A DNA stretch of 64,000 nt from assembly GCF_014224355.1 (NCBI RefSeq), contig NZ_VNWP01000003.1, forward strand, positions 1 through 64,000, read 5' to 3'. The DNA is from Synechococcus sp. BSA11S. Its GTDB lineage: Bacteria; Cyanobacteriota; Cyanobacteriia; PCC-6307; Cyanobiaceae. The notes beneath the pieces were generated by a model. It saw nothing but the letters and a program-made list of their open reading frames with translations, did no database searches and was not told the DNA's origin. The translations under genes were made by a program, and so were the position numbers. This document shows positions 1 through 64,000 of this stretch, in pieces. Every line of letters starts with the position of its first letter. Positions within the stretch are counted from its first letter, which is position 1.

Positions 1-143
1 CTGAGGACCCCGAATTCGAGACCTTCTACACGAAGAACATTCTTCTGAACGAAGGTCTGCGTGCCTGGATGGCACCGGCCGACCAGCCGCATGAAAACTT
101 CGTCTTCCCTGAAGAGGTTCTGCCCCGTGGAAACGCCCTTTAA
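1..143 (+). CDS. psbD: Photosystem II D2 protein, C-terminal end (partial)
   Basis: Only the last 46 codons lie in the window; the gene enters from the left in reading frame 3 and stops at TAA 141-143. The translated tail contains [18 protein letters not shown] and ends in [12 protein letters not shown], the characteristic lumenal C-terminus of D2. D2 pairs with D1 in the PSII reaction centre in the thylakoid membrane and binds pheophytin, plastoquinone QA and chlorophyll. The next gene, psbC, begins inside this one. That overlap is the classic psbDC arrangement of cyanobacteria and plastids and implies cotranscription and translational coupling. The identification is secure; the length cannot be judged. 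Confidence 0.97.
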
Positions 144-1515
144 TTCCTCCATGGTGGCCGTCGGGGGCAAAGACCTCGACTCCACCGGTTATGCCTGGTG
201 GGCCGGCAACGCCCGCCTGATCAATCTCTCCGGTCGCCTGCTCGGCGCCCACGTGGCCCACGCGGGTCTGATGGTCTTCTGGGCCGGAGCGATGATGCTG
301 TTCGAAGTGAGTCACTTCAGCTTCGACAAGCCGATGTACGAGCAGGGACTGATCCTGTTCCCCCACGTGGCCACTCTCGGCTACGGCGTGGGCCCCGGCG
401 GTGAGGTCACCAGCCTCTACCCGTTCTTCGTGGTCGGTGTGCTGCACCTGATCAGCTCCGCCGTGCTCGGCCTCGGCGGCCTATACCACGCCCTGCGTGG
501 CCCGGAGATCCTGGAGAACTACTCCTCGTTCTTCTCCCAGGACTGGCGCGACAAGAACCAGATGACCAACATCATCGGCTATCACCTCATCCTGCTGGGT
601 GTGGGCTGCCTGCTGCTGGTGTTCAAGGCCATGTTCTTCGGCGGTGTCTACGACACCTGGGCGCCCGGTGGTGGCGACGTGCGCCTGATCACCAACCCCA
701 CCCTTGATCCGGGTGTGATCTTCGGTTATCTGTTCCGCGCCCCCTTCGGTGGTGAGGGCTGGATCATCGGGGTCAACTCGATGGAAGACATCATCGGCGG
801 CCACATCTGGCTCGGCCTGATCTGCATCTTCGGCGGCATCTGGCACGTGATCACCAAGCCCTTCGGCTGGGTGCGCCGTGCCTTCATCTGGAACGGTGAG
901 GCCTACCTGAGCTACAGCCTCGGTGCTCTGAGCTTCATGAGCTTCATCGCCTCGGCCTACATCTGGTTCAACAACACCGCCTACCCCTCGGAGTTCTACG
1001 GCCCCACCAACGCCGAAGCCTCCCAGGCCCAGAGCTTCACCTTCCTGGTGCGTGACCAGCGCCTCGGCGCCAACATCGGCTCTGCCATGGGCCCCACCGG
1101 CCTGGGCAAATACCTGATGCGCTCCCCCACCGGTGAGATCATCTTCGGCGGTGAGACCATGCGCTTCTGGGACTTCCGCGGTCCCTGGCTGGAGCCCCTG
1201 CGCGGCCCCAACGGCCTCAGCCTCGACAAGCTCCAGAACGACATTCAGCCCTGGCAGGTGCGTCGGGCTGCTGAATACATGACCCACGCTCCCAACGCCT
1301 CCCTCAATTCCGTGGGCGGCATCATCACCGAACCCAACTCGGTGAACTTCGTGAACGTGCGGCAGTGGCTCTCGGCCACCCAGTTCGTGCTCGCCTTCTT
1401 CTTCCTGGTGGGTCACCTCTGGCACGCGGGCCGCGCCCGCGCCGCCGCCGCCGGTTTCGAGAAGGGCATCGACCGTCAGGCCGAGCCCACCCTGGCCATG
1501 CCGGATCTCGACTGA
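91..1515 (+). CDS. psbC: Photosystem II CP43 chlorophyll-binding antenna protein
   Basis: CP43 is an inner chlorophyll a antenna of PSII with six membrane helices. The large lumenal loop carries [15 protein letters not shown], holding the Glu and Arg that contact the Mn4CaO5 cluster in known PSII structures. The protein is 474 aa from ATG 91, normal for the family. ATG 91 overlaps psbD by 53 bases. An in-frame GTG at 127, 36 bases further in, is the alternative start used in plants and algae and would leave a 17-base overlap. The mature N-terminus is expected near Thr-Pro-Phe-Asn after processing. Histidines that ligate chlorophyll occur in the helices (for example GAHVAHAG near residue 50). 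A hairpin terminator follows the stop at 1553-1578, so psbDC is probably a two-gene transcript. Confidence 0.97.
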
Positions 1516-1552
1516 TCCTCTCCAGGCGCTTCGGCCCTGCAGCCATCGTCAA

Positions 1553-1578
1553 CCCCTCGCCATGGCGGGGGGTTTTTT
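1553..1578 (+). terminator. Rho-independent terminator after psbC
   Basis: An 8-bp stem (CCCCTCGC paired with GCGGGGGG, one T-G wobble) closes a CATG loop and is followed directly by six T residues at 1573-1578. It lies 38 bases past the psbC stop and 45 bases before the convergent maf stop. Stem strength, short loop and T-run fit an intrinsic terminator for the psbDC transcript. Confidence 0.85.
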
Positions 1579-1622
1579 CATGGCCCGGCTGCCCAGAACG
1601 CCCAGATCTTCCGCTGATCGGC

Positions 1623-2231
1623 TCAGGTGAGCGGATATTCAGGGGAGTCGCTCTGGGCCAGCCAGCGGCGCAGCAGAGGCAGGCTCAGGCCGATCACGTT
1701 GCTGAAGCAGCCCTCGATGCGCTCCACCAGGGGAGCGCCCCGGCCTTCGAGGGCAAAGCCGCCGGCACAGCTCAGGGGCTCACCGGTGGCCACATAAGCG
1801 GCGATCGCCGCCTCACTGAGCTGCGCGAACTTCACGCGGGTGGTGACCGTGGCCAGCAGAGGCGTGGCTTCCGGCGCGGGCAGCAGGCAATGGCCCGTGT
1901 GCAGCTCCCCCCAGGAGCCGGCCATGCGCCGCCAGCGGCTGGTGGCTTCCTCGGCATCGCGGGGCTTGCCATACACGGCCCCGGCGAGCATGAACAGGGA
2001 GTCGCAGCCCAGCACCCCGCCCAGCCGCCCAGCGGCCGGCAGCACCAGCTCTCGCCCGACCGCCTCGGCCTTGGCCTGTGCCAGGGCCTGCACCAGCTGC
2101 AGGGGATCCGGGTCACGCCAGGCCTCCTCATCGACGCCGCTCACCTGCACCCGGTGGGGAATGCCCGCCTGCTCCAGCAGGCGCCGTCGCGCCGGCGAGG
2201 CGGAGGCCAGCACCAGTGGAGCCTGCACCAT
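1623..2231 (-). CDS. maf: Maf-family nucleoside triphosphate pyrophosphatase
   Basis: The 202-aa product opens with [19 protein letters not shown], the Maf signature (S-x-S-P-R-R) that binds the triphosphate. Further in are GCDSLF and the conserved GKP segment near residue 90. Maf enzymes hydrolyse non-canonical or modified NTPs to monophosphates and have been linked to nucleotide-pool cleaning and division arrest. Length is typical. The gene converges on psbC and is followed on its 5' side by a small cyanobacterial gene on the opposite strand. Substrate preference cannot be read from the sequence. Acidic residues late in the protein (Glu in [15 protein letters not shown]) are part of the conserved C-terminal half. 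Confidence 0.9.
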
Positions 2232-2366
2232 CGACAGCGGCCTCCTGGCCCTTCCACGATGCTCAGAATTCTCCCCTGACGGGGTGATCGGCCGAGTGAA
2301 TGGCGGCGCGAATCACGCCCTGCGAAGCAGCCACGAGCACGGGGGCTGATCCGGGAGAATCGGGCC

Positions 2367-2750
2367 ATGGATGGCTCCCTCTCCGGCACCCTCAACGATC
2401 CCCGCTCCCTGAACCGGGCCGCCAGTGCCCTGCGCTGCCTTCCTTTCCGGCGGGCGTTCTACGGGCTGCTCAGCGGCGAGGCGATCAGCAGCGAGGGGCT
2501 CAGCCGGCGAGCCGAACAGGCCGAGCTCACCGTCGCCCCCCTGAGCAGCGAGCGGGCTGAAGACCACTTCATCTGGTTGATCCGGGTGGGGGTGCTGCGC
2601 CGGGAGGTGGATGGCCAGGGGCTGACCGAGCGGGTGCGACTCACGCCGATGGGGCGGGACCTGCTGGAGCGCTGGAGTGAGGAGATCCCCCGGGCCGGCC
2701 TGCTGGAGCGCATCCGCCATGGGCTGCGCCGTCGCTGGCCGCGCCTGTGA
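2367..2750 (+). CDS. Small conserved cyanobacterial protein, possible winged-helix fold (Npun_F0494-like)
   Basis: A 127-aa basic protein without signal peptide or membrane segment. Its layout (two helical stretches, then [16 protein letters not shown] and [14 protein letters not shown]) looks like a winged helix-turn-helix with a small beta wing. I recall it as the family labelled Npun_F0494, found next to cobQ in many cyanobacteria, but I cannot verify that here. Its TGA overlaps the GTG start of cobQ by four bases (GTGA, 2747-2750), so the two are translationally coupled. That suggests a regulatory or accessory role tied to cobyric acid synthesis, which is inference only. It could equally be a structural protein with no DNA binding. 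Confidence 0.7.
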
Positions 2751-4243
2751 CGGCGCTGATGGTGCTGGGAACCAGCAGCGGCGCGGGCAAATCGCTGATG
2801 GCCGCTGCCCTCTGCCGGGTGCTGCTGCGCCGGGGCGAAACGCCACTGCCCTTCAAGGGCCAGAACATGAGCCTCAATGCCTGGGTGGATCCGGGGGGTG
2901 GCGAGATGGCCTACAGCCAGGCCCTGCAGGCCTGGGCGGCGGGTCTGGAGCCCATGGTGGCGATGAATCCCGTGCTGCTCAAGCCCCAGGGGGACAGCAC
3001 CAGCGAAGTGATCCATCTGGGGCGCTCGGTGGGGGTGTGCCGGGCGGAGCACTACTACCGCGACTGGTTCCGCCCGGGCTGGGCGGCGATCCGCCAGGGC
3101 CTGAGCGATCTGCAGACCAGCCATCCAGGCGGTCGGCTGGTGCTGGAGGGTGCCGGCAGCCCCGTGGAGGTGAATCTGCAGGCCCGGGATCTCACCAACC
3201 TGCGCCTGGCCCAATTCCTGCGGGCCCGCTGCCTGCTGGTGGCCGACATCGAGCGGGGGGGAGTCTTCGCGCAGATCGTGGGCACCCTGGCACTGCTGCG
3301 GCCGGTGGAGCGCCCCCTGATCAGGGGCATCCTGATCAACCGTTTCCGCGGCCGGCGGGAGCTCTTCGACGAGGGCCGCAGCTGGCTGGAGCGCCACACC
3401 GGTCTGCCGGTGCTGGGGGTGATGCCCTGGCTCGATGAGCTCTTCCCTCCCGAGGATTCGCTCGACCTGCTGGAGCGCAAGGCGCGCAAACCCGACGCGG
3501 AGCTGGAGATCGCCGTGCTCCGCCTGCCCTCGATCAGCAACTTCTCCGATCTCGATCCACTCGAAGCGGAGCCCAGCGTGCGGCTGCGCTGGGTGCGCCC
3601 CGGAGAGGCGCTCGGCAACCCCGATGCCGTGGTGATCCCCGGCAGCAAGCAGACCCTGCGGGATCTGGAGGCCCTGCGCGCCAGCGGCCTCGGCGACGAC
3701 CTGGGGCGGTATGTCTCCGGGGGCGGCCATCTCTTCGGCCTCTGCGGCGGCCTGCAGATGCTGGGCCGCAGCCTGCTGGATCCCCACGGCCTCGAAGGGG
3801 GTGGCGGCGGCGGTGAGCACGCCGGGCTCGGGCTGCTGCCCCTGATCACCCAGTACGGCAACAACAAGGCGACGCAGCAGGTCTGCGCCCCGGCCCTCTG
3901 GCCGCCGGGCAGCAGCCTGGCGCTGGAGGGATTCGAATTGCACCGGGGCCAGAGTGAGTGCCAGGAGCCGGACCGCTGCCAACCCATCGCCGAGCGCACG
4001 GGCCTCGGCTGGTGGAGGGCCGACCAGAACGGCGCCGTGGTGGCCGGCACCTATCTGCATGGGGTGTTCGACTCTGGCCCCTGGCGGCGGCGCTGGCTGA
4101 ACCAGCTGCGCCTGCGCCGCGGGCTGAGCCTGCTGAGTGAGCGGCAGCCGCACCACGGCCAGCAGCGGGAGGCCCTGCTGGATCGTCTCGCCGAGGCCTT
4201 CGAAACCCACGTGAACCTGGCCCCCCTGCTGGATCAAGCGTGA
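2747..4243 (+). CDS. cobQ: Cobyric acid synthase (adenosylcobyrate a,c-diamide amidase)
   Basis: CobQ uses ATP and glutamine to amidate four side chains of adenosylcobyrinate a,c-diamide, giving cobyric acid in the B12/pseudo-B12 pathway. The N-terminal P-loop-like domain begins [18 protein letters not shown]. The C-terminal glutaminase half has the nucleophile in [14 protein letters not shown] and the catalytic His in [11 protein letters not shown]. Length is 498 aa, as expected. The start is GTG 2747, overlapping the upstream stop by four bases. The stop overlaps the GTG of the ferredoxin gene at 4240, again by GTGA, so three genes are read as a coupled unit. No cobalamin riboswitch is recognisable upstream. 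A second B12 gene, cobL, lies at 28,011-29,291. Confidence 0.95.
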
Positions 4244-4491
4244 AGCCCGCCGCCACACCGATCACCGTGCACTGGCCCGATGGGCGCAGCACCCAGGTGC
4301 TCCCCGGCACCGACTGGCTGCAGGCGGCCGCCGAAGCCGGCCAGACGATCCCCACCGGCTGCCTGGGGGGCAGTTGCGGGGCCTGTGAGATCGAGGTGAA
4401 CGGCCGGGTGGTGCGGGCCTGCATCGCCACGGTGCCCGCGGCCCGCAGTGGCGAGCTGCAGGTGGAGCTGGCCAGTGATCCCTACTGGTGA
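4240..4491 (+). CDS. Short [2Fe-2S] ferredoxin
   Basis: An 83-aa soluble ferredoxin fold. Cys41, Cys46 and Cys49 form C-x4-C-x2-C in [11 protein letters not shown] and Cys61 follows after only eleven residues, much closer than the roughly 29-residue spacing of plant-type photosynthetic ferredoxins. This compact form is a conserved picocyanobacterial 2Fe-2S protein rather than PetF. GTG 4240 overlaps the cobQ stop by four bases, so translation is coupled to cobQ. An electron-transfer role for corrinoid metabolism is an attractive but unproven reading of that coupling. Its 3' end overlaps the convergent mnmA by ten bases. Confidence 0.85.
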
Positions 4492-5744
4492 GCCCGATCC
4501 GGCGGTGGGCCCTGTATCAGCCCGCCGCCGAGCACCAGCTCGCCGGCATAGAACACGGCCGCCTGGCCCGGGGTGATCGAGAACTGCTCCTCACTGAATT
4601 GCAGACGCCCACGAGCCGGCCGTCCGGAGGCCCGGTCGGCGTCGGTGGGCGCCATGGGGGTGAGCCGGGCGGCCACCGGTGCGCTGCGGTAGCGCACCTG
4701 CACCTCCAGCTCCAGGGGGCCATCGGGCGGGGGGATGGAGACCCAGTTGATCGCGCCCACCACGCAGGCGCCGCAGGCCGCCTCGGCTCGGGGAGCCACC
4801 ACCACCCGGTTCATCGCCCCATCGAGGCGCACCACATGCAGGGGCTCGCTCCAGGCCACCCCCAGCCCCTTGCGCTGGCCGATCGTGAAGTGCTCGATGC
4901 CATCGTGCTCGCCCACCACCGTGCCGTCGGCCAGCACGATCTGGCCCTGGCGGGGCGGCAGGTAGGCATCGAGGAAAGCCTTCATCGAGCCGTGGTGATC
5001 GGCCAGGCAGAGATCCTGACTCTCGGGCTTGCGGGCGGTGCGCAGGCCGAGGGCTTCGGCCTCGAGCCGGGTGTCGGGCTTGGTGAGTTCCCCGAGCGGG
5101 AACACCAGCCGGGCCAGCACCGCCTGGGGCAGGTCGTAGAGGAAATAGCTCTGGTCCTTGTGGGCATCGAGGCCGCGCAGCAGCTGGTGGCGGCCGCTGC
5201 CGGCACCGGTGTCGGCGAGGCGGACCCGGGCGTAGTGACCGGTGGCGATGCGGCTGATCCCGAGTTCGGCCTCCGCCCACTCCAGCATCGGGGTGAATTT
5301 CACCTCCCGGTTGCAACGGGAGCAGGGCAGCGGGGTGACCCCGTCCCCATAGCCCTGAACGAGAAAGTCGACGATCTGCTGCTGGAAGCGCTCGCGGCTG
5401 TCGACCACGTGGTGGGGCACCCCCAGCTGCTCACATAGGCCGGCGGCATCCACCAGCCCCTCGGCGCAGCAGGCCCCCTTGCCACTCATCAGCCAGAGGG
5501 TGAGACCCTCCCCCTGCCAGCCGGCCGCCACCAGCAGCGCGGCGGTCAGGGAGCTGTCGACCCCACCGGAGAGGCCCACAGCCACCCGATGCTCCCCGGG
5601 CCAGGCGCGCAGACGCTCGAGCGCCGCCGCGCCGGCGGCGGTGACGGCGGCGGAGCCTTGGCCGGAGGCGGGGGCGGTGGTGGTCAAAACCGGAAGCCTC
5701 CGGAGCGGGGGAGGAACGAAACAGCAGGGCGGTGTTCCCATCAT
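4482..5744 (-). CDS. mnmA: tRNA 2-thiouridylase MnmA
   Basis: MnmA adenylates and thiolates U34 of tRNA-Lys, -Glu and -Gln. The PP-loop [13 protein letters not shown] lies about 60 residues in. The catalytic pair is Cys in [13 protein letters not shown] and Cys in [21 protein letters not shown] and TIGQRKGLG are family hallmarks. The start is uncertain: two adjacent ATGs at 5744 and 5741 give about 420 aa, the frame extends to 5780, and a TTG near 5687 is close to where homologues usually begin. An unusually proline/alanine-rich stretch precedes the PP-loop. The gene is divergent from nnr, with about 55 bases between the chosen starts. Confidence 0.92.
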
Positions 5745-5799
5745 GGGACCGGGGCCCCGGCAACGGGGTCCCGCCTCCATCGCCCGTCCCAGGACCCCC

Positions 5800-7344
5800 G
5801 TGAGCAGCAGCGACCCGATCCACTGGCCCCTCAGGGACGCCGCCCACCTGCTGGTGCGCTCCGAGCAGATGGCGCAGCTGGAGCAACAGCTCTTCGACAG
5901 CGGGCTGCCGGTGGAAGCCCTGATGGAGAAGGCGGCTCTGACGATCAGCGCCCGGCTGCTGAGCGAGCCGGGAGCCCTGCGCGAGGGGGTGCTGGTGCTG
6001 GTGGGCCCCGGTCACAACGGCGGGGATGCCCTGGTGGTGGCCCGGGAGCTCCACCTGGCCGGGGTGACGGTGCGGCTCTGGAGCCCCTTCGAGCGTCAGA
6101 AACCGCTCACCGCATCCCATTGGCGCCATGCCCTCTGGCTCGGCATCGAGCGACTGAGCTCCACCCCTGATCCCGGCGAGGCTGCCCTCTGGATCGATGG
6201 GCTCTTCGGCATCGGCCAGCGGCGGGCACCGGGTGAAGCGATCGAGACCCTGCTGGCCGAGCGGGCGCGGCTGAGGCCGGGCCGGCTGGTGGCCATCGAC
6301 ACCCCCACCGGTCTCTGTGCCGACAGCGGCAGGCTGCTGGGGAGCTGGGCCGCCCGGGCGCGCAGCACCTACTGCCTCGGCCTGATCAAGCAGGGACTGG
6401 TCCAGGACCGGGCTCTGGCCTGGGTGGGACAGCTGGAGCGCCTGGATCTGGGGCTGCCGGCGGCGCTGCTGGCGAAGCTGCCCGCGGATCAGCCCCTGGG
6501 CCTGGGCGGCCCGGACCAGGCCAGCGCCCCACCCCTGGAGCCGGCGCCCGAGGTCGCCAAGTACGGCCGGGGCCGCCTGCTGGTGGTGAGCGGCAGCGCC
6601 GCCTACCCCGGCGCGGCCCTGCTCAGCCTGCTGGGGGCGAGCGCCAGCGGCTGCGGCAGCCTGCGCGCGGCCGTGCCCGAGCGGGTGGCCCAGCAGCTCT
6701 GGAGCCTGCTGCCCCATGTGGTTCTGGGGCCAGCACCGGGGGAGCCCGGCGCCCTGGAGCGGCTCGATGCGGTGCTGATCGGCCCGGGCCTTGGGCCGGC
6801 CGCCTCCTGGGAGGGGCCCGACAGCCCGCCGCTCTGGGGGGCCCTGCAGGCCTTCAGCGGGCTGTTGGTGATCGATGCCGATGGTCTCAACCAGCTGGCC
6901 GCCGGGGTGGCTGGCGACGCGATGGCCTGGCTGCAGGCGCGGCGTGGGCCCACCTGGTTGACACCCCATGGGGGGGAATTCGCCCGCCTGTTCCCTGATC
7001 TGGCCGGCGACGCGCCGCTGGAGGCCGCCGCTGCCGCTGCCGAGCGCAGTGGCGCGTCGCTGGTGCTCAAAGGGGCCCGCAGCGTGATTGCGGCGCCGGA
7101 TGGAAGGCGCTGGCAGCTGCTGGAGGCGGCGCCGGAGGCCGCCCGGGCCGGTGCCGGCGATGTGCTGGCGGGATTCGCGGCGGGCCGAGGCGCCGTGGCG
7201 ATCGCCGCCGGATCATCGCCGGGAGAAACCTCCAGCCTGGCTGCCGCCGCCCTGGCCCATGCCCAGGCGGGGCTGGCGGCCGGGCGACGGCTCGGTGCGG
7301 GTCAGGTGACTCCCCAGGCCCTGGCTGCGTCCCTGAGCCACTGA
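5800..7344 (+). CDS. nnr: Bifunctional NAD(P)HX epimerase / dehydratase
   Basis: This enzyme repairs hydrated NADH and NADPH. The N-terminal YjeF-type epimerase domain (residues about 1-210) has [18 protein letters not shown]. The C-terminal ribokinase-like dehydratase domain has ALLIGPGLG-type glycine motifs, [21 protein letters not shown] and [11 protein letters not shown], the last being the catalytic G-x-G-D motif with Ala in place of the usual Thr. Length from GTG 5800 is 514 aa, typical of the fused form. The frame is open far upstream (from 5479), but that part lies opposite mnmA and has no family similarity. The sequence is very GC-rich with long Gly/Ala tracts. No operon partner is evident; the sigma factor follows after 98 bases. 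Confidence 0.92.
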
Positions 7345-7442
7345 TTGTGTCGTTTTACTTGCAGAACCTTGAAAGGTTGCTGAAGTCACATCGTTTTTGA
7401 TGATCTTCATCAGACATTGAGGCGAACCTCCGGATTGGGCGC

Positions 7443-8369
7443 ATGACAGCCTCCACCCTCAAGCCCCGCGAACAGCGGCGGCGGGGGAGCGATCCGATCA
7501 GCTGGTATCTGGGCACGATCGGACGGGTGCCCCTGCTCACGCCTGCCGAGGAGATCGAACTGGGCAACCAGGTGCAGGCCATGATGCAGCTGCTGGAAGC
7601 CGGGGTGCCGGATCCACCTCTCGTGCGCCAGCGACAGTTGCTGCGCCTGGGTCGTCGCGCCAAGGAGCGCATGATGAAGGCCAATCTTCGCCTCGTGGTC
7701 AGCGTGGCCAAGAAGTACCAGGGCAAAGGCCTTGAACTTCTGGATCTGATTCAGGAAGGATCACTCGGACTGGAGCGGGCGGTCGAAAAGTTCGATCCCA
7801 CCCGCGGCTACAAGTTCTCCACCTATGCCTTCTGGTGGATCCGCCAGAGCATGACCCGGGCGATCGCCTGCCAGTCGCGCACGATCCGCCTGCCGGTGCA
7901 TCTGAGCGAGCGCCTCAGCGCCGTACGCCGGGTGAGCCTGGAGCTGGCCCACAAGCTCGGGGCCATGCCCAGCCGCAGCGAGATCGCCGAGGCCATGGCG
8001 ATTCCGATCGAGGAGCTCGATGGGCTGTTGCGCCAGTCGCTGACCACCTCCAGCCTGGATGCGCCGGTGAATGGCGAGGAAGGGCGCAGCTTCCTCGGTG
8101 ATCTGATCGCCGATTCCAGCCACGAGGAGCCCCTTGATCAGGTGGAACGGGGCATGCACCACGAGCAGCTGGAGCGCTGGCTGAGCCACCTCAGCGACCA
8201 GGAACGCCAGGTGCTTGCCCTGCGCTTCGGGCTGGATGGCCGGGAGCGCAACACCCTGGCTGAAATCGGTCGGCAACTGAAGGTGTCCCGCGAGCGGGTG
8301 CGCCAGGTGGAGCTCAAGGCGCTGCGCAAGCTGCGCGGCCTCACCAGCCGCCTGCCCAGCCAGCTCTGA
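7443..8369 (+). CDS. RNA polymerase sigma factor, group 2 (SigB/SigD-like)
   Basis: A 308-aa sigma-70-family factor lacking the long region 1.1 of the principal sigma. Region 1.2 is at residues about 18-45 (PISWYLGTIGRVPLLT). Region 2 is LELLDLIQEGSLGLERAV to KFSTYAFWWIRQSMTRAI, region 3 follows, and region 4 ends with a helix-turn-helix in LAEIGRQLKVSRERVRQVE. Near identity of region 2 to RpoD indicates recognition of standard -10 elements, as for group 2 factors used by cyanobacteria in stress and stationary phase. Which paralogue it is cannot be decided without a tree. The 98-base upstream gap contains a small perfect hairpin (AACCTT/AAGGTT, 7365-7378), possibly part of its control region or the end of nnr. 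Confidence 0.93.
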   Translation: MTASTLKPREQRRRGSDPISWYLGTIGRVPLLTPAEEIELGNQVQAMMQLLEAGVPDPPLVRQRQLLRLGRRAKERMMKANLRLVVSVAKKYQGKGLELLDLIQEGSLGLERAVEKFDPTRGYKFSTYAFWWIRQSMTRAIACQSRTIRLPVHLSERLSAVRRVSLELAHKLGAMPSRSEIAEAMAIPIEELDGLLRQSLTTSSLDAPVNGEEGRSFLGDLIADSSHEEPLDQVERGMHHEQLERWLSHLSDQERQVLALRFGLDGRERNTLAEIGRQLKVSRERVRQVELKALRKLRGLTSRLPSQL

Positions 8370-8387
8370 CTCCCACCCCGGGCGGGG

Positions 8388-9479
8388 TCAGTCCTCAGCC
8401 CAGATGTAGCGGGTGAGTTCGCCAGGATCGGGCTCGGGGGCGCCGACGGCGAACTCCACGGCATCGGCCACTTCGGCGTCGATCTCCTTCTCGATCGCCT
8501 TCAGCTCCTCAGCGGTGGCCAGTCCGTGGGTGGTGAGATGGGCCGCCAGTGCCTTGAGCGGATCCCGCTTGGCCCAGAACTCCTTCTCCACTTCGCTGCG
8601 CAGCTCGTCGGGATCGGCCAGGGAATGGCCACGGAAGCGGTAGGTGAGGCATTCCAGCAGGGTGGGACCCTCACCGGCCCGGGCCCGCTCCACGGCGCGC
8701 TGGGCGGCGGCGCGCACCGCCAGCACATCCATGCCGTCGACCTCCTCACCCGCCATGCCGAAGGAGGCGGCCTTGCGCCAGATCTCCGGATCGCTGGTGG
8801 CCCGGTCGTGGGCCATGCCGATCGCCCATTTGTTGTTCTCGACGACGAACAGGATCGGCAACTTCCAGAGCGCCGCCATGTTCAGGCATTCGAAGAACTG
8901 TCCGTTGTTGCAGGTGCCGTCTCCGAAAAAGGCGGCGGTCACGGCGTCACTGTCGGCCTCGCCGAGGGCCTCACGCTTGTAGCGGCTGGTGAAGGCGGCA
9001 CCGAGGGCCACCGGAATGCCCTCACCGATGAAGGCATAGCCCCCGAGCAGATGGTGCTCACGGGAGAAGAGGTGCATCGATCCGCCACGCCCTTTGCTGC
9101 AGCCCGTGGCCTTGCCGAACAGCTCACTCATCACCTCCCGGGCCGGCACCCCGGCGCTGAGGGCATGCACGTGGTCGCGGTAGGTGCTGCAGAACCAGTC
9201 GTGCTGGGCCCGCATGGCCTTGATCACCCCTGTGGAGACGGCTTCCTGCCCGTTGTAGAGGTGAACGAAGCCGAACATCTTGCCCCGGTAGTACATCTCG
9301 GCGCACTTGTCTTCGAAGCGGCGACCCAGGGTCATGTCGCGGTAGAGGGTGAGGCCCTCATCGCGGCTCACGGTGGCCGGCCCGGCCGGGTAAAGCGCCG
9401 CCAGGCGTTCGGCATGGCTGCCGGCGGCAGCAGCCCCGTCGGCTGCCGGTTGGAGAGTGGCGGCGATCTCCTGAGTCAT
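8388..9479 (-). CDS. pdhA: Pyruvate dehydrogenase E1 component, alpha subunit
   Basis: E1-alpha and E1-beta oxidatively decarboxylate pyruvate with thiamine diphosphate and load acetyl groups on E2. The ThDP motif runs from [14 protein letters not shown] to [22 protein letters not shown] and [13 protein letters not shown] (regulatory-loop equivalent) are clear. Length from ATG 9479 is 363 aa. An upstream in-frame ATG at 9506 would add nine residues with no conservation. The gene converges on the sigma-factor gene; a GC-rich hairpin (CTGAC...GTCAG, 8366-8391) spans both ends but has no T-run. It is divergent from the Ftn2 gene. The beta-subunit gene is not in the window, which is usual in cyanobacteria. 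Confidence 0.95.
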
Positions 9480-9603
9480 GGCAAGGGAGTCGGGGCTTTT
9501 GATCACGACTGTAGGGGGAGGGCCAGGCTGGAAAGGTCAAAACCGATGCCACTGCCTACACTCGCCCCAACACCCAGGATCAAGGGTCCGCGAGCTGCCG
9601 GGG

Positions 9604-11553
9604 TTGGAACTGCCGATCGACCACTTTCGTCTGCTCGGTGTGAGCCCGGCCAGCGATGCCCAGACCGTGCTGCGCACCCTGCAGCATCGGCTCGAGCGGG
9701 CACCGGACCAGGGCTTCACCCTGGAGACGATCCGGGCTCGCGCCGACCTGCTGGAGACCAGCGCCGACGTGCTCTCCGATTCGCAGCGCCGCCAGGCCTA
9801 CGAGGCCCAGCTGATGGCGATCGAACAGGGGGGTGAGGGCGAAGGGGTGGCGGCTGGCCTCGATGTCGCCCCGTCGAAGGAGATCGGCGGGCTTCTGCTG
9901 CTGCTGGAAGCCGGGCTGCCATCGGAGGCCTTCAAGGCCGCCTTCAACTGCCTGCAACCGCCCCAGGCTCCGGCCCTGGGCAGCGGCCGAGAGGCTGATC
10001 TCTGCCTGCTGGCCGCTCTGGCCTGCCGCGCCGCCGCCTCCGAGCTGCGCGACCAGCGCCATTACGAGGCCGCGGCCCATGCGCTGCAGCAGGGCATCCA
10101 GCTGCTGCAGCGCATGGGTCAGGTCCCTGATGAGCGGGTGAAGCTGGCGGGCGACCTGCACGGGCTGCTCCCCTTCCGCGTGCTCGGCCTGGTCAGCCGA
10201 CCGCTCACCGCCACTGCTGAACGAGCCGAAGGACTCGAGCTGCTCGAGAGTCTGGTGAAGCGCCGCGGAGGACTGGAGGGCCAGCAGGACCCCAGCCTGC
10301 CCCAGGAGGACTTTCAGGCCTTCATGAAGCAGATCCGGCTCTTTCTCACCGTCCAGGAGCAGGTGGATCTGTTCGGCCGCTGGGCCGAAAACGGATCGGA
10401 GGCCGCGGGGTTCCTGGCGAGCTGCGCCCTCACCGCCTCAGGCTTCGCCCAGCGCAAGCCCGAGCGCATCGCCGCCGCCCAGACCCGCCTGCAGGCCCTG
10501 GGCCAGCCTGGTGTCGAGCCCCTGCTGGCCTGCCTGCATCTCCTGCTCGGCCAGATCGAGCAGGCCCTGGACCGTTTCGGTTCCGCAGCGGCTCCGGAGC
10601 TGAAGGCCTGGGCCGCGGAGCAGTCCGACGACCCCCTGGCCCAGCTCTGCTCCTACTGCCGCGACTGGCTGAGCCGCGACGTGCTCCCCGGTTACCGCGA
10701 CATCGAGGTGGATGCCGATCTCGATGCCTACTTCGCCGATCGGGATGTGCAGGCCTTCGTCGAGCAGCAGGATCGCCGCCAGGCCCGCGGCCAGGCCGGC
10801 GACTTGAAAGCCATCGATCCCCTCGCCGCGGGGGACGCCGCCTGGGCGCGACCCGAGCTCGACCTCGAAAGCAGCCTCCCGCCACCCCCCTGGATCGACC
10901 CCGGGGCCACCGAAACGGCTGAGCCTCTCCGTCCTCCTGATCAGGGGCAGGCCAGAGGAGAGCAGGCCAGTCAGCCCCGGCCCCGGTCCACCAGGCCGAA
11001 GGCCGTGCTCTGGATCGCGCTGGCGGCCGGGATCGCCCTGATCGCCGGCCTCTGGCTGCTGAGGCGTCCCCGGCCTGAGGCCGCCCCGCAGCCGCCACCG
11101 CCCGTCAGCAGCCAGGCCCCCAGCCCAAGCCCACCGGCACCCCCGCAGACTGCCGCCCCGGTCCCCCTCACCAGCGCCAACCCCAGCCAGGACGATGTGC
11201 GCCGTCTGCTGGAGAGCTGGCTGGCGGCCAAGGCGGCGCTGCTGGATGGGCGTTCCACGGCCGCCGACCTCGATCAGCTGGCCCGCCCGGCCCTGGTGCG
11301 TGAGCTGCGCTCCCAGGCCCGCAGGCTGGAAGCCAGAGGCCAGCGCCAGAAGATGGAGGCCACGATCCGGCAGTTCTCGCTCACCGACCGGAGCCCGCGG
11401 CGGATCGAGGCCGATGTGCAGCTCGACTACAGCGAGGAGATCCGCTCAGGCGACAAGGTGATCGAGCCCAGGACCAGCGCCGACCTGCGCAACATCTACG
11501 TCTTCGGCCGCGACGGCGGCACCTGGAAACTGGCCGATTTCCGCCGACGCTGA
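9604..11553 (+). CDS. ftn2: Cyanobacterial cell-division protein Ftn2/ZipN (ARC6 homologue)
   Basis: The N-terminus LPIDHFRLLGVSPASD is the J-domain-like start of Ftn2/ZipN, the cyanobacterial ancestor of plastid ARC6, which tethers FtsZ to the inner membrane. A long alpha-helical, TPR-like region follows. One membrane helix (VLWIALAAGIALIAGLWLL) sits around residue 475 and is preceded by a basic stretch and followed by a proline-rich linker. The C-terminal about 120 residues match the IMS/ARC6-type domain (LDQLARPALVRELRSQARRL to the end). I chose TTG 9604 because homologues begin almost exactly there; the upstream open frame to 9478 shows no conservation. That gives 649 aa. It is transcribed away from pdhA, with ffh following after 90 bases. 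Confidence 0.88.
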   Translation: MELPIDHFRLLGVSPASDAQTVLRTLQHRLERAPDQGFTLETIRARADLLETSADVLSDSQRRQAYEAQLMAIEQGGEGEGVAAGLDVAPSKEIGGLLLLLEAGLPSEAFKAAFNCLQPPQAPALGSGREADLCLLAALACRAAASELRDQRHYEAAAHALQQGIQLLQRMGQVPDERVKLAGDLHGLLPFRVLGLVSRPLTATAERAEGLELLESLVKRRGGLEGQQDPSLPQEDFQAFMKQIRLFLTVQEQVDLFGRWAENGSEAAGFLASCALTASGFAQRKPERIAAAQTRLQALGQPGVEPLLACLHLLLGQIEQALDRFGSAAAPELKAWAAEQSDDPLAQLCSYCRDWLSRDVLPGYRDIEVDADLDAYFADRDVQAFVEQQDRRQARGQAGDLKAIDPLAAGDAAWARPELDLESSLPPPPWIDPGATETAEPLRPPDQGQARGEQASQPRPRSTRPKAVLWIALAAGIALIAGLWLLRRPRPEAAPQPPPPVSSQAPSPSPPAPPQTAAPVPLTSANPSQDDVRRLLESWLAAKAALLDGRSTAADLDQLARPALVRELRSQARRLEARGQRQKMEATIRQFSLTDRSPRRIEADVQLDYSEEIRSGDKVIEPRTSADLRNIYVFGRDGGTWKLADFRRR

Positions 11554-11643
11554 GGGGCCCCTGGCCTGATCGGCAGCGTCCCTGCCGTTGTGTCAGGGTC
11601 TTTGGGAACGATTGATCCTGCGGGTCACCCCTTCTGCGTCACC

Positions 11644-13098
11644 ATGTTCGACGAGCTGTCCCAGCGTTTTGAGGATGCGGTCAAGAGCCTGAAGGGCCAG
11701 GACCGGATCACGGAAAGCAACGTGGAGGGGGCCCTCAAGCAGGTGCGTCGTGCCCTGCTCGAGGCCGATGTGAGCCTGGAGGTGGTCAGGGGGTTCATCG
11801 ACGAGGTGCGCGCCAGGGCGGTGGGCGCCGAGGTGGTGCGTGGCGTCAGCCCCGATCAGCAGTTCATCCAGCTGGTGCATCAGGCCCTGGTGGAGGTGAT
11901 GGGCGGTGAGAACGCCCCGCTGGCGGTGGCGGATCAGGCCCCCACCGTGATCCTGATGGCGGGCCTGCAGGGCGCCGGCAAGACCACCGCCACCGCCAAG
12001 CTCGGTCTGCACCTGAAGGAGCAGGGAAAACGGGCACTGATGGTGGCCGCCGATGTCTACCGGCCCGCCGCCATCGACCAGCTGCAGACGCTGGGGGCGC
12101 AGATCGGCGTGGAGGTGTTCAGCCTGGGGGCAGACGCCAGGCCCGAAGACATCGCCGCCGCCGGCATCGCCAGGGCGAAGGAGGAGGGCTTCGACACCGT
12201 GCTGGTGGACACCGCCGGCCGGCTTCAGATCGACGCCGGGATGATGGAGGAGATGGTGCGGATCCGCCAGGCCGCGGCACCCGATGAGGTGCTGCTGGTG
12301 GTGGATTCGATGATCGGCCAGGAGGCGGCCGAACTCACCCGCGCCTTCCATGAGCAGGTGGGCCTCACCGGTGCGGTGCTCACCAAGCTCGACGGCGACT
12401 CCCGCGGTGGCGCCGCCCTCTCGATCCGCAAGGTGAGCGGTGCCCCGATCAAGTTCATCGGCACCGGCGAGAAGGTGGAGGCCCTGCAGCCCTTCCACCC
12501 CGAGCGGATGGCCAGCCGCATCCTGGGCATGGGCGATGTGCTCACCCTGGTGGAGAAAGCCAGCAAGGAGGTGGAGCTGGCCGACGTGGCGCGCATGCAG
12601 CAGAAGCTGCAGGAAGCCTCGTTCGACTTCTCCGATTTCCTGCAGCAGATGCGCCTGATCAAGCGCATGGGCTCCCTGGGCGGCCTGATGAAGCTGATCC
12701 CCGGCATGAACAAGATCGACGACGGCATGCTCAGGCAGGGGGAGGACCAGCTCAAGAAGATCGAGGCGATGATCGGCTCGATGACGGCAACCGAGCGGGA
12801 ACAGCCCCAGCTGCTGGCGGCCCAGCCCTCGCGCCGGCGGCGGATCGCCTCCGGCAGCGGCCACAGCCCGGCCGATGTGGACAAGGTGCTGGCCGACTTC
12901 CAGAAGATGCGTGGCTTCATGCAGCAGATGACCCGCGGCGGCATGCCAGGGATGCCAGGGATGCCCGGAATGCCGGGCATCCCTGGCATGGGCGGTGGGC
13001 TTCCGGGGATGCCGGCGCCGGCGCCGGCGGGGCGGGGCGGCGGCTCCCGCAAGGCCAGCCGTCCCCCCAAGAAGCGCAAGGGATTCGGCCAGCTCTGA
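11644..13098 (+). CDS. ffh: Signal recognition particle protein Ffh (SRP54)
   Basis: Ffh binds SRP RNA and signal peptides and delivers ribosomes to FtsY. The NG domain has P-loop GLQGAGKTTATAKL, DVYRPAAIDQL, DTAGRLQID and TKLDGDSRGGAAL. The methionine-rich M domain begins QMRLIKRMGSLGGLMKLIPGM. ATG 11644 gives 484 aa; an in-frame upstream extension to 11590 lacks family residues. The C-terminus carries a run of M-P-G triplets (DNA about 12,943-13,015) before a basic tail, a low-complexity extension also seen in other picocyanobacteria. It is followed at 97 bases by rpsP, a common ffh-rpsP neighbourhood. Confidence 0.96.
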   Translation: MFDELSQRFEDAVKSLKGQDRITESNVEGALKQVRRALLEADVSLEVVRGFIDEVRARAVGAEVVRGVSPDQQFIQLVHQALVEVMGGENAPLAVADQAPTVILMAGLQGAGKTTATAKLGLHLKEQGKRALMVAADVYRPAAIDQLQTLGAQIGVEVFSLGADARPEDIAAAGIARAKEEGFDTVLVDTAGRLQIDAGMMEEMVRIRQAAAPDEVLLVVDSMIGQEAAELTRAFHEQVGLTGAVLTKLDGDSRGGAALSIRKVSGAPIKFIGTGEKVEALQPFHPERMASRILGMGDVLTLVEKASKEVELADVARMQQKLQEASFDFSDFLQQMRLIKRMGSLGGLMKLIPGMNKIDDGMLRQGEDQLKKIEAMIGSMTATEREQPQLLAAQPSRRRRIASGSGHSPADVDKVLADFQKMRGFMQQMTRGGMPGMPGMPGMPGIPGMGGGLPGMPAPAPAGRGGGSRKASRPPKKRKGFGQL

Positions 13099-13194
13099 GG
13101 GGCGGCAGGGTAAAGTGCTTGTTTGGCGTGTGATTCCACCGCCAGGCGGAGTTTCCGCCCAACCCAAACACCAAGTCAGCAAGGCAAGGCCACG

Positions 13195-13560
13195 ATGATC
13201 AAGCTCCGCCTGAAGCGGTTCGGCAAGAAGCGGGAAGCGAGCTTCCGCCTGGTGGCCACCAACAGCACCTCCCGCCGGGACGGTCTGCCGCTCGAGGAGC
13301 TGGGCTTCTACAACCCCCGCACCAAGGAAACCCGCCTCGACGCCGAGGCGATCCGCGTGCGCCTGGGCCAGGGGGCCCAACCCACCGACACCGTCCGCTC
13401 CCTGCTCGAGAAGGGCGGGCTGATCGAGAAGACCATCCGTCCGGGTGAGACCGTCGGCAAGGCCAAGCAGGCCGCCGGCCGCGAAGCCGCCGTCAAGGAA
13501 GCCGCCAAAGCCGCAGCCGCCGCAGCTCCTGAGAGCGAAGCCAGCAGCGCCGATGCCTGA
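13195..13560 (+). CDS. rpsP: Ribosomal protein bS16
   Basis: The N-terminus [20 protein letters not shown] and the segment [13 protein letters not shown] are diagnostic of bS16, an assembly protein of the 30S subunit body. Length is 121 aa from ATG 13195; the core ends near residue 85 and an Ala/Glu/Lys-rich tail of about 35 residues follows, longer than in E. coli but common in cyanobacteria. Its stop is 11 bases before the phoH start, so ffh, rpsP and phoH may form one transcript. Confidence 0.97.
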
Positions 13561-13571
13561 GCGGACGCCCC

Positions 13572-14570
13572 ATGGCCGGGGCTGAAACGCTTCCTCGCTT
13601 CTCGATCGATCTTCCCCACCAGGAGGGAGCCCTTGCCCTGGCCGGCGAGGCAGAAGCCAACCTGCATCGCCTCGAGGCCCTCACCGGCGCCTCCCTGGTG
13701 CTGCGGGGGTTGCAGCTGGTGATGCAGGGCAGGCCCCCCCAGCTGGAGCGGGCCTCGGCCCTGGTGGAGTTGCTCCGGCCCCTCTGGGGAGAGGGTCAGG
13801 CGATCAGCACCGTCGATCTGCAGACAGCCCTCACCGCCCTCGACACCGGTCGCAGCAGCGAACATCGCGAGCTCTCCCAGCAGGTGCTGGCCCGCAGCCA
13901 GAGCGGCAGACTGCTGCGCCCCCGCACGGTGCGCCAGAAGAGCTACGTGGAGGCCATGGAGCGCCACGACCTCACCCTGGCCCTGGGTCCGGCCGGAACC
14001 GGCAAGACCTTCCTGGCCACGATTCAGGCCGTGCGCATGCTCCAGGAGCGGCGGGTGGAGCGCCTGATCCTCACCCGCCCCGCGGTGGAAGCCGGCGAGC
14101 GGCTGGGGTTTCTGCCGGGGGATCTGCAGCAGAAGGTCGACCCCTACCTGCGGCCCCTCTACGACGCCCTGCATGGCCTGCTGGGGGCGGAGCGCACCGG
14201 CGCCCTGCTCGAGAAAGGGGTGATCGAGGTGGCGCCACTCGCCTACATGCGCGGCCGAACGCTGGCCGATGCCTTCGTGATCCTCGACGAGGCCCAGAAC
14301 ACCACCACCGCCCAGATGCGCATGGTGCTCACCCGGCTTGGGGAGAACTCACGCATGGTGGTCACCGGGGATCCCACCCAGTCGGATCTGCCCAGGGATC
14401 AGCTCAGTGGCCTGGTGGAGGCCGCCGGGGTGCTGGCGGGCGGGGGGGGCGTCGCGATCTGCCACCCCCCCGCCGCCGACGTGGTGCGCCCCCCCCGGGT
14501 GCGGCGGCTCGGGCAGGCCTCCGCCCGCCGCGACGGCGGCGGGGCGCCGCGGACGTCCCAGCGGGGATAG
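13572..14570 (+). CDS. phoH: PhoH-family ATPase
   Basis: A 332-aa PhoH-like protein with an N-terminal KH-like segment, Walker [16 protein letters not shown] near residue 145, and Walker [17 protein letters not shown] near residue 240. [16 protein letters not shown] is also characteristic. These ATPases are thought to act on RNA or ribosomes. The last 50 residues are odd: where homologues have a conserved segment resembling GVxxCRLTAADVVRHPLV followed by an alpha-helical tail ending in a tyrosine-containing YARR-type motif, this sequence reads [20 protein letters not shown] and QASARRDGG. All differences replace A or T with C or G inside G/C runs (14,435-14,560). The frame stays open, so this could be real drift or base-calling error. 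Confidence 0.9.
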
Positions 14571-14635
14571 GGAGATCCGCACACGTCCGCCCTGCCGGCA
14601 CTGGCAGGATGGTGGGAACCGAAATCACTGGTCCC

Positions 14636-15370
14636 ATGCCAGCCAGCAGCAATTTCCAGGAAGCGATCCGCGAGGCCCAGCAGGGCGCTCTGGTCGGTCC
14701 CAATGTCGTCAACAAGGCGCTGCCCTACGTGGGCGGTGGCATGGTGCTCACCGCGGCCGGCGTGATTGGCGGTCTCTCCCTGATGGCCAGCAGCCCCGGG
14801 CTGTTCATGCCCCTGTTCTGGGTGGCCCTGATCGGCAACTTCATCCTCTTCTTCGTGGCCCAGAACGCGGCCACCAAGGGCAACACCGGCACCGCCCTCC
14901 CGATCCTCACGGTCTACAGCCTGATCACCGGCTTCACCCTGAGCGGGATCGTGGCCTACGCCCTCAACGTGGCCGGAGTGGGTGCCATCGGCACCGCCAC
15001 CCTGGCCACCGGCATCACCTTCCTGATCGCCTCGGTGGTGGGTCGTCGCATGAGCGACTCCATCGGTCAGGCCCTGTCCGGTGTGGTGGGCCTGGGCATC
15101 CTCGGCCTGATCATCGCCATGGTGGTGCAGCTCGTGGGAGGCCTGTTCATCCCGGGTTTCGGGGGGAGCGGTTTCGAGCTGCTGATCGCCGGTTTCGGCA
15201 CCGTGCTGTTCGTGGGAGCCGCTTTCCTCGACTTCTACACGATGCCGCGCACCTACAGCGACGACCAGTACCTGGCCGGCGCTCTGGGCATGTATCTCAC
15301 CTACATCAACCTGTTCATCTTCATCCTGCGCCTGATCATTGCCCTCAACGGCGGCGGTCGTCGCGACTGA
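14636..15370 (+). CDS. Bax inhibitor-1 / YccA-family membrane protein
   Basis: About 244 aa with seven predicted membrane helices. The order of hydrophobic segments and the conserved late helix with FLDFYTMPRTYSDDQYLAGALGMYLTYINLFIF match the BI-1/YccA (TMBIM) family, whose members act as cation or calcium leak channels or modulate FtsH in other bacteria. The start is set at ATG 14636, giving MPASSNFQEAIREAQ; an in-frame ATG at 14609 would add nine residues. It stands alone between phoH and a convergent conserved gene. Specific transport function is unknown. Confidence 0.88.
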   Translation: MPASSNFQEAIREAQQGALVGPNVVNKALPYVGGGMVLTAAGVIGGLSLMASSPGLFMPLFWVALIGNFILFFVAQNAATKGNTGTALPILTVYSLITGFTLSGIVAYALNVAGVGAIGTATLATGITFLIASVVGRRMSDSIGQALSGVVGLGILGLIIAMVVQLVGGLFIPGFGGSGFELLIAGFGTVLFVGAAFLDFYTMPRTYSDDQYLAGALGMYLTYINLFIFILRLIIALNGGGRRD

Positions 15371-15391
15371 ACGGCTGAGCGACAGATCGCC

Positions 15392-15919
15392 TCAGGCGTC
15401 GGCCACCGCCAGCACAGCTGCGCGAATGGCCCGGCGCTGGGCTGGGTCGTACCCCCAGCGATCAAGGAAGGTCACGTCGTCGCCGGATCCGCCCGCACCG
15501 GCCAGCAGCACCTCCAGCCGTTTCTTGACGGCCATCGGCTCGAGCAACCGCAGCAGCTCCGTGCAGCGGCGAGACACCCGCTCCGAACGGGCCTGCTGGG
15601 CCTGATCATCCGCGCGCTGGTGGTGCAGCGCCATCGCCGTGCTCATGGCCAGGTTGCGGGCGGTGAGATCCACCACCCCATCCCCGGCCTGGCGCAGGCT
15701 GAGCACCAGGGGCTCCGGCAGGCGGTCCATCAGGGGCGCGTCGTGGGTGAGGGCCACCACGAAAAAGCCTCGGGCTCCATCGAGGCTGGCCACCAGCTCC
15801 CCCACCCGATCCGCCAGCACCTCATCGCTGAGTTCACCGTTCTCCCAGTGGCCCAGCCAGGCCGCCGCGATCTCCATCGCCTGGGGAAAGGTGGGGGTGG
15901 CAGGAGTGGACGCCGACAT
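15392..15919 (-). CDS. Conserved cyanobacterial protein of unknown function
   Basis: From ATG 15919 the product is 175 aa, soluble and largely alpha-helical. Distinct blocks are AAWLGHWENGELSDEVLADRV, LDGARGFFVVALT, and a C-terminal FLDRWGYDPAQRRAIRAAVL. The frame is open further upstream (to 16,348), but that part lies antisense to era and has no coding character. It is 32 bases from the divergent era start, and that arrangement is common in picocyanobacteria as far as I recall. I do not recognise a biochemical function. Confidence 0.75.
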   Translation of the reverse strand: MSASTPATPTFPQAMEIAAAWLGHWENGELSDEVLADRVGELVASLDGARGFFVVALTHDAPLMDRLPEPLVLSLRQAGDGVVDLTARNLAMSTAMALHHQRADDQAQQARSERVSRRCTELLRLLEPMAVKKRLEVLLAGAGGSGDDVTFLDRWGYDPAQRRAIRAAVLAVADA

Positions 15920-15950
15920 CACGAACCGCTGGGCTGGCACTGTTGAGGTT

Positions 15951-16970
15951 ATGGACAAGCCGGGCCCCCGTGAGACCGACCTGGAGAAGCAGCCCGGCGA
16001 GGGCCTTCCCCTGCAGCTGCCCCAGCAGGCCCCCGACGGCTTCCGCTCCGGCTTCGTGGCCCTGATCGGGCGCCCCAACGTCGGCAAATCAACCCTGCTC
16101 AACCGCCTGGTGGGCGAAAAGGTGGCGATCACCTCCCCGCTGGCCCAGACCACTCGCAACCGTCTGCGCGGGATCCTCACCACCGCCGGCGCCCAGCTGG
16201 TGCTGCTTGACACCCCCGGCATCCACAAGCCACACCACCTGCTGGGGGAACGTCTGGTCAAAAGCGCCCGCGGGGCGATCGGCGAAGTGGACGTGGTGCT
16301 GCTGCTGGTGGACGGCAGCGAACCGGCCGGCCGGGGCGACGGGTTCATCGTGGAGCTGCTGCGTCACAGCCGGGCGCCGGTGCTGGTGGCGCTCAACAAG
16401 AGTGATCTCGTGGACCCCGCCAGGGCCGGCGAGCTGGAGGCCAGCTACCGGGAGCTGCTGGCCCTCTCCGACCGGCGGGCCGACCCGGCCGATCCCGGGC
16501 AGACCCGCAGCGGCTGGCCCCTCCTGCCCTGCAGCGCCAGCACCGGGGCGGGCTGCCCGGAGCTTGTGGAGGCCCTGGCCGCGCGGCTGCCCCTCGGCCC
16601 CCACCTCTACCCGCCGGATGCGGTCAGCGATCAACCCGAGCGGTTGCTGCTGGCGGAGCTTATCCGCGAGCAGGTGCTGACCCTCACCCGCGAGGAGGTG
16701 CCCCACTCCGTGGCGGTGCAGGTGGAGCGGATCGTGGAAGACGGCAAGCGCATCGCCGTGCTGGCCACGGTGCTGGTGGAGCGCTCCAGCCAGAAGGGAA
16801 TCCTGATCGGCAAACGGGGCCAGATGCTCAAGGAGATCGGCAGCGGCGCCAGGGCCCAGATGCAGAAGGTGTTCAACGGGCCGGTGTACCTGGAGCTGTT
16901 CGTGAAGGTGGTGCCCAACTGGCGGCGCAACCCGGCGCGGCTGGCGGAACTCGGCTACCGCGGCGACTGA
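15951..16970 (+). CDS. era: GTPase Era
   Basis: Era binds the 3' end of 16S rRNA and assists 30S assembly. G1 GRPNVGKSTLLN, G3 DTPGIH, G4 NKSD and G5 SAST are all present, followed by a KH domain with GKRGQMLKEIGSGARAQM and a typical Era C-terminus (VVPNWRRNPARLAELGY). ATG 15951 gives 339 aa, with an N-terminal extension of about 30 residues before G1. The stop codon lies within the first copy of a 16-bp tandem repeat (16,963-17,018). Confidence 0.95.
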   Translation: MDKPGPRETDLEKQPGEGLPLQLPQQAPDGFRSGFVALIGRPNVGKSTLLNRLVGEKVAITSPLAQTTRNRLRGILTTAGAQLVLLDTPGIHKPHHLLGERLVKSARGAIGEVDVVLLLVDGSEPAGRGDGFIVELLRHSRAPVLVALNKSDLVDPARAGELEASYRELLALSDRRADPADPGQTRSGWPLLPCSASTGAGCPELVEALAARLPLGPHLYPPDAVSDQPERLLLAELIREQVLTLTREEVPHSVAVQVERIVEDGKRIAVLATVLVERSSQKGILIGKRGQMLKEIGSGARAQMQKVFNGPVYLELFVKVVPNWRRNPARLAELGYRGD

Positions 16971-17018
16971 AAAGTGCGGCAACTGAAGAGTGCGGCGACT
17001 GAAGATCGCAGCGACTGA
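16963..17018 (+). repeat. 16-bp tandem repeat spanning the era stop codon
   Basis: Three and a half copies of a 16-bp unit close to GCGACTGAAGAGTGCG lie at 16,963-16,978, 16,979-16,994, 16,995-17,010 and 17,011-17,018. The first copy supplies the last Era codons and its TGA; the others repeat the same GAC-TGA-like sequence downstream. Copies differ at 1 to 4 positions. The array fills most of the 78-base gap before the lyase gene. It looks like a slippage or short duplication product. Confidence 0.85.
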
Positions 17019-17048
17019 GAGGATGAACCGCCAGCCCGCTCCCCCGCC

Positions 17049-17537
17049 GTGACCGGCACCAGCCCTGCCTTCCCCCCCGAGGACCTGCCAGCCTTTCTCG
17101 ACCTCTGCGCCGGCCAGTGGATGGTGCTTCGCAGCCAGATGGAGGCCAGTGCGGCCGCCACGGGCGACGACGACGCCTGGCATGACAGTCACCGCGGCGA
17201 GCTGGCGGTGGCCCTGCTGCCCGCTGCGCCGGGCCGTTCCCTGGGGGGGCTGGAGGTGACCGCCCCCGATGGTCTCTCCCGCCTGCTGGGCTTCGAGGCC
17301 GGCGGCAGCCTGCTGGGCTCCGAGGGCAGCATCGGCCACTGGCAGCTGTGGCCCGACGGCAGCCTGGAGCTGGTGATCACCAGCGGCGATCAGGAGCAGC
17401 GGGAGCGCATCTGGTTCACCAAACCGAACCTGCGCCTGCGCAGCATCATCGTCCACGGCGCCGATGGTCAGCCCGAGCAGGCCAGCTTCTGCTCGGAGAT
17501 CAGGCGCGTCAGCCGCCCGGCCCCGGCGGAGTCCTGA
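17049..17537 (+). CDS. Phycobiliprotein lyase, CpcS/CpeS family
   Basis: These lipocalin-fold lyases attach phycocyanobilin or related bilins to cysteines of phycobiliproteins. The 162-aa product starts with an [16 protein letters not shown] helix and first strand. It ends with [14 protein letters not shown] and [14 protein letters not shown], matching the conserved W-F-x-x-P-N-L-R-L-R and A-S-F-x-S-E-I-R blocks of CpcS. Length is slightly short but normal. GTG 17049 is the start; 5 bases separate its stop from the trmD-ispF ATG, so it is likely cotranscribed with it. Which subunit and bilin it handles cannot be inferred. Confidence 0.85.
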
Positions 17538-17542
17538 GCGCG

Positions 17543-18748
17543 ATGCGGCTGGATGTGGTGAGCCTGGCCCCCGAGTCGTTCGCGCCGCTGGCCAGCCTCG
17601 GCGTGATCGGGCGGGCCTTCAGCGCCGGCATCGCCGAACTGCACACCCACAACCCCCGCGATCACGCCAGCGATCGGTACCGCAAGGTCGACGATCAGCC
17701 CTACGGCGGTGGGGCGGGCATGGTGCTCAAGCCGGAGCCGGTGTTTGCGGCCTTCGAGGCGATTCCCGTGCTGGAACGGCGCCGGGTGCTGCTGCTCAGC
17801 CCCCAGGGCCAGCCCCTGCGCCAGGGCGACCTGCAGCGCTGGGCCCGCGAGCACGACCAGCTGGTGCTGCTCTGCGGCCACTACGAGGGCTTCGACGAGC
17901 GCATCCGCATCCTGGCCGATGAGGAGGTGTCGCTCGGAGATTTCGTGCTCACCGGCGGCGAGCTGGCGGCGATGGTGCTGATCAACGGGGTGGTGCGGCT
18001 GCTGCCGGGCACGGTGGGCAGCGCGGCGTCACTGGTGGAGGAGAGCCACAGCGGCCTGCTGCTGGAGCATCCCCACTACACCCGCCCGGCCGAATTCCGG
18101 GGCCTGGCGGTGCCGGAGGTGTTGCGCAGCGGCGACCACGGCGCCATCGCCCGCTGGCGGGCCGGGCGGCAGCAGGAGCGCACCCGCCTGCGGCGCCCTG
18201 ACCTCTACCAGCGCTGGCTGCAGACAGCCAACCGCCAGGATGGATCCATGCAGATGCGGATCGGCAACGGCTACGACATCCACCGGCTGGTGCCGGGGCG
18301 CCCCCTGATCCTGGGGGGGCTGACCCTGGAGCATCCCGCCGGTCTCGGCCTCGATGGTCACAGCGATGCCGACGTGCTGGTCCATGCCCTGATGGATGCC
18401 CTGCTGGGGGCCCTCAGCCTGGGCGACATCGGCCAGCACTTCCCCCCCGACGATGAGCGCTGGCGGGGTGCCGACAGCCTGGTGCTCCTGGAGCAGGTGG
18501 TGGCCCTGGTGCAGGCGCGGGGCTGGCGGGTGGTGAATGTCGACACGGTGGTGATTGCCGAGCGCCCGAAGCTGCGGCCCCACATCGCCGCCATGCGCGC
18601 GGCGATCGCCCGGCGCATGGGCCTCGATCCGGATCAGGTGGGCATCAAGGCCACCACCAACGAGACCCTCGGTCCCACCGGGCGGGAGGAGGGGATCGCC
18701 TGCCACGCCGTGGCCCTGCTGGAGCCGTGCGGTGGCGGGAATGGGTAG
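17543..18748 (+). CDS. trmD-ispF: TrmD-IspF fusion: tRNA (guanine37-N1)-methyltransferase joined to MEcPP synthase
   Basis: A single uninterrupted 401-aa frame. Residues 1 to about 232 are a full TrmD ([63 protein letters not shown]), which makes m1G37 in tRNA with SAM through a trefoil knot. Residues about 236-401 are a full IspF ([12 protein letters not shown] with metal-binding Asp/His, [34 protein letters not shown]), which forms 2-C-methyl-D-erythritol 2,4-cyclodiphosphate in the MEP isoprenoid pathway. The joint is only a few residues ([13 protein letters not shown]). No stop lies between them. ATGs at 18,248 and 18,254 could also start IspF separately, behind a weak CAGGATGG. Fusion or lost stop codon remain alternatives to independent translation. 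Confidence 0.9.
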
Positions 18749-19187
18749 GGTCTGCGCCCTGACACTGCTGCTGTTGGCCATGCTCCTGGGTGTGATGCCC
18801 ACCGCCGTCGCCGCAGCCGGCCAGACCCAGATGGAGCCAGCTCAGCCAACCCAGGGGGCCAGCAGCGAACAGGTGGTGGTGGAGGTGTTGCGCCTGAAGG
18901 TGCCGGCCGTCGATCGCGAGCCCTGGCTGGAGGCGGAGCGGCAGAGCTGGGAGCCGTGGTTGCGCCGGCAGAGTGGTTTTCTCGAGCGGCGGATCTACTG
19001 GGATGCCGCCGGCGAAGAGGGGCTTCTGCTGATCCACTGGGCCAGCCGCCGCCAGTGGCAGGGCATCGCCGACGCCGAGGTGCAACGGGTCCAGCAGCGC
19101 TTCGACGAGCTGGCGCGGCAGGGGACCGGCCGCAGCGACCCCCATCCCTTTCCCCTGCTGTTCAGCGGTGAACTGATCCCCCAATGA
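18741..19187 (+). CDS. Exported TIGR03792-family protein
   Basis: A 148-aa product with an N-terminal signal peptide (hydrophobic core [14 protein letters not shown], likely cleavage after AVAAA). It is followed by a ferredoxin-like barrel domain of the antibiotic-monooxygenase type, with [17 protein letters not shown] and [17 protein letters not shown] recognise this as the cyanobacterial TIGR03792 family; no activity is established. ATG 18741 overlaps the IspF end by eight bases; GTG 18732 is an alternative. It is followed by larB with a four-base overlap, so it sits inside the same run of coupled genes. Confidence 0.8.
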
Positions 19188-19897
19188 CCACGCCCGAGCC
19201 CCTGGCGCGGCTGGATCTGGGGCGGCGCCAGCGGCTGGGGATGGTGGAGGCGGTCTGGGGCGAGAGCAAGGACGTCGATCAGATCGTGACGATCCTCGAG
19301 CGCCTGCACGAGGCCGGCGAGCTGGCCCTGGTGACCCGGGTGGCTGAGGGGAAGGCGTCGGCCATTCAGGAGTGGCTGCAGCGCCAGAGGCCCCAGCTTG
19401 CCGGCGAGCTGCGGCACCACAGCCAGGCCCGCTGCCTCACCAGCGGCCCCATCCCGGCCGCGGATCCGGCCCTGGGCCTGGTGCAGGTGCTCTGCGGCGG
19501 CACCAGCGATCTGCCCGTGGCCCACGAGGCCCAGCTGGCCCTGCGCTGCCATGGGGTGACCACCGAGCTGGTGGTGGATGTGGGCGTGGCCGGTCTGCAC
19601 AGGCTGCTGGATCAGCTGCCGCGGCTGCGCGGCGCCCGGGTGCTGATCGCCTGCGCCGGCATGGAAGGCGCCCTGCCCACGGTGCTGGCCGGACTGCTGC
19701 CCCAGCCGGTGATCGGCGTTCCGGTGTCGGTGGGCTACGGCGTGAGCGCCGGTGGGGTGGCGGCCCTGAACGGGATGCTCGCCAGCTGCGCCCCTGGACT
19801 CAGCGTGGTGAACATCGACAACGGCTATGGAGCCGCCATGGCGGCCCTGCGCATCCTGCTGGCCCTCAGAGGTGCTGCAGCTGCGGATAGGCCGTGA
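19184..19897 (+). CDS. larB: LarB: pyridinium-3,5-biscarboxylic acid mononucleotide synthase
   Basis: LarB carboxylates and hydrolyses nicotinic acid adenine dinucleotide in the first step of nickel-pincer cofactor synthesis. The 237-aa product has the N-terminal Lar-specific segment (RLDLGRRQRLGMVEAVWG) and a PurE-like carboxylase core with LCGGTSDLPVAHEA, ACAGMEGALPTVLAGL and PVSVGYGVSAGG. Length is family-typical. No larC or larE is nearby; many cyanobacteria carry larB alone, so the end use of the product is unclear. The start overlaps the previous stop (ATGA). The 3' end overlaps the convergent DUF1517 gene by 32 bases. Confidence 0.9.
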   Translation: MTTPEPLARLDLGRRQRLGMVEAVWGESKDVDQIVTILERLHEAGELALVTRVAEGKASAIQEWLQRQRPQLAGELRHHSQARCLTSGPIPAADPALGLVQVLCGGTSDLPVAHEAQLALRCHGVTTELVVDVGVAGLHRLLDQLPRLRGARVLIACAGMEGALPTVLAGLLPQPVIGVPVSVGYGVSAGGVAALNGMLASCAPGLSVVNIDNGYGAAMAALRILLALRGAAAADRP

Positions 19898-20792
19898 GCA
19901 GCTCCTCGGTGCTGAGCACTTCCCCCTTGCCCTCGGGCTGCCAGATCACCTCCAGGGCGATCAGGTCGCTGACCGAGACCGCCCCGATCACGCCGAGGGC
20001 ATCCCGCAGACCGTCGGCGGTGGTGAAGGGCTTGAGCGGGATGCGGCCCCGGCTGGCCACCAGCAGGGTGACCGCGATGAAGTCGCTGGCCGCATCGGTG
20101 GGGCCACTGGCGGCCGCTTCATCCTGGAAGCGCTGACCACGCACGTTGGAGGTGACCTCACTGCGCAGCTTGCTGCGCTCGGTCATCGAGAGGCGGTTGA
20201 AAGTGGATTCAGCCGTGGCGAAGGGGACCTGGCCCAGTTCGCTGTTGGCGTAGACCCAGAGTTCGGGCTGGCGCAGCAGGGAGAGGCTGGTCTCCTGGAG
20301 CAGCCGCTGCAGGCCGGCGCTGCCGGTGGTGTCTGCCGTGGCGGCCAGGCGGCGCAGATCGTCCTGGAGCTCCCGGGCGGAGGCCAGCAGGCCCACCTGC
20401 AGCTGGGCGATGGTGACCGGACCGTCGGCGCGGGGAGCCGCGACCAGACGGCCACCCTCCCCGCCGGTCATGGAACCGCCAGCGCCGCGCAGGGCGTTGA
20501 CGAGAAAACCGGCGATCGCCATCAGGATCAGGAAACCGAACAGCCCCCCACCGCCGAATCCGAAGATGGGGATCAGGAAGGGGAAGCCGATGCCGCCGCC
20601 GTATCCACCGCGGTACCCGCCACCGCCGTAGCCGCCCCGGTAGCCGCCGCCACCGCCGCTGTAGCTGCGGGGAATGGAGGGCGCTGAGCGGAAGCTGCCG
20701 CCGCCGATGCGCCCGCCGCGGGCCGCCCAGCTGGGCGACGGCGACGAGAGCAGCAGCAACCCACAGACCAGCAGGGGCATCAGAGCCACCAT
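19866..20792 (-). CDS. DUF1517-family membrane/exported protein
   Basis: From ATG 20792 the product is 308 aa: a signal segment (ALMPLLVCGLLLLSS, cleavage near SWAAR), a Gly/Tyr/Arg-rich repeat zone (GGYRGGYGGG units, DNA about 20,580-20,665), a second hydrophobic helix (FGFLILMAIAGFLVNAL), then a soluble DUF1517 domain with LQVGLLASARELQDDLRRLA and ISDLIALEVIWQP-like ending. The family is shared by cyanobacteria and plastids with unknown function. A TTG at 20861 would add 23 basic residues. Its last 32 bases overlap larB tail to tail. Confidence 0.8.
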   Translation of the reverse strand: MVALMPLLVCGLLLLSSPSPSWAARGGRIGGGSFRSAPSIPRSYSGGGGGYRGGYGGGGYRGGYGGGIGFPFLIPIFGFGGGGLFGFLILMAIAGFLVNALRGAGGSMTGGEGGRLVAAPRADGPVTIAQLQVGLLASARELQDDLRRLAATADTTGSAGLQRLLQETSLSLLRQPELWVYANSELGQVPFATAESTFNRLSMTERSKLRSEVTSNVRGQRFQDEAAASGPTDAASDFIAVTLLVASRGRIPLKPFTTADGLRDALGVIGAVSVSDLIALEVIWQPEGKGEVLSTEELLTAYPQLQHL

Positions 20793-20872
20793 GGTCAGCC
20801 GGCGCAGCCTCAGGAAGGCGATCGGGAAGGGACGAGGGGACACAGGTGTCACCCGAAGCAAGTGCGCCGAAT

Positions 20873-21106
20873 CTAGGAACCACCCCCCACGATGGTGACC
20901 ACCTCGAGTACGGCGTCCTCGCCAACGGCCTGCTCAGCCCAGGCGGTGCGGGGCAGAATCACACCGTTGAACTCCACCACCACCAGCCGCGGTTCATAGC
21001 CGAAGTGCCGCAGCACCTCCAGCAGATGCAGGCCTGAGGGGCAGGGGCGCGCTTCCCCGTTGAGCTGGATCGTGACGCCACCGCCGGCCCTGCCGGTGTC
21101 GCTCAT
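20873..21106 (-). CDS. thiS: Sulfur carrier protein ThiS
   Basis: A 77-aa ubiquitin-like protein that carries thiocarboxylate sulfur for the thiazole ring of thiamine. VTIQLNGEARPCPSGLHLLEVL and VVVEFNGVILPRTAWAE are clear family features. The expected C-terminal Gly-Gly is present but followed by two more residues (IVGGGS), so either the tail is trimmed or the last Gly-Gly is not exactly terminal. Its ATG overlaps the thiE stop by four bases, so the pair is coupled. Confidence 0.88.
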   Translation of the reverse strand: MSDTGRAGGGVTIQLNGEARPCPSGLHLLEVLRHFGYEPRLVVVEFNGVILPRTAWAEQAVGEDAVLEVVTIVGGGS

Positions 21107-22155
21107 GCCTCCTCCTGCAGGGCCTCGAGCAGCTCGTGGCTGGCCCTGTGCGGATCTTCGGCCTCGATGATCGCCCGCACCACCGCCACCCGCCGACCGC
21201 CGGCCGCGAGCACCGGCGGCAGGGTGGTGGCCTCAAGTCCGCCGATGGCGAAGAAGGGAATCGGGCTTTCAGCGGCCGCCTGGCTCACGTAGGCCAGTCC
21301 CACGGGGTCTCGCCCCGGCTTGGTGGGGGTGGCGTTGATGGGGCCGACACCCACGTAGTCGCAGCCATCGGCCACCGCCTGGCGCAACTGCTCGATCCGC
21401 TGGGTGCTGCGGCCGATCAGGCGATCGGGGCCCAGCAGGCGCCGCGCCTCGGCGGGGGGCAGATCCCCCTGGCCCAGGTGCACCCCATCGGCCTGCACCG
21501 CCAGAGCCAGATCCACCCGGTCGTTGACGATGAACAACGCGCCATAGCGGGAGCAGAGCTGACGCAGGGCGCGGGCTTCCTGCCAGCGCTGCAGGTCGTC
21601 GGCCTGCTTGGCGCGGTACTGAACCAGGCGCACCCCCGCCTCCAGGGCCGCGGTCACGGTTGCAAGCAGGCGGGGCGACGGGCTGGTGATCAGGTACAGA
21701 TGGCAGCGCAGCAGCTGGTCACGGCGTCCAGCGGCGGCGCCGCAGGCCCGCATCAGATCCACCTCCAGGTCGTAGAGGGCGTAGCGGATCGCAGCGGCCT
21801 CGGCCGCCAGCTGAGGATCATGGCCGCGACTGAACTCCTCCAGCACCCGCAGGGCCTCCTGGGCCCTGCCGGCGTTGGCAGCCACCACCTGCACCGGTTG
21901 CTGCCGCTCGCTCTGGGCGGGATGGGCCAGGCCGGCGCCCCCGTCGCTGGCGGTGTGGCGGGCGGCCTTGTAGGCGGCGCGGTGGCAGCGACCCAGGCGG
22001 TGGCGCAGGTCCTTGAGGCGGGCCACCAGATCCTGGCGATCGAGGCCGAAGCGGCACCAGTCTTCCAGCACCCGCAGACCTTCGCGGGCGCGATCGAGGT
22101 TGGCGTCGAGCAGGCGCAGTACGGCCGGCTCAGGCGTCGTCGGGGCGGCATTCAC
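21103..22155 (-). CDS. thiE: Thiamine phosphate synthase with cyanobacterial N-terminal domain
   Basis: ThiE joins HMP-PP and thiazole phosphate to thiamine monophosphate. The C-terminal about 200 residues form the TIM barrel: HLYLITSPSPRLLATV, VRLVQYRAKQADDLQRW, FIVNDRVDLALAVQADGVHLGQGD, VGVGPINATPTKPG. The first about 140 residues (LRLLDANLDRAREGLRVLEDW onward) are the extra helical domain found in cyanobacterial ThiE, which I associate with the ThiD2-type family, though that naming should be checked. GTG 22155 gives 350 aa, matching homologues; the open frame continues to a TTG at 22203. It is read with thiS downstream. Confidence 0.9.
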   Translation of the reverse strand: MNAAPTTPEPAVLRLLDANLDRAREGLRVLEDWCRFGLDRQDLVARLKDLRHRLGRCHRAAYKAARHTASDGGAGLAHPAQSERQQPVQVVAANAGRAQEALRVLEEFSRGHDPQLAAEAAAIRYALYDLEVDLMRACGAAAGRRDQLLRCHLYLITSPSPRLLATVTAALEAGVRLVQYRAKQADDLQRWQEARALRQLCSRYGALFIVNDRVDLALAVQADGVHLGQGDLPPAEARRLLGPDRLIGRSTQRIEQLRQAVADGCDYVGVGPINATPTKPGRDPVGLAYVSQAAAESPIPFFAIGGLEATTLPPVLAAGGRRVAVVRAIIEAEDPHRASHELLEALQEEA

Positions 22156-22202
22156 GGGATCGGAACCTGCGTAAGGTGGGGCCGACTCCAGGGCAGACGG
22201 CA

Positions 22203-22316
22203 ATGGATTTCGGTGGCGGTGACAGCCCGATGCTGGTGCTGATCTCAGGAATTCTGCTGCTCGGAGGGATTGCCGCCTTCATCGGCTGGGGCCTGAGCAA
22301 CGCCTACGCCCCCTGA
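22203..22316 (+). CDS. Possible 37-aa single-span membrane protein
   Basis: ATG 22203 to TGA 22314-22316 encodes 37 aa: an acidic/glycine N-terminus (MDFGGGDSP), a strongly hydrophobic helix (MLVLISGILLLGGIAAFIGW) and a short LSNAYAP tail. Its shape resembles the many single-helix subunits of photosynthetic complexes, but it matches none I know (not PsbX, PsbM, PetN, PsaM or Psb30). It is divergent from thiE by 47 bases and overlaps the 3' end of the convergent ribF by 72 bases. No strong ribosome-binding site is visible. It may instead be a chance frame opposite the ribF tail. Confidence 0.5.
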   Translation: MDFGGGDSPMLVLISGILLLGGIAAFIGWGLSNAYAP

Positions 22317-23270
22317 AGCTTCAGGTCCGAGCAGGCTGCGGGCCAGCGATGCGTCCACACCGATCTGGCGGCTGAGCTCCTCGAGGCCGGCAAACCGTTG
22401 CTGGCGGCGCAGCAGCTGCACCGGCTCCACCTCCAGATCCCGTCCCACCAGGTCCAGCTCCCGATCGAGCAGGTGCACCTCCACCGCCGAAGGGGCCAGG
22501 GGATCCACCGTGGGCTGGGGGCCCAGGTTCATCACCGCCGCCATGGCTTCACCGCAGGGCAGCAGCGCCTGCCCCCCGCCGGCCGGGGTGAGGCGGCGCA
22601 CCCGGGCGGCATAGACCCCCTCCAGGGGCAGAAACTTGCGGCCATCCACCTGCAGATTCGCCGTGGGCCAGCTGAGCTGCCGGCCCAGCCCCCGCCCGCG
22701 CACCACCCTGCCGCTGAAGCGGTAGGGGCGCTCCAGCAGACGGTTGGCCTCATCGATGGCCCCCGCGGCCAGGGCCCGGCGGATCCTGCTGCTGCTGATC
22801 CGCTCGGCCCCGTCCCAGAGCATCGGGGAGACCAGCACCCGCAGGCCATGGCGTCGGCCCATCTCCCGCAGGCTGGCGGTGTCACCGACCCGGTCGTGGC
22901 CAAAGCGGAAGTTCTCACCCACGGCCACCTCCCTGGCCTGGAGCTCCCCCACCAGCACCTGCTCCACGAAAGCCTCAGGGCTGAGCAGGGAGAGGTCGCG
23001 GGTGAAGGGCACCAGCACCAGCTGGCGGATGCCGTAGGGCTCGAGCAGCGCCAGCTTCTCGCTGGGGAGATCGAGGCGCAGGCGGGGCTCGCCGTAGAGC
23101 AGCTCACGGGGGTGGGGCCAGAAACTCACCACCGTGGGAATCAGTCCCGGGGTCGGGGCACTGGCGACGGCGGCGATCACCCGGCGGTGCCCCTGGTGCA
23201 GGCCATCGAAGCTGCCCAGGGCGACGGCCGTGGGCCGCATGGCGTCCTGGGGGGATCGCAGGGGAATCAA
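22245..23270 (-). CDS. ribF: Bifunctional riboflavin kinase / FAD synthetase
   Basis: RibF makes FMN and then FAD. The N-terminal adenylyltransferase domain has VALGSFDGLHQGHRRVI and GENFRFGHDRVGD. The C-terminal flavokinase domain has RGRGLGRQLSWPTANL and LEGVYAARVRRL. TTG 23270 reproduces the usual start (IPLRSPQDA); ATG 23240 is the next canonical option and the frame is open to 23309. The family domain ends near SRQIGVDASLARSLLG; the last about 24 residues are a low-complexity tail antisense to the small ORF at 22203-22316. Confidence 0.93.
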   Translation of the reverse strand: MIPLRSPQDAMRPTAVALGSFDGLHQGHRRVIAAVASAPTPGLIPTVVSFWPHPRELLYGEPRLRLDLPSEKLALLEPYGIRQLVLVPFTRDLSLLSPEAFVEQVLVGELQAREVAVGENFRFGHDRVGDTASLREMGRRHGLRVLVSPMLWDGAERISSSRIRRALAAGAIDEANRLLERPYRFSGRVVRGRGLGRQLSWPTANLQVDGRKFLPLEGVYAARVRRLTPAGGGQALLPCGEAMAAVMNLGPQPTVDPLAPSAVEVHLLDRELDLVGRDLEVEPVQLLRRQQRFAGLEELSRQIGVDASLARSLLGPEASGGVGVAQAPADEGGNPSEQQNS

Positions 23271-23392
23271 GGAATCGGAGGCAGCCCGGCTTGGATTCCA
23301 TCCTTCCATGCAGGTTCCGGCCCTGCAGGTTCCTGCCCTGCGGGACGGGCCATGGCAAGTTTGGGACGCTCCACCCCCGGTTCCGCGCTGCG

Positions 23393-23974
23393 ATGGCTGA
23401 CCGCCTTGATCTCCAGCTGGTCTCCGCGGCCCTGCGCCGGGTGGGCTGGATCCGCTTCTGGACCCAGATGTCGCTGGGGGTGGTGGTGGTGGGCGTGCTG
23501 CTGTTCAACAACATCGGCGGGCGCCTGGCTGCCAACACCGCCCGCTCCATGGGCCTGGGTCCCGGGCTGTCGCTGACCACCCTGTCGTTCTTCCTTCTGC
23601 TCTGGTGCATCTGGCAGAGCTGGCTGGTGGTGCGCTGCGGCCGGGCCCTGGCCAGCCCTGTCCGGCCCAGCCGTGGGGAAACCAGTCGTCTGATCAAGCG
23701 GGGTGTTCTGGCCGATCTGGCCGGGCTGACCCTGGCGGCCGTGGGCTATCAGGCCCTGGCCGGCAGCCTGTTCGTTCAGGCCTCGATGCAGGTGCCCGGT
23801 TTCTTCGGCGCCCAGCTGGCCGTGCCGCCCGGCACCCGGGGTGGCCTGGTGGGTCTGCCGATCACCTCGATCGAGATGCTCTCGGTGCTGAGCAACACCC
23901 AGGTGCTGTTCGCCCATCTGATCGGCCTGTTGTTCAGCCTCTGGCTGCTGCAGCGGGTTCACCGCCCCAACTGA
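23393..23974 (+). CDS. DUF3611-family membrane protein
   Basis: 193 aa from ATG 23393 with four membrane helices. The first block [20 protein letters not shown] and the late block [22 protein letters not shown] are conserved in the cyanobacterial/plastid DUF3611 family. No function is established. It is divergent from ribF by 122 bases and its tail overlaps the convergent surE by 16 bases. An in-frame upstream ATG at 23291 has no conserved residues after it. Confidence 0.82.
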
Positions 23975-24753
23975 ACCGGCAGCGCCTCGAGGCCACCTCG
24001 CCAGAACAGTTCCGGCTGCAGAGGCGTCAGGGCTGCGCCGCCGGCTTGGATCTGGGCCACGTCCGTGGGCCAGTCGCGGGGGCCGGCCGTGGCGGAAGCG
24101 AGGTCATCGACCACTTCACCGGCCAGCCAGTAGTAGGTGCGCCCACGCGGGTCGGTGCGCTGATCGAACTGGTCGCGGTAGCGGCGCACCGCCGGGCGGC
24201 ACCAGCGCAACGATCCGATCCGCTCCAGGGGCAGGGCCGGCACGTTGAGGTTGAGCAACAGACCCTCCGGCCAGACCCCGGCCAGGGCCGCTTCCGCCAC
24301 GTCGAGGGCGAGCACGGCAGCCGGGCCGAACTGGCGCCAGTCGAAGCAGGCGCTGCTCACCGCCAGGGAAGGCAGCCCCTCGAGGGTGCCCTCCATCGCC
24401 GCCGAGACCGTGCCGGAATAGAAGACGTCACTGCCCAGGTTGGGGCCATGGTTGATGCCCGAGAGCACCAGGTCGGGCGGCGTGCTCAGCAGCCGACCCA
24501 GGGCGAGCTTGACGCAGTCGGAGGGGGTACCGCTGCAGGCCCAGGCGATCACGCCCTCCGCGAAGAGGCGATCGGCCCGCTCCGCCCGCAGGGGGGTCTG
24601 CATGGTGAGGCCATGGCCGGTGGCGGAGCGTTCCTGATCCGGGCAGACCACCGTGACCGCATGGCCTCGGCCCACCGCCTCGGCCGCCAGGGTCTGAATG
24701 CCCTCGGCGAACACCCCGTCGTCGTTGCTGATCAGGATCCGCAGGTTGGACAT
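23959..24753 (-). CDS. surE: 5'/3'-nucleotidase SurE
   Basis: SurE is a metal-dependent nucleoside monophosphatase and exopolyphosphatase. The start [20 protein letters not shown] contains the Asp-Asp metal ligands, and [19 protein letters not shown] provides the Ser/Asn site. Length 264 aa from ATG 24753 is normal; the upstream ATG at 24786 adds only a proline-rich stretch. It is divergent from pheS by 80 bases. Confidence 0.94.
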
Positions 24754-24833
24754 CGGGACCGGCAGGGGCAGGGAGGCAGGCGGCAACTTAGGCAGGCTCC
24801 CTCCGTACAGTCGATCGCCACCGCCACCGTTCC

Positions 24834-25841
24834 GTGAGCGCCACGATCAGCCTGCAGCAGCTCACCGACCAGCTCGACGCCCTTGAAGCCGAAGCGGCGG
24901 CCTCGATCGCCGCGGCCGGTGACACCGCTGAGCTGGAGGGGCTGCGGGTGGGGCTGCTGGGCAAGAAGGGCCGCCTCTCGGCGGTGCTGGGTGCCATGGG
25001 CAGGCTCGACGCGAGCGAACGACCCCTGGTGGGTCAGCGGGCCAACGGGCTCAAGGAGCAGGTGCAGGCGCTGCTGAGCCGGCGGCTGGAGGGGCTGCGC
25101 TCCGCCGCCATGGCCGAGAAGCTGGCGGGGGAACGCCTCGATGTGACTGCCCCGAGCCGCTATGTGCCGGTGGGGCATCGCCACCCCCTGATCCGCACGA
25201 TCGAGGAGATCGTCGACATCTTCGCGGGACTCGGCTACCGGGTGGAGGAGGGTCCGGAGGCGGAAACCGACCATTACAACTTCACAGCGCTGAACATCCC
25301 GCCGCACCATCCGGCCCGGGACATGCAGGACACCTTCTATCTGCCCGGCGACCGGCTGCTGCGCACCCACACCTCACCCGTGCAGATCCGCCACCTGGAG
25401 AGCAATCCGCCGCCGGTGCGGATCGTGGCGCCAGGGCGGGTGTACCGGCGCGATGCGGTGGATGCCACCCACTCGCCGGTGTTCCATCAGGTGGAGGTGC
25501 TGGCGATCGATGAAGGGCTGGATTTCAGCCACCTGCGCGGCACCGTGACCACCTTCCTGCAGCAGTTCTTCGGCGATCTGCCGGTGCGTTTCCGGGCCAG
25601 CTACTTCCCCTTCACCGAGCCTTCGGCCGAGGTGGACGTGCAGTGGCGCGGGCGCTGGCTGGAGGTGATGGGCTGCGGCATGGTGGATCCGGCGGTGCTG
25701 GAGGGGCTGGGACTCGATCCCGAGCGCTGGAGTGGTTTCGCCGCCGGGCTCGGAGTGGAGCGCTTCTGCATGGTGCGCCACGGCATCGACGACATCCGCC
25801 GGCTGTTCACCAGCGACCTGCGCTTCCTGGAACAGTTCTGA
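24834..25841 (+). CDS. pheS: Phenylalanine-tRNA ligase alpha subunit
   Basis: PheS is the catalytic class II subunit of the alpha2-beta2 PheRS. The N-terminal coiled coil occupies residues about 1-85. Motif 2 is in [21 protein letters not shown] and motif 3 in [22 protein letters not shown]. Length is 335 aa from GTG 24834. It is followed after 61 bases by nadK. pheT is elsewhere, as usual in cyanobacteria. Confidence 0.96.
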
Positions 25842-25902
25842 TGGCAATCAGGCCGCGGCCGGAAGGCGCCCCATAAACTCGACGGGTTCCTGCTTCCGAC
25901 CG

Positions 25903-26853
25903 GTGCCCTGCGTCGGACTGATCGTCAACGACGGCAAAGATCTGGCCGTCAAGACGGCCGATGTGATTCAGAGCCGCCTGGAGGCGGCCGGCAGCGGCGT
26001 GCTGAGGGTCAGCAGCTCCGGCGGGATGGTGGGGTTCGCCAATCCCGACCAGCACCTGCGCAGCCGTGGCTACAGCGCCTGCGTGCCGGACAGCTTTCAC
26101 CCTGAGATGAGCCTGGCCGTGGTGCTGGGCGGCGACGGCACCGTGCTCTCCGCCGCCCGTCAGACCGCCCCGATCGGCGTGCCGATCCTGACGATCAACA
26201 CCGGCCACCTGGGCTTCCTGGCCGAGGCCTACCTGAGCGAGCTCGATGGGGCCATGGATCAGCTGCTCAACGACCGCTGGAGCGTCGAGGAGCGCACCAT
26301 GCTGGTGGTGAGCGTGATGCGAGGAGAGCAGAGGCGCTGGGAGGTGCTCTGCCTCAACGAGATGGCCCTGCACCGGGAACCGCTCACCAGCATGTGCCAC
26401 TTCGAGATCGCCATCGGTCGCCATGTACCCGTCGACATCTCGGCCGATGGGGTGATCCTCTCGACCCCCACAGGATCCACCGCCTATGCCCTCAGCGCCG
26501 GCGGACCGGTGATCACTCCCGACTGCCCGGTGCTGCAGCTCACCCCGATCGCGCCCCACTCCCTCGCCTCCCGCGCCCTGGTGTTCAGCGACCAGGAACC
26601 GGTGACGGTGTTTCCGGCCACCCCCGAGCGGCTGATGATGGTGGTCGATGGCAGCGCCGGCTGTTACGTGTGGCCGGAAGACCGGGTGCTGATCCGCCGC
26701 AGCCCCCACCCGGCCCGCTTCGTGCGGCTGCAGGACCACGAGTTCTTCCAGGTGCTGCGCAACAAGCTGGGCTGGGGTCTGCCCCATGTGGCCAAACCCG
26801 ACAACGGTGACTTGGGCAGCCGTGATGACCCCGGAGTGGGAGCAGGCCCGTGA
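25903..26853 (+). CDS. nadK: NAD kinase
   Basis: NadK phosphorylates NAD to NADP. The catalytic GGDG lies in [15 protein letters not shown] and the conserved NE/D region in [11 protein letters not shown]. The glycine-rich block is [21 protein letters not shown] 25903 gives 316 aa and reproduces the family start ([16 protein letters not shown]). The frame is open upstream, but that part lies inside pheS. Its stop overlaps the following GTG by four bases, coupling it to a response-regulator-like gene. Confidence 0.95.
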
Positions 26854-27518
26854 GCGGCCCCCTGATCCTGCTGGTGGGGGAGGAAGCGGAAGCCATGGCA
26901 CCACGCCTGGAGGCCTCCGGGTACCGCACGGCCCCGGTGGGGGCCCTGCCCGATCCACCCGCCGCGGTGCTGGTGTCGGGTCCGGACGGGGCAGCCACCA
27001 TTCCGACCCTGCGCATGATTCTGGAGGAGGTGCCGATCCTGCTCGATCTGGTCAGCGACAGCGTCGAGGCGCGCTCCCGCTGCTTCAGCTCCGGCGCCGA
27101 TGACTTCTGGCTCTCCAGCACCGGCGGCAGCGATCTGCTGATGCGCCTGCGCCTGCTCCTGCAGATCCGCGGCGACAGGCACGGCGAGGTGCCGCCGCTG
27201 CAGCTGGCTGACCTGCTCCTGGATCCGACCAGTCGGGAAGTGCGTCGTGGGCGTCGCCTGCTGGCGCTCACTGCACGCGAGTACCACCTGCTGCTCAGCC
27301 TGATGCGTCAGCCCGGCATGGTGCTCAGCCGGGAGCAGATCCTCGCCGAGGTGTGGCAGGACCAGGGGGGGGCCGCCAGCAATGTGGTGGAGGTGTACAT
27401 CCGCTACCTGCGCCAGAAACTGGAGGAGCATGGGGAGAAGCGCCTGATCCACACGGTGCGCGGCCAGGGCTACTGCCTGTGCGAGCGTGCACCCCGCCCG
27501 GAGCGTCCCGCCCCATGA
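26850..27518 (+). CDS. OmpR-type response regulator with degenerate receiver domain
   Basis: The C-terminal about 100 residues are a clear winged-helix DNA-binding domain ([46 protein letters not shown]). The N-terminal about 115 residues have receiver-like length and pattern, ending [21 protein letters not shown], but the acidic pocket and phosphoacceptor Asp after beta-3 are missing: the corresponding strand reads [11 protein letters not shown]. It is therefore likely phosphorylation-independent. GTG 26850 overlaps nadK and the stop overlaps the DUF192 ATG at 27515, so the three genes are coupled. No histidine kinase is adjacent. Targets are unknown. Confidence 0.87.
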
Positions 27519-28033
27519 CCTTCGCCCGGCTGCTTCCACCCCTGGGCGCGCTGCTGGGGGCCGTGGCCGTAGCTGTGGCTGTGGCCCCCCCCCGGCCGCT
27601 CGCACGTGCCGTGCCAACCGAGGCTCCCCCCCAGGTGCTGCCCCTGGAGGCGGAGTGGTGCCTGGAGGGAACCGGCGGCTGCATCCAGCTGGAGGTGCCC
27701 AGAACCGAGCGTCAGTTCAGCCTCGGCCTGATGCAGCGCCCGCCGCTGGGTCCCCTGCGAGGCATGTGGTTCCGCTTCGATCCCCCCCAGCCGGCGCGCT
27801 TCTGGATGCATCGCACCATCAGCCCGCTCGACATGATCTTCCTGCGCGAGGGCCGGGTGATCGCCATCGAAGCCGCAGCCCAGCCCTGCCCGCGCCTGCC
27901 CTGCCGCAGCTACGGCCCCCGGGAACCCTCCGATGGGGTGGTGGAGCTGGATGCCGGCGAAGCAGCCCGGCTGGGCATCGCCGTGGGCTCACCGGCGCCG
28001 ATCCTCTGGCTCAGGCCACGCGACACCCCTTGA
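27515..28033 (+). CDS. Exported DUF192-family protein
   Basis: 172 aa with a signal peptide (LLPPLGALLGAVAVAVAVA) and a DUF192 domain: RQFSLGLMQRPPLGPLRGMWF, FWMHRTISPLDMIFL, and GVVELDAGEAARLGI. The family forms a small beta barrel of unknown role, secreted or periplasmic. ATG 27515 overlaps the preceding stop by four bases. Its last 23 bases overlap the convergent cobL. Confidence 0.88.
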   Translation: MTFARLLPPLGALLGAVAVAVAVAPPRPLARAVPTEAPPQVLPLEAEWCLEGTGGCIQLEVPRTERQFSLGLMQRPPLGPLRGMWFRFDPPQPARFWMHRTISPLDMIFLREGRVIAIEAAAQPCPRLPCRSYGPREPSDGVVELDAGEAARLGIAVGSPAPILWLRPRDTP

Positions 28034-29291
28034 GCACCAGCACCGGATTGAGCGGCGCCAGGCGGGTGCCCTCGGCCAGGGGGGCCCCGCGCCAGGACTG
28101 ATGCTGACTCACCGCCACGGCCAGGCCGGAGCGCTCCAGCAGAGGCCGCAGCTCCGCCAGGGCCTCCAGGGTGGCCAGCGGAATCACGACAACCCCACCG
28201 GGCCGCAACCGCTCCAGCACCGCCGTCAGCACCGCAACCCGCCCACGACCGCCACCGCCGATCACCACCCTGTCGGGGTCGGGAAAGACGCTGAGCGCCT
28301 CCGGGGCCCGGCCCTCGTGGATCGCCGCCGGCCGCACCCCCAGGCGCCCGGCATTGGCGGCAATCAGGCCCGCCGAGCCGCCCCGCTGCTCCAGGAACCA
28401 GCCCTGGAGGTCTGGCCTCAACCTCAGGGCCTCCAGGCCGATGGAGCCCACGCCGGCACCGATGTCCCAGAGCACACCGGCGGCGGGCAGCTCCAGGTCA
28501 GCGAGCAACTGGATGCGCACCTCCCGCTTGGTCATCAGGCCGGGGCGATCCGCGTGCTGCAGGAACAGGCCATCCTCCAGACCGAACCGCGGCAGGGCAG
28601 CGGGATCCGACGGGGGGGGCGGTGACTCGGCAATCAGAAGGACGAGATGGAGCGGATCCAGATCGGCCGGCAGCTCAGCGCCAGGCGCCAGCCTGAGCAC
28701 CCGCTCCTGGGGATGCCCCAGCCGCTCGCACAGCCAGAGGGCATAGGCCTGCTCGAGGCCCGAGGCCCGCAGGATCCGCCGCACCTCCTCGGCGCCGCCG
28801 CGACCCGGGTCGGTGAGCACGGCCAGGGCGGAGGGACGCTTCTGCAGGGTGGCGGCCAGGGGGTCGGGGTCGCGGCCATGCAGGCTGATCCAACTGGCGT
28901 CCTGCCAGGGACGGCCGAGGCGGGCGAAGGCCAGCTGCAGGCTTGAGGGGGAGGGATGAAAGCGCAGGCACCCCGGGGGGAAGCGATCGAGCAGCAGCCG
29001 GCCGATGCCGAACCAGAGCGGATCACCGCTGGCGAGCAGCACCACCGCCTGCTCCTTGGCCAGGGCGCTCTCCAGCAGGGGAAAGAGCTGGTCAGGGCGA
29101 TCACTGGCGATCAGCTGCGGCGCCTCCGTCTCAGCCGCCAGGGCCTGGCGCAGACCCGGCAGCAGCCGGGCGGGTGCGGCCACCAGATCCGCCTGACGCA
29201 CCAGGGCCGAGGCCGCCGGCGGCAGCGAGGCCAGCCCGGCGGCGTCGGTGCCGATCACCTCGAGAGGGTGCTGCTGGAGAGGGTCGTGCAC
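28011..29291 (-). CDS. cobL: Precorrin-6Y C5,15-methyltransferase (decarboxylating), CbiE-CbiT fusion
   Basis: CobL methylates C5 and C15 of the corrin ring and removes the acetate carboxyl. The N-terminal CbiE half has LLASGDPLWFGIGRLLL and WISLHGRDPDPLAATL. The C-terminal CbiT half binds SAM through LWDIGAGVGSIGLEALRL. GTG 29291 gives 426 aa and fits the family start (PLEVIGTDAAG). ATG 29330 would add 13 residues. With cobQ at 2,747 this shows an anaerobic-type corrinoid pathway. It is divergent from the small gene at 29354. Confidence 0.92.
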   Translation of the reverse strand: MHDPLQQHPLEVIGTDAAGLASLPPAASALVRQADLVAAPARLLPGLRQALAAETEAPQLIASDRPDQLFPLLESALAKEQAVVLLASGDPLWFGIGRLLLDRFPPGCLRFHPSPSSLQLAFARLGRPWQDASWISLHGRDPDPLAATLQKRPSALAVLTDPGRGGAEEVRRILRASGLEQAYALWLCERLGHPQERVLRLAPGAELPADLDPLHLVLLIAESPPPPSDPAALPRFGLEDGLFLQHADRPGLMTKREVRIQLLADLELPAAGVLWDIGAGVGSIGLEALRLRPDLQGWFLEQRGGSAGLIAANAGRLGVRPAAIHEGRAPEALSVFPDPDRVVIGGGGRGRVAVLTAVLERLRPGGVVVIPLATLEALAELRPLLERSGLAVAVSQHQSWRGAPLAEGTRLAPLNPVLVLKGCRVA

Positions 29292-29353
29292 GGGGCGATT
29301 CCGCTGCGGCAGCTGGCCGGGCCTCGCCATGATGCCCGCGAGTCGAGGCCCCC

Positions 29354-29599
29354 ATGGCAGCACCCGAGCCCCCCTCCCGCCGCCAGCGCGTGCATGAGCT
29401 GGCCCTGGCCCTGCTGGCGGGCCAGCCTGAGATCGAACTTCTCAGCCCCGAAGCCACTGGCGGCGGCGGTGAGGAGGCCGGCCTCTGGCTGGAGAGGAAC
29501 CGGCGGGTGGTGCAGCGCTACCAGGCCGTGGTGCGCTCGGCGATCACCCTCGATGCCCTGATCGAGCAGGAAGTGGGCGCTGGCACCGGCCAGCTCTGA
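29354..29599 (+). CDS. Small conserved-looking protein of unknown function
   Basis: 81 aa, no signal peptide, helical, with ELALALLAGQPEIELLSP and a charged RNRRVVQRYQAVVRSAITLDALIE segment. Composition and codon use match the surrounding genes. It lies between divergent cobL and the GH116 gene with 18 bases to the latter, so it is probably cotranscribed with it. I cannot assign a family. Confidence 0.6.
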   Translation: MAAPEPPSRRQRVHELALALLAGQPEIELLSPEATGGGGEEAGLWLERNRRVVQRYQAVVRSAITLDALIEQEVGAGTGQL

Positions 29600-29617
29600 C
29601 AAGCTGGCCCCAACTCG

Positions 29618-32122
29618 ATGAGCACCATGGCTGCGTTCGGCCTGTCCGCCCTCTCCTCGCTGCTGCGCAGGCCCGGAGCAGGTCGGCCCGCCCAGGCCCC
29701 GCCCGCCAGCTGGCAGCGGCCGATCGGCCAGGGTTGGGATGACCCCTACACGGTGCGCTACGCCAGCAACCTCGACGACGGCCCCAACCACGGGGCCCCG
29801 CTCGGGGGATTCGGTGCCGGCTGCATCGGCCGCGGACCCGACGGCAGCTTCAACCTCTGGAACCTCGATGGGGGCGAGCACTGGTTCGGGGTCCTGCCCG
29901 ACTGCCAGTTCGCCCTGTTCGAGCACGACGGAGAGGCAAGCCGGGCCAGGGCCCTGGCCCGGGCCCCGGAGCGCGACGATTCCAGGCCTGACGCCGGCGA
30001 GCCCCCCCTGGGCCACTGGCAGTGGCTGGGCGGGGAGAGCAGCGGCAGCTACGCCGCCCGCTATCCCCTCCACTGGTTCGACTACGGGGCCGACTTCCGC
30101 GCCGAGGTCAGCTGCGAGGCCTTCAGCCCCATCCTCCCCGGCGACTACCAGCGCACCAGCTACCCGGTGGCCGTGTTCCGCTGGCGGCTGGCCAATCCCA
30201 CCAGAGCGCCCCTGGATCTCTCGCTGCTGCTGAGCTGGCGCAACACCACCGGCTGGTTCACCAACACCGATGCCGCCGCGGCCGTCCATTTCCGCGACGA
30301 CGGCAGCCCCGAGCACAACTACCTGCCGGCGATCGGCCGGGGAGCAGGCCAGCGCAACCGCTGGATCGAGGCACCCGGCCTCAAGGGCGTGCTGCTGGAG
30401 GGTGCCCCCGGCCAGCCCATCCGAGAAGGGGAGGGCCAGTGGTGCCTGGCGGTGCCCGATCAGCTCGAGGGGGTGGAGGTGATGCGCTGCAGCCGCTGGG
30501 ATCCCAGTGGCAACGGCGCCGAGATCTGGGAGCCGTTCTGCCGCGACGGCTCGATTCCGGACAGCAACAACGACCGGCGCAGCACGGGCAGCGAACAGGC
30601 CAGCGCCGCGATCGCCCTGCGGCTGAGGCTCGAGCCTGGCGCCGAGATCGAGCTGCCGGTGGTGATCAGCTGGGACCTGCCGGTGACGGCCTTCGCCACA
30701 GGCAGCTCCGCCCTGCGCCGCTACACGGATTTCTTCGGGGCCACGGGCACCAACGCCGCGGCCATCGCCGCGGAGGCCCTGAGCGAGTGGCGCCAGTGGC
30801 GGGAGGCGATCGAAACCTGGCAGCGGCCGGTGCTGGAGCGCAGCGATCTGCCCGAGGCCATTCGCATGGCCCTGTTCAATGAGCTCTACGACCTCTGCAG
30901 CGGCGGCAGCCTCTGGACGGCCGCCGGCCCCACCGATCCGGTGGGGCGCTTCGGGGTGCTGGAGTGCTTCGACTACGCCTGGTACGAAAGCCTCGACGTG
31001 CGGCTGTACGGCGCGTTCGCCCTGCTGCAGCTCTGGCCGGAACTCGAGAAGGCGGTGCTGCGCAGCTTCGCCCATGCCATTCCCGCCGCCGATGCCACCC
31101 CCCGGCCGATCGGCTGGTATTTCACCCAGGGGCGGGGCCGGGTGGAAGCCGCCCGCAAGGTCGGCGGCGCCACCCCCCACGACCTGGGCGCCCCGAATGA
31201 GCGGCCGTTCGAGGCCACCAACTACACCGCCTATCAGGACTGCAACCTCTGGAAGGACCTGGCCTCCGACTTCGTGCTGCAGGTCTGGCGGTTGTTCCGT
31301 CGGTCTCCCTCGGGAGAAGACCTGCGCTTCCTGGCCGACTGCTGGCCGGCGGTGGTGGAGGCCCTGCGCTACCTCAAGCAGTTCGACGTCAACGATGACG
31401 GGCTGCCCGACAACGGCGGCGCCCCCGACCAGACCTTCGACGACTGGCCGCTGCAGGGGGTGAGCGCCTACTGCGGCGCCCTCTGGATCGCGGCCCTGGA
31501 GGCGGCCCTGGCCATGGCCCAGCGGCTGCAGCTTGACCTCGGCCTCGACACCGGCGCCGAGCAGCGGGAGTTCGGCAGCTGGCTGGAGCCCTCCCGGGCG
31601 AATTTCGATCGGCTGCTCTGGAACGGTGAGTACTACCGGATCGATGCCGGCAGCGGCACGCCGGTTGTGATGGCCGACCAGCTCTGCGGCGACTTCTACG
31701 CCCGCCTGCTGGGACTGCCGCCGGTGGTGAGCGACGAGCGGGCCCTTTCGTCGCTGGCGGCCATCCGTGAGGCCTGCTTCGAGCGCTTCGAGGGGGGGCG
31801 GCTGGGGGTGGCCAACGGCCTGCGCCGCGACGGCACCCCGCTCGACCCCAACGGCACCCATCCGCTGGAGGTGTGGACCGGCATCAATTTCGGCCTGGCG
31901 GCCTACTACCGGCTGATGGGCCAGACGGAAACCGCCCTGGCGATCACCGGCGCGGTGGTGGGCCAGGTGTATGCGGGGGGGCTTCAGTTCCGCACCCCCG
32001 AGGCGATCACGGCGGTGGGCACCTTCAGGGCCTGCCATTACCTGCGGGCGATGGCGATCTGGGCCCTCTGGGCCACCCACACCGATTGGCGGCCGATCCC
32101 CGGCGCCGAGCGTGAACCATGA
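29618..32122 (+). CDS. GH116-family glycosidase (non-lysosomal glucosylceramidase-like)
   Basis: 834 aa without a secretory signal. The N-terminal beta-sandwich begins near PLGGFGAGCIGRGPDGSFNLWNL. The catalytic (alpha/alpha)6 barrel contains LECFDYAWYESLDVRLYGAF, holding the likely nucleophile Glu, and PDQTFDDWPLQGVSAYCGALW, holding the likely acid/base Asp. GH116 enzymes cleave beta-glucosides, beta-xylosides and, in animals, glucosylceramide. Cyanobacteria commonly carry such a protein, perhaps for glucosylglycerol-type or glycolipid substrates, but substrate cannot be read here. It overlaps the next gene by four bases (ATGA). Confidence 0.87.
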   Translation: MSTMAAFGLSALSSLLRRPGAGRPAQAPPASWQRPIGQGWDDPYTVRYASNLDDGPNHGAPLGGFGAGCIGRGPDGSFNLWNLDGGEHWFGVLPDCQFALFEHDGEASRARALARAPERDDSRPDAGEPPLGHWQWLGGESSGSYAARYPLHWFDYGADFRAEVSCEAFSPILPGDYQRTSYPVAVFRWRLANPTRAPLDLSLLLSWRNTTGWFTNTDAAAAVHFRDDGSPEHNYLPAIGRGAGQRNRWIEAPGLKGVLLEGAPGQPIREGEGQWCLAVPDQLEGVEVMRCSRWDPSGNGAEIWEPFCRDGSIPDSNNDRRSTGSEQASAAIALRLRLEPGAEIELPVVISWDLPVTAFATGSSALRRYTDFFGATGTNAAAIAAEALSEWRQWREAIETWQRPVLERSDLPEAIRMALFNELYDLCSGGSLWTAAGPTDPVGRFGVLECFDYAWYESLDVRLYGAFALLQLWPELEKAVLRSFAHAIPAADATPRPIGWYFTQGRGRVEAARKVGGATPHDLGAPNERPFEATNYTAYQDCNLWKDLASDFVLQVWRLFRRSPSGEDLRFLADCWPAVVEALRYLKQFDVNDDGLPDNGGAPDQTFDDWPLQGVSAYCGALWIAALEAALAMAQRLQLDLGLDTGAEQREFGSWLEPSRANFDRLLWNGEYYRIDAGSGTPVVMADQLCGDFYARLLGLPPVVSDERALSSLAAIREACFERFEGGRLGVANGLRRDGTPLDPNGTHPLEVWTGINFGLAAYYRLMGQTETALAITGAVVGQVYAGGLQFRTPEAITAVGTFRACHYLRAMAIWALWATHTDWRPIPGAEREP

Positions 32123-32628
32123 GCTCGCTGATCCGGCGCGCGGGCCGGCTGCTGCTGGCCCTCACCCTGGTGCTGGGGAGCCTGCTGACCTGGCCCAACG
32201 GGCCAGCCCTGGCTCAGCTGCACGAGCACCCCGACGAAACCGGCAGCCCGGTGCTGCGCAGCCTGGTGAGCCTGCGCGATCTGGATGACCAGGCCTGGCA
32301 GCTGGTGGCCTTCCGCGACGGACCGCCCGGGGCTCCGCTGCTGCTGCGGGTGGTGGGCTACCCCGGCAAGGTGCGGCTCGATCACCCCACCGCCCTGGAG
32401 GTGAGCTCCGGTCCCTTCGAGTGGCAGCTGGAGGATCTGACCCTGGAGAGCCCAGCCCTGGGCAACGACGGCCGCGCTGCCGCCGCCGAATTCGATCTGA
32501 ACCCCTTGCTGGCGGAACTGAACCAGAACCGTCCGTTGCGGCTGCGGCTGCCGGGGGTGTTCACCGAGCTGCCGGTGCCGCCGTTCGTGGTGGCCGAGTG
32601 GCGCAGCCTGGAGACAACCCCGGCGTGA
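32119..32628 (+). CDS. Exported DUF3122-family protein
   Basis: 169 aa with a signal peptide (LLLALTLVLGSLLTWPNGPALA) and the DUF3122 pattern SLVSLRDLDDQAWQLVAFR, LLLRVVGYPG, LPVPPFVVAEWRSL. Cyanobacterial, periplasmic or lumenal, function unknown. It overlaps GH116 upstream and ribD downstream by four bases each, so the three genes are coupled. Confidence 0.83.
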   Translation: MSSLIRRAGRLLLALTLVLGSLLTWPNGPALAQLHEHPDETGSPVLRSLVSLRDLDDQAWQLVAFRDGPPGAPLLLRVVGYPGKVRLDHPTALEVSSGPFEWQLEDLTLESPALGNDGRAAAAEFDLNPLLAELNQNRPLRLRLPGVFTELPVPPFVVAEWRSLETTPA

Positions 32629-33716
32629 GCGGGGAGCGCGCCTGGGGAGGCTGGATGGAGCGGGCCCTGGCCCTGGCCGCCCTGGGCCAGGGGCGCACCA
32701 GCCCCAACCCGCTGGTGGGCGCCCTGGTGCTCGATGCCTCCGGAGTGCTGGTGGGGGAGGGCTTCCACGCCGCCGCCGGACAGCCCCACGCGGAAGTGGG
32801 GGCCCTGGCCCAGGCGGCAGACCGGGCCCGGGGGGGCACGTTGGTGGTGACCCTGGAGCCCTGCTGCCACCACGGCCGCACGCCCCCCTGCAGCGAAGCC
32901 GTGATCGCCGCCGGGATCCGGCGGGTGATCGTGGCGATGGAGGACCCTGATCAACGGGTGGCGGGGCAGGGCCTCGAGGCCTTGCGCCGGGCTGGGCTGG
33001 AGGTGCTGGTGGGGGTGCGCCAGAGCGAGGCCCTGAGCCTGAACGCCGCCTTCTGCCACCGGCAGCGCACGGGACGACCGCTGGGGATCCTGAAGTGGGC
33101 GATGAGCGTGGACGGACGCACGGCCCTGCCCAATGGAGCCAGTCAGTGGATCAGCGGTTCAGGCTCCCGGGAGTGGGTGCACCGGCAGCGGGCCGGCTGC
33201 GATGCGGTGATCGTGGGGGGCGGCACCCTGCGCGCCGATGATCCCCTGCTCACCAGCCGTGGCCAGCGGGCGATCGAGCCGCTGCGGGTGGTGATCAGCC
33301 GGGAGCTGAAGCTGCCGGAGCGGGCCCGCTTGTGGAATCAGGCCACGGCCTGCACCCTGGTGGCCCATGGGCCGGAAGCGCCGGAGCACGGGCGCCGCCT
33401 GCTGGACCGGCTGGGTGTGGAGCGCCTGGAGCTGGCGCGCTGTGAACCGCTGGAGCTGATGGAGGCCCTGGCCCTCAGAGGCTGCAACCAGGTGCTGTGG
33501 GAATGCGGACCGACCCTGGCCGCCGCCTCCCTGCGCCAGGGCTGCGTGCAGCGGGTGGCCGCCGTGATCGCCCCGAAGCTGCTGGGGGGTGATGCCGCGC
33601 GCACGCCGCTGGGAGATCTGGAGCTGAGTTCGATGGCGATGGTCGCCCCCTGGGGGGAGCGGGGGCTCAGCCGCTCGGGCGCCGATCTGATCTGGGAGCT
33701 GGACGACCGTCCCTAG
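32625..33716 (+). CDS. ribD: Bifunctional riboflavin deaminase / reductase RibD
   Basis: RibD deaminates then reduces the pyrimidine intermediate of riboflavin synthesis. The Zn-dependent deaminase domain has QPHAEVGAL and LEPCCHHGRTPPCSEAV. The reductase domain has LKWAMSVDGRTALPNG and VIVGGGTLRADDPLLTSR. GTG 32625 gives 363 aa and overlaps DUF3122 by four bases (GTGA); ATG 32655 is an alternative. ribF lies at 22,245-23,270, not linked. Confidence 0.94.
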   Translation: MSGERAWGGWMERALALAALGQGRTSPNPLVGALVLDASGVLVGEGFHAAAGQPHAEVGALAQAADRARGGTLVVTLEPCCHHGRTPPCSEAVIAAGIRRVIVAMEDPDQRVAGQGLEALRRAGLEVLVGVRQSEALSLNAAFCHRQRTGRPLGILKWAMSVDGRTALPNGASQWISGSGSREWVHRQRAGCDAVIVGGGTLRADDPLLTSRGQRAIEPLRVVISRELKLPERARLWNQATACTLVAHGPEAPEHGRRLLDRLGVERLELARCEPLELMEALALRGCNQVLWECGPTLAAASLRQGCVQRVAAVIAPKLLGGDAARTPLGDLELSSMAMVAPWGERGLSRSGADLIWELDDRP

Positions 33717-33725
33717 ATTCCGGCC

Positions 33726-33821
33726 ATGCTCAACCCTCTCCAGCTGCGCCTGCTCTGCCACGGGTCCCGTGGCGATCTCCGGGCCTCCAGGGAGCGGCAG
33801 CAGGAGCTGATCCAGCCATGA
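33726..33821 (+). CDS. Possible 31-aa leader ORF overlapping the PGM1-related gene
   Basis: ATG 33726 to TGA 33819-33821 encodes a basic 31-aa peptide starting MLNPLQLRLLCHGSRGD. Its ATGA end overlaps the start of the following gene exactly as true coupled genes do in this genome. There is no visible Shine-Dalgarno. It could couple translation of the ligase or be chance. Confidence 0.35.
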   Translation: MLNPLQLRLLCHGSRGDLRASRERQQELIQP

Positions 33822-35338
33822 GCCTGAGTTTCGCGGAACTCCAGCGCCAGTTGCGGCCGGAGTGGGGCGAGTTCCACCCCGGCAGCGACCAGACCCATGG
33901 ACGCGAGGGCAACAGCGAGGGCTGGGATCTGCTGGTGGTGCCCTCGCTCAGCCTCGATCATCACCAGATCGCCCTGGTGACCGGTGCCCACCACTACGAG
34001 GAACGGCAGCTCTTCTCGCTGATCCGCCTGCGTGATCCAGGGGTGCGGGCGGTGTACCTCACCAGCAAGCTGCTGCCGGAGCTGGTGGTGGATGCGGTGC
34101 TGGAGCTGCTACCGGGAGTGCCGGCCTCCCACGCCCGCCGGCGCCTGCATCTGTTCGACACCGACGACGCCTCCGCCCGCTCACTCACGGAAAAACTGCT
34201 CGAGCGGCCGGCGCTGCTGGGGCGCATCCGCGAGCGGCTGCGGCCCGGGCGCAGCTTCATGACCTGCTTCAACGTGACCGAGCAGGAGAAGCGGCTGTCG
34301 GAGCGGTTGCAGGTGCCGCTGCTGGGCACCGATCCCGCCCTGATGCACTGGGGCGGCAAAGCCGGCAGCCGTGAACTGTTCCGCCGCTGCGATGTGCCCC
34401 ATCCGCCCGGCAGCCCCCTGGTGCATGACCTCGAGGCCCTGGCCGATGCCACAGCCGAGCTGTGGGAAGCCCACCCCGAGCTGAGCCGGGTGGTGGTGAA
34501 GCTGGATCAGGGCTTCAGCGGCGAAGGCAACGCCCCCCTGGAGCTGGAACCCCTGCAGCTGGAGCAGCTCAGCGGCCGCGAGCGCCGAGCGAGTCTGCGG
34601 GAAGCGCTCGAGACCCTGGCGATGCCTCCGCCCCAGTGGCGCCAGTTGCTGCAGGAGCAGGGGGCGCTGGTGGAGGCCTGGCTGCAGGGGGGCGAGGAGC
34701 TGGCATCACCGAGCGTGCAGGGGATGATCCACCCGGGCGGGGCGGTGGAAGTGCTCTCCACCCACGAGCAGGTGCTGGGCGGGGTCAGTGGCCAGACCTA
34801 CCTGGGCTGCCGCTTTCCCGCTGAGCAGACCTACCGCGCCGAGCTGATGCGCCATGGGCTGGCGGTGGGTCAGGCGCTGGCGGCAGAGGGTGCTCTGGAG
34901 CGCTATGCGGTGGATTTCGTGGCGCGCCGCTTCGGGGACCGCTGGGATCTGCAGGCGATCGAGGTGAACCTGCGCAAGGGCGGCACCACCCATCCCTACA
35001 TGGCCCTGCGTTACGCCACCAACGGGCGCATCGATGCGGCCAGCGGTCTGTTCCGCTCCCCCACCGGCCAGCCCCTCTATTACGCCGCCACCGACAACCT
35101 CTGCGACCCGAGGTTGCGGGGCCTGCTGCCGGTGGATCTGATCGACCTCGTGGCCGCCGCCGGCCTGCACTTCGATCCGGCCGAACTGCACGGCAGCGTG
35201 TTCCACCTGCTGGGCTGCCTCTCGGAATTCGGCAAGCTGGGCATGACCTGCATCGGCCGCAGTCCCGAGGAAGCCGGGCGCATCTATGCGGCCACGGCGG
35301 AACGTCTGATTGCGGGGGCCGAGGGGCTGCGGGGGTGA
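33818..35338 (+). CDS. ATP-grasp peptide ligase, PGM1-related
   Basis: 506 aa. The C-terminal half has ATP-grasp signatures: RVVVKLDQGFSGEGNAPL (Lys and glycine loop) and LQAIEVNLRKGGTTHPYMAL with the Glu-x-Asn magnesium site. The N-terminal about 200 residues (LVVPSLSLDHHQIALVTGA, YEERQLFSLIRLRDP) match proteins annotated as peptide ligase PGM1-related or carboxylate-amine ligases in cyanobacteria. The likely reaction is ATP-dependent amide-bond formation, with the substrate unknown. No biosynthetic partner lies adjacent apart from small uncharacterised genes downstream. The 166 bases after it hold no gene. Confidence 0.8.
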   Translation: MSLSFAELQRQLRPEWGEFHPGSDQTHGREGNSEGWDLLVVPSLSLDHHQIALVTGAHHYEERQLFSLIRLRDPGVRAVYLTSKLLPELVVDAVLELLPGVPASHARRRLHLFDTDDASARSLTEKLLERPALLGRIRERLRPGRSFMTCFNVTEQEKRLSERLQVPLLGTDPALMHWGGKAGSRELFRRCDVPHPPGSPLVHDLEALADATAELWEAHPELSRVVVKLDQGFSGEGNAPLELEPLQLEQLSGRERRASLREALETLAMPPPQWRQLLQEQGALVEAWLQGGEELASPSVQGMIHPGGAVEVLSTHEQVLGGVSGQTYLGCRFPAEQTYRAELMRHGLAVGQALAAEGALERYAVDFVARRFGDRWDLQAIEVNLRKGGTTHPYMALRYATNGRIDAASGLFRSPTGQPLYYAATDNLCDPRLRGLLPVDLIDLVAAAGLHFDPAELHGSVFHLLGCLSEFGKLGMTCIGRSPEEAGRIYAATAERLIAGAEGLRG

Positions 35339-35504
35339 GGGAGCCGGGGGCCACTCCAGCAGCCGTTCAGCCTGTGAAAGGGGATAACACTCACGCTGAT
35401 CCAAGGAGGATCTCAAAGCCAGCTGAAATCCCCCGGATTCGAAACGCCTGTGTCATTCTCCTTTCAGCTCACCAAGTACCAGAAGCAATCCAGGACCTTC
35501 AACC

Positions 35505-35786
35505 ATGCCTACAGCACTGATCTTTCACGACGTTGAAGATGGCACCCAATGGGCCAAGGCCTGGAAGAGCGGACCGGGCAGTCGGCATGAGATGTTCGAA
35601 AAGATCGGGATCAAGTGCCGAACCTTCCGCAACCCCAACAACCCGAAGGCCACAGGAATCATGGCCGAGATCCCCGATATGGCCAAGTTCCATGAATTGC
35701 TCCAATCCGCAGAGGGCCAGCGAGCGATGAAGGACGACGGGCTGAAGGTTGAAACGATGCGGATGCTGATCGAATTCACCCCATGA
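35505..35786 (+). CDS. Small conserved protein, possible alpha-beta barrel
   Basis: 93 aa, soluble, starting MPTALIFHDVEDGTQWAKAW and ending LKVETMRMLIEFTP. The spacing of strands and helices (FHDV..., TGIMAEIPDMAKFHELL) resembles dimeric ferredoxin-like barrels of the monooxygenase type. I do not recognise the family. The 166-base gap before it contains an AGGAGG at about 35,404-35,409 that is not placed before any start codon. GC is lower than in neighbours. Confidence 0.65.
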   Translation: MPTALIFHDVEDGTQWAKAWKSGPGSRHEMFEKIGIKCRTFRNPNNPKATGIMAEIPDMAKFHELLQSAEGQRAMKDDGLKVETMRMLIEFTP

Positions 35787-35861
35787 CCCATCGCTGAACA
35801 AACGGGCCCCAACGACTCACCCCATGCAGGTCAGAATGGGACTCCACCTCTGCCCACTGCC

Positions 35862-36140
35862 ATGGAAGCCCGTTGGAACGACGCCGTGATCGCCACCAGT
35901 GACGACATTGTCAAGCTGGAAGGCAACGCCTACTTCCCCCCCGAAGCGCTGGTGGGGGAGCACCTCCGGCCTTCCTCACACCGGAGCGTGTGTGGCTGGA
36001 AGGGCGAAGCCCACTACTACGACGTGGTGGTGGGGGATCAGGTCAACGCCAATGCCGCCTGGTTCTACCCCGAGCCCAAGCAGGCCGCCAGTGAGATCAA
36101 GGGTCGTGTGGCCTTCTGGAAGGGTGTGCGGGTGAGCTGA
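35862..36140 (+). CDS. DUF427-family protein
   Basis: 92 aa matching DUF427: NAYFPPEALVGEHLRPSSH, CGWKGEAHYYDVVVGDQ and AWFYPEPKQAA. The conserved C-x-W-K-G-x-A-x-Y-Y-D pattern defines the family, which forms a small beta fold of unknown activity. A second, longer member is encoded at 39,917-40,414 on the other strand. Confidence 0.9.
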   Translation: MEARWNDAVIATSDDIVKLEGNAYFPPEALVGEHLRPSSHRSVCGWKGEAHYYDVVVGDQVNANAAWFYPEPKQAASEIKGRVAFWKGVRVS

Positions 36141-36144
36141 GGCG

Positions 36145-36633
36145 ATGACACTCACCTTCACTCCGATTCACATCTTCCGGGAAACACCGGCGGTCACCTT
36201 CTACGACACCAGCGTGGCCGGCAGCACCGCCAGTGATGTGGTGCTGCACCATGGCCCCGCTTTCTCACCTCCCGACGACGGGGAATTCCAGCAGTTCTAC
36301 GTGCACCACCACCAGGTCGATCACAACCTGGTGGTGCTGGGCAGCCGCACCTTCACCGTGCTCAACCCGCGCTGGGATCAGCCCCACCATGTGGTGCACC
36401 TGGAGCGGGCGATGGGGGCCCTGGAGCTGCCGATCGGCACCTACCACCGCTCGGTGTCAGGGGTGGAGGGCAGCCTGGTGCTCAACCAGCCGGAGCGCCA
36501 CCAGCCATTCGACGTGGCCAGCGAATTCGAGCCGGTGAGCCTGCGCGAGCGCGACGACCTGCGCCAGCTGCTGACCGTCCCCCCCTGGGTGTGGTGCTGG
36601 CGTGATGGGCGCATCTGCCACGAGCAACCCTGA
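36145..36633 (+). CDS. Cupin-like conserved protein
   Basis: 162 aa, soluble, rich in His and aromatic residues: FQQFYVHHHQVDHNLVVLG, TVLNPRWDQPHHVVHLER, IGTYHRSVSGVEGSLVLNQ. The pattern suggests a cupin-type beta barrel resembling dTDP-sugar epimerase or mannose isomerase folds; the specific family is unknown to me. It starts four bases after the DUF427 stop, so the two are probably cotranscribed. Confidence 0.65.
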   Translation: MTLTFTPIHIFRETPAVTFYDTSVAGSTASDVVLHHGPAFSPPDDGEFQQFYVHHHQVDHNLVVLGSRTFTVLNPRWDQPHHVVHLERAMGALELPIGTYHRSVSGVEGSLVLNQPERHQPFDVASEFEPVSLRERDDLRQLLTVPPWVWCWRDGRICHEQP

Positions 36634-36654
36634 GCTCCGGAATCTGGCGCCGAC

Positions 36655-37278
36655 TCACACCGGCTCCGGCTCCTGTCGGGGCAGGCCGTTGGCGCCGTAG
36701 GCACGCTCCAGCACCAGCTCCCGGCCCGGCTCGGGCCGCCAGCAGAGCCTCACCACCAGGGGATCGCCGAAGCGCCGCTCCAGGGCCGTGCTGAGGGTGA
36801 GGTCATCGGTGAGCTGCCAGCAGCCGCTGCCCGAGCCATCGGCAGCCGGCAGGATGGCAGCCCGCAGGGGCGCCGCAGGGGCCGGATCCACCACCCCCGG
36901 GCGGGCCTCCACCACCACCACCACGCTCTCGAGCCGCTCGGCGCCGTGGCGCACGACCACCCGCCGCCGTCGCTCGCCGTCCACCAGACACAGCTCCATC
37001 ACCGAAGGCCAGGGGCCGGTCCTGTCGGGGCCGAGGCTCCAGTGCCCCGCGGGGCTGATCGCCATCTGGGCCGGCGGTTCGGCGAAGCGCATCGTGGCCA
37101 CCTTGCCGGTGTGCAGGTAGGTGAGGGCCGCTTCGATCTGGCCATCGGCCTCGTGCACGTGCAGGTGGGTGCCGAAGCGTTCGCTCTCGTGGCCCTGGCC
37201 ATCAAGGCGGATGAAGCTGCCCTCCCAGTGGCCGGAATTGCGCCCCAGCAGGGTGGTTCGGCGGACATCGCTGGACAC
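36655..37278 (-). CDS. DUF3598-family protein (lipocalin-like)
   Basis: 207 aa. The segments NSGHWEGSFIRLDGQGHESE, FGTHLHVHE and GHWSLGPDRTGPWPSVMELCL correspond to DUF3598, a cyanobacterial family with two lipocalin-like folds distantly related to bilin lyases and carotenoid- or lipid-binding barrels. Function is unknown. It converges on the cupin-like gene with 21 bases between stops. Confidence 0.78.
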   Translation of the reverse strand: MSSDVRRTTLLGRNSGHWEGSFIRLDGQGHESERFGTHLHVHEADGQIEAALTYLHTGKVATMRFAEPPAQMAISPAGHWSLGPDRTGPWPSVMELCLVDGERRRRVVVRHGAERLESVVVVVEARPGVVDPAPAAPLRAAILPAADGSGSGCWQLTDDLTLSTALERRFGDPLVVRLCWRPEPGRELVLERAYGANGLPRQEPEPV

Positions 37279-37324
37279 GGGCTGGAGGCAGGCTCTGGGA
37301 TGCCGATGCTGGCAGCTGGATGGG

Positions 37325-38377
37325 CTAGGGCGTGGCTGGCGGCTCGGCTGGCAGCTCGGCTGGCGGCTCGGCTGGCAGCTGGGTGAGCCCCACCTCCTTG
37401 CCCCAGCCCAGGATCATGCCGGTGATCGGAATCGCCAGGAACACCCCCAGCAGACCCGCCAGCCGCTCGCCGATGAACAGGGCGAAGAACAGCACCACCG
37501 GCCGGATCTCGAGGGCACGGCCCATCACCCGGGGATGCACCAGGTTGTCCTGGATCTGCTGCAGCACCACCGAGGCGATCACCACCTGCAGGGCCAGCCA
37601 CTGACCCTGGGTCAGGAACACCACGGAGCTGGCCAGGATCACCCCGAGGGTGGCGCCGATGCCGGGGATGGCATCAAGCACCCCCACCACGATCGCCAGC
37701 ACCAGGGAGAACTTCACCCCCAGCAGGGCGAACACCAGCAAGCTGGCCACGCTCAGGAAGATCATCAGGGTGATCTGGCCGCGCAGAAACCCCAGGACGT
37801 TCTTCTGGACGCTGCGATCGAAGCGTTCACGCACATCTTCCGGCAGCAGGCGCAGGACCTGGGACCAGGTGGTGCCGTTGTCGATCAGCATGTACGCCAC
37901 GATCACCAGCAGAAACACCCCGCCGAAGACGTTGGTGAAGGCACCACCGATCACCCCCAGGCCGGTGCCGAGGCTGGAGCGCAGCAGCTCCAGCACCTGC
38001 GGGATCTCGATCGTCTTCAGGTAGTTGTGAAAGGGGAGATCGGGGCGTTGCAACCCCAGCACAAGGTCATTGAGCAGGCTGCTGCCCTGGTTGATCAACT
38101 GGAACCCGAGCACCGCCACAAACACGCTGGCCACAGCCAGACCGCCCAGGAGGGTGAGCAGGATCGCCAGGCCCCTGCTGCACCCCAGACGCACCAGCCG
38201 CCGCACCGGATAGTCGAGCAGCACCGCCAGCACCGCCGCCGCCATGAACAGGGTGAGCACCGCCCGGAAATAGTCGATCAGCTGCACCACCGCCCAGCCG
38301 CAGGCCAGCAGCAGCAGGAAGCGCAGCAGCGCGGAGTGGTTGAGCCGCTGCCAGGCCGGGCCGGTGGGGTCGTTCAT
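37325..38377 (-). CDS. AI-2E-family transporter (PerM-like)
   Basis: 350 aa with about eight membrane helices and the family segments GAFTNVFGGVFLLVIVAYML, GVLDAIPGIGATLGVILAS and DNLVHPRVMGRALEIRP. Members export autoinducer-2 or act as ion/permease proteins; picocyanobacterial function is not known. The C-terminus carries a repetitive (PAEL/PAEP)n tail coded by the 12-bp tandem repeat at 37,334-37,380. Confidence 0.88.
   Translation of the reverse strand: MNDPTGPAWQRLNHSALLRFLLLLACGWAVVQLIDYFRAVLTLFMAAAVLAVLLDYPVRRLVRLGCSRGLAILLTLLGGLAVASVFVAVLGFQLINQGSSLLNDLVLGLQRPDLPFHNYLKTIEIPQVLELLRSSLGTGLGVIGGAFTNVFGGVFLLVIVAYMLIDNGTTWSQVLRLLPEDVRERFDRSVQKNVLGFLRGQITLMIFLSVASLLVFALLGVKFSLVLAIVVGVLDAIPGIGATLGVILASSVVFLTQGQWLALQVVIASVVLQQIQDNLVHPRVMGRALEIRPVVLFFALFIGERLAGLLGVFLAIPITGMILGWGKEVGLTQLPAEPPAELPAEPPATP
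37334..37380 (-). repeat. 12-bp tandem repeat coding the transporter tail
   Basis: On the plus strand the unit GGCTGGCGGCTC / GGCTGGCAGCTC is repeated about four times with a 12-base period (37,334, 37,346, 37,358, 37,370). On the coding strand each copy gives four residues (Pro-Ala-Glu-Pro or Pro-Ala-Glu-Leu), so copy-number change would keep the frame and only alter tail length. Confidence 0.9.
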
Positions 38378-38577
38378 GGAGCTGGGGGGGCGACGGGGGG
38401 GGATCCGGCTGCAAAAGAGCGGATTCGCTTAAGACTGAAGCAGCGTGGAGTCAAAGCCACTGCCTAGGGTCTGGGTCCAAGGAAACAGAGTCTCTGAACG
38501 CCACTGCCCTGCTCGAAGGCCCTGCGCCTGAGCCGAACTCCAGCGCAGCCGTCCCCGGCATCCGCTACGCGGACTTC

Positions 38578-39630
38578 GTGATCAAGCCCTACATGCGCAG
38601 CGATGACCGCCTGGCGACCTGGCAGATCCTGAGCACGGTGGGGTCCTACCTGCTGGTCTGGGTGATCACGGTGGTCGCAGCCCGTCACTCGCTCTGGCTC
38701 ACCCCTCCCCTGCTGGTGCTGCTGGTGCTGCTCTCCGGCCGTTGCTTCTCCCTGATGCACGACTGCGGGCACTCATCTCTATTTAGCTCGAAACGCGTGA
38801 ACCGCGCCGTGGGCTTTCTGCTGGGGGTGATCAATGCCATCCCCCAGTACCCCTGGTCGCAGGGGCATGCCTTTCATCACAAACACAACGGCAACTGGGA
38901 TCTCTACCGCGGTCCCTCCGCCCTGATCAGCCTGGAGCACTACGAGCAGCTCAGCCCGCGGGCCCAGGGGGTGTACCGGCTGCTGCGCCACCCGCTGATG
39001 CTCTTCCCGGGCGGCTTCTTCTACCTGGTGATCAAACCCAGGCTGGCCCTGCTGCTGGGATCTGCCCAGTTCCTGGGCCATGCCGCCTCAAGCCTTCGCG
39101 CCGACCGGCGCACCCCAGTGCCCCAGCTGGTGATGTCGTTTCAATCACGCCATTGGTACAGCGGGGCTGAATTCATCGATCTCCTGCTCAACAACATCTG
39201 CGTGATCGCCAGCTGGGTGCTGCTCTGCCACTGGATCGGCGCCGGGCTGTTCTGGAGCCTCTACGCGCTGGTGATGGCCGCCTCGGCGGCCCTGTTCATC
39301 TGCATCTTCTTCGTGCAGCACAACTTCGAAGGCTCCTACGCCCACCGCAGCGAGGGCTGGGACCCCCTCGAAGGGGCGATCGCCGGCACCAGCCTGCTGG
39401 TGCTGCCGGGGATCCTGAACTGGTTCACCGCCGACATCGGCTGCCACAACATCCACCACCTCTGCGAGCGGATCCCCAACTACCACCTGCGGGCCTGCCA
39501 GGAGCGCAATGCCGCCCTGCTGAGCGTGGCCAGGCGCCTGACCATCGCCGACATCCCCCATTGCTTCCAGTACGTGCTCTGGAACCGCGAAGGGGAAAGC
39601 CTGCAGGCCATCCCCACCGCCATGGCCTGA
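38578..39630 (+). CDS. Membrane fatty-acid desaturase-type protein
   Basis: 350 aa from GTG 38578, with three His boxes of membrane di-iron desaturases: HDCGH in RCFSLMHDCGHSSLF, HxxxHH in GHAFHHKHNG, and HNIHH in IGCHNIHHLCERIPNYH. Four hydrophobic segments anchor it. It acts on acyl lipids or possibly another hydrophobic substrate. The coding frame clearly extends upstream (GIRYADF precedes the GTG), and the only plausible start with a spaced AAGGAA (38,479-38,484) is CTG 38494, giving 28 more residues. No ATG, GTG or TTG lies in that frame between about 38,401 and 38,578. Either a CTG start or a nearby frameshift is possible. Confidence 0.85.
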   Translation: MIKPYMRSDDRLATWQILSTVGSYLLVWVITVVAARHSLWLTPPLLVLLVLLSGRCFSLMHDCGHSSLFSSKRVNRAVGFLLGVINAIPQYPWSQGHAFHHKHNGNWDLYRGPSALISLEHYEQLSPRAQGVYRLLRHPLMLFPGGFFYLVIKPRLALLLGSAQFLGHAASSLRADRRTPVPQLVMSFQSRHWYSGAEFIDLLLNNICVIASWVLLCHWIGAGLFWSLYALVMAASAALFICIFFVQHNFEGSYAHRSEGWDPLEGAIAGTSLLVLPGILNWFTADIGCHNIHHLCERIPNYHLRACQERNAALLSVARRLTIADIPHCFQYVLWNREGESLQAIPTAMA

Positions 39631-39714
39631 GGGGCCCTTAAAAAAGCTGTGGCATCCCTGGGCCGAAGCCGACACCAGCGATAAGTTCAGCCGATCCCCC
39701 GCACAGGACCCGTC

Positions 39715-39906
39715 ATGGGCATGGGTGAACTGTTCCTCGAGAGCCTCTCCACCGGTGTGATCACCGAAGAGGAGATCAACTGGGTGGCGGCTCAGCAGAG
39801 TGCCTTCAACCGCCAGGAGGAAGCGGCAGCCCTCAAACTGGGCCGCCTGCTCGACGCCGGCCGGATCCAGATCGGCTGCCGCGTGCCCCCCGCCTCGGCA
39901 GCCTGA
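39715..39906 (+). CDS. Small conserved cyanobacterial protein
   Basis: 63 aa, starting MGMGELFLESLSTGVITEE, then INWVAAQQSAFNRQEEAAALKLGRLLD; all-helical and acidic at first, with a basic centre. I recall homologues of this size in Synechococcus and Prochlorococcus genomes, with no known function. It is preceded by an A-rich tract (39,641-39,646). Confidence 0.7.
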   Translation: MGMGELFLESLSTGVITEEEINWVAAQQSAFNRQEEAAALKLGRLLDAGRIQIGCRVPPASAA

Positions 39907-39916
39907 TCGGCCAGCC

Positions 39917-40414
39917 TTAGATCAGCTCAGGATGGGCCGGATCCCCCTTGAACGGGCCCTGCACACAGGATGTGATCCAGCCCCCGTAGAAGCCTCCCGG
40001 CTGGGGAATCACCGCTTCCCCATCCAGCCAGCAGCCATCCATCAGCGCCGGGTAGACCGCAAACCAGCCGGCGAGGGCCGCAAAGGCAGGAGTTGGCTGC
40101 GGGTATGACCACACCGCCCGCTCAATGCGGCGCTCACCCACCACCACGTCGTAGTAGTGGGCCAGGCCCTTCCACTCGCAGAAGCTGCGCCCGGCGGCCG
40201 GCTGCAGCAGCTCCAGGCGCACATCCTCCGGTGGCAGGTAATGGGTGGGGGGATGGAAGGTCTCGAGCACCCGCAGCGAGCGGCGGGATTCCGCCAGCCG
40301 TTCACCCAGGGCCCGCACCTCAACCAGGGCCTCACTGGCCACCAGCGCCGGTGGACGTGGATAGTCACAGGCCCGCTCACGCTCCAGGCCTTTCCACGGC
40401 TCTGTGCTCCCCAT
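39917..40414 (-). CDS. DUF427-family protein (longer member)
   Basis: 165 aa from ATG 40414. The DUF427 core is SFCEWKGLAHYYDVVVGERR with WSYPQPTPAFAALAGWFAVYP, closely paralleling the protein at 35,862-36,140. It has an extra N-terminal about 65 residues (TFHPPTHYLPPEDVRLELLQP) and a C-terminal extension ending GPFKGDPAHPELI. Function is unknown. The upstream open frame to 40,804 is antisense to the rhomboid gene. It is divergent from that gene by 30 bases. Confidence 0.85.
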   Translation of the reverse strand: MGSTEPWKGLERERACDYPRPPALVASEALVEVRALGERLAESRRSLRVLETFHPPTHYLPPEDVRLELLQPAAGRSFCEWKGLAHYYDVVVGERRIERAVWSYPQPTPAFAALAGWFAVYPALMDGCWLDGEAVIPQPGGFYGGWITSCVQGPFKGDPAHPELI

Positions 40415-40444
40415 TCGCTGGCCCCGGCCACGACAATGGTCAGC

Positions 40445-41050
40445 ATGGCCAACCCCTCCCCCGTTCGGCAGCGTCGAGGTCTGGATCGCCTCCTGGCCCG
40501 CCTCGGCGGCACCGCCGTGATTCCCCTGCTGATCCTCTCGGTGGCCTGGGGCCAGGAACTGATCGATCAGATCGTCTTTGGGGGGCGCTGGAACCTTCCC
40601 ATGCTCCCGGGGGGGTCGTTCCTGGGGGTCCTCACCGCACCGTTCAGCCATGGGGATCTGGGCCACCTGCTGGGGAACAGCCTCTGGTTCCTGCCGCTGT
40701 CCTGGCTGGTGCTGCTCAAGAGCTGGCACGATTACCTGGCCGTCTGGGTGGGGGTGTACCTGATGGCGATCCCGGTGTGGCTGTTCTCCAGCAATGGAAG
40801 CCATGGGCTCTCAGGAGTGGTCTTCGCCCTGGTGGGCTACCTGGTGGTGATCGGGTTCCTGGAGAGGCGGCCCCTGCCCCTGCTGCTCTCACTGTTCAGC
40901 CTGGTGAGCTATGGCGGTTTCCTGCCGGGCCTGCTGCCCTTCTTCACCCCGGCCGGGGTGAGCTGGGTGGGCCACCTGAGCGGCTTCGCCGGTGGGGTGC
41001 TCGCGGCCCTGGCCGTTTACCGGGAACCGGCGCAGGCGGCCCGGAGATGA
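40445..41050 (+). CDS. Rhomboid-family intramembrane serine protease
   Basis: 201 aa (ATG 40436 would add three) with six hydrophobic segments. The catalytic Ser is in GSHGLSGVVFALVGY (GLSG motif) and the His in GVSWVGHLSGFAGGV. SHGDLGHLLGNSLWFLPLSW corresponds to the loop-1/His region. Rhomboids cleave membrane helices; substrates are unknown. The stop is followed seven bases later by a zinc-ribbon membrane protein. Confidence 0.87.
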   Translation: MANPSPVRQRRGLDRLLARLGGTAVIPLLILSVAWGQELIDQIVFGGRWNLPMLPGGSFLGVLTAPFSHGDLGHLLGNSLWFLPLSWLVLLKSWHDYLAVWVGVYLMAIPVWLFSSNGSHGLSGVVFALVGYLVVIGFLERRPLPLLLSLFSLVSYGGFLPGLLPFFTPAGVSWVGHLSGFAGGVLAALAVYREPAQAARR

Positions 41051-41057
41051 GGCGCTG

Positions 41058-41333
41058 ATGTCCTGCCCCCGCTGCGGAAGCTGGGAAGTTCGGCGCGACC
41101 GCAGCCTGGCCGGTCGCATGGTCTGTGGCCGCTGCAGCCTGCCGCTTGGGCCGGGCGCCAGCCAGGGAACCGGTGGATCGCGCCGCCTCAACCTGCTGCA
41201 GGGTGGCCGGGGCCAGCGACGGCACTGGCTGCTGCCCATGGCCTTGCTGCTGGGCCTCGGCGCCCTTCTGGCCTGGCTGAGCGAGCAGCCGCAGCCGAGT
41301 CGAGCTCCCTACGGCCAGGAGCGACTGCGCTGA
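41058..41333 (+). CDS. Small zinc-ribbon membrane protein
   Basis: 91 aa. The N-terminus has two Cys pairs (SCPRCGSWEV and MVCGRCSLPLG) spaced like a zinc ribbon. A single membrane helix (LLPMALLLGLGALLAWL) follows near residue 65. It is probably cotranscribed with the rhomboid gene. Function unknown. Confidence 0.75.
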   Translation: MSCPRCGSWEVRRDRSLAGRMVCGRCSLPLGPGASQGTGGSRRLNLLQGGRGQRRHWLLPMALLLGLGALLAWLSEQPQPSRAPYGQERLR

Positions 41334-41344
41334 GGGCAGGGCCG

Positions 41345-41590
41345 TCAGCCGGGAATGAACGTGCGCAGGCGGCGGGCTTCGAGGCCGGCACGCTGCTGCA
41401 GCTCCACGTCGCTCAGCTGGGCCTCCTCCCGCTGCTGGGCGGCGAGCACATCACGCTCCTCGAGGGGGAACCCCTCCTGGCGCGCCAGCTGCAGGAAGGC
41501 CTCCAGGTCGAGCGGCTGCTGCAGGCGCTCCTGCAGGGGAGCTGAGCAGCGGGCGTGGAGCAGGAAGGCATCCAGGTGCTCAAGGCTCAC
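41345..41590 (-). CDS. Nif11-domain peptide
   Basis: From GTG 41590 the product is 81 aa: LEHLDAFLLHARCSAPLQER, then LDLEAFLQLARQEGFPL, the helical Nif11 leader pattern (residue-count, short-hydrophobic, A-x-x-x-G-F/Y). Nif11 domains serve as leaders of nitrile-hydratase-type RiPP precursors or occur as stand-alone proteins. The C-terminal part (QQRAGLEARRLRTFIPG) has no Gly-Gly cleavage motif or Cys-rich core, and no modification enzyme is nearby, so a stand-alone role is more likely. The frame is open to 41698, opposite the channel gene end. Confidence 0.7.
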   Translation of the reverse strand: MSLEHLDAFLLHARCSAPLQERLQQPLDLEAFLQLARQEGFPLEERDVLAAQQREEAQLSDVELQQRAGLEARRLRTFIPG

Positions 41591-41645
41591 GGGAAGGGAT
41601 CCAGATGACCTCCGTACTAGCCCAACCTGGGGCCCATCGGCGAAT

Positions 41646-42431
41646 TCAGGCCCCTGGGGGGCCGTCGGAGTCGTCGCCGACGGCGTTGCCTGCGGCATAG
41701 CGCCCGATCAGCAATCCCATCACCACGGCGATGTAGATCGGGCCGATCACGCTGAAAGCCACGGCACTCATCCGGGAGAGTGGAGTGGTCGGAACAAAGT
41801 CCCCGAAGCCCACCGTGCTCAGGCAGACGAAGGCGAAGTAGTTGAGACGGGAAAAATCCATCAGCTGCACCAGGGGGCTGGCCTGGCTGATCGGGCCGGT
41901 TTTCGACAAGGCCGATGCGTCATCGTGCAGGCTGATGAAACTGCCGTTCTGGATCGTCTCAAGACCCGTGAACAGCAGACCGGCTGTGAGGCCCAGCAGC
42001 AGGTAGCCCGAGATAGCCCCCATCAGCACCCGTCCGTTCACCTGCTGTTCCTCGGCCAGAAATCCCACCAGACGCAGCACGCTCCAGCCTGCGAACAGGG
42101 TGGTGAGCACGAGCAAGGGCCAGCCGCTTTCCCGGTGCGACATCGGGGTCAAGAGCCAGAACCACTGGGCCAGCAGAGCCGCAAGGCCGAGCAGTCGAAA
42201 AGGAGCATCCAGGGGATTGACCTTGCCGCCGTGGCGGATCGAGCCCTCCAGTTCGACCGTCAGCAGCAGAGTGGCCAGGCTGTAGCCCAGCCCGGACAGA
42301 CTGTGCAGGTTTCTGGGCAGAGCCAGGCAGACCATCACGAACACGGTCACCAGCAGCAGGTGCCGGTAGAAGCGATGACGGCGCCGCAGGCGTGACTCGC
42401 TGGAATGGCTGGCGCGGAAAGGAAAGCGCAA
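41646..42431 (-). CDS. Potassium-channel-like ion channel protein
   Basis: 261 aa with about six hydrophobic segments. The pore loop has the selectivity-filter signature STVGFGDFVPTTP followed by the inner helix AVAFSVIGPIYIAVVMGLLIG. It has no cytoplasmic RCK domain. The N-terminus is strongly basic (RASHSSESRLRRRHRFYRH). Likely a two-pore-helix or small K+ channel in the cytoplasmic membrane. Confidence 0.85.
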   Translation of the reverse strand: MRFPFRASHSSESRLRRRHRFYRHLLLVTVFVMVCLALPRNLHSLSGLGYSLATLLLTVELEGSIRHGGKVNPLDAPFRLLGLAALLAQWFWLLTPMSHRESGWPLLVLTTLFAGWSVLRLVGFLAEEQQVNGRVLMGAISGYLLLGLTAGLLFTGLETIQNGSFISLHDDASALSKTGPISQASPLVQLMDFSRLNYFAFVCLSTVGFGDFVPTTPLSRMSAVAFSVIGPIYIAVVMGLLIGRYAAGNAVGDDSDGPPGA

Positions 42432-42517
42432 GGGAATCAGCGGAGCTGGCGAAGAGAGGTGATCAAGCCGGGATGCGATCCTGCATTGTGACGAAAGCGA
42501 GGCGCTGAGCCAGCCCT

Positions 42518-43150
42518 TCAGCCGAAGAAGGAGAGCTGCTCCCTGGAGCGTGGCGGCGGGACCGCCTCCCAGCCACTGGGATCCCAGCCACTGAGCAGGG
42601 GTTGGAGAGCCCGCAGACCGGCCCCATCGGTCGGCGCCAGCCAGGCCTGCTCAAGGCCATCGGGAAGCAGCACCGGCATGCGCTGGTGCAGGGGCTGAAC
42701 CAGGGCGTTGGGGCTGGTGGTGAGCACGCAGCAGCTCTCCAGTTCGCTGCCATCGGGTCCGATCCAACGGTCCCAGAGTCCCGCCAGCCAGAAGGGTCGC
42801 CGGTCGAGCCGGCGGATCAGCCAGCCCTTCTCCAGAAAGCCATCGGCGGGGGGCAGACAGCGGCGGTGGCGCCAGGCCCCGCGGAAGGAGGCCTTCTCGG
42901 CCACGGTTTCGCTGCGGGCGTTGAAGGGCCGGGGCGCGTTGAGCGGATCCCTGGCCCACTCCGGCAGCAGACCCCAGAGCATCAGGGCACTGGCGATCAG
43001 GCCATGCTCCTGACGCAGGGCCAGCACCGGCTCACCGGGCTGTATCAGGGTCCTGGGCGCGTAATGACGCTCCAGCTCCGCAGGCAGCCGCCCCCCCAGC
43101 CTTGGCAGCAGCTGATCAAGGGCGGTGGTGAGGCAGAACCGACCACACAT
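42518..43150 (-). CDS. SOS response-associated peptidase / abasic-site protein (SRAP, YedK-like)
   Basis: 210 aa beginning MCGRFCLTT; the Cys2 exposed after Met removal crosslinks abasic sites in single-stranded DNA. FNARSETVAEKASFRGAW and LHQRMPVLLP are the other SRAP signatures. The usual GFYEW-type block is GFLEKGW here. It is divergent from ftsH by 122 bases. Confidence 0.92.
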   Translation of the reverse strand: MCGRFCLTTALDQLLPRLGGRLPAELERHYAPRTLIQPGEPVLALRQEHGLIASALMLWGLLPEWARDPLNAPRPFNARSETVAEKASFRGAWRHRRCLPPADGFLEKGWLIRRLDRRPFWLAGLWDRWIGPDGSELESCCVLTTSPNALVQPLHQRMPVLLPDGLEQAWLAPTDGAGLRALQPLLSGWDPSGWEAVPPPRSREQLSFFG

Positions 43151-43272
43151 GGCGCCCAGGGAACGCTGACGTGCAGCCTAGGTCTGCCGTGACGTTCGGT
43201 TCTCACTCCCGCCAGAGGGGGCGATGCCCCAGCCCCTGCGCCTAGTTTGGCTCCATTGCTGCGCCCGCCCCC

Positions 43273-45153
<1,881 letters not shown>

Positions 45154-45161
45154 TCCACCCC

Positions 45162-45191
45162 TTGACGCGGGGGCACCCGCTCCCCGATAAG
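45162..45191 (+). promoter_or_regulatory. Possible sigma-70-type promoter of argF
   Basis: TTGACG at 45,162-45,167 and GATAAG at 45,186-45,191 are separated by 18 bases in the short gap after ftsH. The -10 matches four of six consensus positions. A start near 45,198 would leave about 14 untranslated bases before the argF ATG. Confidence 0.4.
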
Positions 45192-45211
45192 AGTTCTTTG
45201 GACATGGGGTC

Positions 45212-46183
45212 ATGGGGCCGCCGTTCAGCCAGCGCTTTCCCGCTCTCGCCCCTTTGCGAGGCGGGGATCTGCTGTCTTCTGCGGACCTGGGAGCTGAAGA
45301 GACCCTGGCACTGCTGGTGCTTGCCGCTGAGTTCAAGCGTGGTTCTCTCCGTCTTGATCTCAGCGGCAAGGCGCTCGGCCTGATCTTCACCAAGGCTTCC
45401 ACCCGAACCCGGGTCAGCTTCTCCGTGGCCATGGGCCGCCTGGGGGGCCAGGTGCTGGACCTCAACCCCTCCGTCACCCAGGTGGGGCGAGGCGAGCCGG
45501 TGGCCGACACCGCCCGGGTGCTCAGCCGCTACGTGGACGCTCTGGCGATCCGCACGTTCGAGCAACGCGAACTGGCCGACTACGCCCACTGGGCCTCGGT
45601 CCCGGTGATCAACGCCCTCACCGATCTCGAGCACCCCTGCCAGGCCCTGGCCGATCTGCTCACCATCCGCGAGAACTTCGGTGACCTGAAGGGGCTCACC
45701 CTCACCTACGTGGGTGACGGCAACAACATGGCCCACTCCCTGATGCTCAGCGGCGCCCTGCTGGGGATGCATGTGCGGGTGGCCTGCCCCGAGGGCTTCT
45801 GCCCCGATCCGGCCGTGCTCGACCAGGCCCGGAAGCTGGCGGGCCGCGCCGCCACGATCTCTGTGCTGCACGAGCCGGTGCCGGCGGTGCGGGATGCCCA
45901 GGTGCTCTACACCGATGTCTGGGCCTCGATGGGCCAGGAGCAGGAGCAGCAACAGCGTCTTCAGGCCTTTGCGGGCTTCTGCGTGGATGAGGCCCTGCTG
46001 GCGGAAGCCGACCCGCGCGCCATCGTGCTGCATTGCCTGCCGGCCCACCGCGGCGAGGAAATCAGCGCCGGCGTGATCGAGGGAAGCGCCAGCCGGGTGT
46101 TCGATCAGGCCGAGAACCGCCTGCATGTGCAGCAGGCGCTGCTGGCGGCCCTGCTGGCTGATCCCAACACGCCCTGCTCCTGA
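45212..46183 (+). CDS. argF: Ornithine carbamoyltransferase
   Basis: 323 aa. The carbamoyl-phosphate loop is KASTRTRVSFSVAMGRLGG. The ornithine pocket includes LTDLEHPCQALADLL (HPCQ), and the catalytic Cys lies in VLHCLPAHRGEEI. It forms citrulline in arginine synthesis. ATG 45212 gives the usual N-terminus; ATG 45204 is in another frame. lexA follows after 73 bases. Confidence 0.96.
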   Translation: MGPPFSQRFPALAPLRGGDLLSSADLGAEETLALLVLAAEFKRGSLRLDLSGKALGLIFTKASTRTRVSFSVAMGRLGGQVLDLNPSVTQVGRGEPVADTARVLSRYVDALAIRTFEQRELADYAHWASVPVINALTDLEHPCQALADLLTIRENFGDLKGLTLTYVGDGNNMAHSLMLSGALLGMHVRVACPEGFCPDPAVLDQARKLAGRAATISVLHEPVPAVRDAQVLYTDVWASMGQEQEQQQRLQAFAGFCVDEALLAEADPRAIVLHCLPAHRGEEISAGVIEGSASRVFDQAENRLHVQQALLAALLADPNTPCS

Positions 46184-46256
46184 TCGGGGTCCCCCGGGGG
46201 GTGGACAACGGCCACGCCTGGGGGAACACTGGTGACATGGTTCATCCGTACTGCCG

Positions 46257-46895
46257 GTGATCGTCTCCTCCAGGCCAGCCGCTCCCAGCGGGCAGGACCT
46301 CACCAGCGCCCAGCAGGAGCTCTACGACTGGCTGGTGGATTACATCCAGCAGCACCGCCACAGCCCCTCGATCCGTCAGATGATGGAGGCGATGGGGCTT
46401 CGCTCCCCGGCACCGATTCAGAGCCGGCTGCGGCACCTGCAGCAGAAGGGCTGGATCACCTGGCAGGAAGGCCAGGCCCGCACCCTTCAACTGCTGGGCC
46501 CTGCCCAGGCAGGGGGGATTCCCCTGCTCGGCTCGGTGGCGGCCGGCGGCCTGATCGAAAGCTTCGACGATGTGCAGGAGCGCCTTGATCTGGCTTCGCT
46601 GCTGGACACCCGCGGCCTGTTCGCCCTCACCGTCAACGGCGACAGCATGGTGGAGGCCCACATCGACGATGGCGACATCGTGCTGATGGAGCCCGTGAAC
46701 GACCCATCCCGGCTCCGGCCGGGCACGATCGTGGCGGCCCATGTGGCCGGCAGTGGCACCACCTTGAAGCACTTCAGCCGCCAGGGAGGGAAGGTGCGAC
46801 TGGAAGCGGCCAACCCGGCCTATGCACCGATCGAACTGGAGGCCGACCAGGTCACCGTCCAGGGGCGGATGGTGGCCGTCTGGCGCCAGGTCTGA
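46257..46895 (+). CDS. lexA: LexA-family transcriptional repressor
   Basis: 212 aa. The N-terminal winged helix has LYDWLVDYIQQHRHSPSIRQ and APIQSRLRHLQQKGWI. The cleavage site is Ala-Gly in GSVAAGGLIE, the catalytic Ser is in NGDSMVEAHI and the Lys in GTTLKHFSRQG, so autocleavage appears intact. In cyanobacteria LexA also controls carbon metabolism and other genes. GTG 46257 is the start. No classical SOS box is visible upstream. Confidence 0.95.
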   Translation: MIVSSRPAAPSGQDLTSAQQELYDWLVDYIQQHRHSPSIRQMMEAMGLRSPAPIQSRLRHLQQKGWITWQEGQARTLQLLGPAQAGGIPLLGSVAAGGLIESFDDVQERLDLASLLDTRGLFALTVNGDSMVEAHIDDGDIVLMEPVNDPSRLRPGTIVAAHVAGSGTTLKHFSRQGGKVRLEAANPAYAPIELEADQVTVQGRMVAVWRQV

Positions 46896-47020
46896 GCGCA
46901 ACTCCTGGGCCCACCCTCGGCCGTGGGGGTGAACCGCTGCGTTGTAAGCTCTTCTGGTGCCAACGCGAGGGTCCAAGGGCCCAGCCGATCGACCAGCGTT
47001 CGGTTCGCCAGGCCACCCAT

Positions 47021-47093
47021 GGGGCCATAGCTCAGCTGGTAGAGCACCTGCATGGCATGCAGGGGGTCAGCGGTTCGAGTCCGCTTGGCTCCA
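47021..47093 (+). tRNA. tRNA-Ala (anticodon GGC)
   Basis: A 73-base cloverleaf: acceptor stem GGGGCCA/TGGCTCC (one G-T wobble), D arm with GCTCAGCTGGTAGAGC, anticodon stem CCTGC/GCAGG around the loop ATGGCAT (anticodon GGC, Ala), and T arm GGTTCGAGTCC. The discriminator is A and no CCA is encoded. A hairpin terminator follows ten bases later, and mobile-element debris begins about 150 bases further on. Confidence 0.96.
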
Positions 47094-47102
47094 TCCTGAA
47101 AT

Positions 47103-47125
47103 TCCAGGCTTGTCCTGGATTTTTT
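47103..47125 (+). terminator. Rho-independent terminator after tRNA-Ala
   Basis: TCCAGG at 47,103-47,108 pairs with CCTGGA at 47,114-47,119 across a five-base loop, followed by six T residues, and more T-runs shortly after (47,127-47,132). Position and form fit termination of the tRNA transcript. Confidence 0.85.
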
Positions 47126-47249
47126 AGTTTTTGGCGCAATGTTTCCTGCAACATCGTGGCCCCCAGCGGCTGGGGCATAGCCGTTCGTCGAGGCCAGTGC
47201 CTGCTCGCCAGCACGGAACGCACGTTGCCAAAGAGCAGCTGCCGCCGAG

Positions 47250-47689
47250 AGGATTCCCGTGATCGATCAATTCCCTGGGCACCGCATCGGCTGCCATCGC
47301 GTCGCCCTGCTCATGCAACGGGCTGAGATCAAAGCCAGGAGCCGCAAGGTGTTCAGCCCTTGCTCCAGGGTCAGCAGGGGAGCCAGCCGGGGCTACCGAC
47401 TACCACGGAGCTGAGGCAACGCGAGATCGTCTACGGCATGTCTACCAACGGTTGCTACTGGGACAACACAGTGGTGGAGAGCATCTTCATCAACCTGCTA
47501 TTGAAACTCGACCTTGATGACAATCAAGAAGCCCTGATTACACTCCTGCAGTTGCAGCGTGATCTGGCCATCTGGGTCGGGTGTTACGACAACCGCGAGC
47601 GCCGCCATTCAACGATCGGTTACCGCAGCCCGATCGGCGACGAGCAGAGGCTCATCGCCGCACCTGCACTCACCCCTGTGATTCCCTGA
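47250..47689 (+). pseudogene. Remnant of an IS3-family transposase (OrfB)
   Basis: Two pieces in different frames. The first (about 47,274-47,350) reads GHRIGCHRVALLMQRAEIKA, the OrfB helix-turn-helix segment. The second (47,360-47,689) holds STNGCYWDNTVVESIFINLL and WVGCYDNRERRHSTIGYRSP, the DDE-type integrase tail ending in the R-R-H-S-x-x-G-Y-x-S-P motif. The central catalytic region is missing and a frameshift separates the pieces. No OrfA or inverted repeats are recognisable. This is an old, inactive insertion sequence next to tRNA-Ala. Confidence 0.8.
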
Positions 47690-47828
47690 TCGGTGCTCAG
47701 CAAATCGAGGGAACTCCAATCTCATCGATCCGCGCGGCATCTCCCATTTCGCTCCCCTTGTCGGGCATGCATTTGAATAAAGGTGCGGTGAACAACAAGA
47801 AGCATGATAGAATTAAAGGATAAAAGTA

Positions 47829-48110
47829 GTGCATATGGGCCGCTGGAAAGTCAGGCCGGATACTGATCACGCAATGATCGAACGCGACCAAGAGAAGGTA
47901 GCCAGATTCACCGAGCCGCTGCCCGGATGCCTTGAAGCCGCTGTGGCCCCTCTCTACGGACCCGAGATGAGTGCGGCCGATCAGGAGGCATTCGGCGCCT
48001 CAGCGGATAGATGGCTCATATTCGTCTCATTGGCAAGAATGATTCAGGCATCCTCCGAATTGAGCGGCTTGATCAGCATTTCCTTTGGCTTCAGTCGATC
48101 CAACGCCTGA
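47829..48110 (+). CDS. Uncertain ORF, unknown function
   Basis: 93 aa from GTG 47829, or 91 aa from the in-frame ATG at 47835, with MGRWKVRPDTDHAMIERDQE and LEAAVAPLYGPEMSAADQEA. Composition is protein-like (charged, amphipathic), but there is no ribosome-binding site and no family I recognise. The surrounding 890 bases (47,690-48,581) are otherwise free of genes and contain AT-rich stretches. It could be a fragment of a decayed gene. Confidence 0.3.
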   Translation: MHMGRWKVRPDTDHAMIERDQEKVARFTEPLPGCLEAAVAPLYGPEMSAADQEAFGASADRWLIFVSLARMIQASSELSGLISISFGFSRSNA

Positions 48111-48332
48111 CAGGCCTGCTGCCAAATCTCCTGAGAGGGGTGGCCATGGGCATTCGGTCCTGCTGGCCACCAATCAGCTTGTTGCCGTAAGCCGAAGCTC
48201 ACCTTGCCACAGAAGCGACCTCAAAGCGCAAAGCACCAGATTCGAGCGGCTGTCCCGCCCAGATGCCTTTCTGGACAAGGGGCCTGAGCAGAATTCGCCA
48301 TCTCGGGAAACCGCTGATCTCCACCAGGGGTG

Positions 48333-48360
48333 TTGACAACTACTTATTCTGTGTTAAAAT
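48333..48360 (+). promoter_or_regulatory. Strong sigma-70 promoter upstream of the coiled-coil gene
   Basis: A perfect TTGACA (48,333-48,338), 16-base spacer and TAAAAT (48,355-48,360; five of six consensus). A start near 48,367 would give a leader of about 215 bases before ATG 48582. It is the best consensus promoter I found in the window. Confidence 0.65.
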
Positions 48361-48581
48361 TTGAATAACGGATGAACCGTTCGCTTCCGAACCATATCGA
48401 CAATCTGCGCTTGTCAACGGCTGTGGCATTGCCAATGCAAGCGCTCGATATTCTGGATTCCAGGAGCGTACAACCAATGTGCTGTGAGGCCTTCCAGTGA
48501 TGACCTGGCATTGCTTTCCAGGAATCCCCGAGAAGCCATGCACAGAGAAGCATCCGTTGTTCAACTTCAGGAGAAACATCC

Positions 48582-48932
48582 ATGACCACCACCAACACCC
48601 CGATGCCGACCACCAGCAACGAAGTGGATCAGCAACAAGCCAATGAACAGCTCCGCCAAGCGATCATCAACAAGAAGCAGGCCCAGATCGAGGCCTGGAC
48701 CGCCCAGATCGAGCAGATGCAGCAGAGCCTGCAGACCGCTGCCGAAAGCGTTCGCGGTGAAACAGAGAAGCGGTTAGCCGAGCTGCGCCAAGCCCGTGAT
48801 CAGGCCCGTGCCCAGCTGGAGAGCCTCCAGCAGGCCACCCAGGACAGTTGGGATTCCCTCCTTCAACAGAGCGACACTTTCTTCCAGGAGCTTGCCGCGC
48901 GTTTCCACGAGTTCGTGAGCAAGCAGAGCTGA
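48582..48932 (+). CDS. Coiled-coil protein, sll1863-like
   Basis: 116 aa, almost entirely heptad-repeat helix: NEQLRQAIINKKQAQIEAW, then RLAELRQARDQARAQLESLQ and DSWDSLLQQSDTFFQELAARF. No signal or membrane segment. A clear AGGAGAAAC lies before ATG 48582. The pattern resembles the small stress-inducible Synechocystis sll1863-type coiled-coil proteins, by recall only. A degenerate paralogue lies at 51,584-51,982 on the minus strand. Role unknown, probably a stress or envelope-associated helper. Confidence 0.75.
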   Translation: MTTTNTPMPTTSNEVDQQQANEQLRQAIINKKQAQIEAWTAQIEQMQQSLQTAAESVRGETEKRLAELRQARDQARAQLESLQQATQDSWDSLLQQSDTFFQELAARFHEFVSKQS

Positions 48933-48989
48933 TCTGCGGCGCTGGGTTGCCCTGCCCCCTGCACGCCCCAAGCGGATCGACACACCCCA

Positions 48990-49299
48990 TTGTTCGATCT
49001 CTCCCAGGAGCTGCGTGACGGCCCCACCATTGACAGCCCGGTTGCCGTCACCGAGGCCTTCCTGCCTGAGATCAGGGGGGCCTTCTGGTTGCTGGTCTCC
49101 AGCAAGGCCGTGATCGATGGCCAAGACACGCAGGCCCTCCGCAGGATCCTGGAACGTGCGCTGCCCAGTGGCGTCTCGGTGGCTCGATGTGGACTGGCAG
49201 CCGCAAGTCTGGCGCCAGCCGCCCCAGTCCCCTCCCACCGCCGCACAACTGCTCACGGCCGCCGTGGCCTTCGTCGACCCAGACCAGATTCACACCTGA
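48990..49299 (+). pseudogene. Possible frameshifted gene of unknown family
   Basis: A TTG-started frame at 48990 reads LFDLSQELRDGPTIDSPVAV and FLPEIRGAFWLLVSSKAVID, plausible protein. After about 49,170 better coding character moves to another frame (LDVDWQPQVWRQPPQSPPTA, stop 49,297-49,299). Joining the two gives about 100 aa. I recognise no family. It could be one gene broken by a frameshift or two chance frames. Confidence 0.3.
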
Positions 49300-49833
49300 G
49301 GATCGTCCATACACATACATTAAAAACTTATGATTTTCGTTGTCTCCCATGTCCTTCCCGCACCACTCTGTTCCGCCCGTTGCTCTGAGCTGGCAGAGGA
49401 ATGGTGAATTGGCGCCTCAGGATCTTTTCAATCTTGTCTGTCGGCTGCGCGCGGTGGAGCCGGGTACCCATAGCAATGAGCTTTGGCGTCTGGGCCAGAA
49501 GTATCCACGCGTTTCACCTTTTGGGCGGAAACCTCGTCGGCACTGAGTAAGGCGACGCAGAGCATGATCCCAATTCCTTCACCATCGGCACCATCCAGAG
49601 GCTCCCGGGCACAGGTCAACCCTCAGAGTTGCTCAAAACGCCCAAGCTGAGGCGGCCTGGCTCGTCTGGACTGGGCAGATCACTAACCCCTGAAGCGGTA
49701 CCCAGCCACTGAGATGGCTCTAAACCAATGTAGATTTAGAGCCTCACCACTAGCCTTCTCGAGCACCCTAGCCAACCGGCATGGTATGGAGGTGCTAACT
49801 TAAAAGAGATAGATAAGGGAATCAGGTGTGAGT
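49300..49833. other. Gene-poor stretch with no confident gene
   Basis: About 530 bases with stop codons in all frames at short intervals. One 68-aa frame (49,340-49,546, MSFPHHSVPPVALSWQRNGE) is possible but has no ribosome-binding site. The only clear structure is the 9-bp inverted repeat at 49,716-49,743. GC is visibly lower than in the core region. Confidence 0.6.
49716..49743. repeat. 9-bp inverted repeat
   Basis: GGCTCTAAA (49,716-49,724) is perfectly complementary to TTTAGAGCC (49,735-49,743) across a ten-base spacer. No T-run follows. It may be a decayed insertion-element end, a hairpin terminator for the convergent DUF2254 gene, or an operator. Confidence 0.6.
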
Positions 49834-51174
49834 TCAGCTGCCAGTAGAAAGATCATCAGCGGGTCTCGCCGGCACGAGAATCCAGCCTGCAGCCTGCCGT
49901 AACCGCTCCACGTCCTGAGCCAACCTCAGGGCTCGCTCAGCATGATGAAGGGCGAGCCTGGCCTGGGCCCTTGCTACTTCACGGATGCCAGGCTCAGGCA
50001 GCAGGCTGATCAGGGACAACCCCTTTTGCAACCGCAGTCCAACCTCTAAGCAGGGGGCCCCATCGCGACCGATGGCTTGGAAGGCATCGTCGAAGAGATC
50101 CTCCATCGAGAGTTCGTGCATCCAGAGTCGTTCAAAACGCACAGATTCGTCAGGTCCTTCCCTGCGCAGGCGGCAGACCTCAGCCCACTCAGTGAGCAGA
50201 CGAACGAACGAACCGATGATGTGGATGGCAGTGCCAGGGTCATTCACGGCCGGGGAGAGGGCCCTGCTGGCAATTTCAGAAAGCGCCACCAAGCCAAACC
50301 TCGGGTCGTCATCGAAGGTGCGTCGATCGCCTATTCGAAACGACCTTGCCAGGCGTTCAGTGGTGCCACTCTCCAGCAGAATTTTGCTGTTCGTCTGGCC
50401 CAGAACCCCTTGGGGGGTGACGAACGCGCCGGGCAGGGTCTCGATCACTATCTCCAGATCGAGAGACTCAGCTGTCTGCTGAAGTTCAGCCAGATCGATC
50501 CTCTGGAGATAACCTACCTCCAGAGGCCTGATTGGCACGCTGAAGGCTGCATGAGTGGCGAAGGGGACGACAGCCGGCTTGGCACGAAGCGTGGGATGCC
50601 AGCCACGCTCCAGCAGGGCTCGGCTGGCCGCCTTCTCCACCTGGCTGATTGTGTTGGTAACCCGCCCAAGCCTGGCGATGCGATCGACCCACGTGACGAA
50701 GCTGAGGACCACCACAGCAAAGACCGTCACTGTGAGAACAAACAGTGCCAACCGACCGCTACGGCCGTAGACTCCGTTGATCAGAGCAGTCAGTGCCACG
50801 ATCCCAAAGATGAACGCTCCGATGAATGTGGATAGAGCGAACTGGGAAATGTCGTCAGCCACTACAAGGGAAAAGGCACGAGGCGTAGCGACGGTGGCGG
50901 CCGAGGCATAGGCCGAGAGCATGGAACCGGCAGCAAAGACCGCGATTACCAACATGCTCGACGTGATGATCCGCAGCAGGGTCTCAAGCGTGTCAGCCGA
51001 GACATCGGGAAGAGGAGCAGAAGGAAAAAGTTGATCAGCGAGCTGAGCCAGTCCGACCCCGACAAGGGAAACAAGACACAACATCAGCGGCCGCGCCCAG
51101 AGCTTCTCCCGCAGGCGGTTGAGGGTGAACGTAAGGCGCCCCCGCAGGCCAGAGGTGAAGAGAAGAGGGGGCAT
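49834..51174 (-). CDS. DUF2254-family membrane protein
   Basis: 446 aa with four N-terminal membrane helices (first about 30-48, then TSSMLVIAVFAAGSMLSAYA, the LSTFIGAFIFGIVALTALING segment, and LALFVLTVTVFAVVVLSFV), followed by a long soluble part with GYLQRIDLAELQQTAESLDLEI-type and DPRFGLVALSEIASRALSPA segments. These match DUF2254, predicted membrane proteins of unknown role. ATG 51174 has a GGAGAT six bases upstream. It appears intact, unlike its neighbours on both sides. Lower GC than the core genes suggests acquisition. Confidence 0.88.
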   Translation of the reverse strand: MPPLLFTSGLRGRLTFTLNRLREKLWARPLMLCLVSLVGVGLAQLADQLFPSAPLPDVSADTLETLLRIITSSMLVIAVFAAGSMLSAYASAATVATPRAFSLVVADDISQFALSTFIGAFIFGIVALTALINGVYGRSGRLALFVLTVTVFAVVVLSFVTWVDRIARLGRVTNTISQVEKAASRALLERGWHPTLRAKPAVVPFATHAAFSVPIRPLEVGYLQRIDLAELQQTAESLDLEIVIETLPGAFVTPQGVLGQTNSKILLESGTTERLARSFRIGDRRTFDDDPRFGLVALSEIASRALSPAVNDPGTAIHIIGSFVRLLTEWAEVCRLRREGPDESVRFERLWMHELSMEDLFDDAFQAIGRDGAPCLEVGLRLQKGLSLISLLPEPGIREVARAQARLALHHAERALRLAQDVERLRQAAGWILVPARPADDLSTGS

Positions 51175-51322
51175 CAGATCTCCAGTGCTCCACGAGGCAC
51201 CTGTAGGCGGATCAATAGCCTAAGAGTTGGCGGAAAAAGCAACTGAGAAGCCGTATTTATTCGGCATGGGCTGATGGACTCGCCACTTGGCCTGGACTGA
51301 CCACTGATCCGCCAGCACCTCG

Positions 51323-51481
51323 ATGGGCCTGCTCAGGAATCTGGAGCCCAGACGTCCTGTGCGGCACTACCAGTGGGTGAGCCCCGGCGACATAATCCAT
51401 GTCGACGCGAAACAGCTGGTCCGTTTCGAGCAGGTCGGCCATCAGCTCACCGGTGAACGCCGTCAAGCCTGCTCACGGTGA
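51323..51481 (+). pseudogene. Remnant of an IS481-family transposase
   Basis: A 52-codon frame reads LRNLEPRRPVRHYQWVSPGD then IIHVDAKQLVRFEQVGHQLT, the region just before and at the first catalytic Asp of IS481 transposases (GDxxHxDxKxL pattern). Both ends of the protein are missing and no terminal inverted repeats are recognisable. Confidence 0.75.
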
Positions 51482-51583
51482 GCCGTAAGCATCGAGCACT
51501 GCCAGACACTCCCGAGGGACGACTCCTCTTGCCGAGGCCGGCGAGCTTGGGGCGGTGAGCCCGCACAGACTCACCGCTCAGGG

Positions 51584-51982
51584 TCATGGCTGGCTCTGCT
51601 CCTGCTGCTGTGTTGGTGTGGCCTCGCCAGCCCTGTCATCGATCCCAGCCACGAACGCCCGGATCTGATCGAAAAGCAGATCAAATGCCTCTTCTGACTC
51701 CTCGACCAGATCGCTCCATCGTTCCGTGCTTACCTCCTGCAGCTCGCTGAATTTCGCCTGTACGACATCGCGAGCCCCCTGCAGAGTCTCAAGTTATTGA
51801 TCGATCTGCTGGAAGGCTTTTTCCTTGGCCGATGCATTCGACTGACTGATCCTGGCCTTGAGTTTGTCCACATCAGCCATCCATCAAGGCGGGCATGCGT
51901 TTTGTCGATGTAGACCTGGCGTTCCTGCTCATTGAGAAACGTCTGAACATTGGTGGACGCCGTCTTGCTTTGGGTCTGTCAT
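51584..51982 (-). pseudogene. Decayed coiled-coil gene, paralogue of the gene at 48,582
   Basis: A good AAAGGAAAC precedes ATG 51982 (MTDPKQDGVHQ). Coding similarity then shifts frame: FLNEQERQVYIDKTHARLDG, next frame MADVDKLKARISQSNASAKE, an in-frame TAA at 51,794-51,796, then LETLQGARDVVQAKFSELQE and RWSDLVEESEEAFDLLFDQI up to a stop at 51,584-51,586. Two frameshifts and one nonsense codon mean it is not functional. The last 50 residues align well with the intact coiled-coil protein (ELRQARDQARAQLESLQ and DSWDSLLQQSDTFF). Confidence 0.75.
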
Positions 51983-52419
51983 GGTGTTTCCTTTGTGGAT
52001 TGGATTGATCGAAGCCAGTACCTATCCATTCCCCTGCCTGCCCTTCGAGCAGGCAGGATCGCCATTCACAGATGTCAATCGCTACAGCACGGGCGGACTG
52101 CAAAGGCCGCCTTGGCTTTGATGGTCAAGGAAGGAGAATGAAGCTGTGACGGCTGGCCCCGCAGCGCAATCACAGAGATGGCCTGCGACTACAGCGATGT
52201 TGGCCGGCATGCGGTCACGGTTCAATCACTGATCATTTCTGCTTAGGGATATCGCTGCCGAATCCAGTGATATCAGAACTGGAGGCAACGCATTCCGATT
52301 TGATCGAGAGACCTCAATACTACACCTTAGCCGTTTCATCGTATCAATGTGAGCAGCGCTCCGTTCAGATCAGCAGATTCAATGACTCTTGTGCCCCTCG
52401 GCTGATCCTGTCGATTCAT

Positions 52420-52587
52420 GCATTCCAGCTGAGCCGCAGGCCACGGGACGGCATGGCGGCAGCTGCATGGGTCTGAGCCAGGTCCTGGCTGACACCTACG
52501 TGCTGTACTGCAAGACCCATGGCTTTCACTGGACTATGACGGGCCCCATGTTCACGTCTCTCCCTGCTCTGCTCATGGAGCAGTACA
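52420..52587 (+). pseudogene. Remnant of a Dps-type ferritin-like gene
   Basis: The frame reads IPAE near 52,422, a scrambled stretch, then MGLSQVLADTYVLYCKTHGF and HWTMTGPMFTSLPALLMEQY, the first helix of Dps with the His and Trp of the ferroxidase site. After that all similarity ends. Only about a third of a Dps protein remains, so it cannot be functional. Confidence 0.7.
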
Positions 52588-53287
52588 TTGCGTCGCTTCA
52601 AAATGCTGGCCGAAGCGGCAAGTCTGATCCACTGCACGAGCCAGGAAGCCATCCACTTTTTTGGTGCTACTGATCCCACAGTGATCCATGGGCAACTGGC
52701 GAATCGTCCGTCGGTTTTTGTTGCTGATTCCTCCGGAGTGATCCAATGGTGCTTCGGTGGCCGTCATGGGCAACTTTCTCTCAACGCCGAAGACCATGGG
52801 GGAATGTCTCGCAATGTCTCGCAACGACTTTCTCGCCGCTGTCCTTGATGGCCTTTGCGGTCAGCCCGATCTGATCGGCACTCAGGCCTCCGGTGGGGCG
52901 GGTATCGCCAACCCATCGCAGTTGGATGACCTGCTGGGATTCGCCTCGGCCTATGCCTTGAGCGGTCATCCTCTCTCCGCCAACCGTCGTCTCTGAAACC
53001 GAGGGGCAGCAACTTGATCAATTCCCCAATGCTGCCGTCGATGAACAAGGAAGCGGAGTCGAACTGACTGCCCTGGCAAGATGGACCCATCGATCTGGTG
53101 AAGAGACTGTATGGACCGAAGACCCAGACTCACTCAATCCTGCCAACCGGAGCAGGCGTCTTGCGTCCGCCGGGCCTGACGCCAGGTGCAATAGGTCAGT
53201 GGGTGGATGTGGTGAGCTCAAGCTGATCGCATCAAGGGCGCTCAGAATGGGCCAAGGCACCCAGGCCCAGGATTCTCCGCAGAACGA
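52588..53287. other. Degraded sequence, no intact gene
   Basis: Several short frames follow the dps remnant. One (from about 52,588) includes VIHGQLANRPSVFVADSSGV, reminiscent of the C-terminal part of a peroxiredoxin (a conserved xPxxFVIDxxGxI pattern). Another (52,757-52,996) ends LDDLLGFASAYALSGHPLS. Neither has a convincing start or full domain. I regard the stretch as gene debris. Confidence 0.5.
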
Positions 53288-53290
53288 GTG

Positions 53291-54841
53291 ATGACAGCAC
53301 CGACGGTTGCCGCCAGTACGCCCATCGCCGTCAACCTGGAGGAGGGAAAGGAGTACTACTACTGCGCCTGCGGCCGCTCCTCGGATCAGCCGTTCTGCGA
53401 CGGATCCCACAAGGGCAGCAGCTTCTCACCCCTGGCCTTCGTGGCCAAAGAAAGCGGCAAGGCTCTGCTCTGTCGCTGCAAGCAGACCGCCACACCTCCC
53501 TACTGCGACGGCACCCATGCCCGTGTTCCCGCCGACCAGGTGGGCTCCGACTTTGCCGTGGACGAAGACAGTGCTGAAGTCGGAATGACCGAGGGGACGG
53601 AAGAGGAGCCCAACCTTGGGCTGATCCACGAGCTAGCCGAGCACGGCCTCAAGTGGATGGGGGCCCAGGGGCCAGTGGTGTCCATGGGGGTGCCCCGCTC
53701 CCAGCTGCCCCTCTGGGATGACATCCAGATCCTCACGGCCCAGCTGGCGCGGCGACCCCTGGCCGAATCCGCCCCGGTGGGCACGGAGCTGGTGATCGGT
53801 CCCCGGGCCCGGCGCCCGCTGCGGCTGGAGATCCCTCTTCTGGTGTCGGACATGAGCTTTGGGGCCCTCTCCGAGGAGGCCAAGCGGGCCCTGGCCACAG
53901 GCGCGGAGCTGGCCGGTACGGGCATCTGCTCCGGCGAGGGGGGGATGCTGAGCGAGGAGCAGGCCGCCAACCACCGCTACCTCTACGAACTCGCGCCGGC
54001 GATGTTCGGCTATCGCGAAGACCTTCTCTCCCGGGTGCAGGCCTTTCACTTCAAGGCTGGTCAGGCGGCCAAGACCGGCACGGGCGGTCATCTGCCCGGT
54101 GCCAAGGTCACCGCCCGCATCGCCAGGCTCCGAGGCATCCCCGAAGGACAGCCCGCCTGTTCTCCCGCCAGCTTCGAAGATCTGCGCACCCCGGCCGATT
54201 TCCGCCGCTTCGGCGATCGGGTGCGGGAGCTCAGCGGCGGCATTCCGGTGGGCTTCAAGCTGAGCGCCCAGCACATCGAGCAGGATCTCGATTTCGCTCT
54301 CGAGGCCGGGGCCGACTATCTGATCCTCGATGGCCGCGGCGGCGGCACAGGTGGGGCCCCCCAGCTGCTCCGTGATCACATCACCATGCCCACCATTCCC
54401 GCGCTTGTCAGGGCCAGGGCCCATCTCGACCGACGCGGCGCCAGCGCACAGGTGTCCCTGATCGTGACGGGCGGCCTGCGCACCCCGGCAGACTGCGTCA
54501 AGGCGCTGGCCCTGGGGGCCGACGGGATCGCCCTGGCCAATGCCGCAATCCAGGCCATCGGCTGCGTCGGCTCCCGGATCTGCCACACCAACCGCTGCCC
54601 GACGGGGATAGCCACCCAGGATCCAGAGCTGCGCCGCCACCTTCAGGTGGAGCCTGCCGCCCAGCGCCTGGATCGTTTCTTCCGGGCCACGGTGGCGTTG
54701 ATGCAGGTGATGGCGCGGTGCTGCGGCCATGACCACCTGAACCGCATGAACCGGGACGACCTGGCCAGCTGGCAACGGGACCTGGCGGAGCTGGCCAGCA
54801 TCGCCTGGAGCGGTGCTGGGGCAGCCACGGAACAGCCATGA
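53291..54841 (+). CDS. Two CDGSH iron-sulfur domains fused to an FMN-binding glutamate-synthase domain
   Basis: 516 aa from ATG 53291 (GTG 53288 possible). Residues about 20-60 and 65-90 each hold a CDGSH-type site: CACGRSSDQPFCDGSH and CRCKQTATPPYCDGTH. From residue about 130 the protein is the glutamate-synthase-type FMN barrel: LLVSDMSFGALSEEAKRAL, GEGGMLSEEQAANHRYLY, YLILDGRGGGTGGAPQLL, and the [3Fe-4S] cysteines in GCVGSRICHTNRCPTGIATQ. No glutaminase domain and no FAD domain are present. Likely an iron-sulfur flavoenzyme that takes electrons through the CDGSH clusters or ferredoxin, with substrate unknown. Its stop is 46 bases from the convergent MscS gene. Confidence 0.88.
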   Translation: MTAPTVAASTPIAVNLEEGKEYYYCACGRSSDQPFCDGSHKGSSFSPLAFVAKESGKALLCRCKQTATPPYCDGTHARVPADQVGSDFAVDEDSAEVGMTEGTEEEPNLGLIHELAEHGLKWMGAQGPVVSMGVPRSQLPLWDDIQILTAQLARRPLAESAPVGTELVIGPRARRPLRLEIPLLVSDMSFGALSEEAKRALATGAELAGTGICSGEGGMLSEEQAANHRYLYELAPAMFGYREDLLSRVQAFHFKAGQAAKTGTGGHLPGAKVTARIARLRGIPEGQPACSPASFEDLRTPADFRRFGDRVRELSGGIPVGFKLSAQHIEQDLDFALEAGADYLILDGRGGGTGGAPQLLRDHITMPTIPALVRARAHLDRRGASAQVSLIVTGGLRTPADCVKALALGADGIALANAAIQAIGCVGSRICHTNRCPTGIATQDPELRRHLQVEPAAQRLDRFFRATVALMQVMARCCGHDHLNRMNRDDLASWQRDLAELASIAWSGAGAATEQP

Positions 54842-54887
54842 GGACATGACGTGATTGGTGTGGTTCTGCTCCCCCCGATGTTCGTAC

Positions 54888-56579
54888 TCAGGGATTGTTC
54901 CCTGGCTGCTTGGGGAGAGTGCTGGCATTGCCGTTGCGGATGGCGTGGTAGCCGGGGGAGAGAATCTCCACCTTGGCCTCGGCAAAGTGATCCTGGAGTG
55001 CCGCAAAGAGGTCGGAGAGGGTCTGGCGATAGGTGCCTGGATCGCGCACGTAAGCCGTGAGTTCGTAACTGATATGGAAGTCGTTGAGCGAGGTCTGCAG
55101 CACAAACGGCTCGATCTCGTCTGTGATTCCCTCAACGCTGCGGGCGGCGGTGAGCATGAGCTCGTGCACCTGCCGCCAGGGCACGTCGTAGCCGATGGTG
55201 ATCGTGGTGGCCAGGGCCACTGGTTGGCGGATCTCGCGGCGTGAGAAGCTGAAATTGGTCACCGAGCTGCTGATCACGGTGGCATTGGGGATGCTCACCA
55301 GTTCGTTGCGAGGAGTCTTCACCCGCGTGACCAGCAGGGTGCGATCCTGCACCACGCCAACCACCCCGTTGATATCAATGCGATCACCCTCGCGGAAGGC
55401 GCGGGTATAGATCAGCATCAGTCCGCTGATGATATTTGTGGCCACAGCACTGGAGCCGAGAGCCGCCAGCACACCCACGAACAGTCCTGCTCCCTGGAAC
55501 ACCTCGCTGCCGGAACCTGGGACGAAAGGGAAAGCTCCGACAAGAGCAATCAACACCGCCAGGGTCGCCACCAGCCGGGAGGTTGGCTTGGCCCATTCCC
55601 TGTAGAAACCTGGAATGCGCAAGCGTCCAAGACGGATCGCATTGAAAAACGCATTGCTGATCCGGATGATCACGATGGTGATCCCGATGATCACCGCGAT
55701 GGACAGCAGGTTAGGGATCGCGGCCACCATCCCCTGAAGGAATGCAACAACCAGGCCGAGGATCTGCGCTCGCAGCCCCTCAGCGATCCCCTGGGTGGGA
55801 GGGAAGAAGCCAAGCAGGAGGGGGATCAGGAGATAGCTGATCAACAGCAGGATGGTCCAATGAATCACCACACGAATCAGCTGCATCAGCTGACGCACCC
55901 TGTCCGCATCCACCAACGCCGTGATTCCCACCCGACTCAACCTCTGCAGCACAAACCGTTCCCTGCTCGACAACCAGTCACGGATCCGGTTGTTGAGACG
56001 GAACTGCACCCGAAGCCACACCACATAGGCAGCCAGCACCAACGCGGCCAGGGCACTGCCCCGCAGCCAGAATTGAGCACTGTTCTCCTTCCTGTAACGG
56101 CTGATGGCCGTCTTCAAGGAATCCCTGTACGTCTCGGCAAGCCTCATGCGGGTACTGGCGGAGCAGGCCGCCATCCGATCATCCACCGCTCCGAGCTGCT
56201 CAAACTCCCCCGAGCTGTCCTCGATTCCGATCAAGGCATAGGGAGGGGAGTCGCGGACAACGATCTGATTCACGGCGACGGTTCTGTCCTTGGCCAACGC
56301 GAGAAGTTCGCTGGACTCACGACGGGCAACGTCCTCCAGGTTCTGGGCGCCGGTGGTCGCGCGCATCTCCAGCACATTCCGGCCGTCAAGGGTCACGAAT
56401 ACGGGCTTCTCCGCGCACTCGGTTGTCGAGCTGGACGGGGAGGGGGTCTCGGCGGCAATAGCGATGGGAATCTGAAACGTTGGAGATCCCAGCAGGAGCA
56501 GCGCCAGCAGGAGAAGCAGGGCAAAACTGACCTGTTGAGGAAGGCGGAAACGTCTGCAGATTTTCGCAGGAAGGTTCAT
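54888..56579 (-). CDS. MscS-family mechanosensitive channel
   Basis: 563 aa from ATG 56579 (ATG 56642 would add 21 residues). Signal peptide (VSFALLLLLALLLLGS), an extracytoplasmic domain of about 120 residues, then four to five membrane helices. The pore helix and beta domain are FVGVLAALGSSAVATNIISG, GDRIDINGVVGVVQDRTLLV, and LVSIPNATVISSSVTNFS, typical of MscS. It opens under membrane tension or osmotic downshift. It lies between the CDGSH fusion and the N-ATPase operon, consistent with an ion/osmotic gene block. Confidence 0.88.
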   Translation of the reverse strand: MNLPAKICRRFRLPQQVSFALLLLLALLLLGSPTFQIPIAIAAETPSPSSSTTECAEKPVFVTLDGRNVLEMRATTGAQNLEDVARRESSELLALAKDRTVAVNQIVVRDSPPYALIGIEDSSGEFEQLGAVDDRMAACSASTRMRLAETYRDSLKTAISRYRKENSAQFWLRGSALAALVLAAYVVWLRVQFRLNNRIRDWLSSRERFVLQRLSRVGITALVDADRVRQLMQLIRVVIHWTILLLISYLLIPLLLGFFPPTQGIAEGLRAQILGLVVAFLQGMVAAIPNLLSIAVIIGITIVIIRISNAFFNAIRLGRLRIPGFYREWAKPTSRLVATLAVLIALVGAFPFVPGSGSEVFQGAGLFVGVLAALGSSAVATNIISGLMLIYTRAFREGDRIDINGVVGVVQDRTLLVTRVKTPRNELVSIPNATVISSSVTNFSFSRREIRQPVALATTITIGYDVPWRQVHELMLTAARSVEGITDEIEPFVLQTSLNDFHISYELTAYVRDPGTYRQTLSDLFAALQDHFAEAKVEILSPGYHAIRNGNASTLPKQPGNNP

Positions 56580-56965
56580 GACAGAGCGGCCTGGAAGCAA
56601 TCGTTTATGGGCCGATTCTCGCACCCACAGATTCCATTTCAAGCTTGGCGTTGTCGACTCGCCAGGTTGTTCAACTGACGATGGTCGGCGAGGTCACAAT
56701 GTGAGGTCACCAGGGTCGGGGGCTCGCCGCCCATCTCAAGACCTCAGCTCGGGTGTCCAGCCATCCTCAAGCCAGACTGCCGCTCAAGTCGCTTACAGCA
56801 CAAGCTGAGATCAGCCTGCGCAGGGCTTACACCACCCGGCGGCGGTACCGTTGCTCTCTGGTGCTGCGGCGCCTGCCCCTGGCCTGGACTGGTGTCGTCA
56901 ACCCATGATGCCTGGCCACACAATCAGGTGAATCCCAACGCTTCCTTTGCCGGCAACAACCGGGG
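56580..56965. other. Intergenic region between MscS and the N-ATPase operon end
   Basis: About 390 bases with no convincing gene. A direct repeat GAGGTCAC occurs twice within 56,690-56,712. It should contain the MscS promoter and the end of the atp transcript; a short CCGG-TTGTTG-CCGG hairpin (about 56,950-56,963) lies just after the atpG stop but lacks a T-run. Confidence 0.5.
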
Positions 56966-57934
56966 TCATTCTCTCTGACGAAGAGCCTCGAAACCAGAGA
57001 CGATGTCGAGCAGTTCACCGGTGATTGCATTCTGCCGCTGCTGACGATGCAGGGCATTCAGTTCACTGAGGCGCTCATCAATGTGTTCTCCTGCAGCATG
57101 CATGGCCGTAAGGCGCGCAGCATTCTCGCTGGCCAGCGACTCCACCGCGGCCCGGAACAGGCAGAGGTGGAGGTACTCCTGCACGATGCCCGCGAACAGC
57201 CCTGGAAGCGGCTGGTTGTTCATCGGCTCACCGCACGAGCCCCAGGCGCGCCACTGCAGCCCCCCAAGCCAGGAGGGATCAAGGGGCAGGAGCTGCAACG
57301 CCGAGGGCTGATGGGTCGTGGCAGTCAGAACCCTCTGGTACACAAGCAAGATCCGACCGACACCGGCGCTGGTGTGCTCTGGATCGCTCCATGCGGGGTC
57401 GGTCTTCATCGCCCCGGCAACAGAATCCGGGAAACGCCAGCCTTCAATCAACGGGAGGAGTTCCTGAAGCAGGACTGAAATCACCGCCACCGAACTGGGC
57501 AGCGAAAAACGTGCCTCAACCGGCAGAGGGCCACCCTCCAGAAGGGTGGCAAGGCGGTCTCCGACCACTGCCATCCTGCATCGCTCATGGGCGATGCCTC
57601 GGCGCCGCAGCTGCTCAACCGTGAAGGTGACGATCTGCTCGTTGAACGGACCGCAGAGTCCGTGACTGGATCCATAAAGAATCACACCCACATCCCCAGG
57701 AGCGGTGGGAGAGGGCAACAGTGAAGAAAGGGAAGCAGGAGCGGCATCGAAGCGCTGCAACCGGAGCACAGCCTGCAGGGCCAGCTCCACACTGGCGGTA
57801 TAAGCAACGAGTGATTCACTGGCCAACTGATACTGACGCGTCCCCGCCATCGCCAGTGCCTTCATGGTTCGAACGACCGACTGCAGTTCCTGCGTTGTAC
57901 GGATCGTGGCTCGCAACTCCTCAAGCGTCTGCAT
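56966..57934 (-). CDS. atpG: N-type ATPase gamma subunit
   Basis: 322 aa. The N-terminal helix LRATIRTTQELQSVVRTMKA and C-terminal helix LHRQQRQNAITGELLDIVSG are the rotor shaft; GVILYGSSHGLCGPFNEQIV is the conserved central strand region (usual SDRGLCG). It is longer than a typical gamma and divergent in the middle, as in N-type complexes. Last gene of the operon, five bases after atpA. Confidence 0.92.
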   Translation of the reverse strand: MQTLEELRATIRTTQELQSVVRTMKALAMAGTRQYQLASESLVAYTASVELALQAVLRLQRFDAAPASLSSLLPSPTAPGDVGVILYGSSHGLCGPFNEQIVTFTVEQLRRRGIAHERCRMAVVGDRLATLLEGGPLPVEARFSLPSSVAVISVLLQELLPLIEGWRFPDSVAGAMKTDPAWSDPEHTSAGVGRILLVYQRVLTATTHQPSALQLLPLDPSWLGGLQWRAWGSCGEPMNNQPLPGLFAGIVQEYLHLCLFRAAVESLASENAARLTAMHAAGEHIDERLSELNALHRQQRQNAITGELLDIVSGFEALRQRE

Positions 57935-57939
57935 GGGTG

Positions 57940-59496
57940 TTACGCGTTGTCGTCGTCGGCAAGGGCGGCGGCGATGCTGCCGCTGAGCGCCTCACGATCC
58001 TCCACCGAGAGGGGCTTGCCGTCTTCGATCCTCTGGTAAAGGGAGGCCAGCTCCCGCCGCACATGGCTCAGGATACTCGCTTCCTCAGACTCCAGACTCA
58101 TCTCTGGTAGCTCGTCGAAGAGACCTGAATCCGTACCAAACAACATCGTGACCTGCTCAGGCACCGACAAGGGGTTGTGCAGTCCCTGCCTGAGTACGTC
58201 CCGGATGCGCCGACCCCGCCGCAAGACATCGCGGGTGCCGGAATCAAGCTGGGTTCCAAAACGGGTGAAGAGTTCGATCTCCTGATACTGGGCATAGGCC
58301 AGGCGCAGACCAGGACTGATCTCCCGAAGGGCTGCGAGCTGGGTCCTTGAGCCGACACGCGAGACTGACCTGCCCACATCCACAGCTGGAAAGATTCCCT
58401 TTCGGAACAGATCAGAGGAGAGGTAGATCTGCCCATCGGTGATCGAAATCAGATTGGTAGGAACATAAGCCGAGATATTCTGAGCCTGGGTCTCGATGAT
58501 CGGCAACGCAGTCAGAGATCCCCCTCCGAGGGCAGGGGAGAGGTGAGTCGCCCGCTCCAGCAAGCGCGAGTGCAGATAGAAGATATCTCCAGGATAGGCT
58601 TCACGCCCGGGCGTTCGCCGCAGCAGAAGGGAGAGCTCCCGATAGGTGCGGGCGTGATGCGTGAGATCGTCATAGACAATCAGCACATCACGCCCCATCT
58701 CCATGAAGTACTCGCCCATGGTGGTGGCAGCATAGGGGGTAACATATTGCAACCCAGGCGAATCCTGGCCAGAGGCAACAACCACGATGCTGTACTCCAT
58801 CGCGCCATAGTCCGAGAGAGTCGCGATCACATTTGCAATCGAGGCTGAACGCTGTCCGATCGCGCAGTAGATACAGACGACGTTTTTATCCTTCTGATTC
58901 AGAATCGTATCGACTGCCAGAAGCGTTTTACCGGTCTGGCGATCTCCGATAATGAGCTCCCGTTGGCCTCGGCCAATCGGAATCAGGGCATCAACAACCT
59001 TCCATCCGGTCTGAAGGGGCACCGTGACTGCAGCCCGCTCCAGGATGGCCGGAGCTTCACGCTCAATCGGGCGCATCGTGCTGAACGAGACATCACCCAA
59101 TCCATCGAGGGGTTCACCCAGGGCGGTGATCGTGCGGCCCAGCAGACCATCACCAACCGGAACCTCCACCACCCGGCCGGTTCGAACGACCGGATCCCCG
59201 GCGCAGATGTGCTGGCTGTCCCCCAGCAGGACAACCCCCAGCTCCTCAGGATCGAGATTGAAGGCGATCCCAAGGATCGACGACGGGCCGGATTGCTGAT
59301 CCTCATACGAGAAGCTGACCAGTTCGTCAGACCGCACATTGGGAAGTCCACCCACTTGAGCGATGCCGCGTCGCACGGAAAGGGTGGCGCCGGTCTCCTG
59401 TACGGAAAGAGCTGGGCGGAACGCGTCGACGGAACAACTCAGCGAATCCAGCGCCCCGAGCAAAGCAGCCTCAAGCGGACGCTGTCGCTGAGTCAT
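57940..59496 (-). CDS. atpA: N-type ATPase alpha subunit
   Basis: 518 aa. P-loop [32 protein letters not shown], and the C-terminal helical domain are intact. The N-terminus is shorter and diverged from the photosynthetic F-type alpha. Its start overlaps atpF by 26 bases. It forms the catalytic hexamer with AtpD. Confidence 0.95.
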
Positions 59497-60265
59497 GAAG
59501 AGAACTGTTTTTCGGAAGGAGGGCCTGGGTCAGATGTCGATCGAGGTCGCCAAGGTACTGATCCAGCGTCCAGCGGATGGCCTTCCCTTCGATTCCCAGC
59601 TGGATGCCAATGGGGAAGAGGGGATCGTCGAGGAAGGTGACACGTCCGCTGCACGCGAGGGACTCAAGCACCTGATCAATCAGAAGCTGACGGAGCTCCC
59701 TTGGAAGGGGAAAGGAGGTTTGGACTTTGATTGGCCCATGGGCGGCCCCATCCATGGTCTGAATCGCGTCTCGCTCCAGGGGGTCAAGATGCTTGAGCCG
59801 ATCGATGAACACAGCCACGATCTGATGCTCCAGATCGATATTGGCGAGATCCTTCAGGGCCTTGCGTGCGATGAACTGACTCTCCAGAAGAACGCGCTGT
59901 TTCACTGTCTGGAGGGAGGCCTCCTTCTCCTCTTGAAGGGACTGATAGCTGAGCTGCCGTCGTTCCTCCACCTCAGTGCGCAGGCGAGCGAGCTGATCCA
60001 ACCGCTGCGCCTCCACCTCTGCATTGGCCTCAGCAAGGAGCTGCTGATGATGCGCTTCAAGATCGAGGAGGAGGGACTGCTGATGTTCCATATCCCGCTG
60101 GGCAGTCTGCTGGAACTCCTCAGCCTTATGGATATCGTGCCTGATTCGATCCTGACGTTGTCGAATCACACGGCGTATTGGATCATAGAGAACCCACCGA
60201 AGCAGCACGACAAGAAGCAGGAAATTAAAGATCTGGGCGGCAACGATAAACCAGTCAACAAGCAT
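59471..60265 (-). CDS. atpF: N-type ATPase b subunit with delta-like C-terminal region
   Basis: 264 aa from ATG 60265, about 100 longer than an ordinary b. An N-terminal membrane anchor ([20 protein letters not shown]) is followed by a long charged coiled coil. From residue about 165 the sequence becomes delta-like: [40 protein letters not shown], and [20 protein letters not shown], resembling the OSCP/delta C-terminal domain. No separate atpH occurs in the operon, so this protein probably serves as b plus delta in the peripheral stalk. An upstream extension to 60,370 overlaps atpE. Confidence 0.9.
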
Positions 60266-60266
60266 A

Positions 60267-60536
60267 TCAAAGCCCTTTAAAATAAATCCAGAATGGATTA
60301 ACGAAAACCAGGACCATCGCGACAACCAGGCAGTAAATGGCGGTGGATTCAACCATCGCCAGACCGACAAACAGGGTGCGGGTGATCACATTGGCCTTAT
60401 CAGGCTGCTGGGCCAAAGCTCCCAAAGCGCGTGCCACGGCCCAGCCCTCTCCCAGAGCAGGACCAATCGAGCCCACGGCCATCGTAAAGGCCGCTCCAGC
60501 GATGGAGGCCATTCCGATCAGGGCAAGGTCACTCAT
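60267..60536 (-). CDS. atpE: N-type ATPase c subunit (rotor ring)
   Basis: 89 aa, two-helix hairpin. The first helix has AVGSIGPALGEGWAVARALG, the polar loop is ALAQQPD, and the second helix carries the ion-binding VESTAIYCLVVAMVLVFVN. Glu-Ser-Thr and Tyr four residues on match the Na+-type site (E-S-T-x-x-Y), but the first-helix position that is Gln in classic Na+ rings is Glu here (PALGEG). It is one base from atpF and overlaps atpB by four. Confidence 0.94.
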   Translation of the reverse strand: MSDLALIGMASIAGAAFTMAVGSIGPALGEGWAVARALGALAQQPDKANVITRTLFVGLAMVESTAIYCLVVAMVLVFVNPFWIYFKGL

Positions 60537-61246
60537 GAGGGCGCTCCGGGTGCTGTAGTTCGGGAGCCACCCCGAGCCTTGGCACCAATGCTAGCCGCGG
60601 ATGAGATATAGACCAACGAGAGCACCGCGAAGACATAGGCTTGAATCACTCCAAAGACAAGACCCATCGCTTGCATCACAGCAGGCACGAAGAACGGCAC
60701 AATGGACAGAAGGATGGCCGTGATCAAAGTGCCACTCATGATATTACCAAACAGACGCATTGCAAGAGCTATAGTTCGCGAGAACTCACCGATGACCTGA
60801 AAGGGCAGCATCAGCGGGGTGGGCTTCAGATAGGAGAGCAGATAACGGCGGAGGCCTAAATCACTGATGCCATAAATAGGGACAGCAAAGAACACGCAGA
60901 TCGAAAGGGCTACGGTGGTCGAAAGCGACCCCGTTGGCGGCTCAAAGCCGGGAATGATCGTCAGAATATTGGCTGTTATAATGAACAGAAATAGGCTGCC
61001 AATGAAGGGCAGGTAGCGAGCGGGATCCTGCTGGGAAACATCCTCAATCTGTTGGCAGATGGCCTCAACAACGGCCTCCACCACGCACTGCATGCGGGAT
61101 GGTGTGCCCTCTGAGCTGAGGCTGCGCCCAAGCCATAGGGAGAAGCCAACAAGCACAGCGCTCGTGAGCCAGGTGAACACCAGGGTGGCGCTCAGGGTCC
61201 AAGGTCCCCAGGTGGCGATCACGATGGTGTCGGGGCTTAGTTGCAC
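60533..61246 (-). CDS. atpB: N-type ATPase a subunit
   Basis: 237 aa from GTG 61246 with five to six membrane helices. The essential Arg is in RTIALAMRLFGNIMSGTLI; ITANILTIIPGFEPPTGSLS is also conserved. It forms the ion half-channels against the c ring. Overlaps atpE by four bases. Confidence 0.94.
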   Translation of the reverse strand: MQLSPDTIVIATWGPWTLSATLVFTWLTSAVLVGFSLWLGRSLSSEGTPSRMQCVVEAVVEAICQQIEDVSQQDPARYLPFIGSLFLFIITANILTIIPGFEPPTGSLSTTVALSICVFFAVPIYGISDLGLRRYLLSYLKPTPLMLPFQVIGEFSRTIALAMRLFGNIMSGTLITAILLSIVPFFVPAVMQAMGLVFGVIQAYVFAVLSLVYISSAASIGAKARGGSRTTAPGAPS

Positions 61247-61249
61247 GCT

Positions 61250-61588
61250 TCAATCATCCAGAACAGCCGGATCCGTGGAAGGGATGGGACGCCAGCAAAG
61301 GATCAGCAGGGAGCGGGCGAGGACGAATCCAAGCAGGGCAAAAGCCACGCGCTGCCACTGGCCTGCAGCCACGAAATAAAACGCGGGAACAGCTACTGCC
61401 ATCCTTGCCACTCCGCTGCCAAGCATCAACAGCACGGGGTTGGAGGAGCGAGGCAGGTGGCGCACAGTGAGCCATAGGGAAGTAAAAAAGCACAGACCCA
61501 GCACAAACCCGATCAGCAGGGCCATCAGCACCGAAGCGCTAGCGAAAAGCGTTGACACGCCGGAAGCCAGAGCAGGAAGACCGTTCAT
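61250..61588 (-). CDS. atpR: N-ATPase accessory membrane protein AtpR
   Basis: 112 aa from ATG 61588, three to four membrane helices (ASASVLMALLIGFVLGLCFF, VARMAVAVPAFYFVAAGQW, FALLGFVLARSLLILCW). Position between atpQ and atpB and size fit AtpR, a hallmark of N-ATPase operons whose conserved Arg in a helix (LGSGVARMAV) is thought to help c-ring assembly. The frame is open to 61,708 but that part overlaps atpQ. Confidence 0.87.
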   Translation of the reverse strand: MNGLPALASGVSTLFASASVLMALLIGFVLGLCFFTSLWLTVRHLPRSSNPVLLMLGSGVARMAVAVPAFYFVAAGQWQRVAFALLGFVLARSLLILCWRPIPSTDPAVLDD

Positions 61589-61905
61589 TATGGCCCCTCC
61601 TGCTGTTGCTGCATCCATCGCCACGCATTCCAACATCCCAGCACGATTCCGAGAACCAGGAACATCAGGGTCCACGAATAGGAGCCGGGAAATCGGCGGT
61701 CGACCCACATCCCCAGGGCAAGACCAAGCAGCGCCGGAAGGGTCACCGACCAGCCCACCATTCCAGACACACCTAACCCCTTGAGGATGCTCCGATCACC
61801 CTCAGCTTTGGCGCGAAGGCGACGTTCAGCCTTGCGGCGAACCTGAGAAGCCAGCGATGGTGGCTTCTGCCGGGGACGGGACTCTTCGTGACGAGCCTGT
61901 TTCAT
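61588..61905 (-). CDS. atpQ: N-ATPase accessory protein AtpQ (AtpI/AtpZ-like)
   Basis: 105 aa: a basic N-terminus (RRKAERRLRAKAEGD) then two membrane helices (MVGWSVTLPALLGLALGMWV and TLMFLVLGIVLGCWNAWRWM) like AtpI/AtpZ. Its place after atpC identifies it as AtpQ of N-type operons. It overlaps atpC by four bases and atpR by one. Confidence 0.87.
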   Translation of the reverse strand: MKQARHEESRPRQKPPSLASQVRRKAERRLRAKAEGDRSILKGLGVSGMVGWSVTLPALLGLALGMWVDRRFPGSYSWTLMFLVLGIVLGCWNAWRWMQQQQEGP

Positions 61906-62290
61906 CCCTGATCTCCCAGCCCCACCAGGCCATACACGAAGCTGGCCTCGAGCCGGGCCAGCACGGCGCGAGCCTGCTCTTCCCGTTCATCTAGGGCCAG
62001 AAACTGCTCCACCACTGTCTTCTGCAAGGTTTCAAGGGATCCTCCTGCCACCCCCCGACGAACCGTGACCGTGACCTGCGCCCCTCGCTTGACCAGAAGA
62101 CCTTCATCAAGCGCGACGAATCCTTCCTGGCCATCGAGATCTTGGTAGGAGAGGATCCCTGGGACCAGGGTGCTCACCAGAGCGGCATGGTGTGGCAGCA
62201 GAGCGAAGCAACCACTTTGGCTTTCCGCGAGCACCTTCACGACATCGACATGCAGGATCTCCTCAAAGGGCAGCAGAACCTTCAGCTCCA

Positions 62291-62291
<1 letters not shown>
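61902..62291 (-). CDS. atpC: N-type ATPase epsilon subunit
   Basis: 129 aa. The N-terminal beta-barrel has LKVLLPFEEILHVDVVKVLA, CFALLPHHAALVSTLVPGIL and FVALDEGLLVKRGAQVTVTV; a helical C-terminal part follows. It overlaps atpD by one base and atpQ by four. Confidence 0.9.
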
Positions 62292-63685
<1,394 letters not shown>

Positions 63686-63770
63686 CTACTTCCCTGGCGG
63701 ACGCCAGGATCTGTGGACAACCATTCTCCTTCTTTCTAGCTTTCAGGTGTGGGCTCCTGCCCTGAAGCAC

Positions 63771-64000
63771 ATGCACCTGATCAAGAGCCTCCTGGCGGTC
63801 CTGCTTGGGTCCAACATCTGGATGCTTCCTGCTGAAGCCGCTGTCCTCGTCGACCTGGATCAGGATCTGGTCCGATGGAGCAATGACGGCAAGCCCGCGG
63901 TCCAGGTGCGTCTTCAGGGGGAGATCAGGCTGGTTGCCGAGGCAGCGCCCTATGCGTTCCCCATTGGACCCGATCGAAGCCTGCGCTTCATTCCCTGCCT
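63771..64000 (+). CDS. Exported protein, N-terminal part (runs off the window)
   Basis: ATG 63771 starts a signal peptide (LIKSLLAVLLGSNIWMLPAE, cleavage after AEA), followed by AVLVDLDQDLVRWSNDGKPA and VQVRLQGEIRLVAEAAPYAF, a beta-rich domain of unknown family. The same frame is open back to ATG 63663, which would overlap the atpD start. It is divergent from the N-ATPase operon. The rest lies outside the window. Confidence 0.65.
   Translation, partial: MHLIKSLLAVLLGSNIWMLPAEAAVLVDLDQDLVRWSNDGKPAVQVRLQGEIRLVAEAAPYAFPIGPDRSLRFIPC

Follow-up and report, generated by a model that had tools for sequence, protein, structure and literature searches.

What do two CDGSH iron-sulphur clusters do at the amino terminus of a flavin domain that resembles glutamate synthase? 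The question is raised by a gene in the window, the whole stretch of 64,000 nucleotides that was analysed (Synechococcus sp. BSA11S, contig NZ_VNWP01000003.1, positions 1 to 64,000). Its frame of 516 codons is open from an ATG at 53291-54841 on the forward strand, with a GTG one codon upstream, and carries the following features:

53291..54841, + strand: type 5 CISD, a tandem CDGSH + FMN/[3Fe-4S] glutamate-synthase-like protein of 516 aa (open frame; Pfam; full-length relatives)
53291..53545, + strand: NEET (tandem CDGSH) domain, residues 1-85 (Pfam PF09360, twice; phmmer; pLDDT; dN/dS)
53363..53410, + strand: first [2Fe-2S] site, C25, C27, C36 and H40 (sequence; invariant in the 47-row alignment)
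53471..53518, + strand: second [2Fe-2S] site, C61, C63, C72 and H76 (sequence; 47-row alignment)
53546..53602, + strand: variable linker, residues 86-104, a probable flexible tether (low pLDDT; highest dN)
53603..54820, + strand: FMN-binding TIM-barrel domain with a [3Fe-4S] site, residues 105-510 (PF01645; structural match)
54329..54343, + strand: DGRGG signature, residues 347-351, including R349 (common to the CDGSH, Rieske and rubredoxin forms)
54563..54598, + strand: [3Fe-4S] motif C425-x5-C431-x4-C436 (sequence; conserved cysteines)

Pfam finds two zf-CDGSH stretches in the protein (E 5.7e-18, 65.4 bits for a cut-off of 29.5), and phmmer pairs residues 2-77 with 3tbn, a CDGSH protein of solved structure (E 4.9e-23). 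The two sites, C25-H40 and C61-H76, stand in tandem with 20 residues between them, the spacing of about 20 by which type 5 CISD proteins are recognized. Glu_synthase (PF01645) covers residues 174-472 (E 2.3e-88, 297.3 bits, cut-off 20.4), and glutamate synthase large chains are matched by stretches within residues 184-491 (phmmer). Neither the N-terminal, Cys1 glutaminase domain, nor the GXGXG beta-helix, nor a cytochrome b5 domain has a Pfam match in the window protein; PF04898, the central domain of glutamate synthase (GltS), scores 14.6 bits, below its cut-off of 22.8, and FMN_dh, with 28.6 bits against a cut-off of 24.9, is confined to residues 331-428. Pfam, phmmer and the conserved ligands agree on the preliminary description of this DNA, which had read the gene as two CDGSH clusters fused to a GltB-like FMN/[3Fe-4S] domain without glutaminase. 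The anatomy is thus confirmed as two CDGSH [2Fe-2S] sites, a flexible linker and the barrel.

The same description had allowed that a start codon after residue 100 might be used, in which case the CDGSH part would never be translated with the barrel. When the window protein is aligned with 46 relatives, C25, C27, C36, H40, C61, C72, H76, C425, C431 and C436 are invariant and C63 is conserved in at least 90% of the rows, so that the fusion is not a matter of chance. Comparison with five close relatives gives a dN/dS of 0.14-0.28 in residues 1-85 (NEET) and of 0.21-0.23 in residues 105-510 (barrel); the NEET part is therefore selected about as strongly as the barrel, which disfavours the late start. 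In each of these comparisons dN is higher in the linker, residues 86-104, than in either domain. An AlphaFold model built with 47 sequences (mean pLDDT 88.5, pTM 0.76) reaches a pLDDT of about 90 across the NEET part and falls below 50 at residues 93-98; the linker is probably a flexible tether, as judged from this model. Altered CDGSH sites occur among the relatives: C63 is replaced by W in L066, and CDGCH, CDDTH and CDASH motifs are found in L112, L115 and L191.

The fusion itself is not new. It had been presented as unusual, CDGSH domains being mostly stand-alone proteins, but the architecture has borne the name type 5 CISD since 2011, and a second report dates from 2018, as the available parts of both papers show. 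Lin et al. (2011; PMC3174974) reported it from 32 bacterial species and, in the text accessible, describe an architecture identical to that of the window protein, which is a further member of this class; that text gives the class no function. The accessible text of a 2018 phylogeny lists members with Glu_synthase from both cyanobacteria and proteobacteria, for which horizontal transfer is suggested (PMC5859297). A search for the same architecture, which the preliminary description had proposed, returned at least 80 loci from a scan of genome contigs, and all 80 of those listed carry CDGSH motifs; the phyla among them include Verrucomicrobiota, Actinomycetota, Chloroflexota, Gemmatimonadota, Nitrospirota and Bdellovibrionota. 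Within the genus, 6 of 8 other genomes have a CDGSH form, in one case cut by a contig end; in other genera of the family it occurs in 2 of 28 genomes, with one copy broken. A sample of 386 genomes from the phylum yields 4, our own genome counted, and among 398 Pseudomonadota genomes 28 have a CDGSH form along almost its whole length, four of them with an internal stop codon in the matched stretch. The broken type 5 copy L252 (genome G031) lacks the stretch corresponding to residues 290-398. Elsewhere in the genome of the window strain there are three more CDGSH-like places and a single GltB frame, full-length at 1557 aa. Within the accessible literature searched, mostly outside subscription journals, no type 5 CISD with a tested function was found.

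Structure comparison places the barrel closest to glutamate synthase (1ea0, Z 38.5, 360 residues, window residues 124-504). The large chain of that enzyme (1ea0, 1ofd) shares with the window protein the FMN barrel and the [3Fe-4S] motif C-x5-C-x4-C, but the window protein lacks its glutaminase, central and beta-helix domains and has DGRGG and a NEET head instead. The family label glutamate synthase was rejected because these domains are missing and because a full-length GltB of 1557 aa is encoded elsewhere in the genome. After glutamate synthase, alpha-hydroxyacid oxidases, flavocytochrome b2 and type 2 IPP isomerases tie at Z of about 25-26. In flavocytochrome b2, an N-terminal heme b5 head takes electrons from FMN, and there is no [3Fe-4S] cluster. 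This enzyme (e.g. 1lco, 1kbi) has an FMN barrel of similar fold (Z of about 25) but only 18% identity to the window protein in the structural alignment, and anything beyond analogy is unsupported, since type 2 IPP isomerases, in which no electrons exit in this way, score equally. E216, K261 and R281 of the window barrel are conserved GltS residues, which we take to be E903, K972 and R992 by GltS numbering; since they are kept, reductive amination could still be within reach of this barrel.

What is new is a comparative result: in related DGRGG barrels one N-terminal slot is filled by a NEET pair, by Rieske or by rubredoxin. Sorted by motif, 172 family entries, in which some genes are counted under two locus ids, gave 123 CDGSH, 17 Rieske, 8 rubredoxin and 16 CxxCxxC entries and 8 without a motif. 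Homologues with a Rieske head and no CDGSH, at 59-66% barrel identity, occur in haloarchaea (L061, L062), a cyanobacterium (L013) and Pseudomonadota (L213-L221). Pfam confirms Rieske (PF00355) in L013, L061, L062, L213, L215, L217, L220 and L231, the remaining Rieske calls resting on the C-x-H ... C-x-x-H motif. A Chloroflexota form (L153/L231, 43% identity) also has a Rieske domain (E 4e-17). Rubredoxin-headed homologues, called by motif, share 43-46% identity (L223-L229); Rubredoxin (PF00301) is found by Pfam in L224, L226 and L229, and Monoglobus L063 has a short rubredoxin-like domain (PF21349, E 5.5e-5, below its cut-off). Modules can also be doubled, with two Rubredoxin stretches in L229 and two tandem NEET pairs, that is four CDGSH stretches, in Halomonas ventosae (L094:8001-9848), both by Pfam. 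The archaeal-type L236, one of the 16 CxxCxxC entries, has 4Fe-4S dicluster domains at the same end (Pfam), and L065 (5884-8019) has no N-terminal redox module by Pfam and a C-terminal FGE-sulfatase domain. No report of this interchange was found in the accessible literature searched, mostly outside subscription journals.

A tree of 81 barrels was built with 35 CDGSH rows chosen for diversity from the 123 entries (the window protein included), 13 of the 17 Rieske entries (the other four duplicate these same genes) and 7 of the 16 Fer4 entries; a GltB-like fragment, L034, was excluded. The 35 CDGSH barrels, 12 Rieske barrels and that of L065 form one clade (SH-aLRT 99). Seven Pseudomonadota rubredoxin forms make a separate clade (100) joined to L153 (91), L063 is a long branch whose placement is unsure, and the Mgs-like, YerD-like and Fer4 groups stand apart; Mgs and YerD are labels that we assume for these groups. 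In AU tests, the CDGSH forms and L065 as one clade are not rejected (p 0.66, with a likelihood better than that of the free tree), and a single clade of all Rieske forms is rejected (p 0.0196), a result to be read with caution given the long branch L153. A NEET/Rieske swap within the CDGSH clade, seen in a quick tree, is not claimed here, since the clade of CDGSH forms and L065 is compatible with the test. Our claim extends only to shared descent of the barrels.

The rubredoxin forms are tied to the others by a residue signature. R349 is present in 35/35 CDGSH, 13/13 Rieske, 7/8 rubredoxin and 1/1 L065 rows (56/57 in all) and absent from Fer4 (0/7), YerD-like (0/6), Mgs-like (0/11) and GltB rows (0/3; three usable rows from eight loci tried), or 0/27. 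The three cysteines of the [3Fe-4S] site occur in all 57 CDGSH, Rieske, rubredoxin and L065 rows and in the three GltB rows. The rubredoxin forms therefore share the DGRGG signature with the CDGSH forms, yet there is no starred clade of the two in the barrel tree. H267, presumably Q978 of GltS, was rejected as a mark of the group because all seven Fer4 rows carry it too. In the [3Fe-4S] region of Mgs-like barrels the cysteines are arranged differently, with a C, a long insert and then mostly CxxCHxGxCP (L015-L018, L037, L038, L155-L157, L160-L162, L164-L166, L230, L232-L235, L238-L240).

NEET, Rieske and rubredoxin share one-electron transfer, and their presence in one slot therefore favours a relay. 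The suggestion that the CDGSH pair may be a built-in electron relay is, in this indirect way, partly supported by sequence comparison: the support comes from homologous barrels with Rieske or rubredoxin in the same N-terminal position. In rubredoxin four cysteines bind a single iron, with a potential near 0 mV, and 4Fe-4S modules are usually of low potential. NEET and rubredoxin heads, and probably Rieske heads too, would fit an exit of electrons better than an entry. Potentials of -240 mV for FMN and -280 mV for [3Fe-4S] in GltS (PMC8097209, accessible text) and of about 0 mV for mitoNEET (PMC9737848, accessible text) suggest, by analogy with these related proteins, that electrons exit the flavin, since NEET at about 0 mV lies above FMN at -240 mV. 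MitoNEET is also said, in the part of PMC9490426 available, to move electrons from FMNH2 to O2 or ubiquinone.

On this basis, type 5 CISD would join a dehydrogenase-like FMN/[3Fe-4S] barrel to a NEET pair on a tether, which would serve as an exit wire for single electrons. The substrate in its reduced form, most likely an amino acid or another amino or hydroxy acid, with NADH possible, would give two electrons to FMN, and these would then pass one by one from FMN through [3Fe-4S] and the two NEET clusters to a high-potential acceptor such as a peroxidase, a quinone or O2. The NEET head might swing on its flexible linker between barrel and partner, in the manner of the b5 head of flavocytochrome b2, and the job of the enzyme would likely be redox housekeeping under oxidative stress rather than glutamate synthesis. 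We infer the exit direction, the substrate, the acceptor and the stress role of the CDGSH form, and put forward the tethered-wire flavin dehydrogenase of redox stress as a tentative reading, to which we give slightly less than an even chance.

The flow could instead be inward, the NEET pair taking electrons from ferredoxin or another donor for the NH3-dependent synthesis of glutamate or another amino acid. The retained FMN/[3Fe-4S] fold, the key GltS residues and the 4Fe-4S dicluster domain that archaeal-type relatives (L236) carry in this position speak for such an entry relay, but electrons would have to run uphill from NEET at about 0 mV to FMN at -240 mV, the window protein is without glutaminase, central and GXGXG domains, and a full-length GltB is also present in all five genomes checked (our own and four others). 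We regard this as rather unlikely.

The stress role in our preferred reading, the exit wire, comes from the rubredoxin branch. Rubredoxin forms are found in 8 of 48 genomes of the order of G790 (E 1e-100; in G822 over residues 6-296 only). A rubrerythrin gene lies immediately upstream on the same strand in five of these eight (L223, L224, L226, L229, L262); the remaining three comprise a locus at a contig edge, another with no such gene in its 1.1 kb of available sequence and a third that lacks it. Among all loci searched by tblastn, which included 79 CDGSH and 13 Rieske entries with at least 6 kb, only L223, L224, L226 and L229 matched rubrerythrin. A probable relative with a known phenotype is CD0828 of Clostridioides difficile, as described in the accessible part of PMC11980386: a protein of 480 aa with an FMN + C-x5-C-x4-C barrel, an N-terminal iron module and a possibly mobile linker, in which the head is a rubredoxin where the window protein, compared with that description, has a NEET pair. 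From these described features it would be kin to the rubredoxin-form barrels. The same text places CD0828 within the rbr operon with perR and sor and reports that it is reduced by NADH and that its deletion lowers survival of H2O2 by 3-5 logs; transfer from CD0828 to Rbr and Sor is slow, and the authors doubt a donor role (PMC11980386). What is apparently the same gene is up in a strain with defective PerR, according to the portion of PMC11841134 available.

CDGSH forms have no conserved neighbour: among 146 immediate neighbours scanned (of 154 from 80 loci, by simple ORF calls, 8 being omitted by hand), no family occurs more than five times, the commonest being Glyoxalase (5/146 at E 1e-5). 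The stress role is therefore borrowed from the rubredoxin forms. In flanks of 8 kb around the 80 loci, LysR genes occur at 10 loci, pirin-like genes at 8, and GST-like and KatG-like genes at 5 each, named mostly by eye (Pfam names two of the pirin neighbours and two of LysR type); there is no control for these counts, and we give them no weight. Of 9 Rieske-type loci in Pseudomonadota, 4 have a Ferric_reduct-Rieske membrane gene nearby (L215, L216, L219, L220; L222 was excluded from the nine, its N-terminus lying outside the open frame). All four belong to one clade, and the gene was rejected as a general partner of the Rieske forms on that count. It is paired at these four loci with a protein of about 255 aa, which has no Pfam match in the three scanned. 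An ATP synthase A gene adjoins the Rieske form L218.

In the window, just upstream of the gene (52464-52848, + strand), lie Dps-like ferritin remnants (PF00210, E 7e-4, under the cut-off), and the same stretch has a remnant that looks like a peroxiredoxin by eye and has no Pfam match. A relative of the latter, a redoxin-like fragment, adjoins the gene in L249; it is the sole neighbour match by tblastn across 11 cyanobacterial loci, three of which are shorter than 13 kb (L244, L245, L253; L244 and L245 are copies of one genome). About 2 kb beyond the gene (56966-60370, - strand) are ATP synthase gamma, alpha and B genes, by their look an N-type ATPase cluster. A link to these was rejected, gamma, alpha, MscS and DUF2254 being absent from the 11 cyanobacterial loci (tblastn).

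Alternatively, the NEET clusters, being labile, could act as sensors of O2, H2O2 or NO through which the flavin enzyme is turned on or off. Binding of NO to reduced mitoNEET halts the redox cycling of that protein (PMC9490426, accessible text), and a Dps gene lies near two Vibrio copies; against this, rubredoxin, which fills this slot in other forms, simply carries electrons, and the cluster ligands are conserved, so that we consider a sensor gate improbable. The NEET part could also store [2Fe-2S] units or hand them over to the [3Fe-4S] site or to other proteins, as mitoNEET clusters can be transferred to apo-proteins (PMC9737848, accessible text), but rubredoxin takes the place of NEET and cannot donate clusters because it is a single iron without sulfide, which makes this very unlikely. 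Least probable of all is a passenger fusion, in which NEET would only stabilize or target the protein and take no part in the reaction: L065 does without an N-terminal module and we know of no activity for any CDGSH form, but the ligands are conserved in the 47-row alignment, purifying selection acts, and other redox modules replace NEET in relatives.

The exit wire can be extended to the family, as a bolder proposal that we think unlikely but worth stating: a widespread FMN/[3Fe-4S] group may run GltS-type chemistry backwards, oxidizing an amino acid and sending the electrons through an interchangeable high-potential plug (NEET, Rieske or rubredoxin) to the detoxification of peroxide, quinone or oxygen, with the plug fitted to the partner of each lineage. 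The interchange of modules turns a CDGSH pair of unknown use into a directed, testable electron-wire hypothesis, and it points to a relative with a stress phenotype, the rubredoxin form CD0828. If the hypothesis is true, NEET clusters would gain a defined electron partner, FMN, on one and the same polypeptide, and such an FMN-to-NEET wire would agree with the transfer from FMNH2 to mitoNEET described in vitro.
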